64,000 nt of DNA, from assembly GCA_025453975.1 (NCBI GenBank), contig JALOPI010000002.1:62001-126000 (forward strand), read 5' to 3'. The DNA comes from Syntrophobacteraceae bacterium (GTDB lineage Bacteria > Desulfobacterota > Syntrophobacteria > Syntrophobacterales > Syntrophobacteraceae). Each line of letters opens with the position of its first letter. Within the stretch, counting starts at the first letter, position 1. Of this stretch, positions 1-64,000 are shown piece after piece. The position numbers were made by a program, and so were the translations under genes. Under the pieces are notes generated by a model. It saw nothing but the letters and a program-made list of their open reading frames with translations, ran no database searches and was not told the origin of the DNA.

Positions 1-197
1 CGCAGCAGAACGTGTGCATGGTTGATCATCAATGCCCAGGCATAAACGGGAGCTGCCATGACTTCCGACAGCTCACCCAGACGTTGAACGAAGAACCCGC
101 GGTCCTCGTCGTCATCCACGATCCGGCGTCTTTCGATGCCGCGGACGATCACGTGATGCAGCGTGCCTGGGGCATCCAGGCGCTCCCGTCTCGGCAT
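1..197 (-). CDS. REP-associated tyrosine transposase-like (RAYT/IS200-like), N-terminal part, truncated by window edge
   Basis: Reverse-strand translation from 197: MPRRERLDAPGTLHHVIVRGIERRRIVDDDEDRGFFVQRLGELSEVMAAPVYAWALMINHAHVLL; 'MPRxxRxxxPGxxHHVxxRG...YAWxLMxNHxHxLL' is characteristic of Y1/RAYT transposases. Not in ORF track because it runs off the window. Confidence 0.85.
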   Translation of the reverse strand, partial: MPRRERLDAPGTLHHVIVRGIERRRIVDDDEDRGFFVQRLGELSEVMAAPVYAWALMINHAHVLL

Positions 198-248
198 GGA
201 GGCTCCCTCATGTGCATGGTTGAGTGCTCTGAAGCAGCGTAAGGCAAT

Positions 249-1352
249 TTAGTCCACTTTGTCAACAACGTCCCCTAAGGGGTGGAGCTGGCCGATGTCC
301 ATGATGATGACGCTGGAGGCGTCGATGGACCGGGCTGCCGTGACTCGTTTCAGGTCCAGGATGGGGTAACCGATGGGCTCGTTGCCGAGGCGGAAGGCCC
401 CCCACTGGGTGGGGATCATGGTGCGAGCCCCGAGATCTTCGAAAGCGTCGAGGACTTCCGGGGCGTTCATGTGGGCGTAGTGCATGAACCAGCGCGGATG
501 GTAGGCGGTCAGTGGCAGCAGCGCCAGGTCGATCCCGGGATATCGGCGGCCGATCTCGCGGTAGCCGATGAAATAGCCGCTGTCCCCCCCGAAGTACACC
601 GTGCGCTCCGGGGTGATGATGAGAAAGCTGGCCCATAAGGACTTGTTCCTTCCCTGTCCGATGCGACGGGACCAGTGCTGGGCGGGAAGGCACACGATGC
701 GGATGCCGTTGCCGGCATCGACGGTCTGCCACCAATCCATTTCCACTGGCTGGATCCCCGTGTAATCCCGAATGAGCCCCGCCAGTCCCAGGGGGGCGTA
801 AATGCGTCGGGCTCCCGCCGGCAGAGCCTGGAGGGTCGCCTTGTCCAGGTGATCGTAGTGATTGTGGCTCAGGATGACATGGAGCACGCCGGGCAGGCCC
901 CGAAGCTCCTCGAGGGTCAGGGCCGGAGGAGTGAGGCGCCTGGGCAACAGCGCCCGCTCTGAAAGCATGGGATCCAGCAGCCAGTAGTCGCCGCCGAGCC
1001 TCAGGAGAAAGGACCCGTGTCCGAGCCAGGCCACGAAATCTCCGTTGGGCATGGCTTCGATTCTGGCTCTGAGCTCTGGTATGAAAGCCGGCTGGAAGGA
1101 TTCTTCCTCGGGGGTATACGGATCCCCGGGGGTGAGTCGCCATCGGAGGAGTCTGATGAAGCCTCCATGAGGCACTTCCGTCCAGGGATTGAAGAAGCGG
1201 CCGTCCCGATCATGGAGTGCGTAGAGCCCTTCGGGGACGGCGGATTCGACCTGCCTTCGCCAGCGGGCCTCGTCGAAGGGCGGGGGAGCGAGGAATGTGC
1301 AGGAGCTCCCCATCACGGCCAGAAAAAGCATCAGAGCCTTTACAACGTCCAT
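249..1352 (-). CDS. MBL-fold metallohydrolase (UlaG / NAPE-PLD-like)
   Basis: LGHGSFLLRLGGDYWLLDPMLSERA, ILSHNHYDHLDKATL, VYFGGDSGYF, and lipoprotein-like N-terminus (MGSSCT). Confidence 0.85.
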   Translation of the reverse strand: MDVVKALMLFLAVMGSSCTFLAPPPFDEARWRRQVESAVPEGLYALHDRDGRFFNPWTEVPHGGFIRLLRWRLTPGDPYTPEEESFQPAFIPELRARIEAMPNGDFVAWLGHGSFLLRLGGDYWLLDPMLSERALLPRRLTPPALTLEELRGLPGVLHVILSHNHYDHLDKATLQALPAGARRIYAPLGLAGLIRDYTGIQPVEMDWWQTVDAGNGIRIVCLPAQHWSRRIGQGRNKSLWASFLIITPERTVYFGGDSGYFIGYREIGRRYPGIDLALLPLTAYHPRWFMHYAHMNAPEVLDAFEDLGARTMIPTQWGAFRLGNEPIGYPILDLKRVTAARSIDASSVIIMDIGQLHPLGDVVDKVD

Positions 1353-1603
1353 GGTTTTCTGCTTTCATTGTCGAGGCACCGGGCAGGGTCTTCCAGCGTT
1401 CCCATGAATCCGGACCGGTGCCGGGTGCGTGTGGCGCACGAGCCGCGGGACGCCCGCTGCAATGGTCCGTGCCAGCATGATAGGAACGGAGGGTGTGGAT
1501 GGAAACCCCGGCTTGCAGCGTGGGGATTGGAGGATTGGTCTGGGAAGGACGCGGTTCCCGAGGTTGAAGCACGGCGGCCGGATCATGAACTGTCGTTATT
1601 AAA

Positions 1604-3766
1604 ATGGGGAAAGTCATGGAGCGCCTGCTTATCGTTTACAGGGGCCGAGGGCGATTCAAGCCGTCCTACCTCCTCTTCATGCTCCCGGTGATCAGCTGCC
1701 TGGCTCTGGGCCCGGCTCCACATCCAGCCGAAGCCTCTTTTCCAGACCGTCACCAGCTGCAGGTCCAGTTGCGCCTGGAGGAAAGGAGCATCGCCGTCGC
1801 GTGTGACATCATCCTGAGCTCTCGCCCCGATGATCACCTGAGCGTCCACATCGCTCCCCGTGCCAGGGTGCGGTCCGCGTGGGTGGCGGGCGCTGCGGCG
1901 CCCTTCACTTTCGAGGCCGGCGAGCTGCTCATCCCGCTGCCACCGTCTCGCGGAGCCGATCCAGTGACGGTGCGTTTCTCCTACGAAGCCGTTTTCGACG
2001 ATCCATTGCCCAATGATCCCCTGAGCACTGACAACCCTGGATTCGGAGTCACGGGGACGATTGGCCCGCAAGGGGCTTTTCTGCTTCCCGGCTGCGGGTG
2101 GTATCCCAGGATTGCCGGACGTCCGGCATCGGTACTCCTGGAGGTGGCCGCTCCCCGGGGGATTTACGCCGTTACCGCCGGCCGGCTCATCGGGCACCAG
2201 GAGCGCGGTGACCAAAGCCTTTCCACCTGGGAGATCGAGCCTGTCGTGGAGGGGGTGGCCCTATCGGCCGGTCCCTACGTTGTGGAGTCTCGGAACACCG
2301 GGAAGGTGCCGGTCTACACCTACCTGTTTCCCGAGAGCGCTCACCTTTCGGCCCGATATCTCGAAGCCGCGGCATGGCATCTGGATTTCCACGAGGCCCT
2401 GCACGGCCCCTATGCATTTCCAAAATTTGCCATTGTCGAGAATTTCTTCCCCACGGGATACGGGTTTCCCTCCTATACGCTCCTGGGCACGACCGTGCTG
2501 AGGCTGCCCTTCATTCCGGACACCAGCCTGAAGCATGAGGTGGCGCACAACTGGTGGGGCAACGGGGTCCTGGTGGCCCGCGAATCGGGCAACTGGGCCG
2601 AAGGGCTGACGACCTACGTGGCCGATTATCTGAGGGAGGAGCGCTCCTCGGCGGAGGAAGGGCTGAGGTACCGCCGGCAGATCCTCCAGGAGTATGCGGC
2701 GCTGGCCGCCTCAAACGAGGACTTCCCTCTCTCCCGGTTCCTGGGACGCACGAGCCCGGCGACCCGGGCCGTGGGGTATGGCAAGTCGGCCTTCGTTTTC
2801 CACATGATCCGTCAGCGGATCGGAGACGATCGCTTCTGGCGGTCGCTCCAGCGCCTCTACCGCGAGCGGCTGTTTCAGGAGACTTCCTGGGAGGACCTCA
2901 GACAGGTTTTCACCGAAACGGGGGCCTGGAGCCCCGCGGAGTCCAGGAGGTTTTTTGACCAGTGGGTTCAGCAGGCCGGCGCCCCCCGACTCGAGCTCCG
3001 TGAAGTCCGTCGGCGGCAGGTGGATGGTGGATGGACCGCCGAAGGGGTTCTGGCGCAGCCCGGATCTTCCTACGACCTCAGATTTCCCCTGCAGCTGGAG
3101 ACGGACGGAGGCGTGGAAAAACAGGTCATTTTCATACATGGCGGCTCAGCGGCCTTCAGCTTCCGGTCGCCCCATCGGCCGGAGCGGCTGGTGGGGGACC
3201 CCGAGGCTCACGTCCTCAGGCACCTCGCCCCCGAGGAAGTCCCTCCCTCCGTCAACAGCGTCAAGGGCTCGCGAAGCCTCGTGGCCGTTCTGGCCTCATC
3301 GGCCGGCGCCGGCGTCGAGCAGACGTTCCAGGCCTTTTTGGAAAGCCTGGGCCAGGGCAGCGCTCCGATGTCGAGGGAGGACCGGTTGAAGCCTTCCGAC
3401 GTGGAAGGTCGGGACGTGGTCCTCTTTGGAAGGCCCAGGCCGGAAACCCTCCAGTGGCTCCTCCCCTCGCGTCCCAACGGGATCCAGCTCTCGGGGGACG
3501 GGTTCTCCTACGAGGGACAGGAAGCCGAAGGATCCGGCGACTGCCTTTTCGGCGTCTTCAAGGATCCATTGCGGAAAGGCAGCCTGACGGCTCTCTTTTA
3601 TCCCCTGGAGGATACCTCCGCCGAATCCGTAACCGCCGCCGTCCGCAAGATCACTCATTACGGAAAGTACAGCGTCCTCACCTTCGCGGACGGAGCCAAC
3701 TGCGGCAAGGCCATCTGGCCCGTGACCGAATCCCCCCTCATCTTCACGTTCAAGGATGCCCCATGA
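1604..3766 (+). CDS. M1-family metallopeptidase (aminopeptidase N-like), exported
   Basis: Zn site HEVAHNWWGNG...WAEGLTTYVADY (HExxH-x18-E); hydrophobic N-terminal segment. Confidence 0.85.
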   Translation: MGKVMERLLIVYRGRGRFKPSYLLFMLPVISCLALGPAPHPAEASFPDRHQLQVQLRLEERSIAVACDIILSSRPDDHLSVHIAPRARVRSAWVAGAAAPFTFEAGELLIPLPPSRGADPVTVRFSYEAVFDDPLPNDPLSTDNPGFGVTGTIGPQGAFLLPGCGWYPRIAGRPASVLLEVAAPRGIYAVTAGRLIGHQERGDQSLSTWEIEPVVEGVALSAGPYVVESRNTGKVPVYTYLFPESAHLSARYLEAAAWHLDFHEALHGPYAFPKFAIVENFFPTGYGFPSYTLLGTTVLRLPFIPDTSLKHEVAHNWWGNGVLVARESGNWAEGLTTYVADYLREERSSAEEGLRYRRQILQEYAALAASNEDFPLSRFLGRTSPATRAVGYGKSAFVFHMIRQRIGDDRFWRSLQRLYRERLFQETSWEDLRQVFTETGAWSPAESRRFFDQWVQQAGAPRLELREVRRRQVDGGWTAEGVLAQPGSSYDLRFPLQLETDGGVEKQVIFIHGGSAAFSFRSPHRPERLVGDPEAHVLRHLAPEEVPPSVNSVKGSRSLVAVLASSAGAGVEQTFQAFLESLGQGSAPMSREDRLKPSDVEGRDVVLFGRPRPETLQWLLPSRPNGIQLSGDGFSYEGQEAEGSGDCLFGVFKDPLRKGSLTALFYPLEDTSAESVTAAVRKITHYGKYSVLTFADGANCGKAIWPVTESPLIFTFKDAP

Positions 3767-4614
3767 CCCTGACGAGGTGCGGCTCCATTCTGCTGTTCTT
3801 GAGTCTGCTCCTGCCCGGGCATTCCCGTGCCTGGTCGAGTCTTTCCCTTTGGGATGTGTCCATGGGGAAGGAGATGTCCCTGGAGCAGTTCCTGGCCGAG
3901 CTGAGACCCTCCAGCATGGTGCTGGTGGGGGAGCAGCACGGCCAGGCGGACCACCATGCCGCTCAGCTCCAGATCATCCTGGCGCTGCACCGGTCGGGGA
4001 AACCGCTGGCAGTGGCGCTGGAGATGTTTGAGCATCGGAGCCAGGCCGTCCTCGACCAGTGGGTGGCCGGCCAGATGGATGAGAGCTCGTTCGTGCCTCG
4101 CTTCAGGGCCAACTGGGGTGACAACTGGCCGCATTATCGCGAGATCTTCATTGCCTGCCGCGACAGGGGAATCCCCATGGTGGGGGTCAACGTCCCCCGC
4201 GAGATCACCTCCCAGGTGGCCAGAAGCGGCTTTTCGTCCCTGGAGCCCGAGCAGCTTGGCCTTTTGCCGCGGGTATCCTGTCGCGTGGATCCTGAATACC
4301 TGGAGCTCATGCGTCAGGCCCATGGGCACGGTCAAGGGGGGGATGAGGCTTTCACTCGTTTCTGCGAGGCCCAGCTGGTCTGGGACACCTCCATGGCCGT
4401 CTATTCCCTCGATTACCTCAAGCGGAATCCCGAACGGACGGTGATCCTCCTGACGGGCTCCGTCCACGCCTGGAAGAAGGGGGTTCCCGCCCAAATGCAG
4501 CGACTGAGCCCGGGCACGGGCTTCAAGGTGATCCTTCCCGAAACCGCCGGGCGTTTTGAAAAGGCGAGCGTAACCCCGGCGGATGCAGACTATTTGATCC
4601 TCGTGGGCCGCTGA
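3763..4614 (+). CDS. ChaN-family (haem-binding uptake, Tiki-like) lipoprotein/secreted protein
   Basis: MTLTRCGSILLFLSLLLPGHSRAW signal peptide; VLVGEQHGQADHHAAQLQIILALHRSGKPLAVALEMFEHRSQAVLDQW. ATGA overlap with the upstream M1 gene. Confidence 0.8.
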   Translation: MTLTRCGSILLFLSLLLPGHSRAWSSLSLWDVSMGKEMSLEQFLAELRPSSMVLVGEQHGQADHHAAQLQIILALHRSGKPLAVALEMFEHRSQAVLDQWVAGQMDESSFVPRFRANWGDNWPHYREIFIACRDRGIPMVGVNVPREITSQVARSGFSSLEPEQLGLLPRVSCRVDPEYLELMRQAHGHGQGGDEAFTRFCEAQLVWDTSMAVYSLDYLKRNPERTVILLTGSVHAWKKGVPAQMQRLSPGTGFKVILPETAGRFEKASVTPADADYLILVGR

Positions 4615-4684
4615 TCCGGGGGCTTCTGGCTTCCCCTTCGTTCCGGCCGCCCCGGCGGGCCAGGGGTATCGACCTGATTCGGAG

Positions 4685-5383
4685 TCAGTATGCCGCAAGG
4701 AGCTTTCTGAGCTCGGCAGCCTCCGGAGGAGGTGCTGCCTGGCCGGACAGCAGAGCCTGAGCCGAAACAGCTTGGCCGTGGTAATCCCTGTTCTCATAGT
4801 CGTTGGCCGAGACCACGACACCTTCCAGGGATCCCTCCAGGGAAGGATCGGATATTTTTCCGTAATAGTAGATCGATGCGGTGGGGGCCGCTCCCACGAT
4901 GACCCGTCTGGGTCCCGGTGCCAAGGAAACGCTCGCCCCCAGGTAGACGTTTTCTCCCGACACCAGCGCGTTCAGGGCAGCGGCATCGTTGATCACCAGG
5001 ATGAATTCCCCCAGCACATCCTCGATCTCCCCGCCGAATCCCGCGCTTCCCGACGCCAGAGCGAAAGGACCGCTCCATCCCGCTGCCGTTCTCGCGACAA
5101 GGATCCCCTTGCTGCTCCTGCCGCTCAGCACTTGTCCCGTGCGGAGCCGGGGGGAAAGCTTATGGACGGTGAGGAAGGCAATCCCTCGAGCGCTGCGCAG
5201 GACCTGCCCGGGGATGGTGGGCTGGGGGCCGGCCTGAAATTGCTCCAGAATGGAAACGGCCCGGTCGACGTCATCCTGCATCCCGGAAGCACGGGCTGCC
5301 GTTGGGCTCGCTACCGCCACAAGAACCATCATGATTCCCATGATCCCGAAGCTCAGCATCACCTCATCCTCCTGTGGGCTCAT
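4685..5383 (-). CDS. SYLF (YSC84/DUF500) domain lipid-binding-like secreted protein
   Basis: AVSILEQFQ...IPGQVLRSARGIAFLTVHK...GRSSKGILVARTAAGWSGPFALASGSAGFGGEIEDVLGEFILVINDAAALNALVSGENVYLGASVSLAPGPRR typical of SYLF. Confidence 0.8.
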   Translation of the reverse strand: MSPQEDEVMLSFGIMGIMMVLVAVASPTAARASGMQDDVDRAVSILEQFQAGPQPTIPGQVLRSARGIAFLTVHKLSPRLRTGQVLSGRSSKGILVARTAAGWSGPFALASGSAGFGGEIEDVLGEFILVINDAAALNALVSGENVYLGASVSLAPGPRRVIVGAAPTASIYYYGKISDPSLEGSLEGVVVSANDYENRDYHGQAVSAQALLSGQAAPPPEAAELRKLLAAY

Positions 5384-5756
5384 CGTGAAAAGCGTTGCCG
5401 TAATGGATTCCTTCAGCGTCTCATGGAGTCATTCTCCGGGGGACCCGGCCTTGTGTCAATCGTCTTTTGGGAATCGGCGAGAGCATCCAGGTGGCATCCG
5501 TGGACTTCAGGGCTCATGACAAGGGCTCGAATCCACCGTGTCGCCCGCTGTCGGAAGCCGTATTGGTATTGACATGCGACGATGCGGCGGAATATATGGG
5601 CTCAAGAAAAAATTCTCAAAGTGAAGGGTCCCCGGGACATTCGTGCTCCCGGGAAAAGGGCCAGGGATGCAGCGGCCTCCAGGAATCGACCTGTGAGGTG
5701 GGCGCCCTCGCCTCGGGTGAAGGGTGAAGAAACTGATTCTGAAGGAGTGACGTCAC

Positions 5757-6083
5757 ATGGCAGATTTTTACGTCAATATCCATTTGGATGATGAAAAGCT
5801 CGGCAAGGCTGAGGCAGCCGGTCTTTCCGGCGAGATCAAGGAAATCGACGGTAAGAAGACGATCCAGGTGGGCATGAGCAAGATGGATCAGAAGAAGCTG
5901 GTGAAGGGATTTCCCGGTCTGGCCTTCGATGCCGCCAACGCTTGCACGCTGCCTCCGGAGGCGGAGAACATCCTCATGGGCTTCGTTCTGGATCTCAAGA
6001 CGTCGGACGTGATGAAATACGCCATCATGAAGCTCTTCAACCCCTTGGCCGGCAAATCCCTGAGATCGGCCTCCTCGGCCTAG
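5757..6083 (+). CDS. hypothetical protein, 108 aa
   Basis: ORF with RBS-like GAAGGAG upstream; MADFYVNIHLDDEKLGKAEAAGL...; no family recognised. Confidence 0.6.
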   Translation: MADFYVNIHLDDEKLGKAEAAGLSGEIKEIDGKKTIQVGMSKMDQKKLVKGFPGLAFDAANACTLPPEAENILMGFVLDLKTSDVMKYAIMKLFNPLAGKSLRSASSA

Positions 6084-6275
6084 TTCCGGAGCGAGGTTTC
6101 CAGTCGGTGCGCCGAACTGTAGTTGTTCCCTCTCCCCCGGACAGGGGAGAGGGGGCTTCAAAATTCAAAGGGGCTCCCGTTTACCGCCGTCGCTGGAGCC
6201 ATGCGCGGAGGCGTTGCCGCGGATGCTCTTCGGCCATGGATCCGCGCGAATCGTTCCTCGATAGAGGGCCGTCCC

Positions 6276-7835
6276 TCATGCATTCCCCGGCGGTTCTGTC
6301 GATGCCGCGTCGAGGCATCGTCGGACCAGCCCCGCCAGCTGCCTGCGACCCAAGGGCTTCATGGCAACCTCTCGGACGCCCACCTCGCGGGCGGTTTCTT
6401 CCGTCAGTCGCTCGTTGAACCCCGTGCAGAGAATGAAGGGCATCCCGGGTCGCTCCCTGAGCATCTCCCGCGCCAGATCCACCCCCGTCATCTCCGGCAT
6501 GGTGAAGTCGGCAATGACCAGATCGTATGACCCCGGGTCGGACTGGAACAGCTCCAGGGCTTCCACGGCACTGGTTCGGGTTTTCACGTCGTACCCGAGC
6601 AGCAGCAGCATGGTCGCAACGGTCCTGGCCACCATCTCATCGTCGTCCACCAGGAGAATGCCCTCGGACCCCCCCGGCAGATCCTCATACGTGTCCGTGA
6701 GGCTCTCGGGCTCCACCTGGGCCGCAGGGAGGTAAATCTCAAAGACACTGCCTCGACCCGCCTCACTCCGGACCGCGATGGCTCCTCCATGCCGCTGGAC
6801 GATCCCGTGCACCACGGCCAGCCCCAGACCGGTTCCCTCGCCGGGAGCCTTGGTGGTGAAGTACGGTTCGAAGATGCGCCCCATCGTCTCCTCATTCATT
6901 CCACATCCAGAGTCCTCGACCCTGAGCCTCAGGTAAGCTCCCGGCTGCAGGTCCAGCTCGGACAAGGCGGCCATATCGCAGGGGGCCATGGATACGTTAC
7001 GGAGGGAGACCTGAAGGACGCCGCTGCCTGCCATGGCATGCGCCGCATTGGTGCAAAGATTGACGATGATCTGGTGGATCTGGGTTCCATCCACCAGGGC
7101 AGTGCCCTCCTCGATGTGCTGCCGGACCTCGATGGTGGCGGGCAGGGTGGCCTTCAGAAGCTTCAGGGCTTCCTTGACGACCGAATCGACGTTCATGGGG
7201 ATGATGGGCTGCTCGTGCTGATTTCGACTGAAGGCCAGGATCTGCCCGACGAGCTGGCGCGCACGGCCTCCGGCCCGGAGAACCTGCTCGAGGAGCTCCC
7301 GCTGGGGGGCATGGGTGCTCATGTCGCCCAGGACAATTTCGGTATAGCCGACGATGGGGGCCAGGATATTGTTGAAATCGTGGGCAATGCCGCCCGCCAG
7401 GGTCCCGATGGACTCGAGCCTCTGCGCCTGCGCCGCGCGGGCCTGGAGCTTTTCTCGCTCGGCGTGATGCTTGTACAGGGCGATCTCTATGGCGGACCGC
7501 AGCTCGCGATCCCCGAAAGGCTTGATGATGAAGCCATAGGGCTCCGCGCGCTTGGCCCGCTCGATGGTCACATCTTCCGAGAATGCGGTGAGAAAAATGA
7601 CGGGAAGGTTGAATCGACTGCGGACGGCTTCCGCGGTCTCGACTCCGTCCCGGGGGCCATCGATCCGGATGTCCATGAGGACCAGGTCGGGATGCCGGAG
7701 CGACACCATCTCGAGGCACTCCTCGCCACTGGTGGCCATGCCCACGGCCTGGTAGCCCATGGTCTCGAGCCGGTCCGAAATGTCCCGGGAAACGATGGCT
7801 TCGTCTTCGACCACGAGGATGCGCGGAGGCTTCAT
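6276..7835 (-). CDS. hybrid sensor kinase: receiver - HisKA/HATPase - receiver
   Basis: N-terminal receiver (ILVVEDEAIVSRDI...PDLVLMDIRI), HisKA (GGIAHDFNNILAPIVGY), HATPase (VNLCTNAAHAM, DSGCGM, GTGLGLAVVHGIV), C-terminal receiver (ILLVDDDEMVARTV...YDLVIADFTMPEMTG). ATG at 7835 preferred; a GTG start at 7979 is possible. Confidence 0.85.
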   Translation of the reverse strand: MKPPRILVVEDEAIVSRDISDRLETMGYQAVGMATSGEECLEMVSLRHPDLVLMDIRIDGPRDGVETAEAVRSRFNLPVIFLTAFSEDVTIERAKRAEPYGFIIKPFGDRELRSAIEIALYKHHAEREKLQARAAQAQRLESIGTLAGGIAHDFNNILAPIVGYTEIVLGDMSTHAPQRELLEQVLRAGGRARQLVGQILAFSRNQHEQPIIPMNVDSVVKEALKLLKATLPATIEVRQHIEEGTALVDGTQIHQIIVNLCTNAAHAMAGSGVLQVSLRNVSMAPCDMAALSELDLQPGAYLRLRVEDSGCGMNEETMGRIFEPYFTTKAPGEGTGLGLAVVHGIVQRHGGAIAVRSEAGRGSVFEIYLPAAQVEPESLTDTYEDLPGGSEGILLVDDDEMVARTVATMLLLLGYDVKTRTSAVEALELFQSDPGSYDLVIADFTMPEMTGVDLAREMLRERPGMPFILCTGFNERLTEETAREVGVREVAMKPLGRRQLAGLVRRCLDAASTEPPGNA

Positions 7836-7975
7836 GACGGATCTCCCGCACGATGGTCCCAATGTCCGGCCCTGAATCACTGAAGCCCTCCATTCAGGGG
7901 TGGTGTTCTCAGAGGAAGATATCTTGAGACCCTCCGTCGTGATGCCGCTGCCATGGCTGCTCCCATCGGGGAGGC

Positions 7976-9652
7976 TCACAGCGAGCTCACGGGGAGTCGC
8001 ACCTCGAAGGAGGCCGACTCCTGGGTCTGCTTCCAGTGGATGGTGCCCTCGTGGGCTTCCAGGATTTTCCGCGTCATGAGCAGCCCAAAGCCCACGCCCA
8101 GCGTTTTGCCGGAAAAGTCGAAGCCTGAAAGCACCTTGCCCACCTCATCGGGGATGGTCCATCCCCTTCCCGATATGAAGATTCGAACCTCTCCGGCGGC
8201 CCCTCCCGACGGCAGCTCCACCTGGATGACGGCGGACTCCTCCTCCACCAGCTGAACCACCGTCTTGAGGAGCTGCTGGATGGCCTTGCGAATGGCCTTG
8301 GCATCGATGAGCAGGGGCAGGAGCTCCCGTCCGTAGTTTCGAATGACCTCGATCCGCTTCTCTTCCATGAGATTCCGGAGCTCCTCGATGGCTTCGTCCA
8401 AAACCCCGATGAGATCGCTTTCGCTGAAGGTCGGCTGGTAGGGTTGGCTCACCGCGACCACACCCTTGAAAACCTGCTCCAGGCGAGAGGATTCCTGGAT
8501 GATGATGCTGGCGTACTTGAGCAGCTCGTTTTTCTCTTCGACGTTTCGGGCCAGCCGCTGGGCGAAGCCCCCAATGGCCATGAGGGGGTTCCTGATTTCG
8601 TGGGCCACGGCATCGAGCACGTTCTCGACAGCCTTTTTCTTGTCCATGAGGGCGTCCGAAAGGCACCAGTCGCCCGATCCCTGGTGCTCGGTGACGAGCT
8701 GGACGAACTTCTCGATGTTCAGCTGGAGGGTGCCGTTGATGCGCGCCAGGGCCACGTTGGCCTTTTCCAGGGCCTCCAGGATATCCTTGTCGGTGCTGGG
8801 CCGCAGGCGCAGAGCTTCCGCCGCTTCCTCCACCTGGAAGAAGGTCCGGCAGAGGATCTCGCTCACCTGCTCGGCGGACACGCCGATGGAAGCCGCCGTC
8901 TTCTGGATGATCTCGAAATCGGTTCGCCTGCCGAAGAAGAGCTGAGAGGCCGACCGCGCCAGCTCGAGGATCCTGGCCGGGATCGGTCGGCCATCCGCCA
9001 GGGCCTCGGGCCCGTGGAACCGCTGGGCCTCCACCAGGCTCTCGGGAAAATGCCATCGTTGAAGAACCACGCGGCCCACGGCTCGGTGGTCCAGGCCCAG
9101 ATGCTCCCGCTCCCAGTGGAGCGTTTCGGCCAGGGAGACGCTCCCGCCGGGGAAGCAGTCTCTCTGGGTGGCGGGGCAGATCTGGAAGAGGAGCAGCATC
9201 CCCATTTCCAGGATCAGTCCGCCCACGAACGCCTCTTCCTCGCTGAGGTCTGAATTCCCGAGGCACCGCGCGAAGTTCTGAGCAATGATCCCCCGGTAGA
9301 GGGAGGTCTTCCAGAACCGTTCGTAATCCATGCCCCCCACCCTGCCCATGGGGAACCCGTCCCGGAGCGAAACGGTGAGCGCCATGACCCGGAGTCGATT
9401 GAACCCCATGAGCAGGGCTGCGTCGGCGATGGAGGAGACCTGGCGGCGCCGCGCATAGGCGGCGGAGTTGGCCACCTTGATGAGGCGCGTGGTGAGGCCC
9501 GGGTCCTGCTCGATGATCCGTGCCAGACTCCTGGGAGTGGCCTTCTCGTCCGCGGCCAGCTCCACCAGCTGCATGAGCAGGGGGGAAGGGGACGGGAAGG
9601 TGTCCCACTCCACCAGCCGCCGCAGGATTACACTTCGCTCCTCCCTCTCCAT
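7976..9652 (-). CDS. HDOD domain fused to histidine-kinase-like module
   Basis: HDOD: WDTFPSPSPLLMQLVELAADEKATPRSLARIIEQDPGLTTRLIKVANSAAY; HisKA-like AHEIRNPLMAIGGFAQRLA; degenerate HATPase at C-terminus. Confidence 0.8.
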   Translation of the reverse strand: MEREERSVILRRLVEWDTFPSPSPLLMQLVELAADEKATPRSLARIIEQDPGLTTRLIKVANSAAYARRRQVSSIADAALLMGFNRLRVMALTVSLRDGFPMGRVGGMDYERFWKTSLYRGIIAQNFARCLGNSDLSEEEAFVGGLILEMGMLLLFQICPATQRDCFPGGSVSLAETLHWEREHLGLDHRAVGRVVLQRWHFPESLVEAQRFHGPEALADGRPIPARILELARSASQLFFGRRTDFEIIQKTAASIGVSAEQVSEILCRTFFQVEEAAEALRLRPSTDKDILEALEKANVALARINGTLQLNIEKFVQLVTEHQGSGDWCLSDALMDKKKAVENVLDAVAHEIRNPLMAIGGFAQRLARNVEEKNELLKYASIIIQESSRLEQVFKGVVAVSQPYQPTFSESDLIGVLDEAIEELRNLMEEKRIEVIRNYGRELLPLLIDAKAIRKAIQQLLKTVVQLVEEESAVIQVELPSGGAAGEVRIFISGRGWTIPDEVGKVLSGFDFSGKTLGVGFGLLMTRKILEAHEGTIHWKQTQESASFEVRLPVSSL

Positions 9653-10089
9653 TCTCCAAATCTCCTTGGCCGGGCAGCCCCGCGATCGACTGCCGTGCAC
9701 TCAATGGCAAGTCATCCCGAACACTCGTGGATGGTCCGGATCGGGATCAGGAATGAACGCGCACCGGGTTGGCCGGCAGTGCGGCGGCCACGGGGTGGAC
9801 AAGAGCGCATGCCTTGGCCGCGGCGAAGCGCCCTGAGTGCAACGGGAGCCGGGGGAGGCGAAACGGCAATGGCGAGCGCCAGGCTTTTGGCCGTCATCGA
9901 GTGCGGAATGGGGGGCGGTGGCTCCCCGCGTATCCTCATGATGTACCATCCTTTTTGGGACAACCCGAGCATGTAATGCCTCAAATAATTATGATCCAAA
10001 ACGTGCTCATAAGGCAACAGGCATGACAGGGGCGGACGCCAGCATCCCGGTTATTGGCATATATTCCCAGAGGGTGGGGCAAAATCTAC

Positions 10090-10190
10090 GGGACTCGGAT
10101 GAGCGCTGATGAGCTCCGATCTTCGCTGATTCTCCATTTCTTCTGTATTCATCAGCTTGAATCACTGCTCATCATGCGAATCAGCGTCCC
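10090..10190. repeat. 101-bp dispersed palindrome-ended repeat, copy 1
   Basis: GGGACTCGGATGAGCGCTGATGAG...CATCATGCGAATCAGCGTCCC; ends GGGAC/GTCCC inverted; similar to 29082-29182. Confidence 0.75.
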
Positions 10191-10348
10191 GCTGCCGAGA
10201 TCATGGAACCTCGGTTGCTCCCCTTGATCGAGAAGATACACAGTGGCTTCCCAAAGGCTCGTGATTGTGAGAGGATTGAACAGTCATTCCTCGCCTTGAC
10301 AGGTCGCAAGCGGGCGAGTAAGCGGTGATCGCTCATGGGAGGTGTTTC

Positions 10349-11152
10349 ATGACTCCGAGCTATAACCTTCTCGACAGGCCGGAAGTGCTGAGCCTGCTCT
10401 TTCACCCCAGGCGTGAGCCGTTCACGGCCGGCGCCGCGGGTCGATCTTCCGCTCGGGATGTGCTGGTCCCCGTGGGCGACTCGGTGCAGCTGGGGACTCG
10501 GCTCCATCTCTTCGATCCCTCCTTTGTCAATCTGCTTTTCTTTCATGGGAACGGCGAGATCGTGGCGGACTACGATGAAATGGGGCCCCTTTACCAGAGG
10601 ATCGGCGTCAATTTCTGTCCCGTGGATTATCGCGGCTATGGACGGTCCACCGGGATGCCCGCCTGCTCGACCCTCATTGGAGACGCCCACCTGGTCCTGG
10701 AGCATTTGACCCGATATCTGGGTGAGGAAAAGTACGACGGCCCGATGGTGGTCATGGGCCGCTCCCTGGGGAGCGCTCCCGCCATCGAGCTGGCTGCCGC
10801 CGACGGAAGTCGCGTCCGGGGGCTCATTGTCGAAAGCGGGTTTGCCCATACTCTGTCGCTCCTTCGCCGGGTGGGGGTCAACGTGGAGTGGCTCGGGCCG
10901 GTCGCTGGCGATCCAGTGGGGAACCGCGAGAAAATGGGTCGCATCAGGCAGCCGACTTTGATCATCCATGGGGAGCTCGACAGGATCATCCCTTTTTCGG
11001 ATGCCATGGACCTCCACGAGGCTTCGGCGGCCAGTGAAAAACGGCTCCTCATGATCCCCGACGCCGGGCACAATGACATTTTCTACAGGGGTGTCACCCC
11101 ATACATGGCAGCCATCAAGGGCTTCGTGGAGCGCGTGAGGGAGGCGGGATAA
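10349..11152 (+). CDS. alpha/beta hydrolase
   Basis: LLFFHGNGEIVADYDEMG, DYRGYGRSTG, VVMGRSLGSAPAIELA (GxSxG), LIIHGELDRIIPFSDA, DAGHND. Confidence 0.85.
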   Translation: MTPSYNLLDRPEVLSLLFHPRREPFTAGAAGRSSARDVLVPVGDSVQLGTRLHLFDPSFVNLLFFHGNGEIVADYDEMGPLYQRIGVNFCPVDYRGYGRSTGMPACSTLIGDAHLVLEHLTRYLGEEKYDGPMVVMGRSLGSAPAIELAAADGSRVRGLIVESGFAHTLSLLRRVGVNVEWLGPVAGDPVGNREKMGRIRQPTLIIHGELDRIIPFSDAMDLHEASAASEKRLLMIPDAGHNDIFYRGVTPYMAAIKGFVERVREAG

Positions 11153-11503
11153 ATGAGCACCGAGACCATGCTGGACAACATCGTCGCCATCCAGGTGGCT
11201 GAAACGACCTCGGCCCGGGAAGTGGAGCACGTGACGGAGGCCGTGAGGCGAGCCGCCATGGAATGGGGTAGGATCAGGATCTTTGTGGATGTGGATGGCT
11301 TTCGGCACATGGAGCCCGACGCGCTGACCGCGAAGCTCAGCTTTCTGGCGGCTCATGGCGACCACATCGAGCGCATGGCCCTGGTGTGCCGGCGCGTGTG
11401 GATCAAGGCCTGGGTGCTGGCCGGCGGAATCGAGCTGCCGGGCGAGGTGAAGGTCTTCGACAAGACGGAGGAGAAGGACGCCTGGCAATGGATCCGGTTT
11501 TAG
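11153..11503 (+). CDS. STAS/SpoIIAA-like protein
   Basis: 116 aa; FVDVDGFRHMEPDALTAKLSFLAAHGDHIERMALVCRRVWIKAWVLAGGIELPGEVKVFDKTEEKDAWQWI resembles SpoIIAA-like proteins. Confidence 0.6.
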   Translation: MSTETMLDNIVAIQVAETTSAREVEHVTEAVRRAAMEWGRIRIFVDVDGFRHMEPDALTAKLSFLAAHGDHIERMALVCRRVWIKAWVLAGGIELPGEVKVFDKTEEKDAWQWIRF

Positions 11504-11766
11504 AGCAGCTCCTGGCTCTGGACTGGAAGGCGGAGCGGTTGCGGGAGTGGCTGGAGGGTCTGGTGGGGAGGCAGGGCCAGACCCTGGCCGGGTGTGTGGG
11601 GCTTCGGGCCGAAAAGGATCCCTCCCTCCAGGCTGCCGCATTCCGGCTCCTCCGGATGGAAGGCCCACTGGAATGTGATGATCTGCCTGGTGAGGGAGCC
11701 CGACGAGATGGCTCCTCCGTGGCGAAACGCCGGGGCAGGTCCCAATTTTACGAAAGGGAGGAATCC

Positions 11767-12201
11767 ATGGCTCAGGCCAGGCTCGGTGATACGGTTGCGG
11801 TGCATTACCACGGGACGCTCGAGGATGGTACGGTGTTCAGCTCGACCTTCGAGGAAAAGGAGCCCTTCGAGTTCACCATCGGGCAGCAAAGGGTGCTTCC
11901 GCTGTTTGAAGAGGCGGTGATGGGACTGAGGGAGGGGGAGACGGTCGACATCACCATCGCCCCCCGGGATGGCTACGGCGAGCACCGGCAGGAATTCGTT
12001 TTTGCCATGGACCGCAAGCAGGCCCCCGAGCACTTGAAGCTGGAACTGGGCAGGCGATTGCAGATCCGCTCCAATGAAGGTAAAATGGTTGTTGCGACCA
12101 TAACGGCTCTGACGGATGACACCGTCGTTCTGGATGCCAACGATCCGCTGGCGGGAAAAACCCTGAATTTTCGAATCGAGCTGCTCCAGATCAAGTCGTG
12201 A
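11767..12201 (+). CDS. FKBP-type peptidyl-prolyl isomerase, SlyD-like
   Basis: MAQARLGDTVAVHYHGTLEDGTVFSSTFEEKEPFEFTIGQQRVLPLFEEAVMGLREGETVDITIAPRDGYGEH; AGGGA RBS upstream. Confidence 0.88.
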   Translation: MAQARLGDTVAVHYHGTLEDGTVFSSTFEEKEPFEFTIGQQRVLPLFEEAVMGLREGETVDITIAPRDGYGEHRQEFVFAMDRKQAPEHLKLELGRRLQIRSNEGKMVVATITALTDDTVVLDANDPLAGKTLNFRIELLQIKS

Positions 12202-12453
12202 TCTCCAAAAACTCAACCGGTGAGCCGCACCCACGCCGTGCCACGCACCTTCGCCATTGAAGGTCGACCTCCCACGCTGGGTAACATGCTGAGTCTGACC
12301 TGACCCCGTTCACTTTCCCCTTGCGCGCCCTCTGAGCCTCACTCCCGGATGCTGTCGAAATCCTGCCGCGCGTGCCGTGCACCGCGGGCGAAGAAGACGG
12401 CCTTGCCCTGCACCCTGTCCCCTGGGTCCCTCGGGGCGGAAGGGGAGAGATGC

Positions 12454-12724
12454 CATGAGCATGTATCTATACGATGATATGAAGGAAATGAAGGACTTCC
12501 TGGCCTACCGGGAGGAGGTGCGGCGACTGGAAGGCGAGTACCTGGAGATACGCCTTCTCCTCCGGGACGCCGAGGCGCAGCTCAGGGTGGACCCCGAAAG
12601 CGAGTATCTGGCGGCCAAGGTGATCTACCTGCGCAAGAGGCTCAAAGGGCTGGAGAGCCTGGCCCCTCGACTGGCGGCGGACCACCCCCTGGAAATCGCC
12701 CTCTGGGCGCCACCCCACGGCTGA
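12454..12724 (+). CDS. small helical/coiled-coil protein, first gene of the Ub-like cluster
   Basis: MSMYLYDDMKEMKDFLAYREEVRRLEGEYLEIRLLLRDAEAQLRVDPESEYLAAKVIYLRKRLKGLE...; GGGGAGAG RBS; short gap to E1-like gene. Confidence 0.65.
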
Positions 12725-12752
12725 TTGAGGAGCCATGGGCCGGGAGTGAGGA

Positions 12753-14006
12753 ATGGCCGTGTCCCGTCTCGACCGACAGCTGCGCATCGAGGGCTGGGAT
12801 CAGTCTGCCCTGGACCGGTCCCGGATCGGGGTGGTGGGGGACGACGATCTGCTGGCTTCGCTCTTCGTGCTGTCGGCGGCGGCATTGGGGGTGAGCCGGC
12901 TCGTGGTGGTGGCACCTCTTCTGGATCGCCGGCTGGTGGACATGGCCCTTGGGCTGCACCCCCTTCTCGACCTGACGCACCTCCAGGGCTTCCACACCCA
13001 TCCGGCCATGGACGGGTGTTTCGGGCGGTGCGACCTCCTGGTGGATCTGAGCCACTACGGCCTGGCCAACAAGCTGCTCCTGGAGCGGGGCTTCCGTGAG
13101 GATCTCCCCGTGCTGAGGGGGTTTTGCCTCGAAACGGGTGACGTCCAGGGGCTTCGGGCCTTCAGCTATGTGAAGGGCCGTGAATGGCGGGAGATCGAGG
13201 GGATCATCAGTCCCATGAGCCTGCCAGGGAAGCACTTCGACGACGGGGCTCTCGACATCATCGTGGCGGGGATGGTCCTGGAGGAGGTCCGGAGCATCCT
13301 GATGCATCGGAGGGCTTATCCGGGCCTCGTGGAATATCGAAGGGGAAGGCTTCACGGCGGGGGGCGGCAGTCAGAGATCCTCGTGGTGGGAGCGGGAGCG
13401 CTGGGGAATTTCGTGGGACTGGGACTGGCGCTTTCGGGATTCTCCCGTTGTACCTTCATGGACCCCGACGTGGTGGAGCTGACGAACCTGAACCGTCAGG
13501 TTTTCTTTCACGACGCGGTGGGGCAAAGGAAATCGGAGGTCCTGTCAGGGCGGCTGAGCCGTCTCTTCGGCCTGGAGAGCCGGGCCGAGGTCGCCTACAT
13601 CCAGGACCACCCGGACCTGGGCGCTTATGATGTGGTGCTCGACTGCGTGGACAGCTTCGAGACCAGGATCTTCCTGAGCGAGCAGTGCCAAAGGCAGAAG
13701 AAAAGGCTCATCAGTGGCGGGACCAGCCCCAGCGCGGCCCAGGTGGTCGTGTACGATCCCGCCCGGGGGGGGCCTGCGCCCGCGGAGCTGCTGGGGCTTG
13801 CCGAGATCGTGCGCGCGCGGGGGGAGGCGTCGAGGCTCCGGGAGCGGGCATCCTGCACTTACCAGCCCGACCCGTCGGTGGTCATGACCAATCAGATCGC
13901 CGCCGGATTCATGGTGGAGAGGCTCCGGATGCTGCTGGACGGGCAGGAGCCCGGGAACGTGTTTTATGATTCCGCCAGCGATTTGAGAGTGGTGGCGGGA
14001 GATTGA
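12753..14006 (+). CDS. E1-like (ThiF/HesA/MoeB family) adenylating enzyme with two tandem ThiF-type domains, N-terminal one degenerate
   Basis: C-terminal half: ILVVGAGALGNFVGLGLALSGFSRCTFMDPDVVELTNLNRQVFF...DVVLDCVDSFETR...LISGGTSPSAAQVVVYDP...SCTYQPDPSVVMTNQIAAGFMVERL. N-terminal half: RLDRQLRIEGWDQSALDRSRIGVVGDDDLLASLFVLSAAALGVSRLVVVAP. Confidence 0.85.
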   Translation: MAVSRLDRQLRIEGWDQSALDRSRIGVVGDDDLLASLFVLSAAALGVSRLVVVAPLLDRRLVDMALGLHPLLDLTHLQGFHTHPAMDGCFGRCDLLVDLSHYGLANKLLLERGFREDLPVLRGFCLETGDVQGLRAFSYVKGREWREIEGIISPMSLPGKHFDDGALDIIVAGMVLEEVRSILMHRRAYPGLVEYRRGRLHGGGRQSEILVVGAGALGNFVGLGLALSGFSRCTFMDPDVVELTNLNRQVFFHDAVGQRKSEVLSGRLSRLFGLESRAEVAYIQDHPDLGAYDVVLDCVDSFETRIFLSEQCQRQKKRLISGGTSPSAAQVVVYDPARGGPAPAELLGLAEIVRARGEASRLRERASCTYQPDPSVVMTNQIAAGFMVERLRMLLDGQEPGNVFYDSASDLRVVAGD

Positions 14007-14097
14007 GGATGTCGACGCGGAGGAGGGGCCGGGGACGCATGGGACGCGTGGCTGGCTTTTCGCGCCGCGATGGCTTGGGATTCACGAGGAGGGTGTC

Positions 14098-14487
14098 ATG
14101 TCGGAGGTCGAGCTGAAAGAAGCCGTGGGCGCCAGGGAAGCTCCCGAGGGGCTGCCTCTCGTGGTGGAGATCATTCCCGGGCAGGCCGCCGAGGGACTGA
14201 TCGATATCCACGAGGCGGGAAGCTACGAAGGGAAGACGCTGCGCAAGCTCTGCGACAAGATGCTGAGCCGAAAGGAATGGACTCTGGAGGAGCGACTGAT
14301 CATCGAGGACATCAACCGGCAGCTGCGCGGCGGGAAGATGTTGTGCCGGGGACAGGAGATCGAGGGTTATGCCCTGGATTATTCCGTTCCCGAGGAGACG
14401 GAGGCGGGAGAGCGTTATTTTTATGTGCCCGTTCGGGTCATCAAGCCCCAGGAGGGGGGATGCCGCCAGCGGTCTGAAGGAGACTGA
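14098..14487 (+). CDS. candidate ubiquitin-like modifier precursor (129 aa; GG followed by 8-residue tail)
   Basis: LPLVVEIIPGQAAEGLIDIHEAGSYEGKTLRKLCDKML...AGERYFYVPVRVIKPQEGG-CRQRSEGD; located between E1-like and E2-like genes. Confidence 0.5.
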   Translation: MSEVELKEAVGAREAPEGLPLVVEIIPGQAAEGLIDIHEAGSYEGKTLRKLCDKMLSRKEWTLEERLIIEDINRQLRGGKMLCRGQEIEGYALDYSVPEETEAGERYFYVPVRVIKPQEGGCRQRSEGD

Positions 14488-14490
14488 GCG

Positions 14491-15609
14491 GTGCTGCGCC
14501 TGTTCCATCCGGACATGAAGCTTGTCCTCGGGTCCGGCATGCTTTACGCGCCCCTTCCGCTGGATCCGGATATCGCCCTTGAGGCTCGAGAGCGGGTCGA
14601 GGCGTCGAGGGCGGGACCTGGAGACATGGAAAGTCAGCCTCCAGTCCTCGTGGAGCGTGACGGCAGGCCTTTCGTCCTCTCCCTGAGCCTGGAATCGCTC
14701 GTGGAGGGCTACGACCGGATCGACGGGGACGGCTATGAACGGCTCCGGCGGATCACCCTGGAGGGGCTCGAGGCTCCCCGGGACCTCCCGGCGGCCGTGT
14801 CACCCGATGGCAGGCTCGGGACCATCGTCTTCGGGATCATGCCCCATTTCGTCCGCAAGGGCGGGGGGCTGCGACGGGGACCGTTGACCGACGAGGCCTT
14901 CCTGGAATTCCTGTGGACCAGGCTGAATGTTCCCGGCGCTTGTCTGGAGGAGGCCGACAGGATTCTGGATGCGGCACCCGTGCGGGAGCGGCTGAAGGGT
15001 CTGAGCGGCCTGGAGCAGGAGGTCGAGGGGCTCGAGGACGGGCCCCTCGACGGAGAGGCTCTCAAGCGGTGGCTCCAGGGCGCTCTGCGGGGTCTCATCG
15101 TGAGGCGCGAGAGGGCTCGCCTGGAGGGAGAGCTGCGGGCCCGAGGGCAATGGGGTGAATCCAAGCGTAAGCACGTGGCCGTCATGCTTCACCTGGCCCA
15201 AGGGGGGGCGCTGGAGCTGGATGGCTTTGGCTTCACGAGGGTCGGGTCCCGGGAGGACTACGTCATCTACAAGCGGACGGGCGAGTTCATTCTCGAGGAT
15301 TACTACGGGCAGAAATACCGGTTCCCGGACTGCCGGGTGGCCGTGTCCACGGCCGGACCCTTGAGGCCGGTGGTGCTGGAGTCCTACAAGCATCCGTTTC
15401 TCCGCCATCACCTGCCCGGCCAGGAGATCTGTCTCGGCGGTTACCTCTGGCCAGGAGAGCCCACCGCGGAGAGTATCATCAGGCTCCTGGAAGATGGGAT
15501 CAACGCCCTGCTGCACGGCTATGATGCGCGGCGGCGCAACGGGTACCACAGCCTCGACAAAACGCTCTACTATGTCAAGAGCATCACATTCGAGGACTAT
15601 CGAGTCTGA
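14491..15609 (+). CDS. 372-aa protein with candidate E2 (UBC-fold)-like C-terminal domain
   Basis: C-terminus: FILEDYYGQKYRFPDCRVAVSTAGPLRPVVLESYKHPFLRHHLPGQEICLGGYLWPGEPTAESIIRLLEDGINALLHGYD; order of Y..P, HP and ICL motifs as in E2 enzymes. Starts 3 nt after the stop of the candidate modifier gene. Confidence 0.55.
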   Translation: MLRLFHPDMKLVLGSGMLYAPLPLDPDIALEARERVEASRAGPGDMESQPPVLVERDGRPFVLSLSLESLVEGYDRIDGDGYERLRRITLEGLEAPRDLPAAVSPDGRLGTIVFGIMPHFVRKGGGLRRGPLTDEAFLEFLWTRLNVPGACLEEADRILDAAPVRERLKGLSGLEQEVEGLEDGPLDGEALKRWLQGALRGLIVRRERARLEGELRARGQWGESKRKHVAVMLHLAQGGALELDGFGFTRVGSREDYVIYKRTGEFILEDYYGQKYRFPDCRVAVSTAGPLRPVVLESYKHPFLRHHLPGQEICLGGYLWPGEPTAESIIRLLEDGINALLHGYDARRRNGYHSLDKTLYYVKSITFEDYRV

Positions 15610-15625
15610 GGGGTCCTGGTCCACC

Positions 15626-16111
15626 ATGAACCTGGCACGGGTCATACGAAGCGATCGAGCCCGCCAGAGGCATAGGCTGCCCCGGGAGCCCGGGATCTTT
15701 CAGGTTCTGGGCTGCATCGTCAAGGCCCACGGCCTGAAGCGGGACTTCCTGGAGCGGCTGAAGAGGGCCGTGGGGGATCGTCGAAGGAATGAGGGGCAAA
15801 GCCTGCGGGTCCGGGCCAAGAGCGCGCTGGAGGTCCCACCCTTCGTCCTGGTGTCCTGGGAGGAATACGGACTGGTGCGGGAAATCATGGCGACGGTGGA
15901 CAACCCCTACCTCGTCTTCGCTCGCTCGCCCGAAGAGATCCTCCTCTCCACACCCCTTCACGAGAAGGACCCTGCGTTGGAGCCCGGTGAGCTGCTGCAT
16001 CACGATTTCGAGACACTCCTCATGGCCGAGGAAGCTCGAGGGGAGATCCGGGATGGGGGGAGCGGCTCTCCCCGAAACCCTCCGGTGGGAGGGGAGCCGG
16101 AGATGACTTGA
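15626..16111 (+). CDS. hypothetical protein, 161 aa, Ub-like cluster
   Basis: MNLARVIRSDRARQRHRLPREPGIFQVLGCIVKAHGLKRDFLERLKRAVGDRR...; 16 nt after upstream stop. Confidence 0.6.
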   Translation: MNLARVIRSDRARQRHRLPREPGIFQVLGCIVKAHGLKRDFLERLKRAVGDRRRNEGQSLRVRAKSALEVPPFVLVSWEEYGLVREIMATVDNPYLVFARSPEEILLSTPLHEKDPALEPGELLHHDFETLLMAEEARGEIRDGGSGSPRNPPVGGEPEMT

Positions 16112-16214
16112 GGCTGGATGTGGTCGAGGGGCTCCTTACGCCGTCCTCGCAGGATCGAATCCTTCAGCTCCGGGCCTTGCTCGCGAAGCTCGGGCACACG
16201 GAGCCTCAGGGGGA

Positions 16215-17327
16215 ATGATGGACGCTCATGACGGTTTGTCCGATCGCAGTCGGAAGCGCATCAAGGACAAAATCGAAGTGCTCAGGGAGGAGCAGACCAG
16301 CGATGCCGTGCGGGAGATCATGGAGTTCGACAAGACCCCCGCTCAGCTCAAGGCCGAGATGGACCGGTTCATCATCGGGCAGGAGAGGGGCAAGAAGATC
16401 ATCTCCACGGCCATCGCCTTTCACTACAAGCGTCTGGGAGCCGCCCTCCGCAAGGGCCTGGCGGAAAACGGCGGCGACGTCGACCAGGCCCTGCGCGGCG
16501 CACGGTCTCCCCGGGCCAACGTGCTGCTGATCGGCCCCAGCGGCTGCGGCAAGACGTACACCAGCGAGGTGACCTCCAGGCTTGCCGGAGTGGCCTTCGT
16601 TCACGAGGACATGACCCGCTTCAGCGAGGTGGGCTATGTCGGGCAGGACGCCGCCGACATCCTCGTCGACCTGCTCATGGCCGCCGGTGGGAACGCCAAG
16701 CTGGCCCAGATGGGGATCGTCTACCTGGACGAGATCGACAAGATCGCTTCGGAAATGATGGCCTTCAAGGACGTGTCGGGAAGGGGTGTCCAGAAAGGAT
16801 TGCTGCACCTGGTGGACGGCTCGGAGAGCACGGTCCAGGTCGGCAAGGAGAAGGTCACCCTCTCCACCCGGCACGTTTTCTTCATCGCCGGAGGTGCTTT
16901 CGAGAATCTCCGGGGCCTGGTGAGCCAGCGCATGGGTCGCCAGGGGGTCCAGGGAGACTGGAGGGACCACCTCCTGACCGATGACCTGGTGACGTTCGGC
17001 ATGGAGCGGCAGCTCATGGGGCGGTTTCCCGTCAAAGTCGTTTATGATCCGCTCACCACCCGGGACCTCAAGGACATCATGACCCGGAGCGCGGACAGCG
17101 TGCTTCTGGCCTACGTCAACGATCTCCAGGCGTGGTCCATCGACCTTCGGTTCACGGACGATGCCCTGACGGAGGTGGCCCGGCACGCCGAGCGAGAGGG
17201 GACGGGGGCGCGGGGGCTCATCAGCGTCATTCACCGGGTGCTCCTGGAGGACATGTACCGTCTGCCGGGCACTCACACGGGTCCTTTCGTGGTGGACGTC
17301 CAGGATGTGAAGGAGCGGCTGGGATGA
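16215..17327 (+). CDS. ClpX-like AAA+ ATPase lacking N-terminal zinc-binding domain
   Basis: FDKTPAQLKAEMDRFIIGQERGKKIISTAIAFHYKRL; Walker A GPSGCGKT; Walker B GIVYLDEIDKI; DVSGRGVQKGLLHLVDGSESTV; GMERQLMGRFPV; GTGARGLISVIHRVLLEDM. Confidence 0.85.
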   Translation: MMDAHDGLSDRSRKRIKDKIEVLREEQTSDAVREIMEFDKTPAQLKAEMDRFIIGQERGKKIISTAIAFHYKRLGAALRKGLAENGGDVDQALRGARSPRANVLLIGPSGCGKTYTSEVTSRLAGVAFVHEDMTRFSEVGYVGQDAADILVDLLMAAGGNAKLAQMGIVYLDEIDKIASEMMAFKDVSGRGVQKGLLHLVDGSESTVQVGKEKVTLSTRHVFFIAGGAFENLRGLVSQRMGRQGVQGDWRDHLLTDDLVTFGMERQLMGRFPVKVVYDPLTTRDLKDIMTRSADSVLLAYVNDLQAWSIDLRFTDDALTEVARHAEREGTGARGLISVIHRVLLEDMYRLPGTHTGPFVVDVQDVKERLG

Positions 17328-18124
17328 GACTCAGGAGCCTCTCGACCCTCAAGCGGCCCGAGCCCAGGGAAGTCCCCCTGGCTGCCCTGCCGCGAGCCAT
17401 CACCATGGCGGCCCAGGCCCTCGAGAAGGCCTTCAGGATCAACGAGATGGTCCTCGCCGTACACGGAGAGAGCCTGGAATGGTACGGCTTCACCCTGGGG
17501 CTCGTCGAGCAGCCCGACTTCGTCGCCGACATCGGTCTGCCGCAAAACGACCTGAATCTGACAGTCTATGCGGGGCTGAGCGCCGAGACGATCGCCCGGT
17601 TCCAGGAGTCGCTCCCGAAGGGAACGCTCATCAACGGCTGGATTCACTCCCACGGGGCCCTGACGGTCAAGGATTTCTCCCGGACCGACGCTCGGAACCA
17701 TGAGGTCGTGCTCGATTTCGTGGGTGCCAGCCTGAAGCGGCCCGTGGCCAAGCGTGAAGTGCCGGTGCGGGACCTGGCTCTCCTGGTCAGGGATCGTTAC
17801 GCCCCACAGGACCTGGCCAAGGGAACCGTGGCCATCATCACCGACGCTCCCATCACCGAAGCCGTGATCCTGGAAACCGTTTACGGGAGCTGGTGCTTCG
17901 CCGTCGTGGTGGGAGACGATGGCTGGCACCGGCAGGAGATCCATTACCGGGAATACGGAATCCTCTCGGGGCAGGCACGGGTGAGCCATGGGGATGCGGA
18001 GCTCGTGCTGGTGGGTGCAGGCGGCGAGTGGAGCCATTCGGACAGCCGGAGCCTGAGGGAGGAAGTGGAGCGGAAAGTCAGGCCCAACAAGAATCCACCC
18101 CTGGAGACCCTGGAGAGGATGTGA
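17324..18124 (+). CDS. JAB/JAMM (MPN)-type peptidase-like protein
   Basis: SLEWYGFTLGLV (candidate catalytic Glu) and WIHSHGALTVKDFSRTDARN (HxH..S..D); ATGA overlap with ClpX-like gene. Confidence 0.75.
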   Translation: MRLRSLSTLKRPEPREVPLAALPRAITMAAQALEKAFRINEMVLAVHGESLEWYGFTLGLVEQPDFVADIGLPQNDLNLTVYAGLSAETIARFQESLPKGTLINGWIHSHGALTVKDFSRTDARNHEVVLDFVGASLKRPVAKREVPVRDLALLVRDRYAPQDLAKGTVAIITDAPITEAVILETVYGSWCFAVVVGDDGWHRQEIHYREYGILSGQARVSHGDAELVLVGAGGEWSHSDSRSLREEVERKVRPNKNPPLETLERM

Positions 18125-18296
18125 TCCTTCCCTGAAGCCATGGGCTTCCATTCGCCGGTCCGCGGGCCTGGACGTTTCGCATCGGTTGCGATAACCAGAC
18201 AGAATGATTAAAAAATTGGCATATGGGCATGATTTCTCGCCCTGAAAGCGATGCACACGGATCCGCGCCATGGGTCCATCAAGGGAGGATAGAGCC

Positions 18297-18461
18297 ATGA
18301 AGTGCGATGAAAGAAGCTGTTCCTTCGAGGGCAACTGCTACTCGGAGGGCTCGGAGGTTTGTGGGGCTGAGATCGATTTCGGCCATTGCTGGGTGTGCAA
18401 AGGCGGCGAGCTGGAGTACAGCCCGCGGCTGGTGAGTCGGAATTACCCCGAGCGGCTGTAA
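18297..18461 (+). CDS. Cys-rich mini-protein, 54 aa
   Basis: MKCDERSCSFEGNCYSEGSEVCGAEIDFGHCWVCKGGELEYSPRLVSRNYPERL; six Cys; AGGGAGGA upstream. Confidence 0.5.
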   Translation: MKCDERSCSFEGNCYSEGSEVCGAEIDFGHCWVCKGGELEYSPRLVSRNYPERL

Positions 18462-18699
18462 CGACCAGCCCCTGTTGAACCGTTCTTGAAAATCGTGGGC
18501 GGCGACGGGCCGCATCGTGGCCGCCCACCTGCCGTTCGCGCTGGATTGGCTGTTGAGCCACCATCCCGGGCTGCTTGTCTTCCTGGACCTGGTCATGGGC
18601 GACGGATCCCATGCGCCACCTCTCTTCTCCGCCGAACAACCTGGATGGCCCTGGCTGCAAAGCAGGTGAAGCCTCTCATCGCGTCAGGAGGAGGGACTT

Positions 18700-19659
18700 A
18701 TGGAGGTGTCTCGTCAGCTGGCCGCAAGGCTCACGACCAAGTACCCCATGCTGCAGCATTTCACGGACCGGCCTTTCGGAATCGAGATCGAATTCTACGG
18801 CCTGAAGTACTATATGCTGCCGCCGGATAACGGCATCATCAAGCCTTACAACATCCATTCCCGGGCCCGGGACGGAAGGGATGTTCCTCAACTGCTGAGG
18901 GATCGCGGGCTCGAGCTGGGCGTTGACAGCGGCTCGTGGCATTTCGAGGAGGATACCTCCATCGTGCACCGGGGTGGAGTGGAGCTCGTCAGTCCCATTC
19001 TTCGGGGTTTCGATGGTCTGATTCAGGCCCACCGCTTCTTTGAGCTGCTGGGGGAGATCGAGGGCGTTGAAATCGATGCCTCCTGCGGCTTTCATGTCCA
19101 CCACGGGGTGGATGCCGGAACCTTCGGGTGCCCGGAGCTGAAGCAGCTGGTCAGGATCGTCTACGCCATCGAGGATTACGTATTCATGCTCATCGGGGGA
19201 GGCCGGGCCGCCAAGGACACGTGCCGCCCCATGGATTTGAATATCAAGGATCTTCTGGAGCTCAAGGACTGCGAATCCGAATGCGGGGCGGGGGGATGCA
19301 GGATCAAGCAGCTCTGGTACTCCCCCGACAACCGGTATGATCCGAGCCGCGGCAGACCCGATCGGTACGATATGACCCGTTATCACGGGCTCAATCTGCA
19401 CTCCTACTGGTATCGATCCACCATAGAATTCAGATATCACTGTGCCGTGCTGGATAAGATCGACGAAGCCATGCAATGGATCATCTTCACCCAGTTTCTC
19501 GTGAACCTGAGCGAGGGACGCGTGCCCATCATCGATTATCATTCCACCGGAAACAAATGGCTCAAAACGATTTACAGGGTTTATCTGGCTTTTGGACACA
19601 TGAAGCGCATCAGCGGTTGGAAAAAGGCCGAGCCTGGTGTATCGAGGGAAGTGGCTTAG
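18700..19659 (+). CDS. amidoligase-family (COOH-NH2 ligase, Amidoligase_2-like) protein
   Basis: RPFGIEIEFYG, GSWHFEEDTSI, VELVSPILRG, ASCGFHVHHGVD, STIEFRYHCAVLDKIDEAMQWIIFTQFLV. Confidence 0.75.
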   Translation: MEVSRQLAARLTTKYPMLQHFTDRPFGIEIEFYGLKYYMLPPDNGIIKPYNIHSRARDGRDVPQLLRDRGLELGVDSGSWHFEEDTSIVHRGGVELVSPILRGFDGLIQAHRFFELLGEIEGVEIDASCGFHVHHGVDAGTFGCPELKQLVRIVYAIEDYVFMLIGGGRAAKDTCRPMDLNIKDLLELKDCESECGAGGCRIKQLWYSPDNRYDPSRGRPDRYDMTRYHGLNLHSYWYRSTIEFRYHCAVLDKIDEAMQWIIFTQFLVNLSEGRVPIIDYHSTGNKWLKTIYRVYLAFGHMKRISGWKKAEPGVSREVA

Positions 19660-19716
19660 CCGCGGGAGGCGCGGCCGTCTGAGCTGGTGAACCACAGAGC
19701 GGGGGAATGGTCGAGG

Positions 19717-20475
19717 ATGTGCGACATATTCGCGCTGTCGGCTGGAGTCAATTACACGGCCCAGCAGTACCTGCCCATCTTTGCCGAGAAGGGCAAGCAG
19801 AACATGAGCGGCTGGGGAATCGGCTTCTTCCGGGATAAGCATGCCCTGGTGGAGCGGTCTTCGGAGAAGGTCTACGAGAGAGATCAGGTGCATGAGAGCT
19901 TCCAGCGGCTGGCGCGGGTGGTGGACAGCCGCATCATCGTGTCCCACATCAGCTGTCCCCTGAGCGGGGGGAGTCATGCACATCATAATCATCCGTTTTC
20001 TCTGCCTTTTCTGGATCACGAATGGCTCTTCGTGCATGTGGGCATTGTGAAAGGCATCGAGAGCTATGAAACCCGTAACGAGCCCCGGATCGAGGTCGAG
20101 GCTTATCCAGCCCGCATCTTCGAATACCTGAGGGATCAGCTCGTTTCGTACCTCCGCTACACGCCCTACGCGAGCCTCGGCCGATCGCTGGTCAAGGGGA
20201 TCAGAGCCATGCTGGGGGAATACCCGGGCCGGTACTCCTTTTTTCTCGCCAATGAATCCATGCTCTTCGGCTTCTCCAATTTCCGGCAGCTGATGCTCCT
20301 GCGGGAGCTGGAGAGCTTCGGAAACAGCCTGGTCCTCACATCGATCAAGGAGGGGCTGAGCGACAAGGAGTGGGCGGCCATCACACCGGACAAACATTCG
20401 CTGGGAAAGCTCATCGCGGTGGCGGGGCCGGATATACTCTATCTCGGAGACATACCGGAGACTTCCCTGATCTAA
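19717..20475 (+). CDS. class II glutamine amidotransferase (YafJ-like), paralog 1
   Basis: Cys2 N-terminal nucleophile MCDIFALSAG; MSGWGIGFF; SRIIVSHISCP; HHNHPFSLPFLDHEWLFVHVG. Confidence 0.82.
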   Translation: MCDIFALSAGVNYTAQQYLPIFAEKGKQNMSGWGIGFFRDKHALVERSSEKVYERDQVHESFQRLARVVDSRIIVSHISCPLSGGSHAHHNHPFSLPFLDHEWLFVHVGIVKGIESYETRNEPRIEVEAYPARIFEYLRDQLVSYLRYTPYASLGRSLVKGIRAMLGEYPGRYSFFLANESMLFGFSNFRQLMLLRELESFGNSLVLTSIKEGLSDKEWAAITPDKHSLGKLIAVAGPDILYLGDIPETSLI

Positions 20476-20516
20476 CGCGGCCTGATGGCATGCCACCCCT
20501 TTGAAGCCGGTCTCTC

Positions 20517-21263
20517 ATGTGCGACTTATTCGCTCTCTCCGCCTCGACTCATTACTCCGCCCCCAGGTCCCTTCCCATTTTCGCTCTCAAGGCAGGTCGA
20601 AACATGGATGGCTGGGGCATCGGCTATTTCAGGAAGGGCCAGGCCTATGTCGAGAAGTCGGCGGAGCGCGCATACCATGAGGGAAGATTTCACGATAGTT
20701 TTCAAAGACTGGCTCGAGTCATCACCAGTAAGTTCATCATCGCCCATGTCCGACTCCGAACCAGCGGTCCCATCGATGAATGCCATGCCCACCCGTTTGT
20801 CGCTCGAGTGAGGGGGCAGGACTGGATTTTTGCCCACAATGGCAAGGCCCCCGCCATCGAATCGTATCGGGGCCGAACCGTTCATCTGGATGAGGCTGTC
20901 AGTGATTCGGCTCGGGCCTTCGAGTATCTTCTGGACGGAATCTGGAGCCGCTATGAAGACCTGAGGGGAGTCCCGGGCCTGTTTTCGGCCGTGGCCGAGA
21001 CCTCGAGCCATCTGGTGCGCGATTACCCGGGGTCCTATAACTACTTTCTCACCAATGGATGGGTCCTTTTCGCCTTCAGCAACCATCGACAGTTCATGTT
21101 GCTGAAGGACAGCCGGAACCTGGAGGGGGGATTGCTGGTGACCACGGTGGAGCGGGGCCTGAGCGGGGAGAATTGGGAGAGGGTGGCCCGGCAGCCGCAA
21201 TCCAGGGGGATGCTCATGGCCATCGTGGGGAGCGACATCGTGATGAGGGAGGACGTCCCCTGA
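20517..21263 (+). CDS. class II glutamine amidotransferase (YafJ-like), paralog 2
   Basis: MCDLFALSAS; MDGWGIGYF; FIIAHVRLRTSG; CHAHPFVARVRGQDWIFAHNGK. Confidence 0.85.
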   Translation: MCDLFALSASTHYSAPRSLPIFALKAGRNMDGWGIGYFRKGQAYVEKSAERAYHEGRFHDSFQRLARVITSKFIIAHVRLRTSGPIDECHAHPFVARVRGQDWIFAHNGKAPAIESYRGRTVHLDEAVSDSARAFEYLLDGIWSRYEDLRGVPGLFSAVAETSSHLVRDYPGSYNYFLTNGWVLFAFSNHRQFMLLKDSRNLEGGLLVTTVERGLSGENWERVARQPQSRGMLMAIVGSDIVMREDVP

Positions 21264-21267
21264 GAGC

Positions 21268-21398
21268 GAGGCTGTCGGAAAACACTTCGCTGTCATTTCC
21301 AATGGAGCGTTGCCTGGAGAGAAATCTCGAAAATTGGGAATGTTCCTGCGAGCACAATTTCTCTCTATCGATCGGAATGACAGTTCCTGGACAGCCTT
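21268..21398. repeat. palindromic intergenic element, arms GAGGCTGTC / GGACAGCCTT
   Basis: Outer arms GAGGCTGTC...GGACAGCCT, inner arms TGTCATTTCC...GGAATGACA; similar plan at 53357-53492. Confidence 0.55.
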
Positions 21399-21436
21399 CC
21401 GGGCGAAGCGCCCGAAAACCCGTTGAGGCGGTTCCG

Positions 21437-21622
21437 TCAGTGGACTTCCATGTCCGTGTCGTGGCTCATGCAGTCCCAAACGCCCTTGGGGTCGCATTCC
21501 CGGCAGTGGAAGTGGTCGCCGTAGAGCAGTCGATGCTCGTAGCGGATGGAATCCTCGAGAGGCAGTCGGACTCCGCAGTGGGCACAGGTGACGAACGTGG
21601 GGCTCTTCTCGTCCATGATCAT
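21437..21622 (-). CDS. small zinc-ribbon-like protein, 61 aa
   Basis: TCAHCGVRLPLEDSIRYEHRLLYGDHFHCRECDPKG: CxxC...CxxC. Confidence 0.5.
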   Translation of the reverse strand: MIMDEKSPTFVTCAHCGVRLPLEDSIRYEHRLLYGDHFHCRECDPKGVWDCMSHDTDMEVH

Positions 21623-21750
21623 GGCCTTGGTGTGAATTCACGACGGACCGCGGCTTGAAAGCCGCCAACGAGCTGACGGGCACGCGGCGACCAGCGAGCT
21701 CCATTCATACCTGCAGCCTGCCCCCGCGCGGGCAAGCACCCATGGCGATG

Positions 21751-22029
21751 CTACGGCCTGGTGGGGCTTTTGGGCTTGTGCAGAGGCAATCCGTAGAGGG
21801 TATCGATGTAGAACAGGCAGTTTTCGGGCCCCAGCTCGGCCACTTCCCGACGAAAGCGCCTGCAGATGGCGAGGCCTTTTTCCCGCGCTCCTTCGGGAAA
21901 CCCCGGCTCGTCGGACAAATAGCGCTGTTCAATCTGGTCGAGGGTTTTCATGTACTCTTCGTAGGTGATTTCCTCGAGCGCCACGGCACCTCCTCCAGGG
22001 GCGCGGCAGGCCAGTCTGCCGCGCCTCAT
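21751..22029 (-). CDS. hypothetical protein
   Basis: ALEEITYEEYMKTLDQIEQRYLSDEPGFPEGAREKGLAICRRFRREVAELGPENCLFYIDTLYGLP; true start probably the GTG giving VALEEITY, downstream of the listed ORF start. Confidence 0.5.
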   Translation of the reverse strand: MRRGRLACRAPGGGAVALEEITYEEYMKTLDQIEQRYLSDEPGFPEGAREKGLAICRRFRREVAELGPENCLFYIDTLYGLPLHKPKSPTRP

Positions 22030-22091
22030 CTCACTTCAACGGGCCTTTTCACTGAACCTGCGCCATCCACATTGGATAGGGATGCACGGGC

Positions 22092-22316
22092 TCAGCTGCC
22101 GTCCTTCATGGCATCCTCGAACCGCCCGAGGGCGCTCCTCGCTTCGGCAATCAAATTGTAGAAAGCCTCCGACTGGTGATGGTCCACGCCGCCACAGCCC
22201 ATGCTCCCCACCTTGTCGAAGACGTCCTCGGAATCGATGTAGGTGACGAGCGCCCTGGAGGCCTCATAAAGCTTCAAGGTATGGTCGTTCATCTCCGTCT
22301 GCTCCCACAGGCTCAT
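22092..22316 (-). CDS. hypothetical protein, about 74 aa
   Basis: MSLWEQTEMNDHTLKLYEASRALVTYIDSEDVFDKVGSMGCGG...; ATGA overlap with upstream MBL-TPR gene. Confidence 0.55.
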   Translation of the reverse strand: MSLWEQTEMNDHTLKLYEASRALVTYIDSEDVFDKVGSMGCGGVDHHQSEAFYNLIAEARSALGRFEDAMKDGS

Positions 22317-23578
22317 GTCGTTTGGCCGGGGCCGCCCCCCTGGCGTTGGCGTGCCCCTTGATCCACCTCGGTCTTGAATCGAGCCAGAAACTCGGATTTG
22401 AATACGTCGATGGCCATGGCCTCGGCATGGCGACCCAGAAAGAAGAGCGCCATCCCCTTGAAAATGCGGGCTTCGGTCAGATCCGGGCTCAGGGCCAGGG
22501 CCTTGTCGAAGCAGGGAAGGCTGTCCTCGTGCCGGCCCATTCCCAGCAGGGCCTGCCCCCTGGCCGTCAGGACGTGGGCGTCGTCGGGCTGCCGGATGAG
22601 GATTCGGTCCAGGATGTCCATGGCCTCGGCGCACCGGCCCATGTCGTTGAGCGCCAGGGCTTTCAGCTGCAGCGCAGGGGGGTTTTCGGGCCTCAGGAGG
22701 AGCTCCTTGTCGCAGCAGTAGACCACCTCCTCCAGCAGCCCCCGCCCGGCCAGGAGCCTGGCCCCTTCCATCCAGGTCATCCGGCCGTCCTCGGGGACCT
22801 CGATGATCTTCATCATGACCCCTTCATAGGTTTCCTCCACGGCGCGCCGACCCGTCATCGCCACGGGCACGCCATGTCCCGGGAGGACGTGAGCGATGTC
22901 CCGCCTGAGGAGCTGTTTCAAGCCGTGGAGATAGTGGTCGAGCTGCCCACCGGCGGACTTGTCGGCGTCGCCGATGGCTTCGGCCAGGACGGTATCCCCG
23001 GTGATGACCGTTCGCGTCGGCTCGTGATACAGGCAGATCCCGTCGATGGTGTGGCCAGGGGTGTGGATCACTTCCCACGGGAAACCGCTCAGGTCGACGA
23101 CTTCTCCGCCCTTCAGCTCCGTGGGGGGGAACCCGACTTCCGTGACCATCTGCTTGAATTCCGCCGGCCCGCCAGCGTGCATGAGGATCTCGATCCCCTT
23201 TCCTTCCATGATGGGGGGATAGCGCAGAAGCTCGAAAACCCCCATGCAGTGATCGCGGTGGCCGTGGGTGAGCACGATCTTGCGGATGTCGAGGGGGCTG
23301 TAGCCCAGTTTTTCCAGCTCGGCGAAAATGGTGTAGTCGTTGCCGGGGTCCACGAGAGTCAGGTAGCTCCCCGCCAGGACATAGACATTGCTGGAATGAT
23401 GGTAGCCGATGAGAAACCTGCTGTTTTCGAATACCGGGTGCTCAACCTTCAATATGTGACCGATGGAGAGCCAGCCGGGGTGGTTGGGCTCTTCCTCGGG
23501 AAGCTCAGCGTTTTCAAAGAGACCGTGGAATCCGTGGGGGTTGTCCCGAGCGTCCTCGTCGTTCCGATGCTGTGTCAT
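22313..23578 (-). CDS. MBL-fold metallohydrolase fused to C-terminal TPR repeats
   Basis: KIVLTHGHRDHCMGVFE, VIHTPGHTIDGICLY, VLPGHG; then ALQLKALALNDMGRCAEAMDILDRILIRQPDDAHVLTARGQALLGMGRHEDSLPCFDKALALSPD. Confidence 0.85.
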   Translation of the reverse strand: MTQHRNDEDARDNPHGFHGLFENAELPEEEPNHPGWLSIGHILKVEHPVFENSRFLIGYHHSSNVYVLAGSYLTLVDPGNDYTIFAELEKLGYSPLDIRKIVLTHGHRDHCMGVFELLRYPPIMEGKGIEILMHAGGPAEFKQMVTEVGFPPTELKGGEVVDLSGFPWEVIHTPGHTIDGICLYHEPTRTVITGDTVLAEAIGDADKSAGGQLDHYLHGLKQLLRRDIAHVLPGHGVPVAMTGRRAVEETYEGVMMKIIEVPEDGRMTWMEGARLLAGRGLLEEVVYCCDKELLLRPENPPALQLKALALNDMGRCAEAMDILDRILIRQPDDAHVLTARGQALLGMGRHEDSLPCFDKALALSPDLTEARIFKGMALFFLGRHAEAMAIDVFKSEFLARFKTEVDQGARQRQGGGPGQTT

Positions 23579-23814
23579 GTCGCGTCCTCGATCCCCGTGG
23601 TTGGTGGCTGCCTGCATGCCGGCCGCGGCCCTGACGCTGCAAAACCTGCTGGGCGGTCGCCCTCCGGCAGCAAGGGGTTTTCGGTCGGCGAACCTTTCAT
23701 CCCATAGCACAAAAGACCCCCTCCCCGGCAAGGCCGAAAAGGGGGCTGGATGGTCAAGGGCCCTCCAGCCATGGCTTCATGAGGGGAGAGCCCCGTGAAA
23801 CCCACATGGAGCGT

Positions 23815-24237
23815 CTAGCCGATGTAGTCCAGGGTGTAGCCCATCTTCATCTTGTCCGTGGGCCACCACTTCTTGCTGATCTTCACCTCGCCGGGATAGA
23901 CCGCCTTGCCGTCGATCTTGTCGATTTCCAGCTCGATGAAGTGGAACTCCGTCAGCATGTATTTCTTGATGATTTCGGCGGGGATCAGAACGACGAGTCC
24001 CGTCTCCTTGCCGCACTCCCATTCGAAGGCCTCATTGGGCACCGCCACCTCCTGGCCGGTCTTGCCCGAGTAAATCTTGAGCAGCGTGCCCTCGACCTTC
24101 ATTCTGGGCTTCATGCCGAACTCGGCGTACAGCTCGTCGGATATGTGCCACCAACAGGCTCTGGCATTGGCGGCGGTGTATGCTTTGACGAGCATGGGGT
24201 CAAAGCCGCAGACCACCACACGGCATTTTTCAGGCAT
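23815..24237 (-). CDS. hypothetical protein, 140 aa, CoA-transferase cluster
   Basis: MPEKCRVVVCGFDPMLVKAYTAANARACWWHISDELYAEFGMKPRMKVEGTLLKIYSGKTGQEVAVP...; GGAGGTA RBS. Confidence 0.65.
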   Translation of the reverse strand: MPEKCRVVVCGFDPMLVKAYTAANARACWWHISDELYAEFGMKPRMKVEGTLLKIYSGKTGQEVAVPNEAFEWECGKETGLVVLIPAEIIKKYMLTEFHFIELEIDKIDGKAVYPGEVKISKKWWPTDKMKMGYTLDYIG

Positions 24238-24250
24238 AGATACCTCCTTT

Positions 24251-24530
24251 TCAGCTATTTCCGGTCTCCACTCCCGACAACTGGACGCGAAGAACCTCGA
24301 CCTGGCCTAAGCAGTAGACCATGAACTCAGTGGCCTCGGAGCTGGTCAGGTGGTTGGTCTCGTACAGCCTCCTGACGTAGGGATAGAGGTTCGTCTGGAT
24401 CTCCTCCCGGAGCTCCAGCAGAACGTGCTCATTATCCCCGTCGGGCTCGGCCCAGCTCATGAAACTGTCTTTCCAGTTGTTCAACATCCCCCTGAGGACT
24501 TCGAGCTCCCTGACGACTTTTTCATCCATG
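24251..24530 (-). CDS. hypothetical protein, 92 aa, CoA-transferase cluster
   Basis: MDEKVVRELEVLRGMLNNWKDSFMSWAEPDGDNEHVLLELREEIQTNLYPYVRRLYETNHLTSSEATEFMVYCLGQVEVLRVQL... Confidence 0.6.
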
Positions 24531-24767
24531 CTAGGTCTTTTTCCTCGCTTCAAACGCATAGCATTTCCGGACCACGTTGAAGTCCGCCACGCACCAGTAA
24601 TGGGGCCAGTGGATCTTCTTGCACCAGCCGATGATGTCCGCCGGCGGGAACTTGGAGTCCTTGAGGACCGGCTTCAAATGCTTGCAGTTCCAACAGACAT
24701 GGGAAGTCTGTTTTTCCGGGATCAATACAGTATCCAGGAATTCTTCCGGGGTCAGGTCCTGAGTCAT
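24531..24767 (-). CDS. small Cys-rich protein, 78 aa, CoA-transferase cluster
   Basis: MTQDLTPEEFLDTVLIPEKQTSHVCWNCKHLKPVLKDSKFPPADIIGWCKKIHWPHYWCVADFNVVRKCYAFEARKKT; CxxC plus further Cys. Confidence 0.6.
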   Translation of the reverse strand: MTQDLTPEEFLDTVLIPEKQTSHVCWNCKHLKPVLKDSKFPPADIIGWCKKIHWPHYWCVADFNVVRKCYAFEARKKT

Positions 24768-24786
24768 GCAATGCTCCTTTCTTCAG

Positions 24787-25272
24787 CTACCAGTCCTTGA
24801 CTTCGCCCGCGGCGAGCTTCTTCTGGTACTCCTCCCAGACTTCGGGCGAGAGTTTCTGGATGTCCCAGTTGAAGCCGAAGCTTCCGGCCAGGCCGGCCGA
24901 AGGCGGCTGGGGCCGCCATCCCCGGACGGGCCTTCCCCGGATGCTGAATTTCACCATGTCGGCGACGCCCTTGAGCTGCGCCCTGGGCTTGCACTCGTAA
25001 GGCCGCGTCCGCCCCTCGACGCCGGGCCGGTAGTTGGAGTAGCCGTCATAGGGCTTGTCCGCGTAGAGCGGCATGATGTCAGGCTTCTCGCCGAGTCTTT
25101 CCTCGGGACCCTTGTACATGAACCCCTGGATCATGTGGATGTAATAGACCGTTCCACACTCGGCACAGTTGATTTTGCCCTCCCAGTTCCAGAAGCAGTA
25201 GGGATCCAGGTAGTTGATGGTGTCGCAAGGCTTTCCACCCACTTCTTTCTTGCACCAAATGATGTCACACAC
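24787..25272 (-). CDS. hypothetical Cys-containing protein, 161 aa, CoA-transferase cluster
   Basis: MCDIIWCKKEVGGKPCDTINYLDPYCFWNWEGKINCAECGTVYYIHMIQGFMYKG...; GGAGG RBS. Confidence 0.6.
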   Translation of the reverse strand: MCDIIWCKKEVGGKPCDTINYLDPYCFWNWEGKINCAECGTVYYIHMIQGFMYKGPEERLGEKPDIMPLYADKPYDGYSNYRPGVEGRTRPYECKPRAQLKGVADMVKFSIRGRPVRGWRPQPPSAGLAGSFGFNWDIQKLSPEVWEEYQKKLAAGEVKDW

Positions 25273-25284
25273 GGTCGCCTCCTT

Positions 25285-26700
25285 CTAGATGTAGGCCTTG
25301 TCGTACCACTCTTTGATCTTGGAGAGCGGGATGCCGAGCATGTCGTGGTAGATCTTCTTGTTGTCGGCTCCCACGGGACGCCAGTGCCAGTTGATACGCC
25401 TCGGGGTCTTCTCCATGTGCCCGCAGCTGTAGCCGGCCTGGAGCAGCATATCGCCGAACAGCGGGTCGTCCAGCCAGCGGACGGTGCCCCTTTCCCGGTA
25501 ATGGGGGCTCTCGTAGGTCTCCCGGTCGTTTCGCACCGGCTCCGCCAGGAGGCCCGCATCGTTCAGGACCTTGCAGACCTGAGAGCGGGACTTGTCGGCC
25601 GCCCAGCGCTCCAGGGCGCCGTAGATCTCCACCTGGGCCTCACCCTCGACGCGGTCCTTGTGGGCCCTGTACTTCTCGTACAGGTGGCTCATGCCCGTGA
25701 TGGCGCACAGCTCCTTGAAATCCGCATCCTGGAACGCGCTGACCATGGCATAGCGCGCACAGAACTTGTCCTGCGGGTTCTCGGCGTCGGGGAAGTCCGA
25801 CTTGCCGCACAGGATGATGCCGTGCACCGCCAGCTGCGTATCCCAGTTCCCCCAGCGCTGCCGCACGATGCCGAACTTGCCGTACATGGTCGTGGTGTAG
25901 CCCAGCATGCGGGTGGGCACCTGCACCTGGGAGAACTCGATCATGGTGCCGAGGCCGGTTTTGCGGCGATGATGGATGGCCGCCAGGATGGAAGCCGTGA
26001 TCATGTTCCCCGACTGCCAGTCGATGACCCAGTTGGAGTGCTTGGTGCAATGGCCGCCCATGAATTCGTGCATGCCGGTGACCGAAGCCAGTCCGGCGTG
26101 GGCCTGCCCCAGGATGTCGTAGGAGCCGCCGAAGATCTTGGGCCCGTACCCGAAGCCCCCGCCCCAGACGTAGATGAAGCGGGGATTGATCTCGCTGAGA
26201 TACCGGTAGCTCATTTTCCATTTGTCGAGGGTCCCCGGCCGATAGAGCTCCGTGAGACCGTCGAACTTCTTCACCAGCCCGTAGAAGATCTCCACCATCT
26301 CGGGGATGTGGTAATCCATGGTGATGAAGTACTTGTTGGGGTTGGCGTTGGTGAATCCCAGCCCCGTGCCCGTCATGGGGCGGGTGTCATGGAGGGGATA
26401 GAGGTAGCACTCGTTGAAGGGAGAGGTGTGCCGCATGGCGTCCCCCATGCGGGGCATCTCGATCTTGACGCACTCCGCCCCCAGCTCCGCCAGGTTGGCC
26501 ACCGAGTGGGGAGTGAAGATGTACATGGTGCAGCTCAGCCACTTGACCCCCTTGAGGGCCGTCGGCTTGGTGTGCTCGTTGCCCACGTCGAAGATCTTCT
26601 TGCAGTACTCCTCGTAGGGCATCTTCCATTCTTCCATCTCACCCTTGCTCTTGGGGCCCGGCAAATCTTCGATGTTCGTGACTCTGGGATCTTTTGCCAT
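25285..26700 (-). CDS. class III (CaiB/BaiF, formyl-CoA transferase type) CoA-transferase, 471 aa
   Basis: [75 protein letters not shown]. Confidence 0.85.
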
Positions 26701-28184
26701 CAGATCACCCCCTTCTGTTTCATTTCATTCACCTTGTTCTGACCCAGTCCAACCCATTTCAGGTAGATCTCGTAGTTGTCCTGACCCAGGTCACGGCCCA
26801 TCCATTTGCAGCGGAAGGGGGCGCGGAGCTGATACGACGACGGGCTGGATGCGATCAGCAGCGGGCCGTAATCGGTCTCGTGGACGTAGATCCAGGGTCG
26901 ATACTTGAAGTGGGGGAACTCGCAGACTTCGTCGATGAACATGACCGGCCCCGCCGCCAGCTGGTATTCGAGAAGCTTCGTTTCCGCCTCGACCCGGTTG
27001 GTGTCCCGGAGCCAGCGGGACGTCAGGGAGTAGGTCTTGATGAGGGCGTGGAGCGCGTTTCTGGCCCCCATCTCCTTGAGGAACGGGTCTTCGTGGATGA
27101 GACGGCCGAACTGGGTGAACTCACGCTCCAGGCAGAAGCCGATATTGTACCAGAGCTTGTCCGTCTGGCCGCCGATCATCATGTAGCCGTCTTTACAGGG
27201 ATTCCAGGCGTACTGGTTGAGGTTGGGGTCCCAGCCGCCGGACCGGGCCTTGATGCTCGCGTTGAATCCGTACCAGGTGATGTCGAAGTCCAGAATGTCC
27301 ATGAGGGTCTCGGCCCCCGTGACCTCGATCATCTGGCCCGTCCCGCCCAGCTCATCCCTCCAGTAGAGGGCCGCCAGGGCGTTGACGAAGCCCTGCCCGC
27401 CGGCGACGTAGTCCGCCAGCCAGATGCCCGATCGCGTGGGGTCCCCACCCCGTCCGCGGGGGAGCAGGTCCTGGGCCAGACCGGTGTTGTGGATCCACGA
27501 GTTGGCGCAGCTCGCGAAAGGCTCCAGCTCCCACTGGCCGAACTTGGACTGCTTGTCCTTCCAGGGGCCCCACTGGCCCATCATGCCGACCCAGATGTAG
27601 ACCATCCGGGGATTGGCTTCCTTGAGCTGCCGGTAGCCGATGCCGAGGCCATCCATGTAGCCGGGGGGCATGCCGTCGATGAGGACATCCACGTTCCTGG
27701 CCATCTTCTTGAAAATCTCGCGGCCGTCCTCGGTCTCGACATCCAGGGTGATGGCGTACTTGTTGACCATCTCGTTGACGAACTCCATGCCGCACTTCTC
27801 GCCCGTATCCCTGTTGGTCAGCATGTACTCTTCGCGGCCAAACGGCGTCAGCTTCCTGAGGGGATCGCCTCCGGGCGGCTCGATGGCCACCACCTCGGCC
27901 CCGGCCTCGCCAAACATCGAGGCGCAGAACTTGTGCCCCAGTCTCCAGAGCCCGATGTCCAGAACCTTCAGGCCCGAAAGGGCTTCATCCTTGGCATACC
28001 GCTTCTCGAAGCGCAGGTTGTCCTCGGCCCAGTCACAGAACTCCAGCGCCTTCCTCCGCTCGTACACCGGTTTGACCTGGTCGTAGGAAGGCGGCGGGGT
28101 GACCGGGTAGGGCCTGACATCCATATCCATCAGGCCAATGGTGTCGGCCCGGCTGTTGATTTCGATGTCTCGTTTTTCTGGCAT
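26700..28184 (-). CDS. class III CoA-transferase, 494 aa, partner subunit
   Basis: [120 protein letters not shown]. Confidence 0.85.
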
Positions 28185-29081
28185 ACCTTACCTCCACTGT
28201 TTTGAACCCAACTCAAGCATTGATCCAAAGCTCTTCTCGGTCACAGAGGAGAACGGACTCCTCTCGAACAAGGCTTTTCACCTCCTTTCTGGCTGAAAGA
28301 CGGCCTGGATCGGAGTCGAGGCACAAACGACCATCTCCACGCATCATTGGCATGCCTCCCCCTGGGGTCCTTGCAGGCCTTGAATGGCCTCGCTTATGGC
28401 TTTCACTTGCGGTCTCAGACCACGGTATGGGGCGATGAAACCATTGTCAGGCTACCAGCGGGTCGTTTGCTTTCCGCAGCAGTGAGCAATGAGATCGATT
28501 GGGCAGATGGAGCTCGCAGAGGATTGGATTGATCCAGAGCAAAATCAATTTCCCGGGGAGATCGTGAGCGCTCCCCTTCAACCAGCCTTTTCACCTCCTT
28601 TCCAATCGAAAACGATACCAGGGGTGGCGGATTATGAAACGGCCGTATCGCGGCCCGGCGGTGAAGCGCGCACCTCCCCACCAGCGGAAAAAGGCCGCAA
28701 TACAGGCTATCCTGATCCGATAAACTGGTACCTGTAGACGACTCAGACGGGCATGGCGCGCATGGTCAACCTGCCAGCGGAATCACTTGCATGGCGCAGC
28801 GCTGAGAAATGAGATCACTTGAGCGAGCAAGGCTCGGAGGAGAGGTCGATCTTGGATTTCAGCTCGATGAGATGAGCCAATGTAGGTCTAGCGTCTTCAA
28901 AATACCCGACGGCATATGCATGTCAAGATAAAATGGAACTTGTGATCCTTTTCCTAAATCCCCGGTCATCCTCGATGGGCAATTTGCCTGGATCCGCGAG
29001 AATGCCCCCCAAAAAGGTGATTGATAATGATGCATTATGCGGGGCTTGGGCTTCCTTTCCGTGAATGGAGACAAAACCAGC

Positions 29082-29182
29082 GGGACGCTGATGAACGCTC
29101 ATGCGCTCTGATCTTCTGTGATTTCATCTTTCCGTTTCATTCATCAGCGTGAATCCGTCTTCATCATGAGAATCAACGTCCC
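29082..29182. repeat. 101-bp dispersed palindrome-ended repeat, copy 2
   Basis: GGGACGCTGATGAACGCTCATGCGCTCTGATC...ATTCATCAGCGTGAATC...CATCATGAGAATCAACGTCCC; same length and layout as 10090-10190. Confidence 0.75.
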
Positions 29183-29251
29183 CTCGCCGTTCTGATGCGA
29201 TACTCCCGACCCGGCCCCCATGAGCTTCAGACGCTCCTGTCGATGAGCACG

Positions 29252-30193
29252 TCACGCCGAAGATGTTCCCTCGAGTCGGTCCAGGGACCGAAGGCAGCGG
29301 GATGCATCATCGTAGGTGGGGCACAGAGCCAGAGCCCGCAGGTAATCCTGCCTCGCCCGATGGAAACGGCCCAGCCTCTGCCATGCCATTCCCCGATTGC
29401 AGTGGGACTCGCACGACTCCCCATGCAGCTGGATGGCCTCGGTATAGTCCGTTATGGCTCCCTCCATGTCCCCTTGAAGGAGCTTCATATTTCCCCTGTT
29501 ATTCAAGGCATTGGCGTAGCTCGGATGGATGCCCAGGGCCCGCTCATAGTCCGCCCTGGCGTCGGTGAGGCGTCCCTCCCTTTCATGCCTCAGTCCCCGG
29601 CTGTTGAGCACGCTCGCCGTGAGCATCATCAAGGGAAGCTCCTGGAAGCCCGCCGGGCTTTCCCGGTCGAAGCCCAGGGAATCCGTATGATCCATGTCGA
29701 TGATCCGGGATCCCACCCTCAGGCGGCTCATGAGATGATCCGAATCCGCCAGCAGCGAGAGATGGAGCCCCATGCGCACTGCAAGCACGGAATAGAGGGA
29801 GGTGAGCCCGATGCAGTTTCCGACGGTGCGGGTCGCGTCGGGATCGAGGTGGGCATCCACCACGTCGGTGAGCAGAAAATGCTCGCCGAATCGCCTCGGC
29901 TTGCTGGTCCAGAGATACTCAAAGAGATTCCGGGCGATGTCGGCTTGGAGGTAAAGGGGCGGAGCGTTCGGGGAGGCCCGGCGAGCCAGGCCGCAGCCCC
30001 GCAGGAATCGCCCGTGAATGTCATCGATCCGCCCCGCATGGCGGCGGATACCCTCATCCGCTGCCAGACCCGACAGGAGGAGCAGCTCCTCCTCCAGGGG
30101 GGCTGCCGCTCCCCCGACTTCATCGCCGCCTGTGAAATGGTCGCGGTCCGGGCCCACGGATCCCCTCGTCATGCGGGTGATGCAAGGCTCCAC
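29252..30193 (-). CDS. transglutaminase-like (SirB1-like) N-terminus plus C-terminal TPR repeats
   Basis: TVGNCIGLTSLYSVLAVRMGLHLSLLADSDHLMSRLRVGSRIIDMDHTD; TPRs ARADYERALGIHPSYANALNNRGNMKLLQGDMEGAITDYTEAIQLH. Confidence 0.65.
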   Translation of the reverse strand: MEPCITRMTRGSVGPDRDHFTGGDEVGGAAAPLEEELLLLSGLAADEGIRRHAGRIDDIHGRFLRGCGLARRASPNAPPLYLQADIARNLFEYLWTSKPRRFGEHFLLTDVVDAHLDPDATRTVGNCIGLTSLYSVLAVRMGLHLSLLADSDHLMSRLRVGSRIIDMDHTDSLGFDRESPAGFQELPLMMLTASVLNSRGLRHEREGRLTDARADYERALGIHPSYANALNNRGNMKLLQGDMEGAITDYTEAIQLHGESCESHCNRGMAWQRLGRFHRARQDYLRALALCPTYDDASRCLRSLDRLEGTSSA

Positions 30194-30329
30194 TCGCTGG
30201 CCACGAAGCTCCCGGCCTCATGTCGCGACGGGCCGAAAAAAGCTTGCCATCGGCCTGTCATGGCCAGACCCTCCGCAGCTCCCTTGCGGCCGGGCTTGAT
30301 TCAATGCCCGGTTCTCCGGGGAGGGACTC

Positions 30330-30701
30330 TCAGCGTTTCAGGATACCGACGGCCGTTTCATACACTTGGTCCGGATCCAGCGGCTTCGTGAGAGAGCCAT
30401 CCGCGCCGGCATCCAGGAAGTCCGCGTCTTCGTGCCCCTCACCGGACGTGAGCATGACGATGTGGGTATCCCGGACGCCGAGCTGGGTCTTGGCGGCCCG
30501 ACACACTTCGATCCCGTTCATCTTGGGCATGAGGACGTCCAGAAAAGCCACATCCGGTCGATGCTGGCGAATCGCCTCGACCGCTTCCATGCCGTTACCC
30601 GCCAGAATGAGCTCGACGCCTTCATCCTCAAGCTCCTGGAGCGTTTCTTCCATCATCTCCCTCACCTGGGGATCGTCGTCTGCAATGAGAATCTTGGACA
30701 T
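30330..30701 (-). CDS. response regulator (stand-alone receiver)
   Basis: MSKILIADDDPQVREMMEETL...RPDVAFLDVLMPKMNGIEV...HIVMLTSG...GADGSLTKPLDPDQV. Confidence 0.88.
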   Translation of the reverse strand: MSKILIADDDPQVREMMEETLQELEDEGVELILAGNGMEAVEAIRQHRPDVAFLDVLMPKMNGIEVCRAAKTQLGVRDTHIVMLTSGEGHEDADFLDAGADGSLTKPLDPDQVYETAVGILKR

Positions 30702-31227
30702 GCTCCCACCTCCCGTGATCGTGTTGTCCTGGACGCCGTCACCCGAGACTCCCGTCATGGAGCCTCCGGGATCCACCGGCCTCCCAGCCGTGCCAGGCTC
30801 ACTTCCCCCAGCGCTCGGAGGAGCGCCAGGGCATCAGCAGCTCCTTGCACGGGGCCGCGTTGGCTCGCTGGACCGCCTTGTGTTAATCGGGCGCGCGTGG
30901 CGAGGCGCACCTCTTCCCGAAGGCATGGAATCCCCAGCGAGATCCTCATGCTATCAGAATTGAGCCGCGCGGCAAGGGTGCTGAAGGGATGAAAGCGGTC
31001 TTGAGCCCCAGGGAGCCCGACGTCGGCTGGAATCACCATGGCGCTGGCTCACACGGCGCACCCCCGCCCGGCATGGGGCTGACTGCTTCCCTATGGCTCA
31101 CCAGCGGTTCGATTGGGATTACCTATTGGAATCACGGCGCATACCGAGATAAAGACATCTTCGTACATGGGGAGTCCGGGCTCGAACGGAGCATCGGCCG
31201 ATGGCGATGGTACAGGAAGGAAAGCTC

Positions 31228-32082
31228 ATGGCGGCACCCAAACTGGCTTTGTGTAACTTCATCCCGGACGTGGAAGCCCTCAGGCGGATGGCGTTGTCCC
31301 TTGGCTTTGACGGGGTGGACTGGACCTTCATGGTGGAGGGGCTGCCGTCCAATGAGGCGGAAGAGCGGGAACTGCGCCGCACGATTCAGGCCCTGAGCCC
31401 CCTGGAAGTCCGTTATCATTGCGCATTCAACGGTGTCGACCTGGGTGATGTCAGCCAGGACCGGGCTGAATCGGCCGTGGCCCTTTTCAGGCGAGCCTGT
31501 GAAACGGTGGCGGGCTTGGGCGGCCGCTATATGACCATCCACCTGGGCCTGGGACGGGTGGACTATGAGGATCTTTCGTGGGATCGCAGCGTGAAGCGGC
31601 TGGAGAGACTGGTCGCCCATGGCAGGGCGCTTGGGGTCCGCGTGTGCCTTGAAAATCTCGCGTCGGGGTGGTCCAGCCGGCCGGAGCTCTTCGAGAAGCT
31701 GGTCCGAAAATCGAACGCCTCCGTGACACTGGACATTGGGCACGCCCGCATGAGCCCTTCGGTCCAAAGCCAGCGCTTCGACCTCGAGGACCTGGTGACA
31801 CCGCACCATCGTAAAATATGCAACGCGCACATCTATCACGAAGAGCGTGCTGGTGGTCACACGGCCCCCGACTCCCTGGCGGACCTGGAAGACCGTCTCC
31901 ACCTCCTCACGTGCCTTCCGTGCGACTGGTGGGTCCTGGAGCTTCGGGAGGAGAGCGCCCTGCTCAAGACCCTCCAGGTGGTCAGGGAATTCCTTGGCTA
32001 TGGTCCCGACGATTCCCCGCCGGCCGGCACCCCCATCCCCTCCCCTTGCAGCAATCAATTAACGGGCTCGCTCAATCGTTGA
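31228..32082 (+). CDS. sugar phosphate isomerase/epimerase-like TIM-barrel protein
   Basis: LALCNFIPDVEALRRMALSLGFDGVDWTF, VAGLGGRYMTIHLGL, LGVRVCLENLASGWSSRPELFEKLV, SVTLDIGHARM; AGGAAGG before ATG 31228. Confidence 0.75.
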   Translation: MAAPKLALCNFIPDVEALRRMALSLGFDGVDWTFMVEGLPSNEAEERELRRTIQALSPLEVRYHCAFNGVDLGDVSQDRAESAVALFRRACETVAGLGGRYMTIHLGLGRVDYEDLSWDRSVKRLERLVAHGRALGVRVCLENLASGWSSRPELFEKLVRKSNASVTLDIGHARMSPSVQSQRFDLEDLVTPHHRKICNAHIYHEERAGGHTAPDSLADLEDRLHLLTCLPCDWWVLELREESALLKTLQVVREFLGYGPDDSPPAGTPIPSPCSNQLTGSLNR

Positions 32083-32281
32083 ACAATCCGGCCGAGCTCG
32101 CGGCCATGCCGACGCGGACCGCGGGAACGTGTGGTGATCGACCCCGACGCGCAAGCCTCTCCCGGCGTTGTATGTGGCATGGGTGAGAGATGCGGGGGAC
32201 TTCGATCTCCGCCTCATTGGGTGGAAAGGTTGGGAGAAGAAGCCAATCTTCTTCGGCGAAAAATCCCGTGTGCCTGTTGAT

Positions 32282-32365
32282 TGGCGCCTGGGGCAGGAAT
32301 CGAGCCCGCACGGGACCAAGCCCCAAGGGATTCTGCGCCCCTCCATGGACCCTCCACCGTGCCTT
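32282..32365 (-). pseudogene. degenerate tRNA-Leu remnant (3' half conserved)
   Basis: gcgcctggggcaggaatcgagcccgcacgggaccaagccccaagggattctg is near-identical to the 3' half of the intact tRNA-Leu at 33209-33296, but the anticodon arm and 5' half are not intact. Confidence 0.65.
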
Positions 32366-32757
32366 GCTCAGATACGCGAGAACATTGACCCAACAAGGTT
32401 TTGTGGATAACCTGCCTTCATGTGAAAGCATCGAATGGTTCAGATGGCCATGATGCGGTATGTGCACGGGAACGAAACCGCGATGGTGGCGGCGCTCTCC
32501 ATGTTGGGTGTGGCCCGGGGTCGAGCGACGTGCTCCCTTTCAGAATGGTCAGCGAAGCCAGGCCATAACGTTCAAGGAGGTACGAAGCCATGAACGGAAG
32601 CGAAGCAGAACGGATCGAGGGGCAGTCTACGCCCACCCTGGAGGCAGCCGAGGTCTTGATCAAGGGTAAAGGGCTGATTCACCCTGGATGGGGGTAGGGC
32701 GGCCACTCGACGGGGAGGATTCCTGAAGGCTTCCATCGCTCCGAAGGAGAAGGTTTT

Positions 32758-33198
32758 ATGGACACATCGTATGACAAGGATTTCTATGAATGGACCCGGA
32801 AGAATGCTCAGCTCTTGCGCGAGGGGAGGCTTTCCGAGATCGATGCTGACAACCTGATAGAGGAACTGGAAGCCATGGGGCGAAGCGAGAAGAGAGCCTT
32901 CGTGAATCATCTTGCCGTGCTCATCGCTCACCTCCTCAAGTGGGAGCGCCAGCCTGGGCTGCGGTCGAAGAGCTGGCGATACACGATCCGGGAACAGCGC
33001 TCTCAGGTGACGGATATTCTGGAGGACAACCCGAGTCTCAAGCACTCGATGGGAGATCTGCTTTCAAAGGCATTCGGGAAAGCGATCCTGCGTGTTGCCA
33101 AGGAAACGGGCCAGGATGAGGATGCCTTCCCGGCTGCATGTCCCTACAGTGCTGGCGAGATCATGGATGCCGCATTTTACCCAGGTGAACAGACCTGA
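32758..33198 (+). CDS. DUF29-family protein
   Basis: YDKDFYEWTRKNAQLLREGRLSEIDADNLIEELEAMGRSEKRAFVNHLAVLIAHLLKWERQPGLRSKSWRYTIREQR is typical of DUF29. Confidence 0.88.
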   Translation: MDTSYDKDFYEWTRKNAQLLREGRLSEIDADNLIEELEAMGRSEKRAFVNHLAVLIAHLLKWERQPGLRSKSWRYTIREQRSQVTDILEDNPSLKHSMGDLLSKAFGKAILRVAKETGQDEDAFPAACPYSAGEIMDAAFYPGEQT

Positions 33199-33208
33199 GT
33201 ACGTGAAC

Positions 33209-33296
33209 TGGTGCCTGGGGCGGGAATCGAACCCGCACGGGGGCAAGCCCCAAGGGATTTTAAGTCCCTTGTGTCTACCGGTTCCACCACCCAGGC
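33209..33296 (-). tRNA. tRNA-Leu (anticodon UAA)
   Basis: Reverse strand GCCTGGGTGGTGGAACCGGTAGACACAAGGGACTTAAAATCCCTTGGGGCTTGCCCCCGTGCGGGTTCGATTCCCGCCCCAGGCACCA; class II variable arm, anticodon TAA, encoded CCA. Confidence 0.93.
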
Positions 33297-33503
33297 GTCG
33301 GTCCCTGTGGGAGCTTCTAGCACAGGGAATTCGGCGGACTCAAGAGAAAAGGCATGGGATGGCTTCGGCTCATCGAATGATTACACCATATTAGCAATGA
33401 CTGGGGTACGCGCCCCCGCCCGAGCGCCATCGGGCCCGGGGCATGGAAAGTCAGAGCCCCGGTCCTCTCGCAGCCGCCGCCCCTGCCTGGAACCGCAATG
33501 GAA

Positions 33504-34709
33504 TCAAGCCAGCTGCGGCTGTTCGAAAGCCTTGAGCACGATCTCGTCCGTTTTCCCATCGTTCCGCGCCACGGTGGGAATCAGGTGCTGGGGCTCTCCC
33601 AGCAGGAAGGCTCCCTTCTGGATGGATTCCTTGAGGATGGAGGCGATCTCCCGGGCCCTCACGTAGCTCGAAAGGGGCACCGTCGGAACTTCCTTCCCCT
33701 CCACCGTGATGACCCCGGAGCGGAGCTGAGCATACGTCACCTCGCACAGCGGGTCGGCGCGGCTGAAGCTGTAGTCCTTCACCTGAGTCACGATCTCGTC
33801 ATCGGAAACGCCGGTACTGCAGGCCAGGTCCTCATCCAGGATCGGGATGGGTATGCCGATGCCCAGGGCCAGGGAGCACCCGTAGCCCTGAAGACTCACC
33901 CCGATGAGCCACCTGGGATGCATCTGCTTGAGGTCGCCCAGCACCATGAGGGTGCCCGCGGGAGCCCTCGGAACACCGTTGGGCAAGCGCGGTATGCTGG
34001 GATTATGCTGGGAGCCATGCCAGACAATGTAGCCCTGCCCCCCCCCCAGAAAAATGCGTGTTCCCAGCCCAAGGGTCCGGTAGTAAGGGTCGTTCAGGAG
34101 GGGGCTCAGCTGCCCCGACGTGGAATAGTTGGCGTTTCCCAGGCGTGGCTTGAGGGTTCCCATGTAGGTGAAAATGGTCCGGTTGGACAGGTTGACGGCA
34201 CAGTTGTAGTTCTGATAGGCGTTTCTGGGATTACAGAGGACGGCATAGGGCAGATCGTCGAGGGTGACGGTCATCTCCACGGAGCGGTTGGGATAGCAGT
34301 CCGTTCCGTAGGCTTCCGCCTTGAGGCTCACGGACCTGCCCGCCACCAGATCGTGCAGCACATGCCCGCCGCCATATTCGAAGGCTCCGGGGCGGACCTT
34401 GTTGAGGGGGTCCTCCCGGGTCGGCTCCGTCGCTCCGATGTAGATGTCCACCGCCGCCAGACCGCCGTAGCCAGGCACATCGTTCAGGAGGACCTTGGCC
34501 GCCTTGATGGGAGGCTGGGTGTGACCAAAGTTGATGAAGGCTCCCGAGGAGCACATGGGTGCGAAAGTCCCCGTCGTCACCACATCGACATCGCGAGCTG
34601 CCTGGGCAGGGCCCTTTTTCCTGACAATCCCGGTCATTTCCTCGGCTGTCACCACGACAGCCTGGCCTTTTTTGATCTTCTCGTTGATTTCCTGATAGGT
34701 TTTGCTCAC
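33504..34709 (-). CDS. DUF39 homocysteine biosynthesis-type protein (aspartate semialdehyde sulfurtransferase-like)
   Basis: SKTYQEINEKIKKGQAVVVTAEEM...VTTGTFAPMCSSGAFINFGHTQPPIKAAKVLLNDVPGYGGLAAVDIYIGATE...; GTG start at 34709. Confidence 0.8.
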   Translation of the reverse strand: MSKTYQEINEKIKKGQAVVVTAEEMTGIVRKKGPAQAARDVDVVTTGTFAPMCSSGAFINFGHTQPPIKAAKVLLNDVPGYGGLAAVDIYIGATEPTREDPLNKVRPGAFEYGGGHVLHDLVAGRSVSLKAEAYGTDCYPNRSVEMTVTLDDLPYAVLCNPRNAYQNYNCAVNLSNRTIFTYMGTLKPRLGNANYSTSGQLSPLLNDPYYRTLGLGTRIFLGGGQGYIVWHGSQHNPSIPRLPNGVPRAPAGTLMVLGDLKQMHPRWLIGVSLQGYGCSLALGIGIPIPILDEDLACSTGVSDDEIVTQVKDYSFSRADPLCEVTYAQLRSGVITVEGKEVPTVPLSSYVRAREIASILKESIQKGAFLLGEPQHLIPTVARNDGKTDEIVLKAFEQPQLA

Positions 34710-34812
34710 TGTCCCCTTCCCGTCCGTTGATCGTGCACGCGCACTCCATAAGATACCCGCGTGGCGGGTGATCCCCTTGCCTCGCTCGACCCATGCAGGA
34801 GCCTTCAAGGGC

Positions 34813-35274
34813 TCACGATTGCTGAACGGGGGGCAGATAGGGCTCAAGCGCCTTCCGCAGCCTCTCGGGAAGTGCCCGGGACTGCCAGCTCTTGTCGATG
34901 GTGACGACGGTGGCCTGACCCTTGGCCACCAAGTCTCCCGACTCGGAATGATAGAAGTGAAATCCAAATGTTACCGCCTTGCTCTTGGCCTGGATGACGA
35001 ACACGGCCAGTCGCAGCGTTTCGCCATACCACACGGGGCGGTAGAAATCGCACGCAGCACCCGCCACCGGCAGGCCGTAACCTTCCTCGGAATTCCGGAA
35101 AAGCTCCTGAGGCGGCAGGCCAAGGACCCGGAGGAATTCCTCGATCCCGTGATGGCAGTAGCGGAAGTAAGAGGCGAAATAGACCACTCCGTAAGGGTCC
35201 GTATCGCCAAATCGGATCGTGACAGGGATCTCGACGCACTTCCCCGGGACGGCAACGGACGGCTCTCGGCTCAT
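34813..35274 (-). CDS. acyl-CoA thioesterase, 4HBT hotdog family
   Basis: IRFGDTDPYGVVYFASYFRYCHHGIEEFLR...YRPVWYGETLRLAVFV... Confidence 0.85.
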   Translation of the reverse strand: MSREPSVAVPGKCVEIPVTIRFGDTDPYGVVYFASYFRYCHHGIEEFLRVLGLPPQELFRNSEEGYGLPVAGAACDFYRPVWYGETLRLAVFVIQAKSKAVTFGFHFYHSESGDLVAKGQATVVTIDKSWQSRALPERLRKALEPYLPPVQQS

Positions 35275-35640
35275 GGCTTCCTCCTCGTGGGTCGTGGATG
35301 CAATCAGCTTGCTGGCCCGAAAAATTATAGGGGATCGGCCCCGGGGTTACAAGGTTTTAGCCTGACGAGGATTCCGATGGTGGGTGTGGCTTCGCTCTCC
35401 AGCGTCAGTAAGACTGGGGAGCCTCATGGAAATGGCGGCCGGGGTTGTCGTCCGGAGGCACTACCCTGTCCTTTCCGCGATGGAAAGACTCGAGGGCGGC
35501 CGAAGGAAGGTGGCTTCCTCGGCCCGTGGGCTCCTTGGTCGCCATGGCCTCCCTATGCCTGCCACGGGGCAGGGCTCACCCTCGGCCGAGGCCGACGGCT
35601 TCCGACCCCCTGCCTCCCAAGAGTCTTGTCCCGTGAAGCG

Positions 35641-36369
35641 TCAGGGCAAAAGCCCCAGCTCCGTGAGCTCGGAGCGTATGTAGCGCAGGGCGAGCCGAAG
35701 CAGGGCTTCGTCATTTTCGACCGCCTCCCGCACCGTCTCATCGTCCACCTCGACGGAGGACCGAAAATCCTCGTCGTGAATCATCTGGGCGAATCGATCG
35801 AGATCGTAGGCCAGGGAGAGAATGGAAGCAAGCGCCTCGCCGCGCATGCTGCCCGGTTGAGCATTCCGCGGCAGGACGGCCTGGAGCGCTTCGTCCATTT
35901 CCGCGTATGTCGCATCAATGCCCTGACTCTGGAGATAGAGGTCCACGCGCCGGGGGGTACCCTCTTTCAGCCCCAGGCATCGCTCCCTGCCGACGATCGT
36001 GCGATATTTACCCGGCTCGCGGGCCAGATCGAGAGGGTAGATCCGGCAGGCCCAGGGGCGATTCTCGTAGACGGAGCAGCCGTCCTCGGTGACCAGCCCG
36101 CACCGCAGCGTCTCCGGGTCCATGAGGAGCTGAACGAAGGGAATGTGAGAGGGAATGGCCAGGAACGACCGGGTGTATCGGGCCAGTACCTCACCGGATC
36201 GGATGCCAAGGGCGCGGCGGAGGCGCAGGATGTCATAAGGGGTCAGGTAGATGTTCACATCCTTGCAGCACTGGGTGAAGCACGGCAGTGTGTCGTGGCA
36301 GGAAAAGGAAAAGGTGCTCTCGGGGCTGAGAAGAGTCTCTTCCGTTTGTGGCTTTTCGTCTGCATTCAT
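35641..36369 (-). CDS. YkgJ-type cysteine cluster protein, paralog 1
   Basis: FSFSCHDTLPCFTQCCKDVNIYLTPYDILRLRRALGI...GLVTEDGCSVYENRPWACRIYPLD. Confidence 0.85.
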   Translation of the reverse strand: MNADEKPQTEETLLSPESTFSFSCHDTLPCFTQCCKDVNIYLTPYDILRLRRALGIRSGEVLARYTRSFLAIPSHIPFVQLLMDPETLRCGLVTEDGCSVYENRPWACRIYPLDLAREPGKYRTIVGRERCLGLKEGTPRRVDLYLQSQGIDATYAEMDEALQAVLPRNAQPGSMRGEALASILSLAYDLDRFAQMIHDEDFRSSVEVDDETVREAVENDEALLRLALRYIRSELTELGLLP

Positions 36370-36625
36370 GACGGTTTCCCGTTGATGGTTCGCGGATCAT
36401 GATCATTGGAGGCTGGAGGGCCCGACCGGCGAGCTGGGCAGGCCCTCTCTGCTCAAACGCGGGGCTGAATGAGCTTCCCATGGCTGGCGGCTCATTCAGC
36501 CCAAAGGATGATTCCCGTCTCCAGTGGCTGTTGTGCCCTGGTACCACCGGGCGCCGGGCTCGGTATTTTTTTCGAGTGGGGGGTTCCACCGCACGTCGAG
36601 GCGTCGGCTCCCCCCGGCGTGCTGA

Positions 36626-37789
36626 CTATGGCAGGCTGGCGGCCAGCAGCTCGCACAGCTCGTTGATCTCCAGGGTGTCCTGCTTCTCCAGGCTGTTGCA
36701 TGCGTCCGTCAGCATGTTGAGGCAGTAAGGACATGAGGTGGTCAGCACGCTGGCTCCATTCTCGATGGCATCGGTCACCCTCAGCTCGCCGAACCGCTCG
36801 CCCATGGGAACCTCGGCCCAGATGCGCCCACCGCCCCCGGCACAGCAGAGGCTCAGCTCGCGGCGGCGCCCCAGCTCGACGGTCTCGGCTCCGGCAATGC
36901 CGCCGAGCAGCTGGCGCGGCGCATCGTAGGTGCCGCTGTGACGCCCCAGGTAGCACGGGTCATGGAAGGCCACCTTCTTGCCCAGAGGCTTGGGAAAGGA
37001 AAGCTTCCCCTCGCTCAGCAGGTGGCTCAGGAGCTCGGTGGTGTGGATGACCTCCCACTCGCCGCCCAGCTCCGGGTACTCGTTCTTGAAGGTCCAGAGG
37101 CAATGGGGGGACGTGGTGATGATCTTTTTAACCCCTTTGCCGTTGAAAAGCTCGATGTTGGACTGGGCGAGCTTCTGGAACAGCTCCTCGTCCCCGAGCT
37201 TCCGCATGCTCTCGCCGCAGCAGCTCTCCTCGGCCCCAATGACTCCGAAGCTCACCCCCGCGTGCTGCAGCAGCTTCGCCACGGCCCTTGCCACCTTGGT
37301 GCTGCGGGGATCGTAGCAGGAGTGGCAGCAGACGAAGAGGAAATACTCCGTGTCGGGTCCAAACTGGGGGATGCCCAATCCTTCCTGCCAGGCGGTCCGA
37401 TTCTCCCGCGCGCCCGACCACGGATTGCCATTGGCGTGGGCGCTCCCCAGGATGGGGCGCAGATTGGCCGGGACCATTCCCCCGCCCACGATGCTCGAGC
37501 GCATGGCCCGGACATTGTCCACGATCTTGACGCCGCGCGGGCAGTTGGACTGGCACATGCTGCAGGTGGAGCACGCGAAGAGGATCGTCTCGTCCTCAAA
37601 GCCCTCCATGCCCATCTGCCCCAGTCGCTGCATGTGGCGGATGTTGAAGCTTTCACTCGTTTCGCCGGGCACCAGCCGCCAGGGGCACAGATTCGTGCAA
37701 AGCCCGCACTGCATGCACCAGTTGACGGTTTCGGCGCCCATCTCCACGATATACTCACGCATCTCGAGAGAAACAGCTTTCGGTTCCAT
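36626..37789 (-). CDS. HdrD-like (HdrC+HdrB domains) iron-sulfur protein in the position usually held by qmoC
   Basis: Two 4Fe-4S motifs (CMQCGLCTNLCP, CSTCSMCQSNCP) plus two CCG-type motifs (CCHSCYDPR...ESCCGE; DPCYLGRHSGTYDAPR...CCAGGGGRIW...CPYCLNML); no evident membrane-spanning segments. Confidence 0.85.
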   Translation of the reverse strand: MEPKAVSLEMREYIVEMGAETVNWCMQCGLCTNLCPWRLVPGETSESFNIRHMQRLGQMGMEGFEDETILFACSTCSMCQSNCPRGVKIVDNVRAMRSSIVGGGMVPANLRPILGSAHANGNPWSGARENRTAWQEGLGIPQFGPDTEYFLFVCCHSCYDPRSTKVARAVAKLLQHAGVSFGVIGAEESCCGESMRKLGDEELFQKLAQSNIELFNGKGVKKIITTSPHCLWTFKNEYPELGGEWEVIHTTELLSHLLSEGKLSFPKPLGKKVAFHDPCYLGRHSGTYDAPRQLLGGIAGAETVELGRRRELSLCCAGGGGRIWAEVPMGERFGELRVTDAIENGASVLTTSCPYCLNMLTDACNSLEKQDTLEINELCELLAASLP

Positions 37790-37853
37790 GGGTGATCTGA
37801 CTCCTCTATGAAGCAGGCCGCGCGCTCATGCGCGGGCCCTGTCGTGTCCGAAC

Positions 37854-40073
37854 CTAGAACCCCTTGTACGGGTTGGGATCCATCCCTTCAATCCGGGCGG
37901 CAAAAGCATCCAGGACTTCCGGAATCCGGTTGTACTCGGAAATGGAAAGCTGCTCGAGATGCACCCGCTCCGACTCCAGGCGGAGCCGGTCCAAGGTCTC
38001 CTGGATCTTCGTCATGCGGATGTTGGCCAGCTCGCTTCCCTTGACGAAATGGCACTGGTAGTCGTCCCCGTGCTTGCACCCCAGGAGCAGAATGCCGTCG
38101 ATGCCCTTGGACAGGGCGTCGGCGATCCACACGAGGTTCATGGATCCCAGGCAGCGCACCGGGATGAATCGCATCCAGGAGTTGAAGGTGAGTCGGCGGA
38201 TGCCCGCCATGTCGATGGCCGGGTAAGCGTCGTTCTCACAGGCGAGGACGATGATGCGGGGCTTCTCGTCGTACTCGTCGGGTACGTTGATGTTCTTGAT
38301 GACGTTGCCGATCATGGCGACGGAGTAGTTCTTGAACGAGATGATGCGCTCCGGGCATGCCCCCATGCACACGCCGCAGCGGCGGCAGCGGGTGGGGTTG
38401 GGGAGGGGATTGCCCTTCTCGTCTTCGTTGATGGCGCCAAAGGGGCATTCCTCCGTGCACCGCTTGCACTGGGTGCAGCGCTGCATGAAGAATTCGGGAT
38501 AGCTCGTGTCTCCGGCCCGCGGGTGAAGGGCTTTTCCCTGGGAAACCATCTCAACGCACTGGATGGCCTTGAGGGCCGCCCCGGTGGCGTCGTCCACGGC
38601 CCGTGAGTAATCCATGGGGGCGCGAACCGACCCGGCGGGGTAGATGCCCGTCCGACGCGACTCATAGGGAAAGCAGACGAAATGGGAGTCGGGGTAACCG
38701 TATTTCAGGGCGGGCAGCTCGGGGCCCTGGCGATACTGCAGATTCAGGATGTTGGAGGCCAGGATGGTGTCGGCGGGAACTTCGGCCGCTTCCTCGCCTT
38801 CCTTGGGCGCCGTCGCCTTATAGGGCTCACCCAGGGCACTGGTGGGGACCATGCCCGTGGCCAGCACCACCAGGTCCACGCTCTCGGACAGGATGGGCGA
38901 CCGGGTCAGCTCGTCGTCGGCCGTGATCACCAGAGCACCGGAGCCGTCATCCTCGACGGAGGTGACCGTGCCACGCACGAAGAAGACACCGTCCTTCTGC
39001 AGCTGCTTGTAGAGCAGCTCGTAATTGCCGTTGGCTCGAATGTCCTTGTAGAAAACGTAGACCGGTGTTTCGGGATTGGCTTCCTTGAAGTACTTGGCCT
39101 GTTTGAGGGATTCCACGCAGCAGGCAGCCGAGCAGTAGGGAAGGTGCTCAGGATCGCGGGAACCGGCGCAAAGGATGAAAGCGGCGCTGGTCACCGGTTC
39201 ACCGTTGGAGGGGCGCGTCACGGCGCCGGCCTTGAACATGGCCTCGAGCTGCGGCGCGGCGATGACATCGGCGTGCTTTCCGAATCCGAGGCCTTCCAGG
39301 CGGGATGCATCATAGGGTACGGACCCCGTGGCCATGATGATGGCGCCGGCCCGCTCCACAGCTTCTCCCCCGTTCTGCCGGATCTTCACGTCAAAAAGGC
39401 AGGGAGCCCCCGAGATCTCCGCGATGGTGGCCTGGGTGTAGACCTTCAGGCCGGCTCGGCCGCTCACTTCCCGGGCCAGCTCATCGAGGGGGCTCGCGCG
39501 CAGCTCATCGTAGGGGGGCTGAGAGGATGCCAGCTTGTAGACGTCCTTCAGGTAACCGCCCAGCTCATCGGTCTTCTCCACAAGCACGACTTCATAGCCC
39601 GCCTTGGCCGCTTCGTTGGCGGCCGTCATGCCGGCAAGGCCGCCGCCCACCACCAGGATCCGCCTGCTGAGGTCCTCGGCCATGAAAGGCTCGAGGGGCT
39701 GCATCTCGCCGGCCTTGGTGAGTCCCATGCGAAGCTGGTCCTCGGCCATCATCTGCGTGTCCTCGTCATTGGGCGGGTGGGACCAGGCCACCTGCTCCCG
39801 CAGGTTCACGCGCTCCATGACCTTGTCGGGGCCAAATTCGAAAACATCCGTCATCACCCGGGGCGAGCATGCCGCGATGACCAGGGCGTTGACCCCCTCC
39901 CCGGAGATATCCGACTGGATCCGCGCCACGCCCTCGGCACCGCACAGGCAGGGGCTCTGCCTGCAGATTGGAGCCTTGTATTCGCCCGTGGCCACCCCGG
40001 CCAGTGCATCGATGTCCAGCGCGTCGCCGAGCCCACACCCCGTGCAAATGTAGACACCCAATTTCGTTTCCAT
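37854..40073 (-). CDS. qmoB: QmoB-like (HdrA/MvhD-type flavoprotein)
   Basis: 739 aa; VYICTGCGLGDALDID, ILVVGGGLAGMTAANEAAKAGYEVVLVEKTDELGG, ferredoxin motifs, MvhD-like C-terminus RCLGSMNLVWIADALSKGIDGILLLGCKHGDDYQCHFVKGSELA; adjacent to qmoA. Confidence 0.88.
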   Translation of the reverse strand: METKLGVYICTGCGLGDALDIDALAGVATGEYKAPICRQSPCLCGAEGVARIQSDISGEGVNALVIAACSPRVMTDVFEFGPDKVMERVNLREQVAWSHPPNDEDTQMMAEDQLRMGLTKAGEMQPLEPFMAEDLSRRILVVGGGLAGMTAANEAAKAGYEVVLVEKTDELGGYLKDVYKLASSQPPYDELRASPLDELAREVSGRAGLKVYTQATIAEISGAPCLFDVKIRQNGGEAVERAGAIIMATGSVPYDASRLEGLGFGKHADVIAAPQLEAMFKAGAVTRPSNGEPVTSAAFILCAGSRDPEHLPYCSAACCVESLKQAKYFKEANPETPVYVFYKDIRANGNYELLYKQLQKDGVFFVRGTVTSVEDDGSGALVITADDELTRSPILSESVDLVVLATGMVPTSALGEPYKATAPKEGEEAAEVPADTILASNILNLQYRQGPELPALKYGYPDSHFVCFPYESRRTGIYPAGSVRAPMDYSRAVDDATGAALKAIQCVEMVSQGKALHPRAGDTSYPEFFMQRCTQCKRCTEECPFGAINEDEKGNPLPNPTRCRRCGVCMGACPERIISFKNYSVAMIGNVIKNINVPDEYDEKPRIIVLACENDAYPAIDMAGIRRLTFNSWMRFIPVRCLGSMNLVWIADALSKGIDGILLLGCKHGDDYQCHFVKGSELANIRMTKIQETLDRLRLESERVHLEQLSISEYNRIPEVLDAFAARIEGMDPNPYKGF

Positions 40074-40079
40074 ATGAGC

Positions 40080-41348
40080 TTACCTCCTGCAAGTCGCCTG
40101 AATGGCCTTGAGAGCTGCCGCAGTCGCATCCTGGACGCTGGCCGATACATCCACCGGCTTTCTCACGCACCCCGCTCCGACGATTCCAGGAACCGGCTGA
40201 TCCGCAAGAACGAAGCCATGGTCATCGTAAGCGGCTTGGACAGGGATCTTCTCCGCTGCCGTGCCGGGGACCATGCCCGTGGCGAGCACCACCAGGTCGA
40301 ACTGCTCCTTGAGGATTCTCCCCGTAGACTGGTCTTCCACCTGCACGGTCACCATTCCGGTCTGGGGATCTTCGGTGATCTCGCCGGCCTTCCCCTTGGT
40401 CAGGGTCAGACGGTCGCTGGACTGGACCCGGGTGAAGAAATCCTCGTACTTTCCGAGGGCCCGAATGTCGATGTAAAACATCGTGACCTGGGCTTCAGGA
40501 TCCTGCTCCAGCACATAGGTGGCCTGCTTGAGGGAGGCCAGGCAGCAGATGCCCGAGCAGTAAGGCAGGTGGTTCTCGTCCCTCGAGCCGGCGCATTGGA
40601 CGAACGCCACTCTCTTGACTTCGCCACCGTCCGAGAGCCTGCTGATCTTTCCGGAGGTGGGGCCGTTGGCGGAGGCCAGACGCTCCATCATGACGTTGGT
40701 GATCACGTTCCTGTTCCGGCCGAATCCGTAATAGGGGATCTTTCCGGCGTCGTAGGGCTCCCAACCCGTGGCCCAGACCACGGAGCCCACCTTGAGGTCG
40801 AACTGATGGGGCTTCATATCGAGGTCGACGGCATCGTAGGGACAGGCTGCCTTGATGGCGGCGGCTTCCCCGGTGCCCATGACCTCGGGGGCGACCACGT
40901 AGCGGAAGGGGAAAGCGAATTCGTGAGGCAGATATGCCGCTTTCACGGTGGTGAGGCCGTAATTGAATGCGTCGGGGATCTCGGTGGATGCGGCGGAGGC
41001 GCACAATCCGCACCCAGTGCACTTCTCGTTGACATAGCGCGGCTGCAGGGCGACCGTGACGCTGAAATTGCCGGCTTCCCCCTGGATCTTCTCCACGCGA
41101 GCCATCGTGAAAAACCGGATGAGCGGGTTGTTCTTGATACGGCGAAAATTGATCTCCAAGCCACAGCTCGGTGGGCACAGCTTGGGGAAATACTTGTTCA
41201 TTCGGGCCACCCGGCCTCCGAGATAGGGCTCTTTCTCCACGATATAAACCTGGAAGCCCGCCTCGGCAGCTTCCAGAGCGGTGCTCAAGCCGCTCATGCC
41301 GCTTCCCACCACAAGAATGCTCCGGTTTCCGTCAAGCGCATCAGCCAT
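40080..41348 (-). CDS. qmoA: QmoA-like (HdrA-type flavoprotein)
   Basis: ILVVGSGMSGLSTALEAAEAGFQVYIVEKEPYLGGRVARMNKYFPKLCPPSCGLEINFRRI; CTGCGLCASAASTEIPDAFNYGL; upstream of qmoB. Confidence 0.88.
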   Translation of the reverse strand: MADALDGNRSILVVGSGMSGLSTALEAAEAGFQVYIVEKEPYLGGRVARMNKYFPKLCPPSCGLEINFRRIKNNPLIRFFTMARVEKIQGEAGNFSVTVALQPRYVNEKCTGCGLCASAASTEIPDAFNYGLTTVKAAYLPHEFAFPFRYVVAPEVMGTGEAAAIKAACPYDAVDLDMKPHQFDLKVGSVVWATGWEPYDAGKIPYYGFGRNRNVITNVMMERLASANGPTSGKISRLSDGGEVKRVAFVQCAGSRDENHLPYCSGICCLASLKQATYVLEQDPEAQVTMFYIDIRALGKYEDFFTRVQSSDRLTLTKGKAGEITEDPQTGMVTVQVEDQSTGRILKEQFDLVVLATGMVPGTAAEKIPVQAAYDDHGFVLADQPVPGIVGAGCVRKPVDVSASVQDATAAALKAIQATCRR

Positions 41349-41716
41349 AGAATCTCCTCCGTGGTCATTGGGATTGTCCCCTACACCTTGCAACGGCATC
41401 CTGCAGAGCTCTCGCCCGTTCCAGCGGAAAGAGCGCATGATCTCGCAGTGAAACCCTCTATTAACTCAGTTGTGAAAGAACTTTCAACCCGATTTTCCAG
41501 TCGGCCCGGGCCAAAGGGCGGAACTGCAGGGTCTTCAGGTGACTAATGCCTGAGATGTCCCGCTGCATGGTCAATGCTCAAGAATTTTCAATTGATGACC
41601 GGTTGACTCTCAAGAGGAGTGGACATAATTTCGTGTCAGCAGATTTAAGTATTGGATAAAAGCTCAGTAAGGTTTGAAAGAGGTGACAGCTTCCGACTAT
41701 ATATGAGGAGTTAACG

Positions 41717-42022
41717 ATGAGGGACGTTCAAGGTTATTGTGACAACGTGGTTGCCGAGCTCAGCGTATGGAAATCAAAAATTTATGATGTGCTGAGAAGA
41801 ATTGACAAGCTTTCCTCTGGTGACAAAGGGAAATTGGGTGACCAGGTGAATGATCTTCACATGTATGTGGAAGAGCTTGAGAACCGAATCGGCAGGCTCA
41901 GAACCGAATGCCCTACAGATTGGAAATCCGATCAGATTGAAATGGAAGCAAAGTTCGACCACCTTAAAGGTAAGTTGAACGATATCCATGCCAATTTCTC
42001 TCCTGGTGATATTGGAGGGTAG
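41717..42022 (+). CDS. hypothetical coiled-coil protein, paralog A
   Basis: YCDNVVAELSVWKSKIYDVLRRIDKLSSGDKGKLGDQVNDLHMYVEELENRIGRLRTECPTDWKSDQIEMEAKF; similar to 43249-43593. Confidence 0.75.
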   Translation: MRDVQGYCDNVVAELSVWKSKIYDVLRRIDKLSSGDKGKLGDQVNDLHMYVEELENRIGRLRTECPTDWKSDQIEMEAKFDHLKGKLNDIHANFSPGDIGG

Positions 42023-42054
42023 GTAGATTTAAGTTCAGATTCTGAATTCTGAGA

Positions 42055-42099
42055 AAAGCAGGCTTTGGATATGTGAATCCTAGCCTGCTTTCTTTTTTT
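42055..42099 (+). terminator. rho-independent terminator
   Basis: AAAGCAGGCT...AGCCTGCTTTCTTTTTTT stem-loop with T-run. Confidence 0.8.
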
Positions 42100-42172
42100 G
42101 ATGCAGCTCGTGACTGGTCAGAATCGAGTTCATCGGAAGCATTGCAGCGCTTCGTCTGAACGATAGCATTTA

Positions 42173-43132
42173 GTAACTATCTCAAAACCTCTTGAAGACA
42201 CAAAGCCTGCGAAACCAGAGCAGAGCGCAGGCCAGTTGGATCAGGCCGAGGTAGTTCTGTGATTTCTTGTCGTACCGAACGAGGATGGCCCGGCACTTTG
42301 AAAGCCAAGCCAAGGTACGTTCGACCACCCATCGTCGGGCTGGACGTGTTTTGTTTCTCGCTTCATCAAATTTCTCTTCGCCGATACGGCGGATATGAGG
42401 GATGTAGTTTCTCTTCTCAACGGCCTCGTGCCCTGTGGGGTTGTCGTAGGCTTTGTCCAGGCACAGGTGTTGAGGCTCTTCAGTTGTTGGCTGAGGCCGC
42501 TCCAGCACAATGGCATCGAGGGTTTCGGCAAGGAGCTTCGTATCATGAACATTGGCGCCGGCAGTTACAACACTCAAAGGACCTCCCTTCTGGTCGGTGA
42601 GGACACTGATTTTGGCTCCAGCCTTTCCGCGGTCAGTGGGATTTCTGCCGATTTTGTCTCCGCCAAACCGGGCTTTCCCCATGCGGGTGTCAGCGGCTTG
42701 CCATTCCCAGAAGACACCCGCGAGTTCGTCGCAGTCGGTTGCCAGCACCGACCAAACCTTGGTCATGATTCCATCCTTGCACCAACGTTGGAACCAGCGA
42801 TGAACAGTGCTGTCATCCCCGAATTCCTTTGGCAACCTGTTCCATTGTGCACCGGTGCGCATACGATAGATGATTCCGTCGAAGATCTTGCGAAAACACG
42901 ATCTGGGGCGGCCCCCTTGCTTACCCCGGGGATAGGCTTGGATCAGAATGTTGGAAATGACTGACCAAAGTGCACAGGGAACCTCCCAAATGGTCGGAAG
43001 TGCCTTGCTCTGGACTGGGCTTGCCATTGTTGCCTCCTATGCTGGGTTGTCAGTTCCGGAACTTCCCAGCATAATTTAGCGAACCTGTAAGTCTTTGTCC
43101 AGAGCCAGTTTAATGGGTTTTGAGATAGTTAC
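42173..43132 (-). mobile_element. IS5-family insertion sequence, 960 bp
   Basis: 17-bp perfect terminal inverted repeats GTAACTATCTCAAAACC (left) / GGTTTTGAGATAGTTAC (right), flanked by 3-bp direct repeat TTA; contains the transposase ORF. Confidence 0.88.
42182..43027 (-). CDS. IS5-family transposase
   Basis: MRTGAQWNRLPKEFGDDSTVHRWFQRWCKDGI...KARFGGDKIGRNPTDRGKAGAKISVLTDQKGGPLSVVTAGANVHDTKLLAETLD...RRWVVERTLAWLSKCRAILVRYDKK. Confidence 0.93.
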   Translation of the reverse strand: MASPVQSKALPTIWEVPCALWSVISNILIQAYPRGKQGGRPRSCFRKIFDGIIYRMRTGAQWNRLPKEFGDDSTVHRWFQRWCKDGIMTKVWSVLATDCDELAGVFWEWQAADTRMGKARFGGDKIGRNPTDRGKAGAKISVLTDQKGGPLSVVTAGANVHDTKLLAETLDAIVLERPQPTTEEPQHLCLDKAYDNPTGHEAVEKRNYIPHIRRIGEEKFDEARNKTRPARRWVVERTLAWLSKCRAILVRYDKKSQNYLGLIQLACALLWFRRLCVFKRF

Positions 43133-43248
43133 TTAGTCCGGTTCGTGAAGGGAGCCGTCTTCGTCGAAGTCGTCATCCGGGCTCGGCGTGACAGGAAAGT
43201 CACTTGACGTGGTGGGATGACTGATTATCAGGATGTTAAGGATCGGGT

Positions 43249-43593
43249 TTGTTTGGGGAAGGTTTGACCATGACAGGCGATTGCGAATCGAGAGTCGATC
43301 TCGGAGCAAACCAGGTTCCAGGGGAGAATGAGATGGATGGACTGGAGAGCTATTGTGAAAATCTGACTGTCGAGCTTGGAGTATGGAAAGACAAGATCTC
43401 CGACGTGGTGAGCAGAATCGACAGACTGAGCTCGGGCGACAAGGCGAGAATAGGAGATCAGGTGAACGATCTCCACATCTTTACCGGGGAGCTCGAAAAC
43501 AGGCTGGAGAGACTGCGGCACGAGTGCTCCACGGAGTGGCGGCCAGAGCAGATCGAAATGAAGGCCAAGCTCACTGAGAAATATATCTATTGA
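43249..43593 (+). CDS. hypothetical coiled-coil protein, paralog B
   Basis: YCENLTVELGVWKDKISDVVSRIDRLSSGDKARIGDQVNDLHIFTGELENRLERLRHECSTEWRPEQIEMKAKL; clear paralog of 41717-42022. Confidence 0.75.
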   Translation: MFGEGLTMTGDCESRVDLGANQVPGENEMDGLESYCENLTVELGVWKDKISDVVSRIDRLSSGDKARIGDQVNDLHIFTGELENRLERLRHECSTEWRPEQIEMKAKLTEKYIY

Positions 43594-43751
43594 AATTGAC
43601 CCTGACGAATTCGCGCCCAAAAAACTTGGACCGAAGCGGACAAGGCCGTTTAGGAGAGCGAAGAAAGGCAGGGGAGGACAACGTCCTTCCCTGCCTCATA
43701 TGGAGCTATGGATGAAAGAAAGTCCACGCACGCCCGGGGTGGTATAGGTCC

Positions 43752-44555
43752 TTACGTGGCTTGAGCGGCGTCGGGCTTCTTGAGATGCTCATCCTTGATC
43801 TTGAGGGTCTCTTCGAGCATCAAGATATATTTGAGGTACTTGAAGGCAAACTTCATCAGTGCAATTTCGTCTGTCTTCAGCTTCTCAATTTCTTCCGGGT
43901 CTACATCGAACATGTTCAAAAAGCCGCTTTCAAAGACAAACCTTCTGAAACGGTCGAGATCATAAGTTGCCATATAGATCAGGGGTTGCTTGCTCTTGTC
44001 AAGCTTGGGCTTGCCAGGGTTGTCGCGTCTCAGCTGAATCTCCGCCCATTCCCGGTTCATATCGTCATAAATGTCGACTCCCTGAGCTTTTCTCCAGGAT
44101 TCGATGGTCCATTCCTTATCCTGGTCGTAGCCTGCGCAATTGGGCTCACGGATGAAGAAGAAGAACTCTTCGGGGACAGGGCCCTTCTCGGATTCCCTCA
44201 TCATGATCCCTTTGCCAACGGGGTAATACCTGCAATTGGCGGGACGATCCTCATAAATGCCGCAGCCTTCATCGGTAACGAAAGGACACCTGCCGTCCTG
44301 TTCGTCCAGCATTTTGAGTACCGCAAAAGGATGGGATGAGTTTTCATCGATGTGAACATAAGTGTACTTTTTGAGGAATTCGTCGGATGATAGACCCAAG
44401 CGCTTCTTCATCCGTAGAATATCATAGGGAGTAAGAAGCATATCGGTATGTCTACAGCATTTATTGAAGCAGGAGATCTCTTTAAAACAGTTGAACTTGA
44501 AGGTGGAATCCAAGGTGCGCTCGACAGGCTCCACATACCTCGTGCTCGGCAACAT
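43752..44555 (-). CDS. YkgJ-type cysteine cluster protein, paralog 2
   Basis: FKFNCFKEISCFNKCCRHTDMLLTPYDILRMKKRLGLSSDEFLKKY...CPFVTDEGCGIYEDRPANCRYYP. Confidence 0.85.
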   Translation of the reverse strand: MLPSTRYVEPVERTLDSTFKFNCFKEISCFNKCCRHTDMLLTPYDILRMKKRLGLSSDEFLKKYTYVHIDENSSHPFAVLKMLDEQDGRCPFVTDEGCGIYEDRPANCRYYPVGKGIMMRESEKGPVPEEFFFFIREPNCAGYDQDKEWTIESWRKAQGVDIYDDMNREWAEIQLRRDNPGKPKLDKSKQPLIYMATYDLDRFRRFVFESGFLNMFDVDPEEIEKLKTDEIALMKFAFKYLKYILMLEETLKIKDEHLKKPDAAQAT

Positions 44556-44969
44556 GATGAAATCCTTTCTATGAGCTTACGATTCTTAGCTGAAAAAGTG
44601 TCGTTAACCAGGACTTTCACCCGAAAGCAGGCATACATCCTGGCTACTGGTGCGATTCAACGATAAGGCAAGACAGGCCGGGTCGGGGTATCCTGTCATT
44701 CTCCTGTTCTCCGGGGACCGGCCGCATTATAACCATCCCAAAAAAATTGGCCATGGCTTAGTCTTCAGGAATAAATCTTTTTTTGGGAAGGCTGTGGGCA
44801 GTGAGGCACGGCGGCGGCAGGAGGGCAGACGGTCAGGAGGGGAAAGCACCGCACGATGCGGCAGCCCTATGCATGGAGCTGAGCTCGGGGATCGGTCCCA
44901 CAGCGGGACAACGCGATGAAGGGCGGAACATCTGTGCTCGTGGGCTCCCGGAAGCCTGCGCGAAAAAGA

Positions 44970-45746
44970 TCAGGAAGGCGTTTTGGCCTGGGACTGGAGG
45001 AGCTTGTCCATGTCGCGATCCTTGAGCCTCAGGGTATCTTCGGAAAAAAGTGCGAATTTCACCCACCGGTAGCTGAAGCTGAGTAGCTCCTCGTCGTCGT
45101 TTTCCATCTTGTCGATCAGGTCGGCCTCGACGTCATATTTTTCAAAAAAGCGACTTTGAAAGAGAAATTTTCTGAATGAATCGAGATCATAGCAGGCCGT
45201 ATAGATCAGCTTGGCTCTGCCCGCATCCAGCTTGTTGCCCATCTGAAAAAAGTGATGCTGAGTGATTTCGCGGTAGGCTCGGTTCATGCTGTCGTAGAGA
45301 TCGATGTTTTGATGGTGTTTCCACTCTCCGACCGTTTGCTCTCTCTCTTCCCCGAATCCGAGGCACGAAGGGATCTCCTCGATGAGAAACTCCACTTCCT
45401 CCGAGGAGGTGGGGGAAACGGGATACATTCTGCAGGACCAAGGCCTGTTGGGGTAGATGGCGCAGCCTTCCGATGTGACAAAAGGGCACGCCTTTTGGGC
45501 GTCTTCCGAAACCTTGAGGAGCACGAGAGGGATCCCGTCGTCAGCCAGGAACGTTATCGTATATCGTTCCAGAAACTCACCCGAGGACATTCCCGATCCC
45601 TTCCTCATGCGAAGCACGTCATACGGGGTGAGGAAGATACTGATGTCGTGGCAGCACCTGTTGTAGCAGGATAGGCCGGGGTGGCAGGCGAATTGGAACG
45701 GTTCATGGACGGTGAACAGGACTTTCTTGGGATGGTGTTCGTTCAT
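44970..45746 (-). CDS. YkgJ-type cysteine cluster protein, paralog 3
   Basis: FQFACHPGLSCYNRCCHDISIFLTPYDVLRMRKGSGMSSGEFLERY...CPFVTSEGCAIYPNRPWSCRMYP. Confidence 0.85.
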   Translation of the reverse strand: MNEHHPKKVLFTVHEPFQFACHPGLSCYNRCCHDISIFLTPYDVLRMRKGSGMSSGEFLERYTITFLADDGIPLVLLKVSEDAQKACPFVTSEGCAIYPNRPWSCRMYPVSPTSSEEVEFLIEEIPSCLGFGEEREQTVGEWKHHQNIDLYDSMNRAYREITQHHFFQMGNKLDAGRAKLIYTACYDLDSFRKFLFQSRFFEKYDVEADLIDKMENDDEELLSFSYRWVKFALFSEDTLRLKDRDMDKLLQSQAKTPS

Positions 45747-45836
45747 AAGATATTCCCGAAATGAATAAAGTGGTTCAGAGCCTGGGGGTGTGCCATGTCC
45801 ATTGCTGCTGAATGGATCGCAGGCTAACAAAATTCA

Positions 45837-45863
45837 TAGGGGCGACCGAAAAGGTCGCCCCTA
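45837..45863. terminator. perfect hairpin TAGGGGCGACC-GAAAA-GGTCGCCCCTA (terminator-like or repeat unit)
   Basis: 11-bp perfect stem downstream of aprA (minus strand); no strong T-run. Confidence 0.5.
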
Positions 45864-45891
45864 GATCATGCTAGACTCACAACAAGCTGGA

Positions 45892-47808
45892 TTACAGGAT
45901 GCTGATCATGGGACGTTCGAGAACGCTCCACTCATTCTTGGCCTTGTCCCACTTGACGTTGAGGAAAACGTTCTTGCCGGTGTCAAGCTTCAGGTAATCA
46001 TACTTGTAGTAGTACCCAGGCCACCTGGACTCTTTGCGAGCCAGACGGGTGTGGGCGCAAGCCATGCCAACGATGGCGCGATGGTAAGCTTCCCAACCAC
46101 GCATCAGCTCGTGGGAATCCTTGGCAGCCAGCTTCTCGGTGTCTTCGAGCAGCATGCCAAGCTTCCAGATGCCGATCTCGAGGAGCTTGTCGGACGTGCC
46201 GTAGTTGGTCTCCCAGCCTCCACAGTACTCGCCCATGATCTTCTGCAGGCGGAACAGGTAGTTGTGGGGCACGATGTAGTTGGGGTTGACGTCGGCCTGG
46301 GTCGTGAAGCCCTTCTTCTCCTCGAAGAGTGCCATGGGCTTGAAGACGGTTTCCTTCAGCTTGGCGATCTGGGCATCGGACACGGCGGGGACATAGTCCT
46401 TGTGGTCGTTGGCATACTTGACAACGGCCTTGCCGACGATCCGGCCCTGAACGTGCGAGCCGCTGGAGAACTTATGGGCGCAGGCGCCCACGCCGCAGCC
46501 GGCCGTGAAGAGACCCTTGATGGTCGTCATGCAGTTGTACTGCTCGGGGAAGGTTTCCGCGTATTCCTTCGGCATCAGGTCGGCGGGACCACAGCACCAG
46601 GCGCCGCTGGAGCAAGCATGGGAGCCGATGAACACCGAGTCAGACATCTGCAGTTCCATCGGCTTCTCGAGAGGATCGATGTTGTGAGCGGCCCAGTTGG
46701 TGGCACCCTGGATGCTCATATCCAGGAAGTCTTCCCAAGCTTCGCTCTCGTACAGCTTGATCTTCTTCTTCAGTTCCTTGGGATCGGTGATCTCTTGTTT
46801 GTAGCGCTCGACAACCTTCTCCGTGTGCATCAGGAAGGGAAGCTTGCCTTCCTTGGCGCAGAGAACCATTTCATAGTTTCTCATGGGGGTCGGGGTCGGC
46901 TTGGCCGATGCATACGGATCCCACGCCTTCAGCTCGTTGGGATAGCCGCCCACGTAGGGCTCGCCGTAGCCGTTCAGCGCCGGGGTCTTGAACAGCAGGA
47001 AGAACGTGCCGACGGGACCGTAGGAATCTTTGAAGCGCGGCGGAACGAAAGTGTTGTCCATCTGCGTCAGCTCGCCACCGTTCTCGAGGACGAGAGCGTA
47101 GACGGAGCCGTTGACGAAGGGGGGCATCCAGGAACGGCCGAAGCCTTCACCCTGGGAGCGCGGACGGAAAACGTGAACGGCGCCACCGAGGAGGCAGATG
47201 GTCACTTTGGCCTTGAACACGAAGAACTTGTCTTCGCGCACGCTGAAGCCAACAGCGCCGGCGACCTTGTTGGGCTCCTTCTCGTCCATGAGAAGCTGCG
47301 TGATCATGACGCGCTCAATGAGCTCGCCTTTGTCGCCGAGGGCGCCCAGGGCGGACTTGGCGGCTTCGGCCACGAGGATCTTGTAGCTTTCGCCGGCGAT
47401 CATGACCTGCCACTCACCGGACTTCACGTAGTTGCCGGCCTCATCCTTCCAAATGGGCAGACCCCACTTGTCGAAATGCTTGACGGAGGAGTCGACGTGA
47501 CGAGCAACATCATAGACCATGTCCTGGCGCATGAGCCCCATCTGGTCGTTGGTCACGTACTCGACGAATCTTTCGGGCTGGCGGGGATTCATGGTAACCT
47601 TGCCGTCCAGACCCATGTAGGTATTGATGGCGGAAAGACCCATGGCCACAGGACCACTGCGGTCGATGGCCGCCTTGTCAACCAGCGTCACTTTCATTCC
47701 CAGCGGCTTCGCCCAGTAAGCGGCTTCCACCGCCGCACCACAGCCAGACATACCACCACCCAGGATCAACACATCGGTTTCGACAACCGTTGTCGCGAAA
47801 TCTCTCAT
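45892..47808 (-). CDS. aprA: adenylylsulfate (APS) reductase subunit alpha
   Basis: TDVLILGGGMSGCGAAVEAAYWAKPLGMKVTLVDKAAIDRSGPVAMGLSAINTYMG...; next to aprB. Confidence 0.95.
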   Translation of the reverse strand: MRDFATTVVETDVLILGGGMSGCGAAVEAAYWAKPLGMKVTLVDKAAIDRSGPVAMGLSAINTYMGLDGKVTMNPRQPERFVEYVTNDQMGLMRQDMVYDVARHVDSSVKHFDKWGLPIWKDEAGNYVKSGEWQVMIAGESYKILVAEAAKSALGALGDKGELIERVMITQLLMDEKEPNKVAGAVGFSVREDKFFVFKAKVTICLLGGAVHVFRPRSQGEGFGRSWMPPFVNGSVYALVLENGGELTQMDNTFVPPRFKDSYGPVGTFFLLFKTPALNGYGEPYVGGYPNELKAWDPYASAKPTPTPMRNYEMVLCAKEGKLPFLMHTEKVVERYKQEITDPKELKKKIKLYESEAWEDFLDMSIQGATNWAAHNIDPLEKPMELQMSDSVFIGSHACSSGAWCCGPADLMPKEYAETFPEQYNCMTTIKGLFTAGCGVGACAHKFSSGSHVQGRIVGKAVVKYANDHKDYVPAVSDAQIAKLKETVFKPMALFEEKKGFTTQADVNPNYIVPHNYLFRLQKIMGEYCGGWETNYGTSDKLLEIGIWKLGMLLEDTEKLAAKDSHELMRGWEAYHRAIVGMACAHTRLARKESRWPGYYYKYDYLKLDTGKNVFLNVKWDKAKNEWSVLERPMISIL

Positions 47809-47823
47809 TTGTAACCTCCTTAG

Positions 47824-48270
47824 TTATTTCTTAAGCGTGCAGAGCTCTTTTACGCCCATGATGTCGGGCTCGCCGAGGAGAAACTGATTGTTGAGATCAG
47901 CGGGGTTGGCCTCGGGGAATCCATCAAAAGGCTTGATCGAACCCTCTGCTGTCCTTCTGGTGGGGTACTTGAAGCGTTTGATGCGACCATCGCGGTACGT
48001 GATGGTCCACATGATGTCCTCGCTGCCTCTGAGCGGAGTGGAAGCGGCGCCCATGGGAGCGAAATCCTGGTAGCTGCGGACATCCATGGCCTGCTGGGGG
48101 CAGATCTTGACGCAGCAGTAGCATTCCCAGCAATACTGGGGCTCCTGGTTGAAGCCCTTCATTCTCTCCTTGTCGAGCATCATGAGGTCATTGGGGCATA
48201 TATACATGCAAGCAGTCTTGTCCTGCCCCTTGCAGCCATCGCACTTGTCAGTCATTACGAAACTTGGCAT
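47824..48270 (-). CDS. aprB: adenylylsulfate (APS) reductase subunit beta
   Basis: MPSFVMTDKCDGCKGQDKTACMYICPNDLMMLDKERMKGFNQEPQYCWECYCCVKICPQQAMDVRSY. Confidence 0.95.
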   Translation of the reverse strand: MPSFVMTDKCDGCKGQDKTACMYICPNDLMMLDKERMKGFNQEPQYCWECYCCVKICPQQAMDVRSYQDFAPMGAASTPLRGSEDIMWTITYRDGRIKRFKYPTRRTAEGSIKPFDGFPEANPADLNNQFLLGEPDIMGVKELCTLKK

Positions 48271-48472
48271 AGCCTTACCTCCATAAGAGTTTATTGCGTC
48301 TTGCATCAGCCGAATTTGCTTCTGTTGCTTGAATCCCTTAGCTTTAAGCCTTACACCTCCCTTCTCGAGACTGGGCCCGCCCCCTTTTCGGGGCCGCAAG
48401 CAGCCTTCAGGGGGCAAGCTTTTGCGTGATTCGTGTGTTTCTGTAGGTATCGACTTCGACTTCCTTCGTAGG

Positions 48473-49702
48473 CTATTTCTTCACATCGCCCGTCGCGGCT
48501 CCGTGAAGCTTGATCTCGACCTTTTCTTCCAGGCCCTGATAATATTCCTGAAGGACCTTGACCACTTCCGCGCGCGAGAATTCCTTGGGCAGCTCGCCGC
48601 CCTCGGAGAGGGTCTTGCGGACCATGGTGCCGGAGAGGAGCAGACGGTCTTCCTTGCCGTGGGGGCATGTTCTCATGGAGGCCATGCCGCCGCACTTGAA
48701 GCAGTGAAAGGTCCAGTCGATGTTCAGGGGCTGAAGCACCAGGGCTCCCTCGGGAATGTCGAGGAAGATCTTCTGAGCGTCGAACGGACCATAGTAGTCG
48801 CCGACACCGGCATGGTCGCGGCCCACGATGAGATGGCTGCAGCCGTAGTTCTGGCGGAAAACGGCGTGGAGAAGGGCTTCGCGGGGACCGGCGTAGCGCA
48901 TTTCCGCGGGGTAGCCGCCCTGGATGACCGTGTTCTTCACGAAGTAGTTCTCGACGAGAACATCGATGGCCTTGACGCGAACGTCGGCGGGAATGTCACC
49001 GGCCTTCAGCTTGCCGATCAACTGGTGGATGTAGAGACCATCCATGACTTCCACGGCGATCTTGGCCAGGAACTCGTGGCTGCGGTGCATGGGGTTGCGA
49101 AGCTGCAAAGCCGCAACCGTTCTCCAGCCCTTTTCCTCGAACAGCTTGCGGGCTTCGGCGGGACGCTGATAAACGTCGCCGAATTCCGTGGGGTAGAAGC
49201 TCTCGCTGACGACCTTCACGGGGCCGGCCAGATTGATCTCTTTCTGGGCCATGACTTTCTGGACACCGGGGTGACCCTCGGCATCGTTGGTCCAGAAAAC
49301 CTGCTTGCACTCGAAAGCCTTGTCGATGGTGTATTTCTCGGTCACCTTCATGGTGCCGAGGATTTCGTTGTTCTCCTCATCCAGCAGGGCCACTTCCTCG
49401 TCCTTGCCGATGCTGTCGGCCAGGGCCTTGTCCGCCGAGAGGGTGATGGGGATTGGCCAGAAGGTGCCGTCGGCCATCTTGTATTCGGCGCAGGAGCCTT
49501 TCCAGTCATCGTAACCCATAAAACCATCGAGGGGGGTGAAAGCGCCGATGCCGAGCATGATGAGGTCGGAGGCTTCACGGCTGGTCATGGGGACCACTTT
49601 GAGCTTCTTGGCTTTTTCCTTTTCCGCTGCGAGCTCTGCACCTTGCAGCAACAAGGGCTTCAGTTTCTTTTCCTTACCATGGGGAGGAACCAGCTTCGAC
49701 AT
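48473..49702 (-). CDS. sat: sulfate adenylyltransferase
   Basis: 409 aa; [79 protein letters not shown]. Confidence 0.95.
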
Positions 49703-50153
49703 CTTTTCGTCTCCTTCGGGGTGTAAGGGTTACTCACGGCAAACCGCACGAATCGGCGGCAAAGCATCCCGCTTGTGCAATATGTTGCAAGGTGATTATA
49801 GGAGGGCGCCGTTTCTTGTCAAGTGAAAAATCATGCAAGGGTTGAGGGGTCTCGATGTCTTTGGGCCTTCTATTTGGGGAGCCTGAGATGGATTCGGCTC
49901 CCTCATGCGTGATAAGCGGCACATTTTGCCCTGCGCTCCGGGAATGATGGCGGTGCCGAGCTCGGACGGCAGAGCCGATACCTCACTAGGCAACTCTTCC
50001 CTTTTGCCGGATCCATGATCAGTTGTCAATGTTTTTGATGCAATCACGGCTAAGGAGGTGTTGCCTTAGGGACACCAACTTCTATATCATGGCTTCAAAA
50101 GTCGGCAGGGCGCAAGGGGCGAAGGCAAACCAGGATCGAGGCAGGCTAAGGCG

Positions 50154-51179
50154 ATGCGGCACAAAATCTTGCTGGTTCCCATCTTGACCCTGATGCTCTT
50201 CTGCGTCGGAATCCTCGGGTTCATGCTCATCGAGCACTACAGCTTCGTGGACGCGCTCTACATGACGGTGATCACCTTGAGCACGGTAGGGTTCCAGGAG
50301 GTGAAGCCCCTGGACCAGGTGGGGCGGATTTTCACTATTTTTCTCATCCTTCTGGGTGCGGGGCTCGTGGCCTTCAATGTCAACCTGCTGGCCGGCGCTT
50401 TCCTGGATGGGCATTTGGTCGAGATGTATCGGAGGAGGCGATTGAGCAAGCTGCTGGAGGGCATGGCGGACCATTTCATCGTGTGCGGGCATGGTCAGAT
50501 GGGGCAGATCGTGGCGCAGGAGCTGTGCCGTGCGAGCCTGGGTGTCGTGGTCATCGACAAGGAGCCCTCGGTCATCCAGAAGGTTCTGGAGTCGCGCATC
50601 GTCCATCTGGCCGCGGATGCCACCGAGGAGGAGACACTGCTGGCGGCGGGGGTGCAGCGTGCCCGAGGGCTCGTTTCGCTGGTGAGTCGGGACACGGACA
50701 ATGTTTTCATTGTCCTCACGGCCCGGGATCTCAACAAGAACCTGCAGATCCTGGCGCGTGCCGGGACCGCGGGTTCGGAAAAGCGGCTGATCAAGGCCGG
50801 TGCCAATCGCGTGGTGTCCCCCTATGCGAGCGGTGCCATGCGCATCGCCCAGAACATCCTCCAGCCCACCGTGACGGACTTTCTCGAGCTGGCTCTCTCG
50901 GGGGAGGGCATGGAGCTCAGCCTGCAGGAGACGGAAATCCCCGCCGGGGCTCCTCTCGTGGGCAAGGACCTCATGAGCTCGGGAATACGCAGTCAGTACA
51001 ATCTCATCATCGTCGCCATCAAGCGAACGGATGCGCGGATGATTTACAACCCGTCTTCTCAGGAAGAGCTGCGCGAGGGGGATGTCCTCATCGCCATCGG
51101 TCCCAGCGAAAACCTGGCTCGCTTCAGGACCTACCTCCTGGGGCAGCCCTTCCCGGGAGCCCGTGCCTGCAAGTGCTGA
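50154..51179 (+). CDS. potassium channel-type protein: 2TM pore + TrkA-N/TrkA-C (RCK)
   Basis: VDALYMTVITLSTVGFQEVKPLDQVGRIFTIFLILLGAGLVAF; HFIVCGHGQMGQIVAQELCRASLGVVVIDKE. Confidence 0.88.
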   Translation: MRHKILLVPILTLMLFCVGILGFMLIEHYSFVDALYMTVITLSTVGFQEVKPLDQVGRIFTIFLILLGAGLVAFNVNLLAGAFLDGHLVEMYRRRRLSKLLEGMADHFIVCGHGQMGQIVAQELCRASLGVVVIDKEPSVIQKVLESRIVHLAADATEEETLLAAGVQRARGLVSLVSRDTDNVFIVLTARDLNKNLQILARAGTAGSEKRLIKAGANRVVSPYASGAMRIAQNILQPTVTDFLELALSGEGMELSLQETEIPAGAPLVGKDLMSSGIRSQYNLIIVAIKRTDARMIYNPSSQEELREGDVLIAIGPSENLARFRTYLLGQPFPGARACKC

Positions 51180-51350
51180 AATGCCCCGTGTGACGCTGCC
51201 CTCAATTGGATTTGACAATAGAGCACCCTTTCTATAAGTAACAGAATTTGATGACAGGAAACCCCATCCACGGTTCTCCACCTCGTTCTCTTTCCCTGCG
51301 GTTGGGGGTGACACCATTCCCTTTTCCCAGCTCATTTTGGAGGTAATTCT

Positions 51351-52529
51351 ATGAAAAATGCGGTTATTGTGAGCGCAGTGCGCACTCCCGTCGGCAGCTT
51401 CGGAAAGTCTCTCAAGGACATCCCCGCGGTGGATCTCGGTGTGATCGCCTTGAAGGAGGCCCTCAAGCGTATCGACCTGCAGCCGGAACTGGTGGATGAG
51501 GTCATTCTGGGCAATGTTCTTCAGGCGGGGCTCGGACAGAACCCGGCCCGGCAGGTCTGCATCCGCGCGGGACTGCCCCAGGAAGTTCCCGCTTTCACCA
51601 TCAACAAGGTTTGTGCCTCGGGGCTGAAGTCGGTGTTCCTGGCTGCCCAGGCGGTCATGACCGGTGATGCGGAAGTCGTGGTGGCCGGGGGCATCGAGAA
51701 CATGAGCGCCGCGCCTTACGCGTTGAAGGGCGCCCGGTGGGGACAGCGCATGGGCGACGGGAAGCTGGTGGACCTCATGATCCTGGATGGGCTATGGGAC
51801 GCCTTCAATGGCTACCACATGGGGAATACGGCGGAAAACGTCTCCGAGCGGTTCAAAGTATCACGCGAGGAGCAGGACGAGCTCGCCCTGGCCAGCCAGC
51901 AGAAGGCCGAGGCGGCCATCAAGGCCGGACGCTTCAAGGATGAGATCGTTCCCGTGCCGATTCCCCAGCGCAAGGGAGACCCTGTTCTTTTCGACACCGA
52001 TGAGCACCCGCGCTTCGGCACGACGCTGGAAGCCCTGAAGAAGCTTCCACCGGCCTTCAAACAGGGGGGGTCCGTTACGGCTGGCAATGCCTCGGGCATC
52101 AACGACGGCGCGGCCATCATCATCGTCATGAGCAGCGACAAGGCAGCCTCCCTGGGGCTCAAGCCCATGGCGGCCATCCGCTCCTACGCTTCAAGCGGGG
52201 TCGATCCCGCCATCATGGGGGTGGGGCCCGTCCGCGCGAGCCAGAAGGCACTGGCCCGTGCCGGATGGAAGGCTCAGGATCTGGATGTCATCGAGGCTAA
52301 CGAGGCTTTTGCCGCCCAGGCCATCGCCGTCAACCGCGAAATGGGGTGGGATCTCTCCCGGGTGAACTTCAACGGTGGGGCCATCGCCATCGGGCATCCC
52401 ATAGGCGCCTCCGGGGCTCGCATCCTGACGACCCTCCTCCACGAAATGCTGAAGCGGGACGCGAAAAAAGGCCTCGGCACACTCTGCATCGGCGGGGGAC
52501 AGGGATCCGCCATCGTGCTCGAGCGTTGA
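51351..52529 (+). CDS. acetyl-CoA acetyltransferase (thiolase)
   Basis: [74 protein letters not shown]. Confidence 0.95.
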
Positions 52530-52566
52530 TGAGCCGTCACCCTTTCCGAAGGAGGATTTTTCCATC

Positions 52567-53358
52567 ATGGCCTATGAAAATATTCTGTTCGAGGTGAAGG
52601 ATGGGGTTGGCGTGCTGACCTTCAACCGGCCCAAGGCCCTCAACGCTCTGAATCCCGCCACCATCGAGGAGATCAGCGATGTCATCGATCGTGTGCGAAA
52701 GGATGACTCCGTGCGCGTGCTTGTGCTCACCGGCGCCGGGGAGAAGGCCTTCGTGGCGGGTGCCGACATCACCCAGTTCCCTAAAATGAATCCTCTCGAG
52801 GCTCGTGCCTTTGCCGAAAGGGGCCAGGATGTTTTTGCCAGGCTCGAGCAGCTGCCCAAGCCCGTCATCGCGTGCTGCAACGGGTTCACCCTGGGCGGGG
52901 GATGCGAGCTTGCCATGAGCTGCGATTTCATCTACGCCTCGGACAAGGCGAGGTTCGGGCAGCCCGAGATCAATCTCGGCATCATCCCCGGTTTTGGCGG
53001 AACGCAGAGGCTCTCCCGACTGGTGGGCCGCGCCAGGGCCAAGGAGCTTTGCATGACCGGTGAGATGATCGATGCCCAGCGGGCCAGGGAGATCGGCCTG
53101 GTGGCCAAGGTCTTTCCGGCGGACCAGCTCCTGGACGAGACGCTCAAGGTCGCATCCCAGCTGGCTGCCAAGAGTCTGGTGGCTCTCCGGACCATCAAGC
53201 TCGTGGTCGACAGGGGTGCCGACGTGGATTTGAAAAGCGGATGCGCCATCGAGGCCGAGGCCTTCGGAGCGAGCTTCGCCAGCCAGGATGCCAGGGAGGG
53301 CGTGGCTGCCTTTCTCGAGAAGCGCAAGCCGGAATTCAAGGGATCCCTCACCAGCTAG
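52567..53358 (+). CDS. enoyl-CoA hydratase/crotonase
   Basis: GVLTFNRPKALNALNPATIEEI; GAGEKAFVAGADITQF; ACCNGFTLGGGCELAMSCDFIYAS; GQPEINLGIIPGFGGTQRLSRLVG. Confidence 0.95.
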   Translation: MAYENILFEVKDGVGVLTFNRPKALNALNPATIEEISDVIDRVRKDDSVRVLVLTGAGEKAFVAGADITQFPKMNPLEARAFAERGQDVFARLEQLPKPVIACCNGFTLGGGCELAMSCDFIYASDKARFGQPEINLGIIPGFGGTQRLSRLVGRARAKELCMTGEMIDAQRAREIGLVAKVFPADQLLDETLKVASQLAAKSLVALRTIKLVVDRGADVDLKSGCAIEAEAFGASFASQDAREGVAAFLEKRKPEFKGSLTS

Positions 53359-53492
53359 GAGGCTGCCCAAGTACCGTCATTTCGAGCGTCAGCATGCATG
53401 ATCGATTTTCGCGATCACCGGTGTTATTCGGGATTTTGCTCCTCCCTGTGCTCCGCTCGAAATGACAAAAAGGAATCCTCGGACAGCCTCCT
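53357..53492. repeat. palindromic intergenic element, arms AGGAGGCTG / CAGCCTCCT
   Basis: Nested inverted repeats AGGAGGCTG...CAGCCTCCT and GTCATTTCGAGCG...CGCTCGAAATGAC. Confidence 0.75.
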
Positions 53493-53638
53493 GACGCGGC
53501 CATGCCGCGGCAGGGTCCGGATGATCCCCCATGAGGCCTCCCGTAGACACAGCTGTCCGTCGAATGGAAGCGGTTGATATGGATTAGCCCGGAATTGCGG
53601 CGGATTTTCAGGAATCTATTGATAGCGGAGGAATGGCA

Positions 53639-54787
53639 ATGAATTTTGAGCTGACCGAAGAGCAAAGAATGATCCAGGACATGGCTCGCAAATTCGCCGA
53701 GCGGGAGATCAAGCCTGTTGCGGCGGAGCTGGATCGCACCCACCAGCATCCGGAAGAGATCGTGAAAAAGATGGGCGAGCTGGGCCTGCTGGGCGTGACC
53801 ATTCCCGACGAGTACGGCGGAGCGGGGATGGACTACGTGTGCTACGTCCTCTCCATGATCGAGATTTCCAAGGCCTGCGCCTCGTGCGGCGTCATCATGA
53901 GTGTCTGCAACAGCCTCTACAACTTCCCCGTCCACGCCTATGGCACGGAAGAGCAGAAGCAGAAGTACCTGCGCCCCGTGGCCAGCGGCGAAGCCCTGGG
54001 CTGCTACGGGCTCACCGAGGCGGGCGCCGGGTCCGACCCCGCCAAGATGGGCACGACGGCGGTCCTGGACGGAGACGAGTGGGTCATCAACGGTTCCAAG
54101 AAATTCATCACCAACGGCAACGTGGCGAGCTACTGCGTCCTGGCGGCCGTGACGGACAGGGCGGCAGGCTACAAGGGCATCAGCTCCTTCATCGTGGATC
54201 TCAAGAACACGGCCGGCTTTCATGTGGGTGCGGTGGAGGACAAGCTGGGCATCAACGCATCGGGGACGGCGGAGCTGGTCTTCGAGGATGCCCGCATTCC
54301 CGGGGAGAATCTCCTGGGCAAGCCTGGCGAGGGGTTCAAGCAGATGCTGACCACCCTTGACGGCGGGCGCATCGGCATTGCCTCTCAGGCCATCGGCATC
54401 GGGCGCGCCACCCTGGAGGAAGCCATCGAGTATTCTCAGACGCGGGAACAGTTCGGGCGACCCATTTCAGCATTCCAGGCCATCCAGTGGAAGCTGGCGG
54501 ACATGGCGACGCAGCTGGATGCGGCGGAGCTGCTGACGCTCCGGGCTGCCTGGCTCGAGCAGAACCACCGCCATTATGAGAAGGAAGCCGCCATGGCCAA
54601 GCTCCTGGCTTCGGACACGGCCATGTGGGCCGCCGTCGAGGGTGTTCAGATCCTCGGAGGATACGGGTATTGCCGTGAATACCCCATGGAGCGCCATATG
54701 CGCGATGCCAAGATCACGCAGATCTATGAAGGCACCAATGAGATCATGAGGCTGGTGATTTCGCGCAACCTCCTCAAGCAGCGTTGA
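53639..54787 (+). CDS. acyl-CoA dehydrogenase (short-chain/butyryl-CoA type)
   Basis: MNFELTEEQRMIQDMARKFAEREI...CYGLTEAGAGSDPAKMGTTAV...KKFITNGNVA...QILGGYGYCREYPMERHMRDAKITQIYEGTNEIMRLVISR. Confidence 0.95.
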   Translation: MNFELTEEQRMIQDMARKFAEREIKPVAAELDRTHQHPEEIVKKMGELGLLGVTIPDEYGGAGMDYVCYVLSMIEISKACASCGVIMSVCNSLYNFPVHAYGTEEQKQKYLRPVASGEALGCYGLTEAGAGSDPAKMGTTAVLDGDEWVINGSKKFITNGNVASYCVLAAVTDRAAGYKGISSFIVDLKNTAGFHVGAVEDKLGINASGTAELVFEDARIPGENLLGKPGEGFKQMLTTLDGGRIGIASQAIGIGRATLEEAIEYSQTREQFGRPISAFQAIQWKLADMATQLDAAELLTLRAAWLEQNHRHYEKEAAMAKLLASDTAMWAAVEGVQILGGYGYCREYPMERHMRDAKITQIYEGTNEIMRLVISRNLLKQR

Positions 54788-54837
54788 TGGCAGGGGGGGG
54801 CCATTTTCGAGGCATACCGAAGGATTCCAAAGTCAAA

Positions 54838-54872
54838 AGCCCCGAGCTTCCAGCACTGGAGGCTCAGGGCTC
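54838..54872. terminator. terminator-like hairpin after acyl-CoA dehydrogenase
   Basis: AGCCCCGAGCTTCCAGCACTGGAGGCTCAGGGCT stem-loop; no long T-run. Confidence 0.45.
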
Positions 54873-55010
54873 TGATTTGCCTGGTATCGGGGATGGAGCA
54901 AGCAGGCAGGCCAGATCATCCCTTCGATCGAGCAGTTCTTCGTTCCATTTTAAGCCCTTGTTCGTGTCGGTGATCACGCCATCGAGTATCGCGGATCGAC
55001 CACCGACTCT

Positions 55011-55205
55011 CTACGCCGAGCGCAGAAGACGGCGCTCACGCCGCTGTATCCGCTTGATCGCCTTCTTTTTCTTGATCCGTCGCCGTTCTCCCTTGGAGAG
55101 ATAGTAATTGTGGCGACGCAAGACAGGCTGGACGTTCTTCTGAAAATCCTTACGAAGCTTGCGGATCTTTTTTTCTATGCTTTCCCGGGTTTCACCCTCC
55201 GCCAT
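55011..55205 (-). CDS. rpsU: 30S ribosomal protein bS21
   Basis: IEKKIRKLRKDFQKNVQPVLRRHNYYLSKGERRRIKKKKAIKRIQRRERRLL; basic 64-aa S21 pattern. Confidence 0.75.
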   Translation of the reverse strand: MAEGETRESIEKKIRKLRKDFQKNVQPVLRRHNYYLSKGERRRIKKKKAIKRIQRRERRLLRSA

Positions 55206-55404
55206 TCAGTACTCACCTGCCTTTCGTGGTCAACCTCTTTCTCATTTCGCCAAAACCAGGACCATCGGGGCGTCGATCAGCCCAGCGATTCCGCGGGTGC
55301 CGAGCGACGGCCGCGGTGGGAATGACCTGGCCGCCTGCATAGACTCCAGAATTGGAAATTTCTAAAGCAAAACGGTCTGGAAATCAACACAACAAACGAC
55401 AAAC

Positions 55405-55432
55405 TGAAAAAAACAATCTCCCGAGGGGAGGG
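55405..55432 (-). terminator. rho-independent terminator downstream of miaB
   Basis: Minus strand CCTCCCCTCGGGAGATTGTTTTTTTCAG. Confidence 0.6.
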
Positions 55433-56845
55433 TCATGACTGGGTGCGGGGCTGGCCGGCCTCGTTCCAGCGGCAGTCATCGTGCCCTGTCCGCTCGCCGA
55501 GCAGGGAATGCTGGAAGGCGTTGTGGATCCTGACGGTGACGAGCTGGCCCACGAGGTCCACGGGGCCCTGGAAGTTGACGATGCGGTTCTGCTCGGTTCG
55601 CCCGGTGAGCTGGTTTCCGTCCGACTGCTTGCTGAAGCCCTCCACCAGGACCTCCCGCTGGCCGCCGATCTCGGCCCGGTTCTTGTCCAGGACGATATCC
55701 ATCTGCAGTTTTTGAAGCTCCTGGAGTCGGCGGGCCTTAACGTCCGCCGGTATCTTGTCTGGGAGCTGCGAGGCGCTGGTGCCGGGTCTGTCCGAGTAGC
55801 TGAAGGAAAAGAGGTTGTCGAAGCGAATGGCGGCTATGAGCTGCATCGTCTGACGGAAGTCTTCCTCGGTCTCTCCCGGAAACCCGACCATGACGTCCGC
55901 CGAGAGTCCCATGTCCGGGCGCAGGGAGCGGAGTCGGTCGATGAGGCTCATATAACGGGCGGCCGTGTAGCTCCGGTTCATCTGTCGCAGGATGCGGTCG
56001 GAGCCCGACTGGAAGGGCAGGTGGATCCAGCGGCACAGGCGGGGCAGCTCGGCGAAGGCGCCCATGAGGCTCTCGGTCAGATCCTTGGGGTGGGACGTGG
56101 TGAACCGGATTCTGAGGACGCTCGTCCGGTCGTGGATCCGCCTGAGCAGCTCCGTAAAGGTCAGCCCCTCCTCCAATCCCTTCCCGTAGGAATTGACATT
56201 CTGCCCGAGGAGGAGCACCTCCTTCACGCCATGGCGCGTCAGGAGATCGATCTCATGGAGGATGGCGCCGGACCGCCGGCTGCGCTCGCGGCCACGGACA
56301 TGGGGGACGATGCAGTAGGAGCAGAAGTTGTCGCATCCCTGCATGATGGTGACGGGGGCGACCACGCCGGGAATGGTGAGCTCCCCCTTGCACAGGAGGG
56401 ATTCCCAGCCCTCCTCCTCGGATTCGGGGAGGTGAGCCAGCCGCTCGGACCGGGAGACGACCCGCTGCAGCAGGGAGCCGATGGACGGAATGGCGCGGGT
56501 TCCCAGAACGAGATCCAGGTGCTCGAATCGTCGGAGGAGGTCCGGACCCAGCTGCTGCGCCACGCACCCGGCCACGATGATGATGAGCCGGGGATTGTCC
56601 TTCTTGAGGCGGCGGAGGCGTCCCAGGAAGGAGTGAACTTTCTGCTCGGCCTTGGCGCGCACCGAGCAGGTGTTGAGGAAGATCACGTCAGCCTGCCGAA
56701 TGTCCGTCGTCGGAGTGTATCCCTGCGCCCCCAGGATGTGCTGAGCCCGCTGGGTGTCGTACTCGTTCATCTGGCAGCCGATGGTGTGAGCGTACAGATG
56801 GAGCGGCCCGTGTCGGGCGATGGGGGTGTCGGGGACAATGGGCAT
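55433..56845 (-). CDS. miaB: tRNA-2-methylthio-N6-dimethylallyladenosine synthase
   Basis: TIGCQMNEYDTQRAQHILGAQGY; FLNTCSVRAKAEQKV; radical SAM IMQGCDNFCSYCIVPHVRGRERSR; LLGQNVNSYGKG; C-terminal TRAM. Confidence 0.93.
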   Translation of the reverse strand: MPIVPDTPIARHGPLHLYAHTIGCQMNEYDTQRAQHILGAQGYTPTTDIRQADVIFLNTCSVRAKAEQKVHSFLGRLRRLKKDNPRLIIIVAGCVAQQLGPDLLRRFEHLDLVLGTRAIPSIGSLLQRVVSRSERLAHLPESEEEGWESLLCKGELTIPGVVAPVTIMQGCDNFCSYCIVPHVRGRERSRRSGAILHEIDLLTRHGVKEVLLLGQNVNSYGKGLEEGLTFTELLRRIHDRTSVLRIRFTTSHPKDLTESLMGAFAELPRLCRWIHLPFQSGSDRILRQMNRSYTAARYMSLIDRLRSLRPDMGLSADVMVGFPGETEEDFRQTMQLIAAIRFDNLFSFSYSDRPGTSASQLPDKIPADVKARRLQELQKLQMDIVLDKNRAEIGGQREVLVEGFSKQSDGNQLTGRTEQNRIVNFQGPVDLVGQLVTVRIHNAFQHSLLGERTGHDDCRWNEAGQPRTQS

Positions 56846-56854
56846 GCTTGCGCT

Positions 56855-57589
56855 TCAGTGCAGGGTCTTGGGTTTCTTGAGATTGGGATCCGACAGCCGG
56901 CCCACCAGGGCTCGCATCATCTGGAGCACCAGCTCGGGGTTGTCCTTGGCCACGGCATCCATGTCGCTGAGCTCGTACACTTCGACGGTGCTTGGCCCCA
57001 GGCTGGTCACGGTGGACTGGTGGGGCGCGTCGAGGAGGCACGCCATTTCGCCGAAGATCTCGCCCGGCTTCCGTATGACGGCGATCTCCTCGCCGTCGCT
57101 GGTGACCCTGAGTCCCCCCTCGCTGGAGACGAGCCGGAAGAAAACCCTCGCCATTGCTCCCTCCTCGATGATCTTGTCCCCATCACCGTAGTAATGGACC
57201 CGGACGCCCTCGATGGAGAAATCTCCCGACTCGTCGGCGAGGGTGCGCGTCGTGTCCTTGAGCTGATGGAGAAGCGACTTCAGGATGCTCTGGGCCATGC
57301 GGGGATTCCCGCGGATGAAGCGGTCCAGGGCATCGGGCCCATAGGACGCCACGCGCGTCTCCGTGATGGCCCTGGCCGTGTAGGAGCTGGGCTTTTTGAA
57401 GACGACGCTCTCCAGTCCGAAAGTGTCATGGGGGCTCAGGACTCGAATGTTTCTCCCCCGCTCGCTGATCTGAACCTCTCCACTGAGGACGACATAGAAG
57501 ACCTCGCAGTCGTCACCTTCCCGGACGATGATGCCTCCGTAGGGATAAGCCCTGACTTCGAGGGCCTGCTGCCGTGAATGCTGCTCCAT
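56855..57589 (-). CDS. protein with two cyclic nucleotide-binding domains
   Basis: GGIIVREGDDCEVFYVVLSGEVQIS and DGDKIIEEGAMARVFFRLVSSEGGLRV...GEIFGEMACLLDAPHQSTV. Confidence 0.85.
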   Translation of the reverse strand: MEQHSRQQALEVRAYPYGGIIVREGDDCEVFYVVLSGEVQISERGRNIRVLSPHDTFGLESVVFKKPSSYTARAITETRVASYGPDALDRFIRGNPRMAQSILKSLLHQLKDTTRTLADESGDFSIEGVRVHYYGDGDKIIEEGAMARVFFRLVSSEGGLRVTSDGEEIAVIRKPGEIFGEMACLLDAPHQSTVTSLGPSTVEVYELSDMDAVAKDNPELVLQMMRALVGRLSDPNLKKPKTLH

Positions 57590-57701
57590 AGCTCCGGCCT
57601 TTCACCCTTTCTGGCGTACCAGGCTGTGCCCGGCGCGGTCATCCCTTGAACTCGCCCGCCTGCCGTGGCGAGCAGCTCCCGAGCCTGCGCCCGTGGGTAA
57701 T

Positions 57702-57941
57702 TCATGCGTCTTGAACGGCCAGTTGCCGGAGGCCCAGCCCCTCCTGCTCGGCTGCCAGAACCTCCCGGGCTTCGACCTCAAGCCCCGGGGCCATGTGGAT
57801 CTCGACCCAGCCCAGTGAAGCGTCCCGGGTCGTCACGGTGGCCATTCCCTCGTAGGCTTCAAGGATGAAGCGGAGGTAATGGATCCGTGAAGGCTTCACC
57901 AGACGATGAACAATGGTGCAATGGCCAGGCTGGCTCTCCAA
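57702..57941 (-). CDS. DUF4911-like small protein
   Basis: HRLVKPSRIHYLRFILEAYEGMATVTTRDASLGWVEIHMAPGLEVEAREVL. Confidence 0.65.
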   Translation of the reverse strand: MESQPGHCTIVHRLVKPSRIHYLRFILEAYEGMATVTTRDASLGWVEIHMAPGLEVEAREVLAAEQEGLGLRQLAVQDA

Positions 57942-58157
57942 TTGAATCTCCTTCCGTTAGCCCCGAGACTATGATACCAAAGGAGATGAAAGGATGGAAG
58001 GGAAGTCCTCGCGTCCGCTCGGGAATCCTTGTGGCTCGGTTTTCGTGGTGCCATCGAATGCGGCAGGCCCGCCACCGGACGAGGCTGGCCATCCAATGGG
58101 CAGCTGTTGAGTGCCGGAGTGGGGGAGTCGCTTTTGGGGACCGCTCCCCAAGAAAGG

Positions 58158-59525
58158 ATGAAGGTCATGCATCAAAGCCATCCCCCGCTGGGACGATGTG
58201 CAGCCAGGTGGGGAAGCCTCGGGGTGGGGCGGCATGGACTCTCCAGCCTGGCTTGCGCGTTCGTCATGGGCTGGCTGCTCCTGACCGGCTTTCTTCCGAA
58301 TCCGCTCTGGGCTCAGCCCCCCCAGAAAACGGAAGTCTTCTTCGCTCAGGGGCGGTCCATGTATCATCCCAACGACCGACCCAGGAGCCAGCTGGAGGCA
58401 GCTCAGGACCTCATGTCCAGCGGAGTTCTGCAGGCGGTTGCGGGGATTCTGGGACCTGCCGGAGCCCAGAGCCAGTTTGGGCAGATCCAGGAGAAGATCC
58501 TCTCCAAAAAGGAGAAATACATCGACGGCTACCAGCTGGCCTCGGAAGGGCTGGCCAATGGCCTTTACCAGGTCACGGGGCAGGTCACGGTGTCGAGGGA
58601 GCTGCTGCTGCTGGACCTCAGGGATGCGGGCTTTCAGGTGCCCGCTCCAGCACAGGCCCGCGTGGGGGATCTGGTCCAGGGCAAGGTGCCGCGCGTGGTG
58701 CCGGGCTCGGCCCATCAGGAGCTGGAAAGCGGGAGGCCCGGCCGGGAGACTGGGCCGGCCAGACCCATGATCATCTGGGCTGTGTCGGAGAACTGGGAGT
58801 CCAAATGGGTCCTGCCCGACGATGCGGCGGGAGGGGGGCTGCCGCCGCTGGCCCGGTGTGTCCTGGAGAGCTCCAGGGGGCTGAATTGGACGCTGCGCTT
58901 CGTGCCACCCCAGTCGCTCCAGATGGACAAGGACGGAAGAATCAAGCCCGAGGAGGTGCTCGCCCTGTCCCGGCAGGCGGGCCTGGAAAAGGCGATCATC
59001 GGGCGGGCCTGGCTGGATGTGTCCCAGCCCGGCAACCATCGTGTTCTGGCGCTGCTGGAAACCATGGATGTGGCGTCGGGGAGCTTGCAGGGGGAGATCG
59101 GCCGTGAGCATGCCCTGCAGGGGGAGTCCGTGGAGGAGGGGATTCTTCATCTCGCGGAATCGGTGTCGCCGTCCATGGATCGGATCCTGTCCAGCGGGGA
59201 AGCCATGAGGCAGAATGGGGTTTCAGAGGCCCCCCGTGGACTCGAGACCTGGACACTGACCATACGGGCCTCACACCCTCAGAGCGCCTGGGAAATCGTT
59301 CGGAAAGAGATCGAGTCGCTGTTCAAGGATGCGAAGACGACAGGCTTCGAGATGGCGGCTTCCCAGATCACCGTTCAGGTGGAAGGGATCCAGGGGCAGG
59401 CCGTGAGGGATGCCCTGGACGGCCGTGAGATCTCGCCGGATATTCCTGCGATGCGGATCGAGGGATACTCGGAAGCCGAGCGCTCCATGGTGGTGAGCCT
59501 CGGGGCCTCGGAGGAGACGCACTAG
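58158..59525 (+). CDS. secreted protein of unknown function
   Basis: N-terminal signal (LACAFVMGWLLLTGFLPNPLWAQ); FFAQGRSMYHPNDRPRSQLEAAQDLMSSGVLQAVAGILGPAG...; AAGAAAGG RBS at 58158. Confidence 0.7.
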   Translation: MKVMHQSHPPLGRCAARWGSLGVGRHGLSSLACAFVMGWLLLTGFLPNPLWAQPPQKTEVFFAQGRSMYHPNDRPRSQLEAAQDLMSSGVLQAVAGILGPAGAQSQFGQIQEKILSKKEKYIDGYQLASEGLANGLYQVTGQVTVSRELLLLDLRDAGFQVPAPAQARVGDLVQGKVPRVVPGSAHQELESGRPGRETGPARPMIIWAVSENWESKWVLPDDAAGGGLPPLARCVLESSRGLNWTLRFVPPQSLQMDKDGRIKPEEVLALSRQAGLEKAIIGRAWLDVSQPGNHRVLALLETMDVASGSLQGEIGREHALQGESVEEGILHLAESVSPSMDRILSSGEAMRQNGVSEAPRGLETWTLTIRASHPQSAWEIVRKEIESLFKDAKTTGFEMAASQITVQVEGIQGQAVRDALDGREISPDIPAMRIEGYSEAERSMVVSLGASEETH

Positions 59526-59537
59526 GGGCATCAGCCG

Positions 59538-60095
59538 ATGACGATTCCCAACCTGTTGACCCTTTTAAGGATTTTTCTGACTCCCCTGCTCGTCTGGTTC
59601 CTGCTCGACCACAAACTGAGCCATGCTCTGGTGGTGTTTTTCATTGCCGGGCTGACGGACGGGCTGGATGGGCTCATCGCCCGTCTGCTGAATCAGAAAA
59701 GCAGGCTTGGGGCCTACCTGGACCCGCTTGCGGACAAGCTCCTCCTGGTGAGCAGCTTCATCCTGCTGGCCTGGCTTTCCAAGGTTCCCAACTGGCTGGT
59801 TGTCGTCACGGTGAGCCGTGACCTGATGATCGTGATGGGGATCGCGACCCTCAAGTTTCACGAGATTCCCTTTGAAATGAAGCCCACTGGGGTCAGCAAG
59901 ATCACGACCCTGTGCCAGCTGATGACGGTTCTGGCCCTGCTGGCCTCGGATCTGTTGCCGCTGCCGGGATGGATCTATTCGCTGTTCTTCGTGGCGACGA
60001 CGGCTTTCTCCGTCGTGAGCGGCGTGCAGTATGTCGCCGCGGGAGTGGCTCTCTTCGAAGGTCGACACCGCAACCACGAATGGCGCCGCCATTGA
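59538..60095 (+). CDS. pgsA: CDP-alcohol phosphatidyltransferase (phosphatidylglycerophosphate synthase-like)
   Basis: MTIPNLLTLLRIFLTPLLVWFLL...DGLDGLIARLLNQKSRLGAYLDPLADKLLLVS (DGxxAR-like...GxxxDxxxD). Confidence 0.88.
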   Translation: MTIPNLLTLLRIFLTPLLVWFLLDHKLSHALVVFFIAGLTDGLDGLIARLLNQKSRLGAYLDPLADKLLLVSSFILLAWLSKVPNWLVVVTVSRDLMIVMGIATLKFHEIPFEMKPTGVSKITTLCQLMTVLALLASDLLPLPGWIYSLFFVATTAFSVVSGVQYVAAGVALFEGRHRNHEWRRH

Positions 60096-60156
60096 AGCTG
60101 CACGTCATTTCTCTTGACACCCTCCGGGGACATCGCTATAGATGCTCGCAATCTGT

Positions 60157-60231
60157 AGGCACGTAGCTCAGTGGGAGAGCGCTACCTTGACGCGGTAGAA
60201 GTCGGCGGTTCGAAACCGCCCGTGCCTACCA
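60157..60231 (+). tRNA. tRNA-Val (anticodon GAC)
   Basis: AGGCACGTAGCTCAGTGGGAGAGCGCTACCTTGACGCGGTAGAAGTCGGCGGTTCGAAACCGCCCGTGCCTACCA; full cloverleaf, encoded CCA. Confidence 0.95.
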
Positions 60232-60477
60232 GAAACGAAGAGCCGAAGCGGCCGCGTTCAACTCTGTGGTGTAAGGATCGCTCTGAATAAGGCGCCTGTT
60301 CGCTTTGTTGATATTCGATCGATCGAGCTGTAGCTCAGCCCTGAAACCAATCGAGCCTTTCGGTTGACTTCCTCGATGAATAGGCATCCTCCCTCGGAAC
60401 GAGGCGCGGTGCCTTTTTTTATTAGGACTCACGGTCTGACTTCCCACGGCACATGAAGCCAGCACAGGACGCTGCAC

Positions 60478-62418
60478 ATGCAATCGGAAACGATTCAGGT
60501 CACATTTCAGGACGGAAATCGGCAGGTTTTTCCCAGGGGTATCTCGGTGGGGGAAGCCCTGCGGAGTCGAGGCGAGGGGATCAACGGAACCGTTGCCGCG
60601 TATTTGAATGGGCACCTTGTGGATCTCAGCCGGACGATGGAAGAGGATGCGGAGATCCGTCCCGTGAATGCGGACACCCCGGAGGGGCTGGACATCCTGC
60701 GCCATAGCGCGTCTCACATCATGGCCCAGGCGGTGAAAGCCCTCTTTCCCGAGGCCAGGGTGGCCATCGGCCCGTCCATCGAGACGGGGTTTTACTATGA
60801 CTTCGAGGTCGAGCGGCCGTTCACCCAGGAGGATCTCGAGAAGATCGAGACCAAGATGGCCGAGATCATCCGACAGAAGCTTCCCTTCCAGAGGAAGGTG
60901 CTCTCGCGGGAGGAGGCGGTGCGGTTCTTCGATGCCTCGGGGGAGAAATACAAAATCGAGCTCATCGAATCCTTCCAAGACCCGACGGTGTCCATGTACG
61001 AGCAGGGGGGGTTCGTGGATCTTTGCCGCGGGCCGCACATTCCGGACACTGGCTGCCTCAAGGCTTACAAGTTGACCAGCGTGGCGGGGGCGTACTGGCG
61101 TGGGGACGAGCGCAACGCCATGCTGCAGCGGATTTACGGGACGGCCTTTCCCGACAAGGAGGCGCTCAAGAAGTACCTTCAGTTTCTGGAAGAGGCTCAA
61201 CGGAGGGATCACCGCAGGCTGGCCAGGGAGCTGGACCTCTTCAGCTTCAGCGATGAAGTGGGTGCGGGCATGGTCATTTACCATCCCAAGGGAGCCCTGA
61301 TCCGCCACATTCTGGAGGTCTTCGAGAAGAAGGAGCATTTGCGCCGGGGCTACCACCTGGTCCAGGGACCCACCCTGCTCAAGACGGAGCTCTGGAAGCG
61401 GTCGGGACACTTCGACCACTACCGCGAGAACATGTACTTCACGGAGATCGATGAGCAGTCGTACGGTATCAAGCCCATGAACTGCCTGTCTCACATGCTC
61501 ATTTACAGGTCCAGGGTGAGGAGCTATCGCGACCTCCCCCTGCGTTACTTCGAGCTGGGGACGGTGCATCGGCACGAGAAATCCGGCGTGCTGCACGGCC
61601 TTCTGCGGGTGAGGCAGTTCACCCAGGACGACGCTCACATCCTCTGCACCCCCGATCAGCTGCACGGCGAGATCCAGTCCATCATTGACTTCGTCATCGA
61701 TTTCATGGGGATCTTCGGTTTTTCCTACGACATGGAGATCAGCACGCGACCGGAGAAGGCCATCGGGACGGATGCCGACTGGGAGCGGGCGACCAGCGCC
61801 CTGGTCAGCGCCCTCCAGGCCAAGGAGATCCCCTACAGTCTCTGCGAGGGGGAAGGGGCGTTCTACGGCCCCAAGATCGATGTGAAGCTGCGTGACGCTC
61901 TGGATCGACGGTGGCAGTGCGCCACCATCCAGTGTGATTTCACGCTTCCCGATCGTTTCGATCTCACCTATGTGGGAGACGATGGCAACCGGCATCGGCC
62001 GGTCATGGTGCACCGGGTGATCCTGGGGGCCATCGAGCGATTCATGGGGGTGCTCATCGAGCACTATGCCGGGGCATTCCCGACGTGGCTGGCGCCGGTG
62101 CAGGCGATTCTGGTGACGGTCACCGACGCGCAGCACCCCTTTGCGCGCGACGTCCACGACCGGCTGCGGAATGCGGGGATGCGCGTCGAGCTCGATGACA
62201 GAAACGAAAAACTGGGGTACAAGATCCGCGAGGCTCAAACTCAGAAGATCCCTTACATGCTTGTGGTGGGGGATCGCGAGGTTCAGGCGGGGGGGATCAG
62301 TCCGAGGCGTCGTGACGGGGTGCAGCTGGAGCCGATGAGCCCAGAAAGTTTCGTCGCCCTGGTCGAGAAGGAGTGCCTGGAGGCCAGTAAGGGGCGTGTG
62401 GGCCTGGGTATTGCCTGA
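60478..62418 (+). CDS. thrS: threonyl-tRNA synthetase
   Basis: N-terminal TGS domain, [98 protein letters not shown]. Confidence 0.97.
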
Positions 62419-62451
62419 GGGAAATGACCGTTCAGGAAAGGAGACGCGAAT

Positions 62452-62961
62452 CTGGAGAAGCAGGTCAACGTCAATGAGAAAATTCGGGCGCCGGAGGTTC
62501 GACTCATCGGGCGTGAGGGACAGCAGCTGGGGGTCTTGCCGCTGAAAAAGGCGCTGGAGCTGGCGATGCAGGACGAGCTTGATCTGGTGGAGGTGGCACC
62601 CAACGCGGCGCCTCCGGTCTGTAAGATCATGGACTACGGCAAGTTCAAGTATCAGCAGAGCAAGCGGAGCCAGGAGGCCAAGAAGAAGCAGACCGTGATC
62701 CAGGTCAAGGAGGTCAAGATCCGCCCCAAGACGGATGAGCACGACCTCCAGGTGAAGATCAAGCACATCAGGCGCTTTCTGGGCCAGAAGGACAAGGCCA
62801 AGATCACCATCCTGTTCCGCGGCCGGGAGATCGCCTATGCCGATCAGGGGATGAAGGTGCTGGAGCGGATCCAGGAGGAGCTCAAGGACGAGGTGGTCGT
62901 TGAGCAGGCGCCCAAGATGGAGGGACGCAACCTAGTCATGGTGGTTGCCCCCAAGTCCTGA
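62452..62961 (+). CDS. infC: translation initiation factor IF-3, probable CTG start
   Basis: QVNVNEKIRAPEVRLIGREGQQLGVLPLKKALELAMQDELDLVEVAPNAAPPVCKIMDYGKFKYQQ; GGAG 8 nt upstream of CTG 62452; no ATG/GTG/TTG upstream in frame. Confidence 0.9.
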   Translation: MEKQVNVNEKIRAPEVRLIGREGQQLGVLPLKKALELAMQDELDLVEVAPNAAPPVCKIMDYGKFKYQQSKRSQEAKKKQTVIQVKEVKIRPKTDEHDLQVKIKHIRRFLGQKDKAKITILFRGREIAYADQGMKVLERIQEELKDEVVVEQAPKMEGRNLVMVVAPKS

Positions 62962-63170
62962 TTCTGCGTGCTGAAGAAAGAGCTTGACAGCTGCCGCCGG
63001 GGCAAATAAATTTCGCATTTTGTGTCGTGGCGATTTCCCGGTGGGGCAACGGTGTGGCTTTTCCGGGCCCGTCACGCGGGAAATGTATTGTTGCGCCTTG
63101 TGTAGATCGAAGTGCTGGGAATGCGTCGGGTTTTGAGATAGTCCCTTGGGATCCGGCGACGGAGGGTGGG

Positions 63171-63368
63171 ATGCCGAAGTTGAAAACCAATCGAGCCGCG
63201 GCCAAGCGCTTCAAGAAGACCGGCAGCGGCAAGTTCGTCCGGGCCAGAGCCAACAAGAGCCACATTCTGACCAAGAAGCCGTCCAAGAGGACGCGACGCC
63301 TGCGCCAGAGCACGGTGGTGGATGCCATCAATGTGGGCGCCCTGAGGCGCATGCTGCCATACCTTTAA
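63171..63368 (+). CDS. rpmI: 50S ribosomal protein bL35
   Basis: [50 protein letters not shown]. Confidence 0.97.
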
Positions 63369-63498
63369 CCGTTTCGTCCCCGAGCGGACTGGTAGTCCCC
63401 TCGGGATGTGGAGCGGGGTGGGTGACATCCGGGCCACCCGTCGGCTCGACTGGAAACCTGAAATTTCAAACTCAGCGCGGCAGTGGGAGTCTTGAGCA

Positions 63499-63852
63499 AT
63501 GCCAAGGGTAAAAAAAGCTGTCAAATCGCGGGAGCGCCGCAAGAAGATACTCGGCCAGGCCAAGGGCTTTCGGGGCGGAAGGTCCAAGCTTCTCCGGTCG
63601 GCCTCGGAAAGCGTCGATCGCGCCCTGAAATTCGCCTACAGGGACCGGAAGGTTCGCAAGCGCGAATTCCGGAGCCTGTGGATCATGCGCATCAATGCCG
63701 CGACTCGCGAGCATGGCCTCAGCTATTCACGTTTCATGAGCGGCCTGAAAGCGGCCCGGGTCGAGCTGGACCGGAAGGCTCTGGCGAGCCTTGCCATGAC
63801 GGATCCGCCTGCTTTCGCCAGGCTCGTTGAAGTCGCCCGACAGGCGGCTTAG
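63499..63852 (+). CDS. rplT: 50S ribosomal protein bL20
   Basis: [80 protein letters not shown]. Confidence 0.97.
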
Positions 63853-63867
63853 GCAGCGGCAGGGTTG

Positions 63868-64000
63868 ATGGAGAGCGAGATCCGATCGATGCTGGAGACG
63901 GCATCACGACTGATCTCCGGAGCCGGGGGGGATATGAAGACCCTCGATCAGCTCCGGGTGCGCTATCTGGGGCGCAAGGGGGAGCTGGCTGCTCTGTTCA
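63868..64000 (+). CDS. pheS: phenylalanyl-tRNA synthetase alpha subunit, 5' part (truncated by window)
   Basis: MESEIRSMLETASRLISGAGGDMKTLDQLRVRYLGRKGELAALF; position after rplT. Confidence 0.88.
   Translation, partial: MESEIRSMLETASRLISGAGGDMKTLDQLRVRYLGRKGELAALF

Follow-up and report, generated by a model that had tools for sequence, protein, structure and literature searches.

Introduction

Most bacterial ubiquitin-like systems studied to date function in defence or in sulfur chemistry. Pairing of a protein tag with a ring unfoldase is known in eukaryotes, archaea and, with an unrelated tag, in Pup. Several described systems come close to the locus analyzed here. In Bil (BilA, ubiquitin-like protein (UBL); BilB, E2; BilC, JAB; BilD, E1), the UBL is matured by the JAB peptidase (PMC11354881). 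Operon types 6a-6e of prokaryotic E1/E2/JAB/UBL genes carry the same enzymatic roles (Iyer et al. 2006, PMC1779556). In the Caldiarchaeum ubiquitin operon (CsUb, E1, E2, RING E3, CsRpn11), CsRpn11 cuts the CsUb precursor exactly after its diglycine (PMC6043591). Pup and UBact, with the PafA ligase and the Mpa ATPase, likewise combine a small tag and a ring ATPase.

Here, we analyzed a stretch of 64,000 nucleotides (the window) from a Syntrophobacteraceae bacterium, in which a predicted UBL precursor gene lies in a same-strand cassette of E1, UBL, E2-like protein, X, ClpX-like AAA+ ATPase and JAMM peptidase. The features are as follows.

12377-12724, + strand: pre115, a small, probably helical accessory protein ending LEIALWAPPHG
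12753-14006, + strand: E1-like activating enzyme, 417 aa (Pfam ThiF, 1.9e-29; matches E1, UBA, MoeB, ATG7 and Cap2 structures)
14098-14487, + strand: predicted precursor of a ubiquitin-like modifier (UBL), 129 aa, with a folded core spanning about residues 19-115
14455-14460, + strand: Gly120-Gly121 of PQEGG, predicted mature C-terminus from its conservation across UBL homologues
14461-14484, + strand: tail CRQRSEGD, eight unconserved residues that the JAMM peptidase is predicted to cut off
14491-15609, + strand: E2-like protein, 372 aa, so labelled provisionally from its HP(301-302)...ICL(313-315) motif and predicted topology
15626-16111, + strand: X161 (X), a small basic protein present in nearly all cassette copies, with conserved NPYLxFAxSPEEILL and HFETLL motifs
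16215-17327, + strand: ClpX/HslU-family AAA+ ATPase, 370 aa, with Walker A/B, GYVG pore-loop, arginine-finger and sensor-2 regions kept
17324-18124, + strand: JAB/JAMM metallopeptidase, 266 aa, whose start overlaps the ATPase stop; E52, H108xH110 and S119xxD122 conserved

Like Bil, the cassette has a separate UBL, JAB and two-Rossmann E1, and a separate protein labelled E2-like. However, BilA has two UBL domains and the cassette UBL one, the E2-like protein is extended by a large N-terminal part, and X and the ClpX-like ATPase are additions. Furthermore, the UBL, E2-like and X proteins had no usable match in Pfam, NCBIfam or PADLOC, and the locus did not qualify as Bil. Type 6d resembles the cassette in its small single UBL with a conserved C-terminal Gly, its separate E2-like protein and its JAB protein (PMC1779556); in contrast to the cassette, none of types 6a-6e was described with an AAA+ or ClpX gene, and neither word occurs in that paper. 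The Caldiarchaeum operon shares a UBL precursor with a tail beyond GG, a JAMM enzyme and, on the provisional E2 label, an E1-E2 cascade, but it is archaeal, has RING E3s (none were found in the cassette) and lists no unfoldase. An assignment to PRTRC (ThiF, Prok_Ub, E2-like, JAB) was not met either, as the E1 matched PRTRC_ThiF only weakly (49.4 bits against a cut-off of 144.75) and the UBL had no Prok_Ub match; nor was one to 6A-MBL, for which the E1 reached 48.3 bits against 320 for cap2_3. Unlike Pup and UBact, the cassette has a folded, GG-ended tag, an E1-like enzyme rather than a PafA-type ligase, and a ClpX-type ATPase. The open-access literature searched contained no account of a UBL cassette that includes a ClpX-like ATPase, although an earlier account elsewhere is not excluded. 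We regard the cassette as a variant of bacterial ubiquitin-like conjugation in which the ClpX-like unfoldase, left unstressed by an initial sequence-only reading, is the striking addition.

Distribution and gene order of the cassette

About 50 genomes, almost all of them from Desulfobacterota, carried the six-gene cassette, within unrelated flanks. A whole-protein UBL search of 100 relatives gave 24 strong matches; an E2-based search across the phylum (248 genomes) yielded 12 strong E2 loci, with the UBL adjoining the E2 in all but one; and 52 loci came from scanning 85,488 species genomes. Across these 52 loci, the order on one strand was UBL, E2-like, X, AAA+ and JAMM, with the E1 placed either directly before the UBL, as in the window, or at the end. 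No other gene family was equally shared among the 52 loci, and no copy was found among 2.9 million viral contigs. The closest record with the same locus was a Syntrophobacteraceae metagenome-assembled genome (MAG), whose UBL was 80% identical.

In two genomes, the cassette was split. In one (G047), UBL-AAA-JAMM lay at 2.12 Mb and, about 750 kb away, E2-X-E1 at 2.87 Mb; in the other (G218), UBL-X-AAA was on one contig and the E2 on another. The parts had thus moved and were not lost. The E2 without an adjoining UBL, an apparent counterexample, was that of G218 and was resolved in this way, since the UBL with its PQEGG was present on the other contig. On the bin617 chromosome (L041 9620-9990 and L102), the E1 beside the UBL was only a C-terminal remnant and an E2-X-E1 set lay elsewhere, so that the remnant is a relic of rearrangement. 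The most diverged copies (L087, L091) were on MAG contigs labelled Woesearchaeota and Nanoarchaeota, which may reflect either transfer or mis-binning.

The diglycine and fold of the UBL

The sequence-only reading had noted, for a 129-aa candidate modifier, an end in GG plus eight residues, and this end held: the open reading frame 14098-14487 ends ...ERYFYVPVRVIKPQEGG-CRQRSEGD, with VIKPQEGG as the last residues before the tail. It starts at an ATG with GAGGAGG, a good Shine-Dalgarno sequence, just upstream, and stops at TGA. The Shine-Dalgarno sequence of the E2-like gene, GAAGGAG (14476-14482), overlaps the last tail codons, and its GTG start is at 14491; part of the tail DNA therefore has a second job in this genome.

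Loss of the GG in homologues had been set beforehand as an outcome that would refute the proposal. As observed, PQEGG was kept in all 59 distinct UBL homologues, ruling out a chance GG. Among these 59, it was kept in 30 of the 30 UBLs recovered by whole-protein or E2-based searches, which did not require the motif. In contrast, the residues beyond it were unconserved, ranging in length from 0 to 151, with nearly any amino acid directly after GG. Six UBL genes stopped exactly at GG. Roughly one gene in ten thus already encodes the end and would not need maturation. In three others, all from Desulfobacca-type genomes (L065 and L066, 10364-10816 in both, and L028), a GNAT acetyltransferase followed in frame after GG. 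The domain of the L065 fusion matched Pfam at 2.4e-19, and no start codon was seen between GG and the GNAT domain there, indicating that it is made as a fusion protein. These arrangements recall the fusions of ubiquitin with ribosomal proteins. A fixed GG with a freely varying extension is also what genes for ubiquitin and its relatives, as precursors and fusions, look like. One genome had, in addition to a full cassette, another UBL gene standing alone, with 63% identity to that of the window (L057 and L062, same chromosome CP070843.1).

A non-beta-grasp fold had been the other refuting outcome named beforehand; a beta-grasp-like fold was instead supported by a confident AlphaFold2 model and by the nature of the top structural matches, with weak Foldseek E-values of 0.04 and up. 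The model, built from 53 sequences, had a mean pLDDT of 80.9, with block means of 90-93 over residues 21-110 and disordered termini that included the tail. The predicted order of elements was E21-27, E34-38, H48-56, H63-76, E80-83, H92-95, E97-100 and E106-115, followed by KPQEGG, an arrangement of strands and helices that suits a beta-grasp domain. In a Foldseek search of the PDB, ranks 1-8 were all ubiquitin-like: SUMO-3, Smt3, a USP7-UBL/ubiquitin complex, T. brucei SUMO, two other UBL domains, the TBK1 ULD and mouse 2900073H19RIK, which we take to be Urm1. The best match had an E-value of 0.04 and a probability of 0.84, and none reached 0.001 or below. Profile comparison detected no sequence similarity to ubiquitin, NEDD8 or SUMO, and the UBL, E2, JAB and X profiles gave only chance-level matches to PDB sequences. 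The UBL is thus likely a divergent beta-grasp domain as judged from the predicted model, while the Foldseek statistics alone are no proof.

E1-like, E2-like, JAMM and X proteins

The UBL gene had been described as sandwiched between E1-like and E2-like genes. The E1 assignment held (ThiF, 1.9e-29), whereas the E2 label was supported only in part, by motif and topology. The N-terminal half of the E1 is a degenerate Rossmann half with a degenerate nucleotide loop, beginning with a RLDRQLRIEGW motif (RLDRQLRI of E1s), and the C-terminal half is the active adenylation half, with conserved GxGxxG, NLNRQ and DCVD motifs. Cys368, in the context C-x-x-x-P-x-P-[SA]-V-I-M-T-N, was invariant in 36 of 36 members and is the candidate catalytic cysteine; its thioester is inferred from sequence. 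No conserved CxxC zinc motif was present across the aligned members. With a ThiF-type adenylation domain, conserved catalytic motifs and a conserved Cys, the protein meets what is expected of an activating enzyme.

The E2-like protein begins with a part of about 220 residues of no recognised kind. Its C-terminal third is predicted to run helix, beta-meander, HP...ICL and helix, resembling a UBC domain. The motif reads YKHP-x11-ICL, in which H301 and C314 were invariant in 50 of 50 members; P302, Q311 and I313 were invariant too. None of 50 members matched a Pfam E2 family. Foldseek of the whole model returned no E2, a search that is uninformative for a multi-part model. Alignment of the profile to human E2s with HHalign paired the two cysteines, but equally high scores arose in 5 of 100 column shuffles. 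Prok-E2_A and Prok-E2_B, sought in the phylum as a bridge for profile comparison, gave one match and none, respectively. The E2 label is therefore provisional, resting on the invariant motif and predicted topology without significant support from Pfam, PDB, Foldseek or HHalign.

A JAB-type peptidase maturing the tail had been a further claim. The JAMM-like gene with a conserved active site held, and cleavage after GG remains inferred. E52, H108, H110, S119 and D122 were invariant in 27 aligned members, fulfilling the E...HxH...SxxD metal site, with an HxH-to-SxxD spacing one residue longer than in the usual motif. Prok-JAB was matched in 10 of the 27, at best at 1.7e-4 in a relative; the 0.019 of the window's copy was below the curated cut-off.

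X could be a ligase-like or an adaptor part, and its sequence gives no indication which. A PDB sequence search suggested ribosomal L20, with a score of 0.0025 along a basic helix; we do not believe this relationship.

A third ClpX/HslU-family ATPase

The AAA+ protein was the best conserved cassette member (54-88% identity), with intact ATPase motifs. It shares with ClpX and HslU the ATPase core, Walker motifs and GYVG pore loop, but lacks the zinc domain, the IGF loop and the HslU I-domain, and is a third paralogue. Against the NCBIfam ClpX model it scored 249 bits, under the cut-off of 359. The zinc domain and the ClpP-binding IGF loop were both absent, the IGF region being shortened or missing in the members examined, so that it did not qualify as ClpX. 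As the genome separately encodes HslVU and an ordinary ClpP-ClpX pair bearing a GFG-type loop, the cassette ATPase appears to be a third, dedicated machine. Lacking a ClpP-docking loop, it probably acts independently of ClpP, by unfolding or disassembling its targets, although another peptidase partner remains possible.

Proposed pathway and alternative explanations

The gene, the gene content, the linkage and the conservation of motifs and active sites are shown, and the fold is predicted. We consider it likely that the 129-aa protein gives rise to a ubiquitin-like modifier of proteins in an E1/E2-like/JAMM/AAA+ pathway; no biochemistry supports this as yet, and cleavage, thioesters, conjugation, targets and the order of steps are all inferred. 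In this proposal, whose steps up to transfer are modelled on known ubiquitin chemistry, the JAMM peptidase would cut the precursor after Gly121, freeing the GG end, for which CsRpn11 and CsUb provide an archaeal precedent. The E1-like enzyme would adenylate the terminal Gly and most likely hold the UBL as a thioester on Cys368, from which the E2-like protein would take it on Cys314 and pass it to an amine group, probably that of a protein lysine. The ClpX-like ATPase may then recognise the tagged protein and pull it through its GYVG-lined pore, and the JAMM enzyme may also remove the tag, in a division of labour like that of Rpn11 or Cdc48. Action of the ATPase on tagged proteins is guilt by association, inferred from linkage. 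The loss of ClpP contact, itself read from sequence, makes remodelling or extraction the likely outcome over ClpP-coupled degradation.

A bolder reading, toward which the evidence does not quite tip the balance, is a self-contained bacterial pathway in which a GG-ended modifier attached by E1 and E2 would target proteins to a ClpX-type unfoldase reserved for this task, while an Rpn11-like JAMM enzyme would both mature the tag and recycle it. This would be an analogue, mainly in Desulfobacterota, of the ubiquitin-Cdc48/proteasome logic. If what the sequences suggest is true, the cassette would be a bacterial counterpart of ubiquitin-directed protein unfolding. A tag and ring unfoldase joined by an E1 cascade in dozens of anaerobes, outside obvious defence islands, would offer a small, testable model for the origin of tag-directed unfolding, and the natural GNAT fusions are ready-made substrates for testing maturation.

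Among the alternatives, the UBL could be a sulfur carrier of the ThiS/MoaD/Urm1 kind, whose GG end would be adenylated and turned into a thiocarboxylate that gives sulfur to a metabolite or tRNA, with the JAMM enzyme merely maturing the precursor. MoeB and ThiF are among the nearest structures of the E1, some bacterial JAMM/E1/UBL sets are linked to sulfur (Iyer 2006, PMC1779556), and a Urm1 homologue appeared among the UBL Foldseek matches. However, the cassette has no rhodanese, sulfur-relay or cofactor gene; its E1 lacks the conserved CxxC, has two Rossmann halves like canonical E1s and did not qualify as part of a ThiS/MoaD pathway; and it occurs together with an unfoldase and an E2-like protein. 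We therefore hold this explanation to be unlikely. The idea that GG is a structural coincidence and that the UBL is an unconjugated small regulator or adaptor of the ATPase fares worse still. It can draw on the UBL staying in the ATPase-holding locus in both split genomes, but an invariant PQEGG abuts an unconserved tail and the UBL keeps the constant company of an E1 and a JAMM enzyme with intact active sites, which makes it very improbable.

Two other explanations differ in what conjugation is for, and both remain possible. In an anti-phage system like Bil, CBASS Cap2 or 6A-MBL, the tag would be put on phage structural proteins or on a defence effector. The best characterised bacterial E1/E2/JAB sets are indeed defence systems (PMC10097602, PMC11354881), and the E1 matched PADLOC E1-E2 models, though weakly, at up to 8.7e-17. 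Against this, the cassette has no effector or CD-NTase, with an AAA+ unfoldase in place of an effector, its flanking genes are mostly unrelated and ordinary, and it was absent from the viral contigs. Alternatively, the ClpX-like ATPase could partner HslV, or ClpP through a non-IGF contact, and the tag would direct degradation in a true bacterial ubiquitin-proteasome-like pathway. The ATPase is of the ClpX/HslU family with its pore loop, and both ClpP and HslV are encoded in the genome; nevertheless, the IGF loop is missing in the members examined, the cassette has no peptidase gene as a partner for the ATPase, and canonical ClpX and HslU exist separately. The preferred reading thus remains conjugation of the UBL to proteins that the ATPase would remodel or extract.

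Neighbouring genes

Amidoligase and glutamine amidotransferase genes were rejected as part of the cassette core, being near it in only three genomes. In the window, they occupy 18700-21263 (+), an Amidoligase_2 gene (9.4e-25) followed by two class-II glutamine amidotransferases; elsewhere, the trio adjoins the cassette only in L040 and, inverted, in L070. A protein combining an MBL fold with TPRs, at 22358-23488 (-) in the window, recurs at a distance of no more than 10 kb from the cassette in roughly a dozen genomes and may be accessory. Besides the window, the loci with this protein are L040, L041, L046, L047, L049, L050, L054, L064, L069, L070, L076, L090 and L027/L099. In L054 and L064 its gene lies directly upstream of the UBL, and in G218 it adjoins the E2 that has moved.

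A pre115-type gene adjoins the cassette in 14 of the 52 loci, mostly just upstream of the E1 and, in some genomes, between E2 and X or after E1. It was noted in the window and in L040-L043, L046, L048-L052, L054, L064, L070 and L075. The encoded proteins mostly end in a conserved ...L(W/F)(A/G)PPHG followed by the stop, and it is curious that another small protein with a Gly end lies next to a UBL system.
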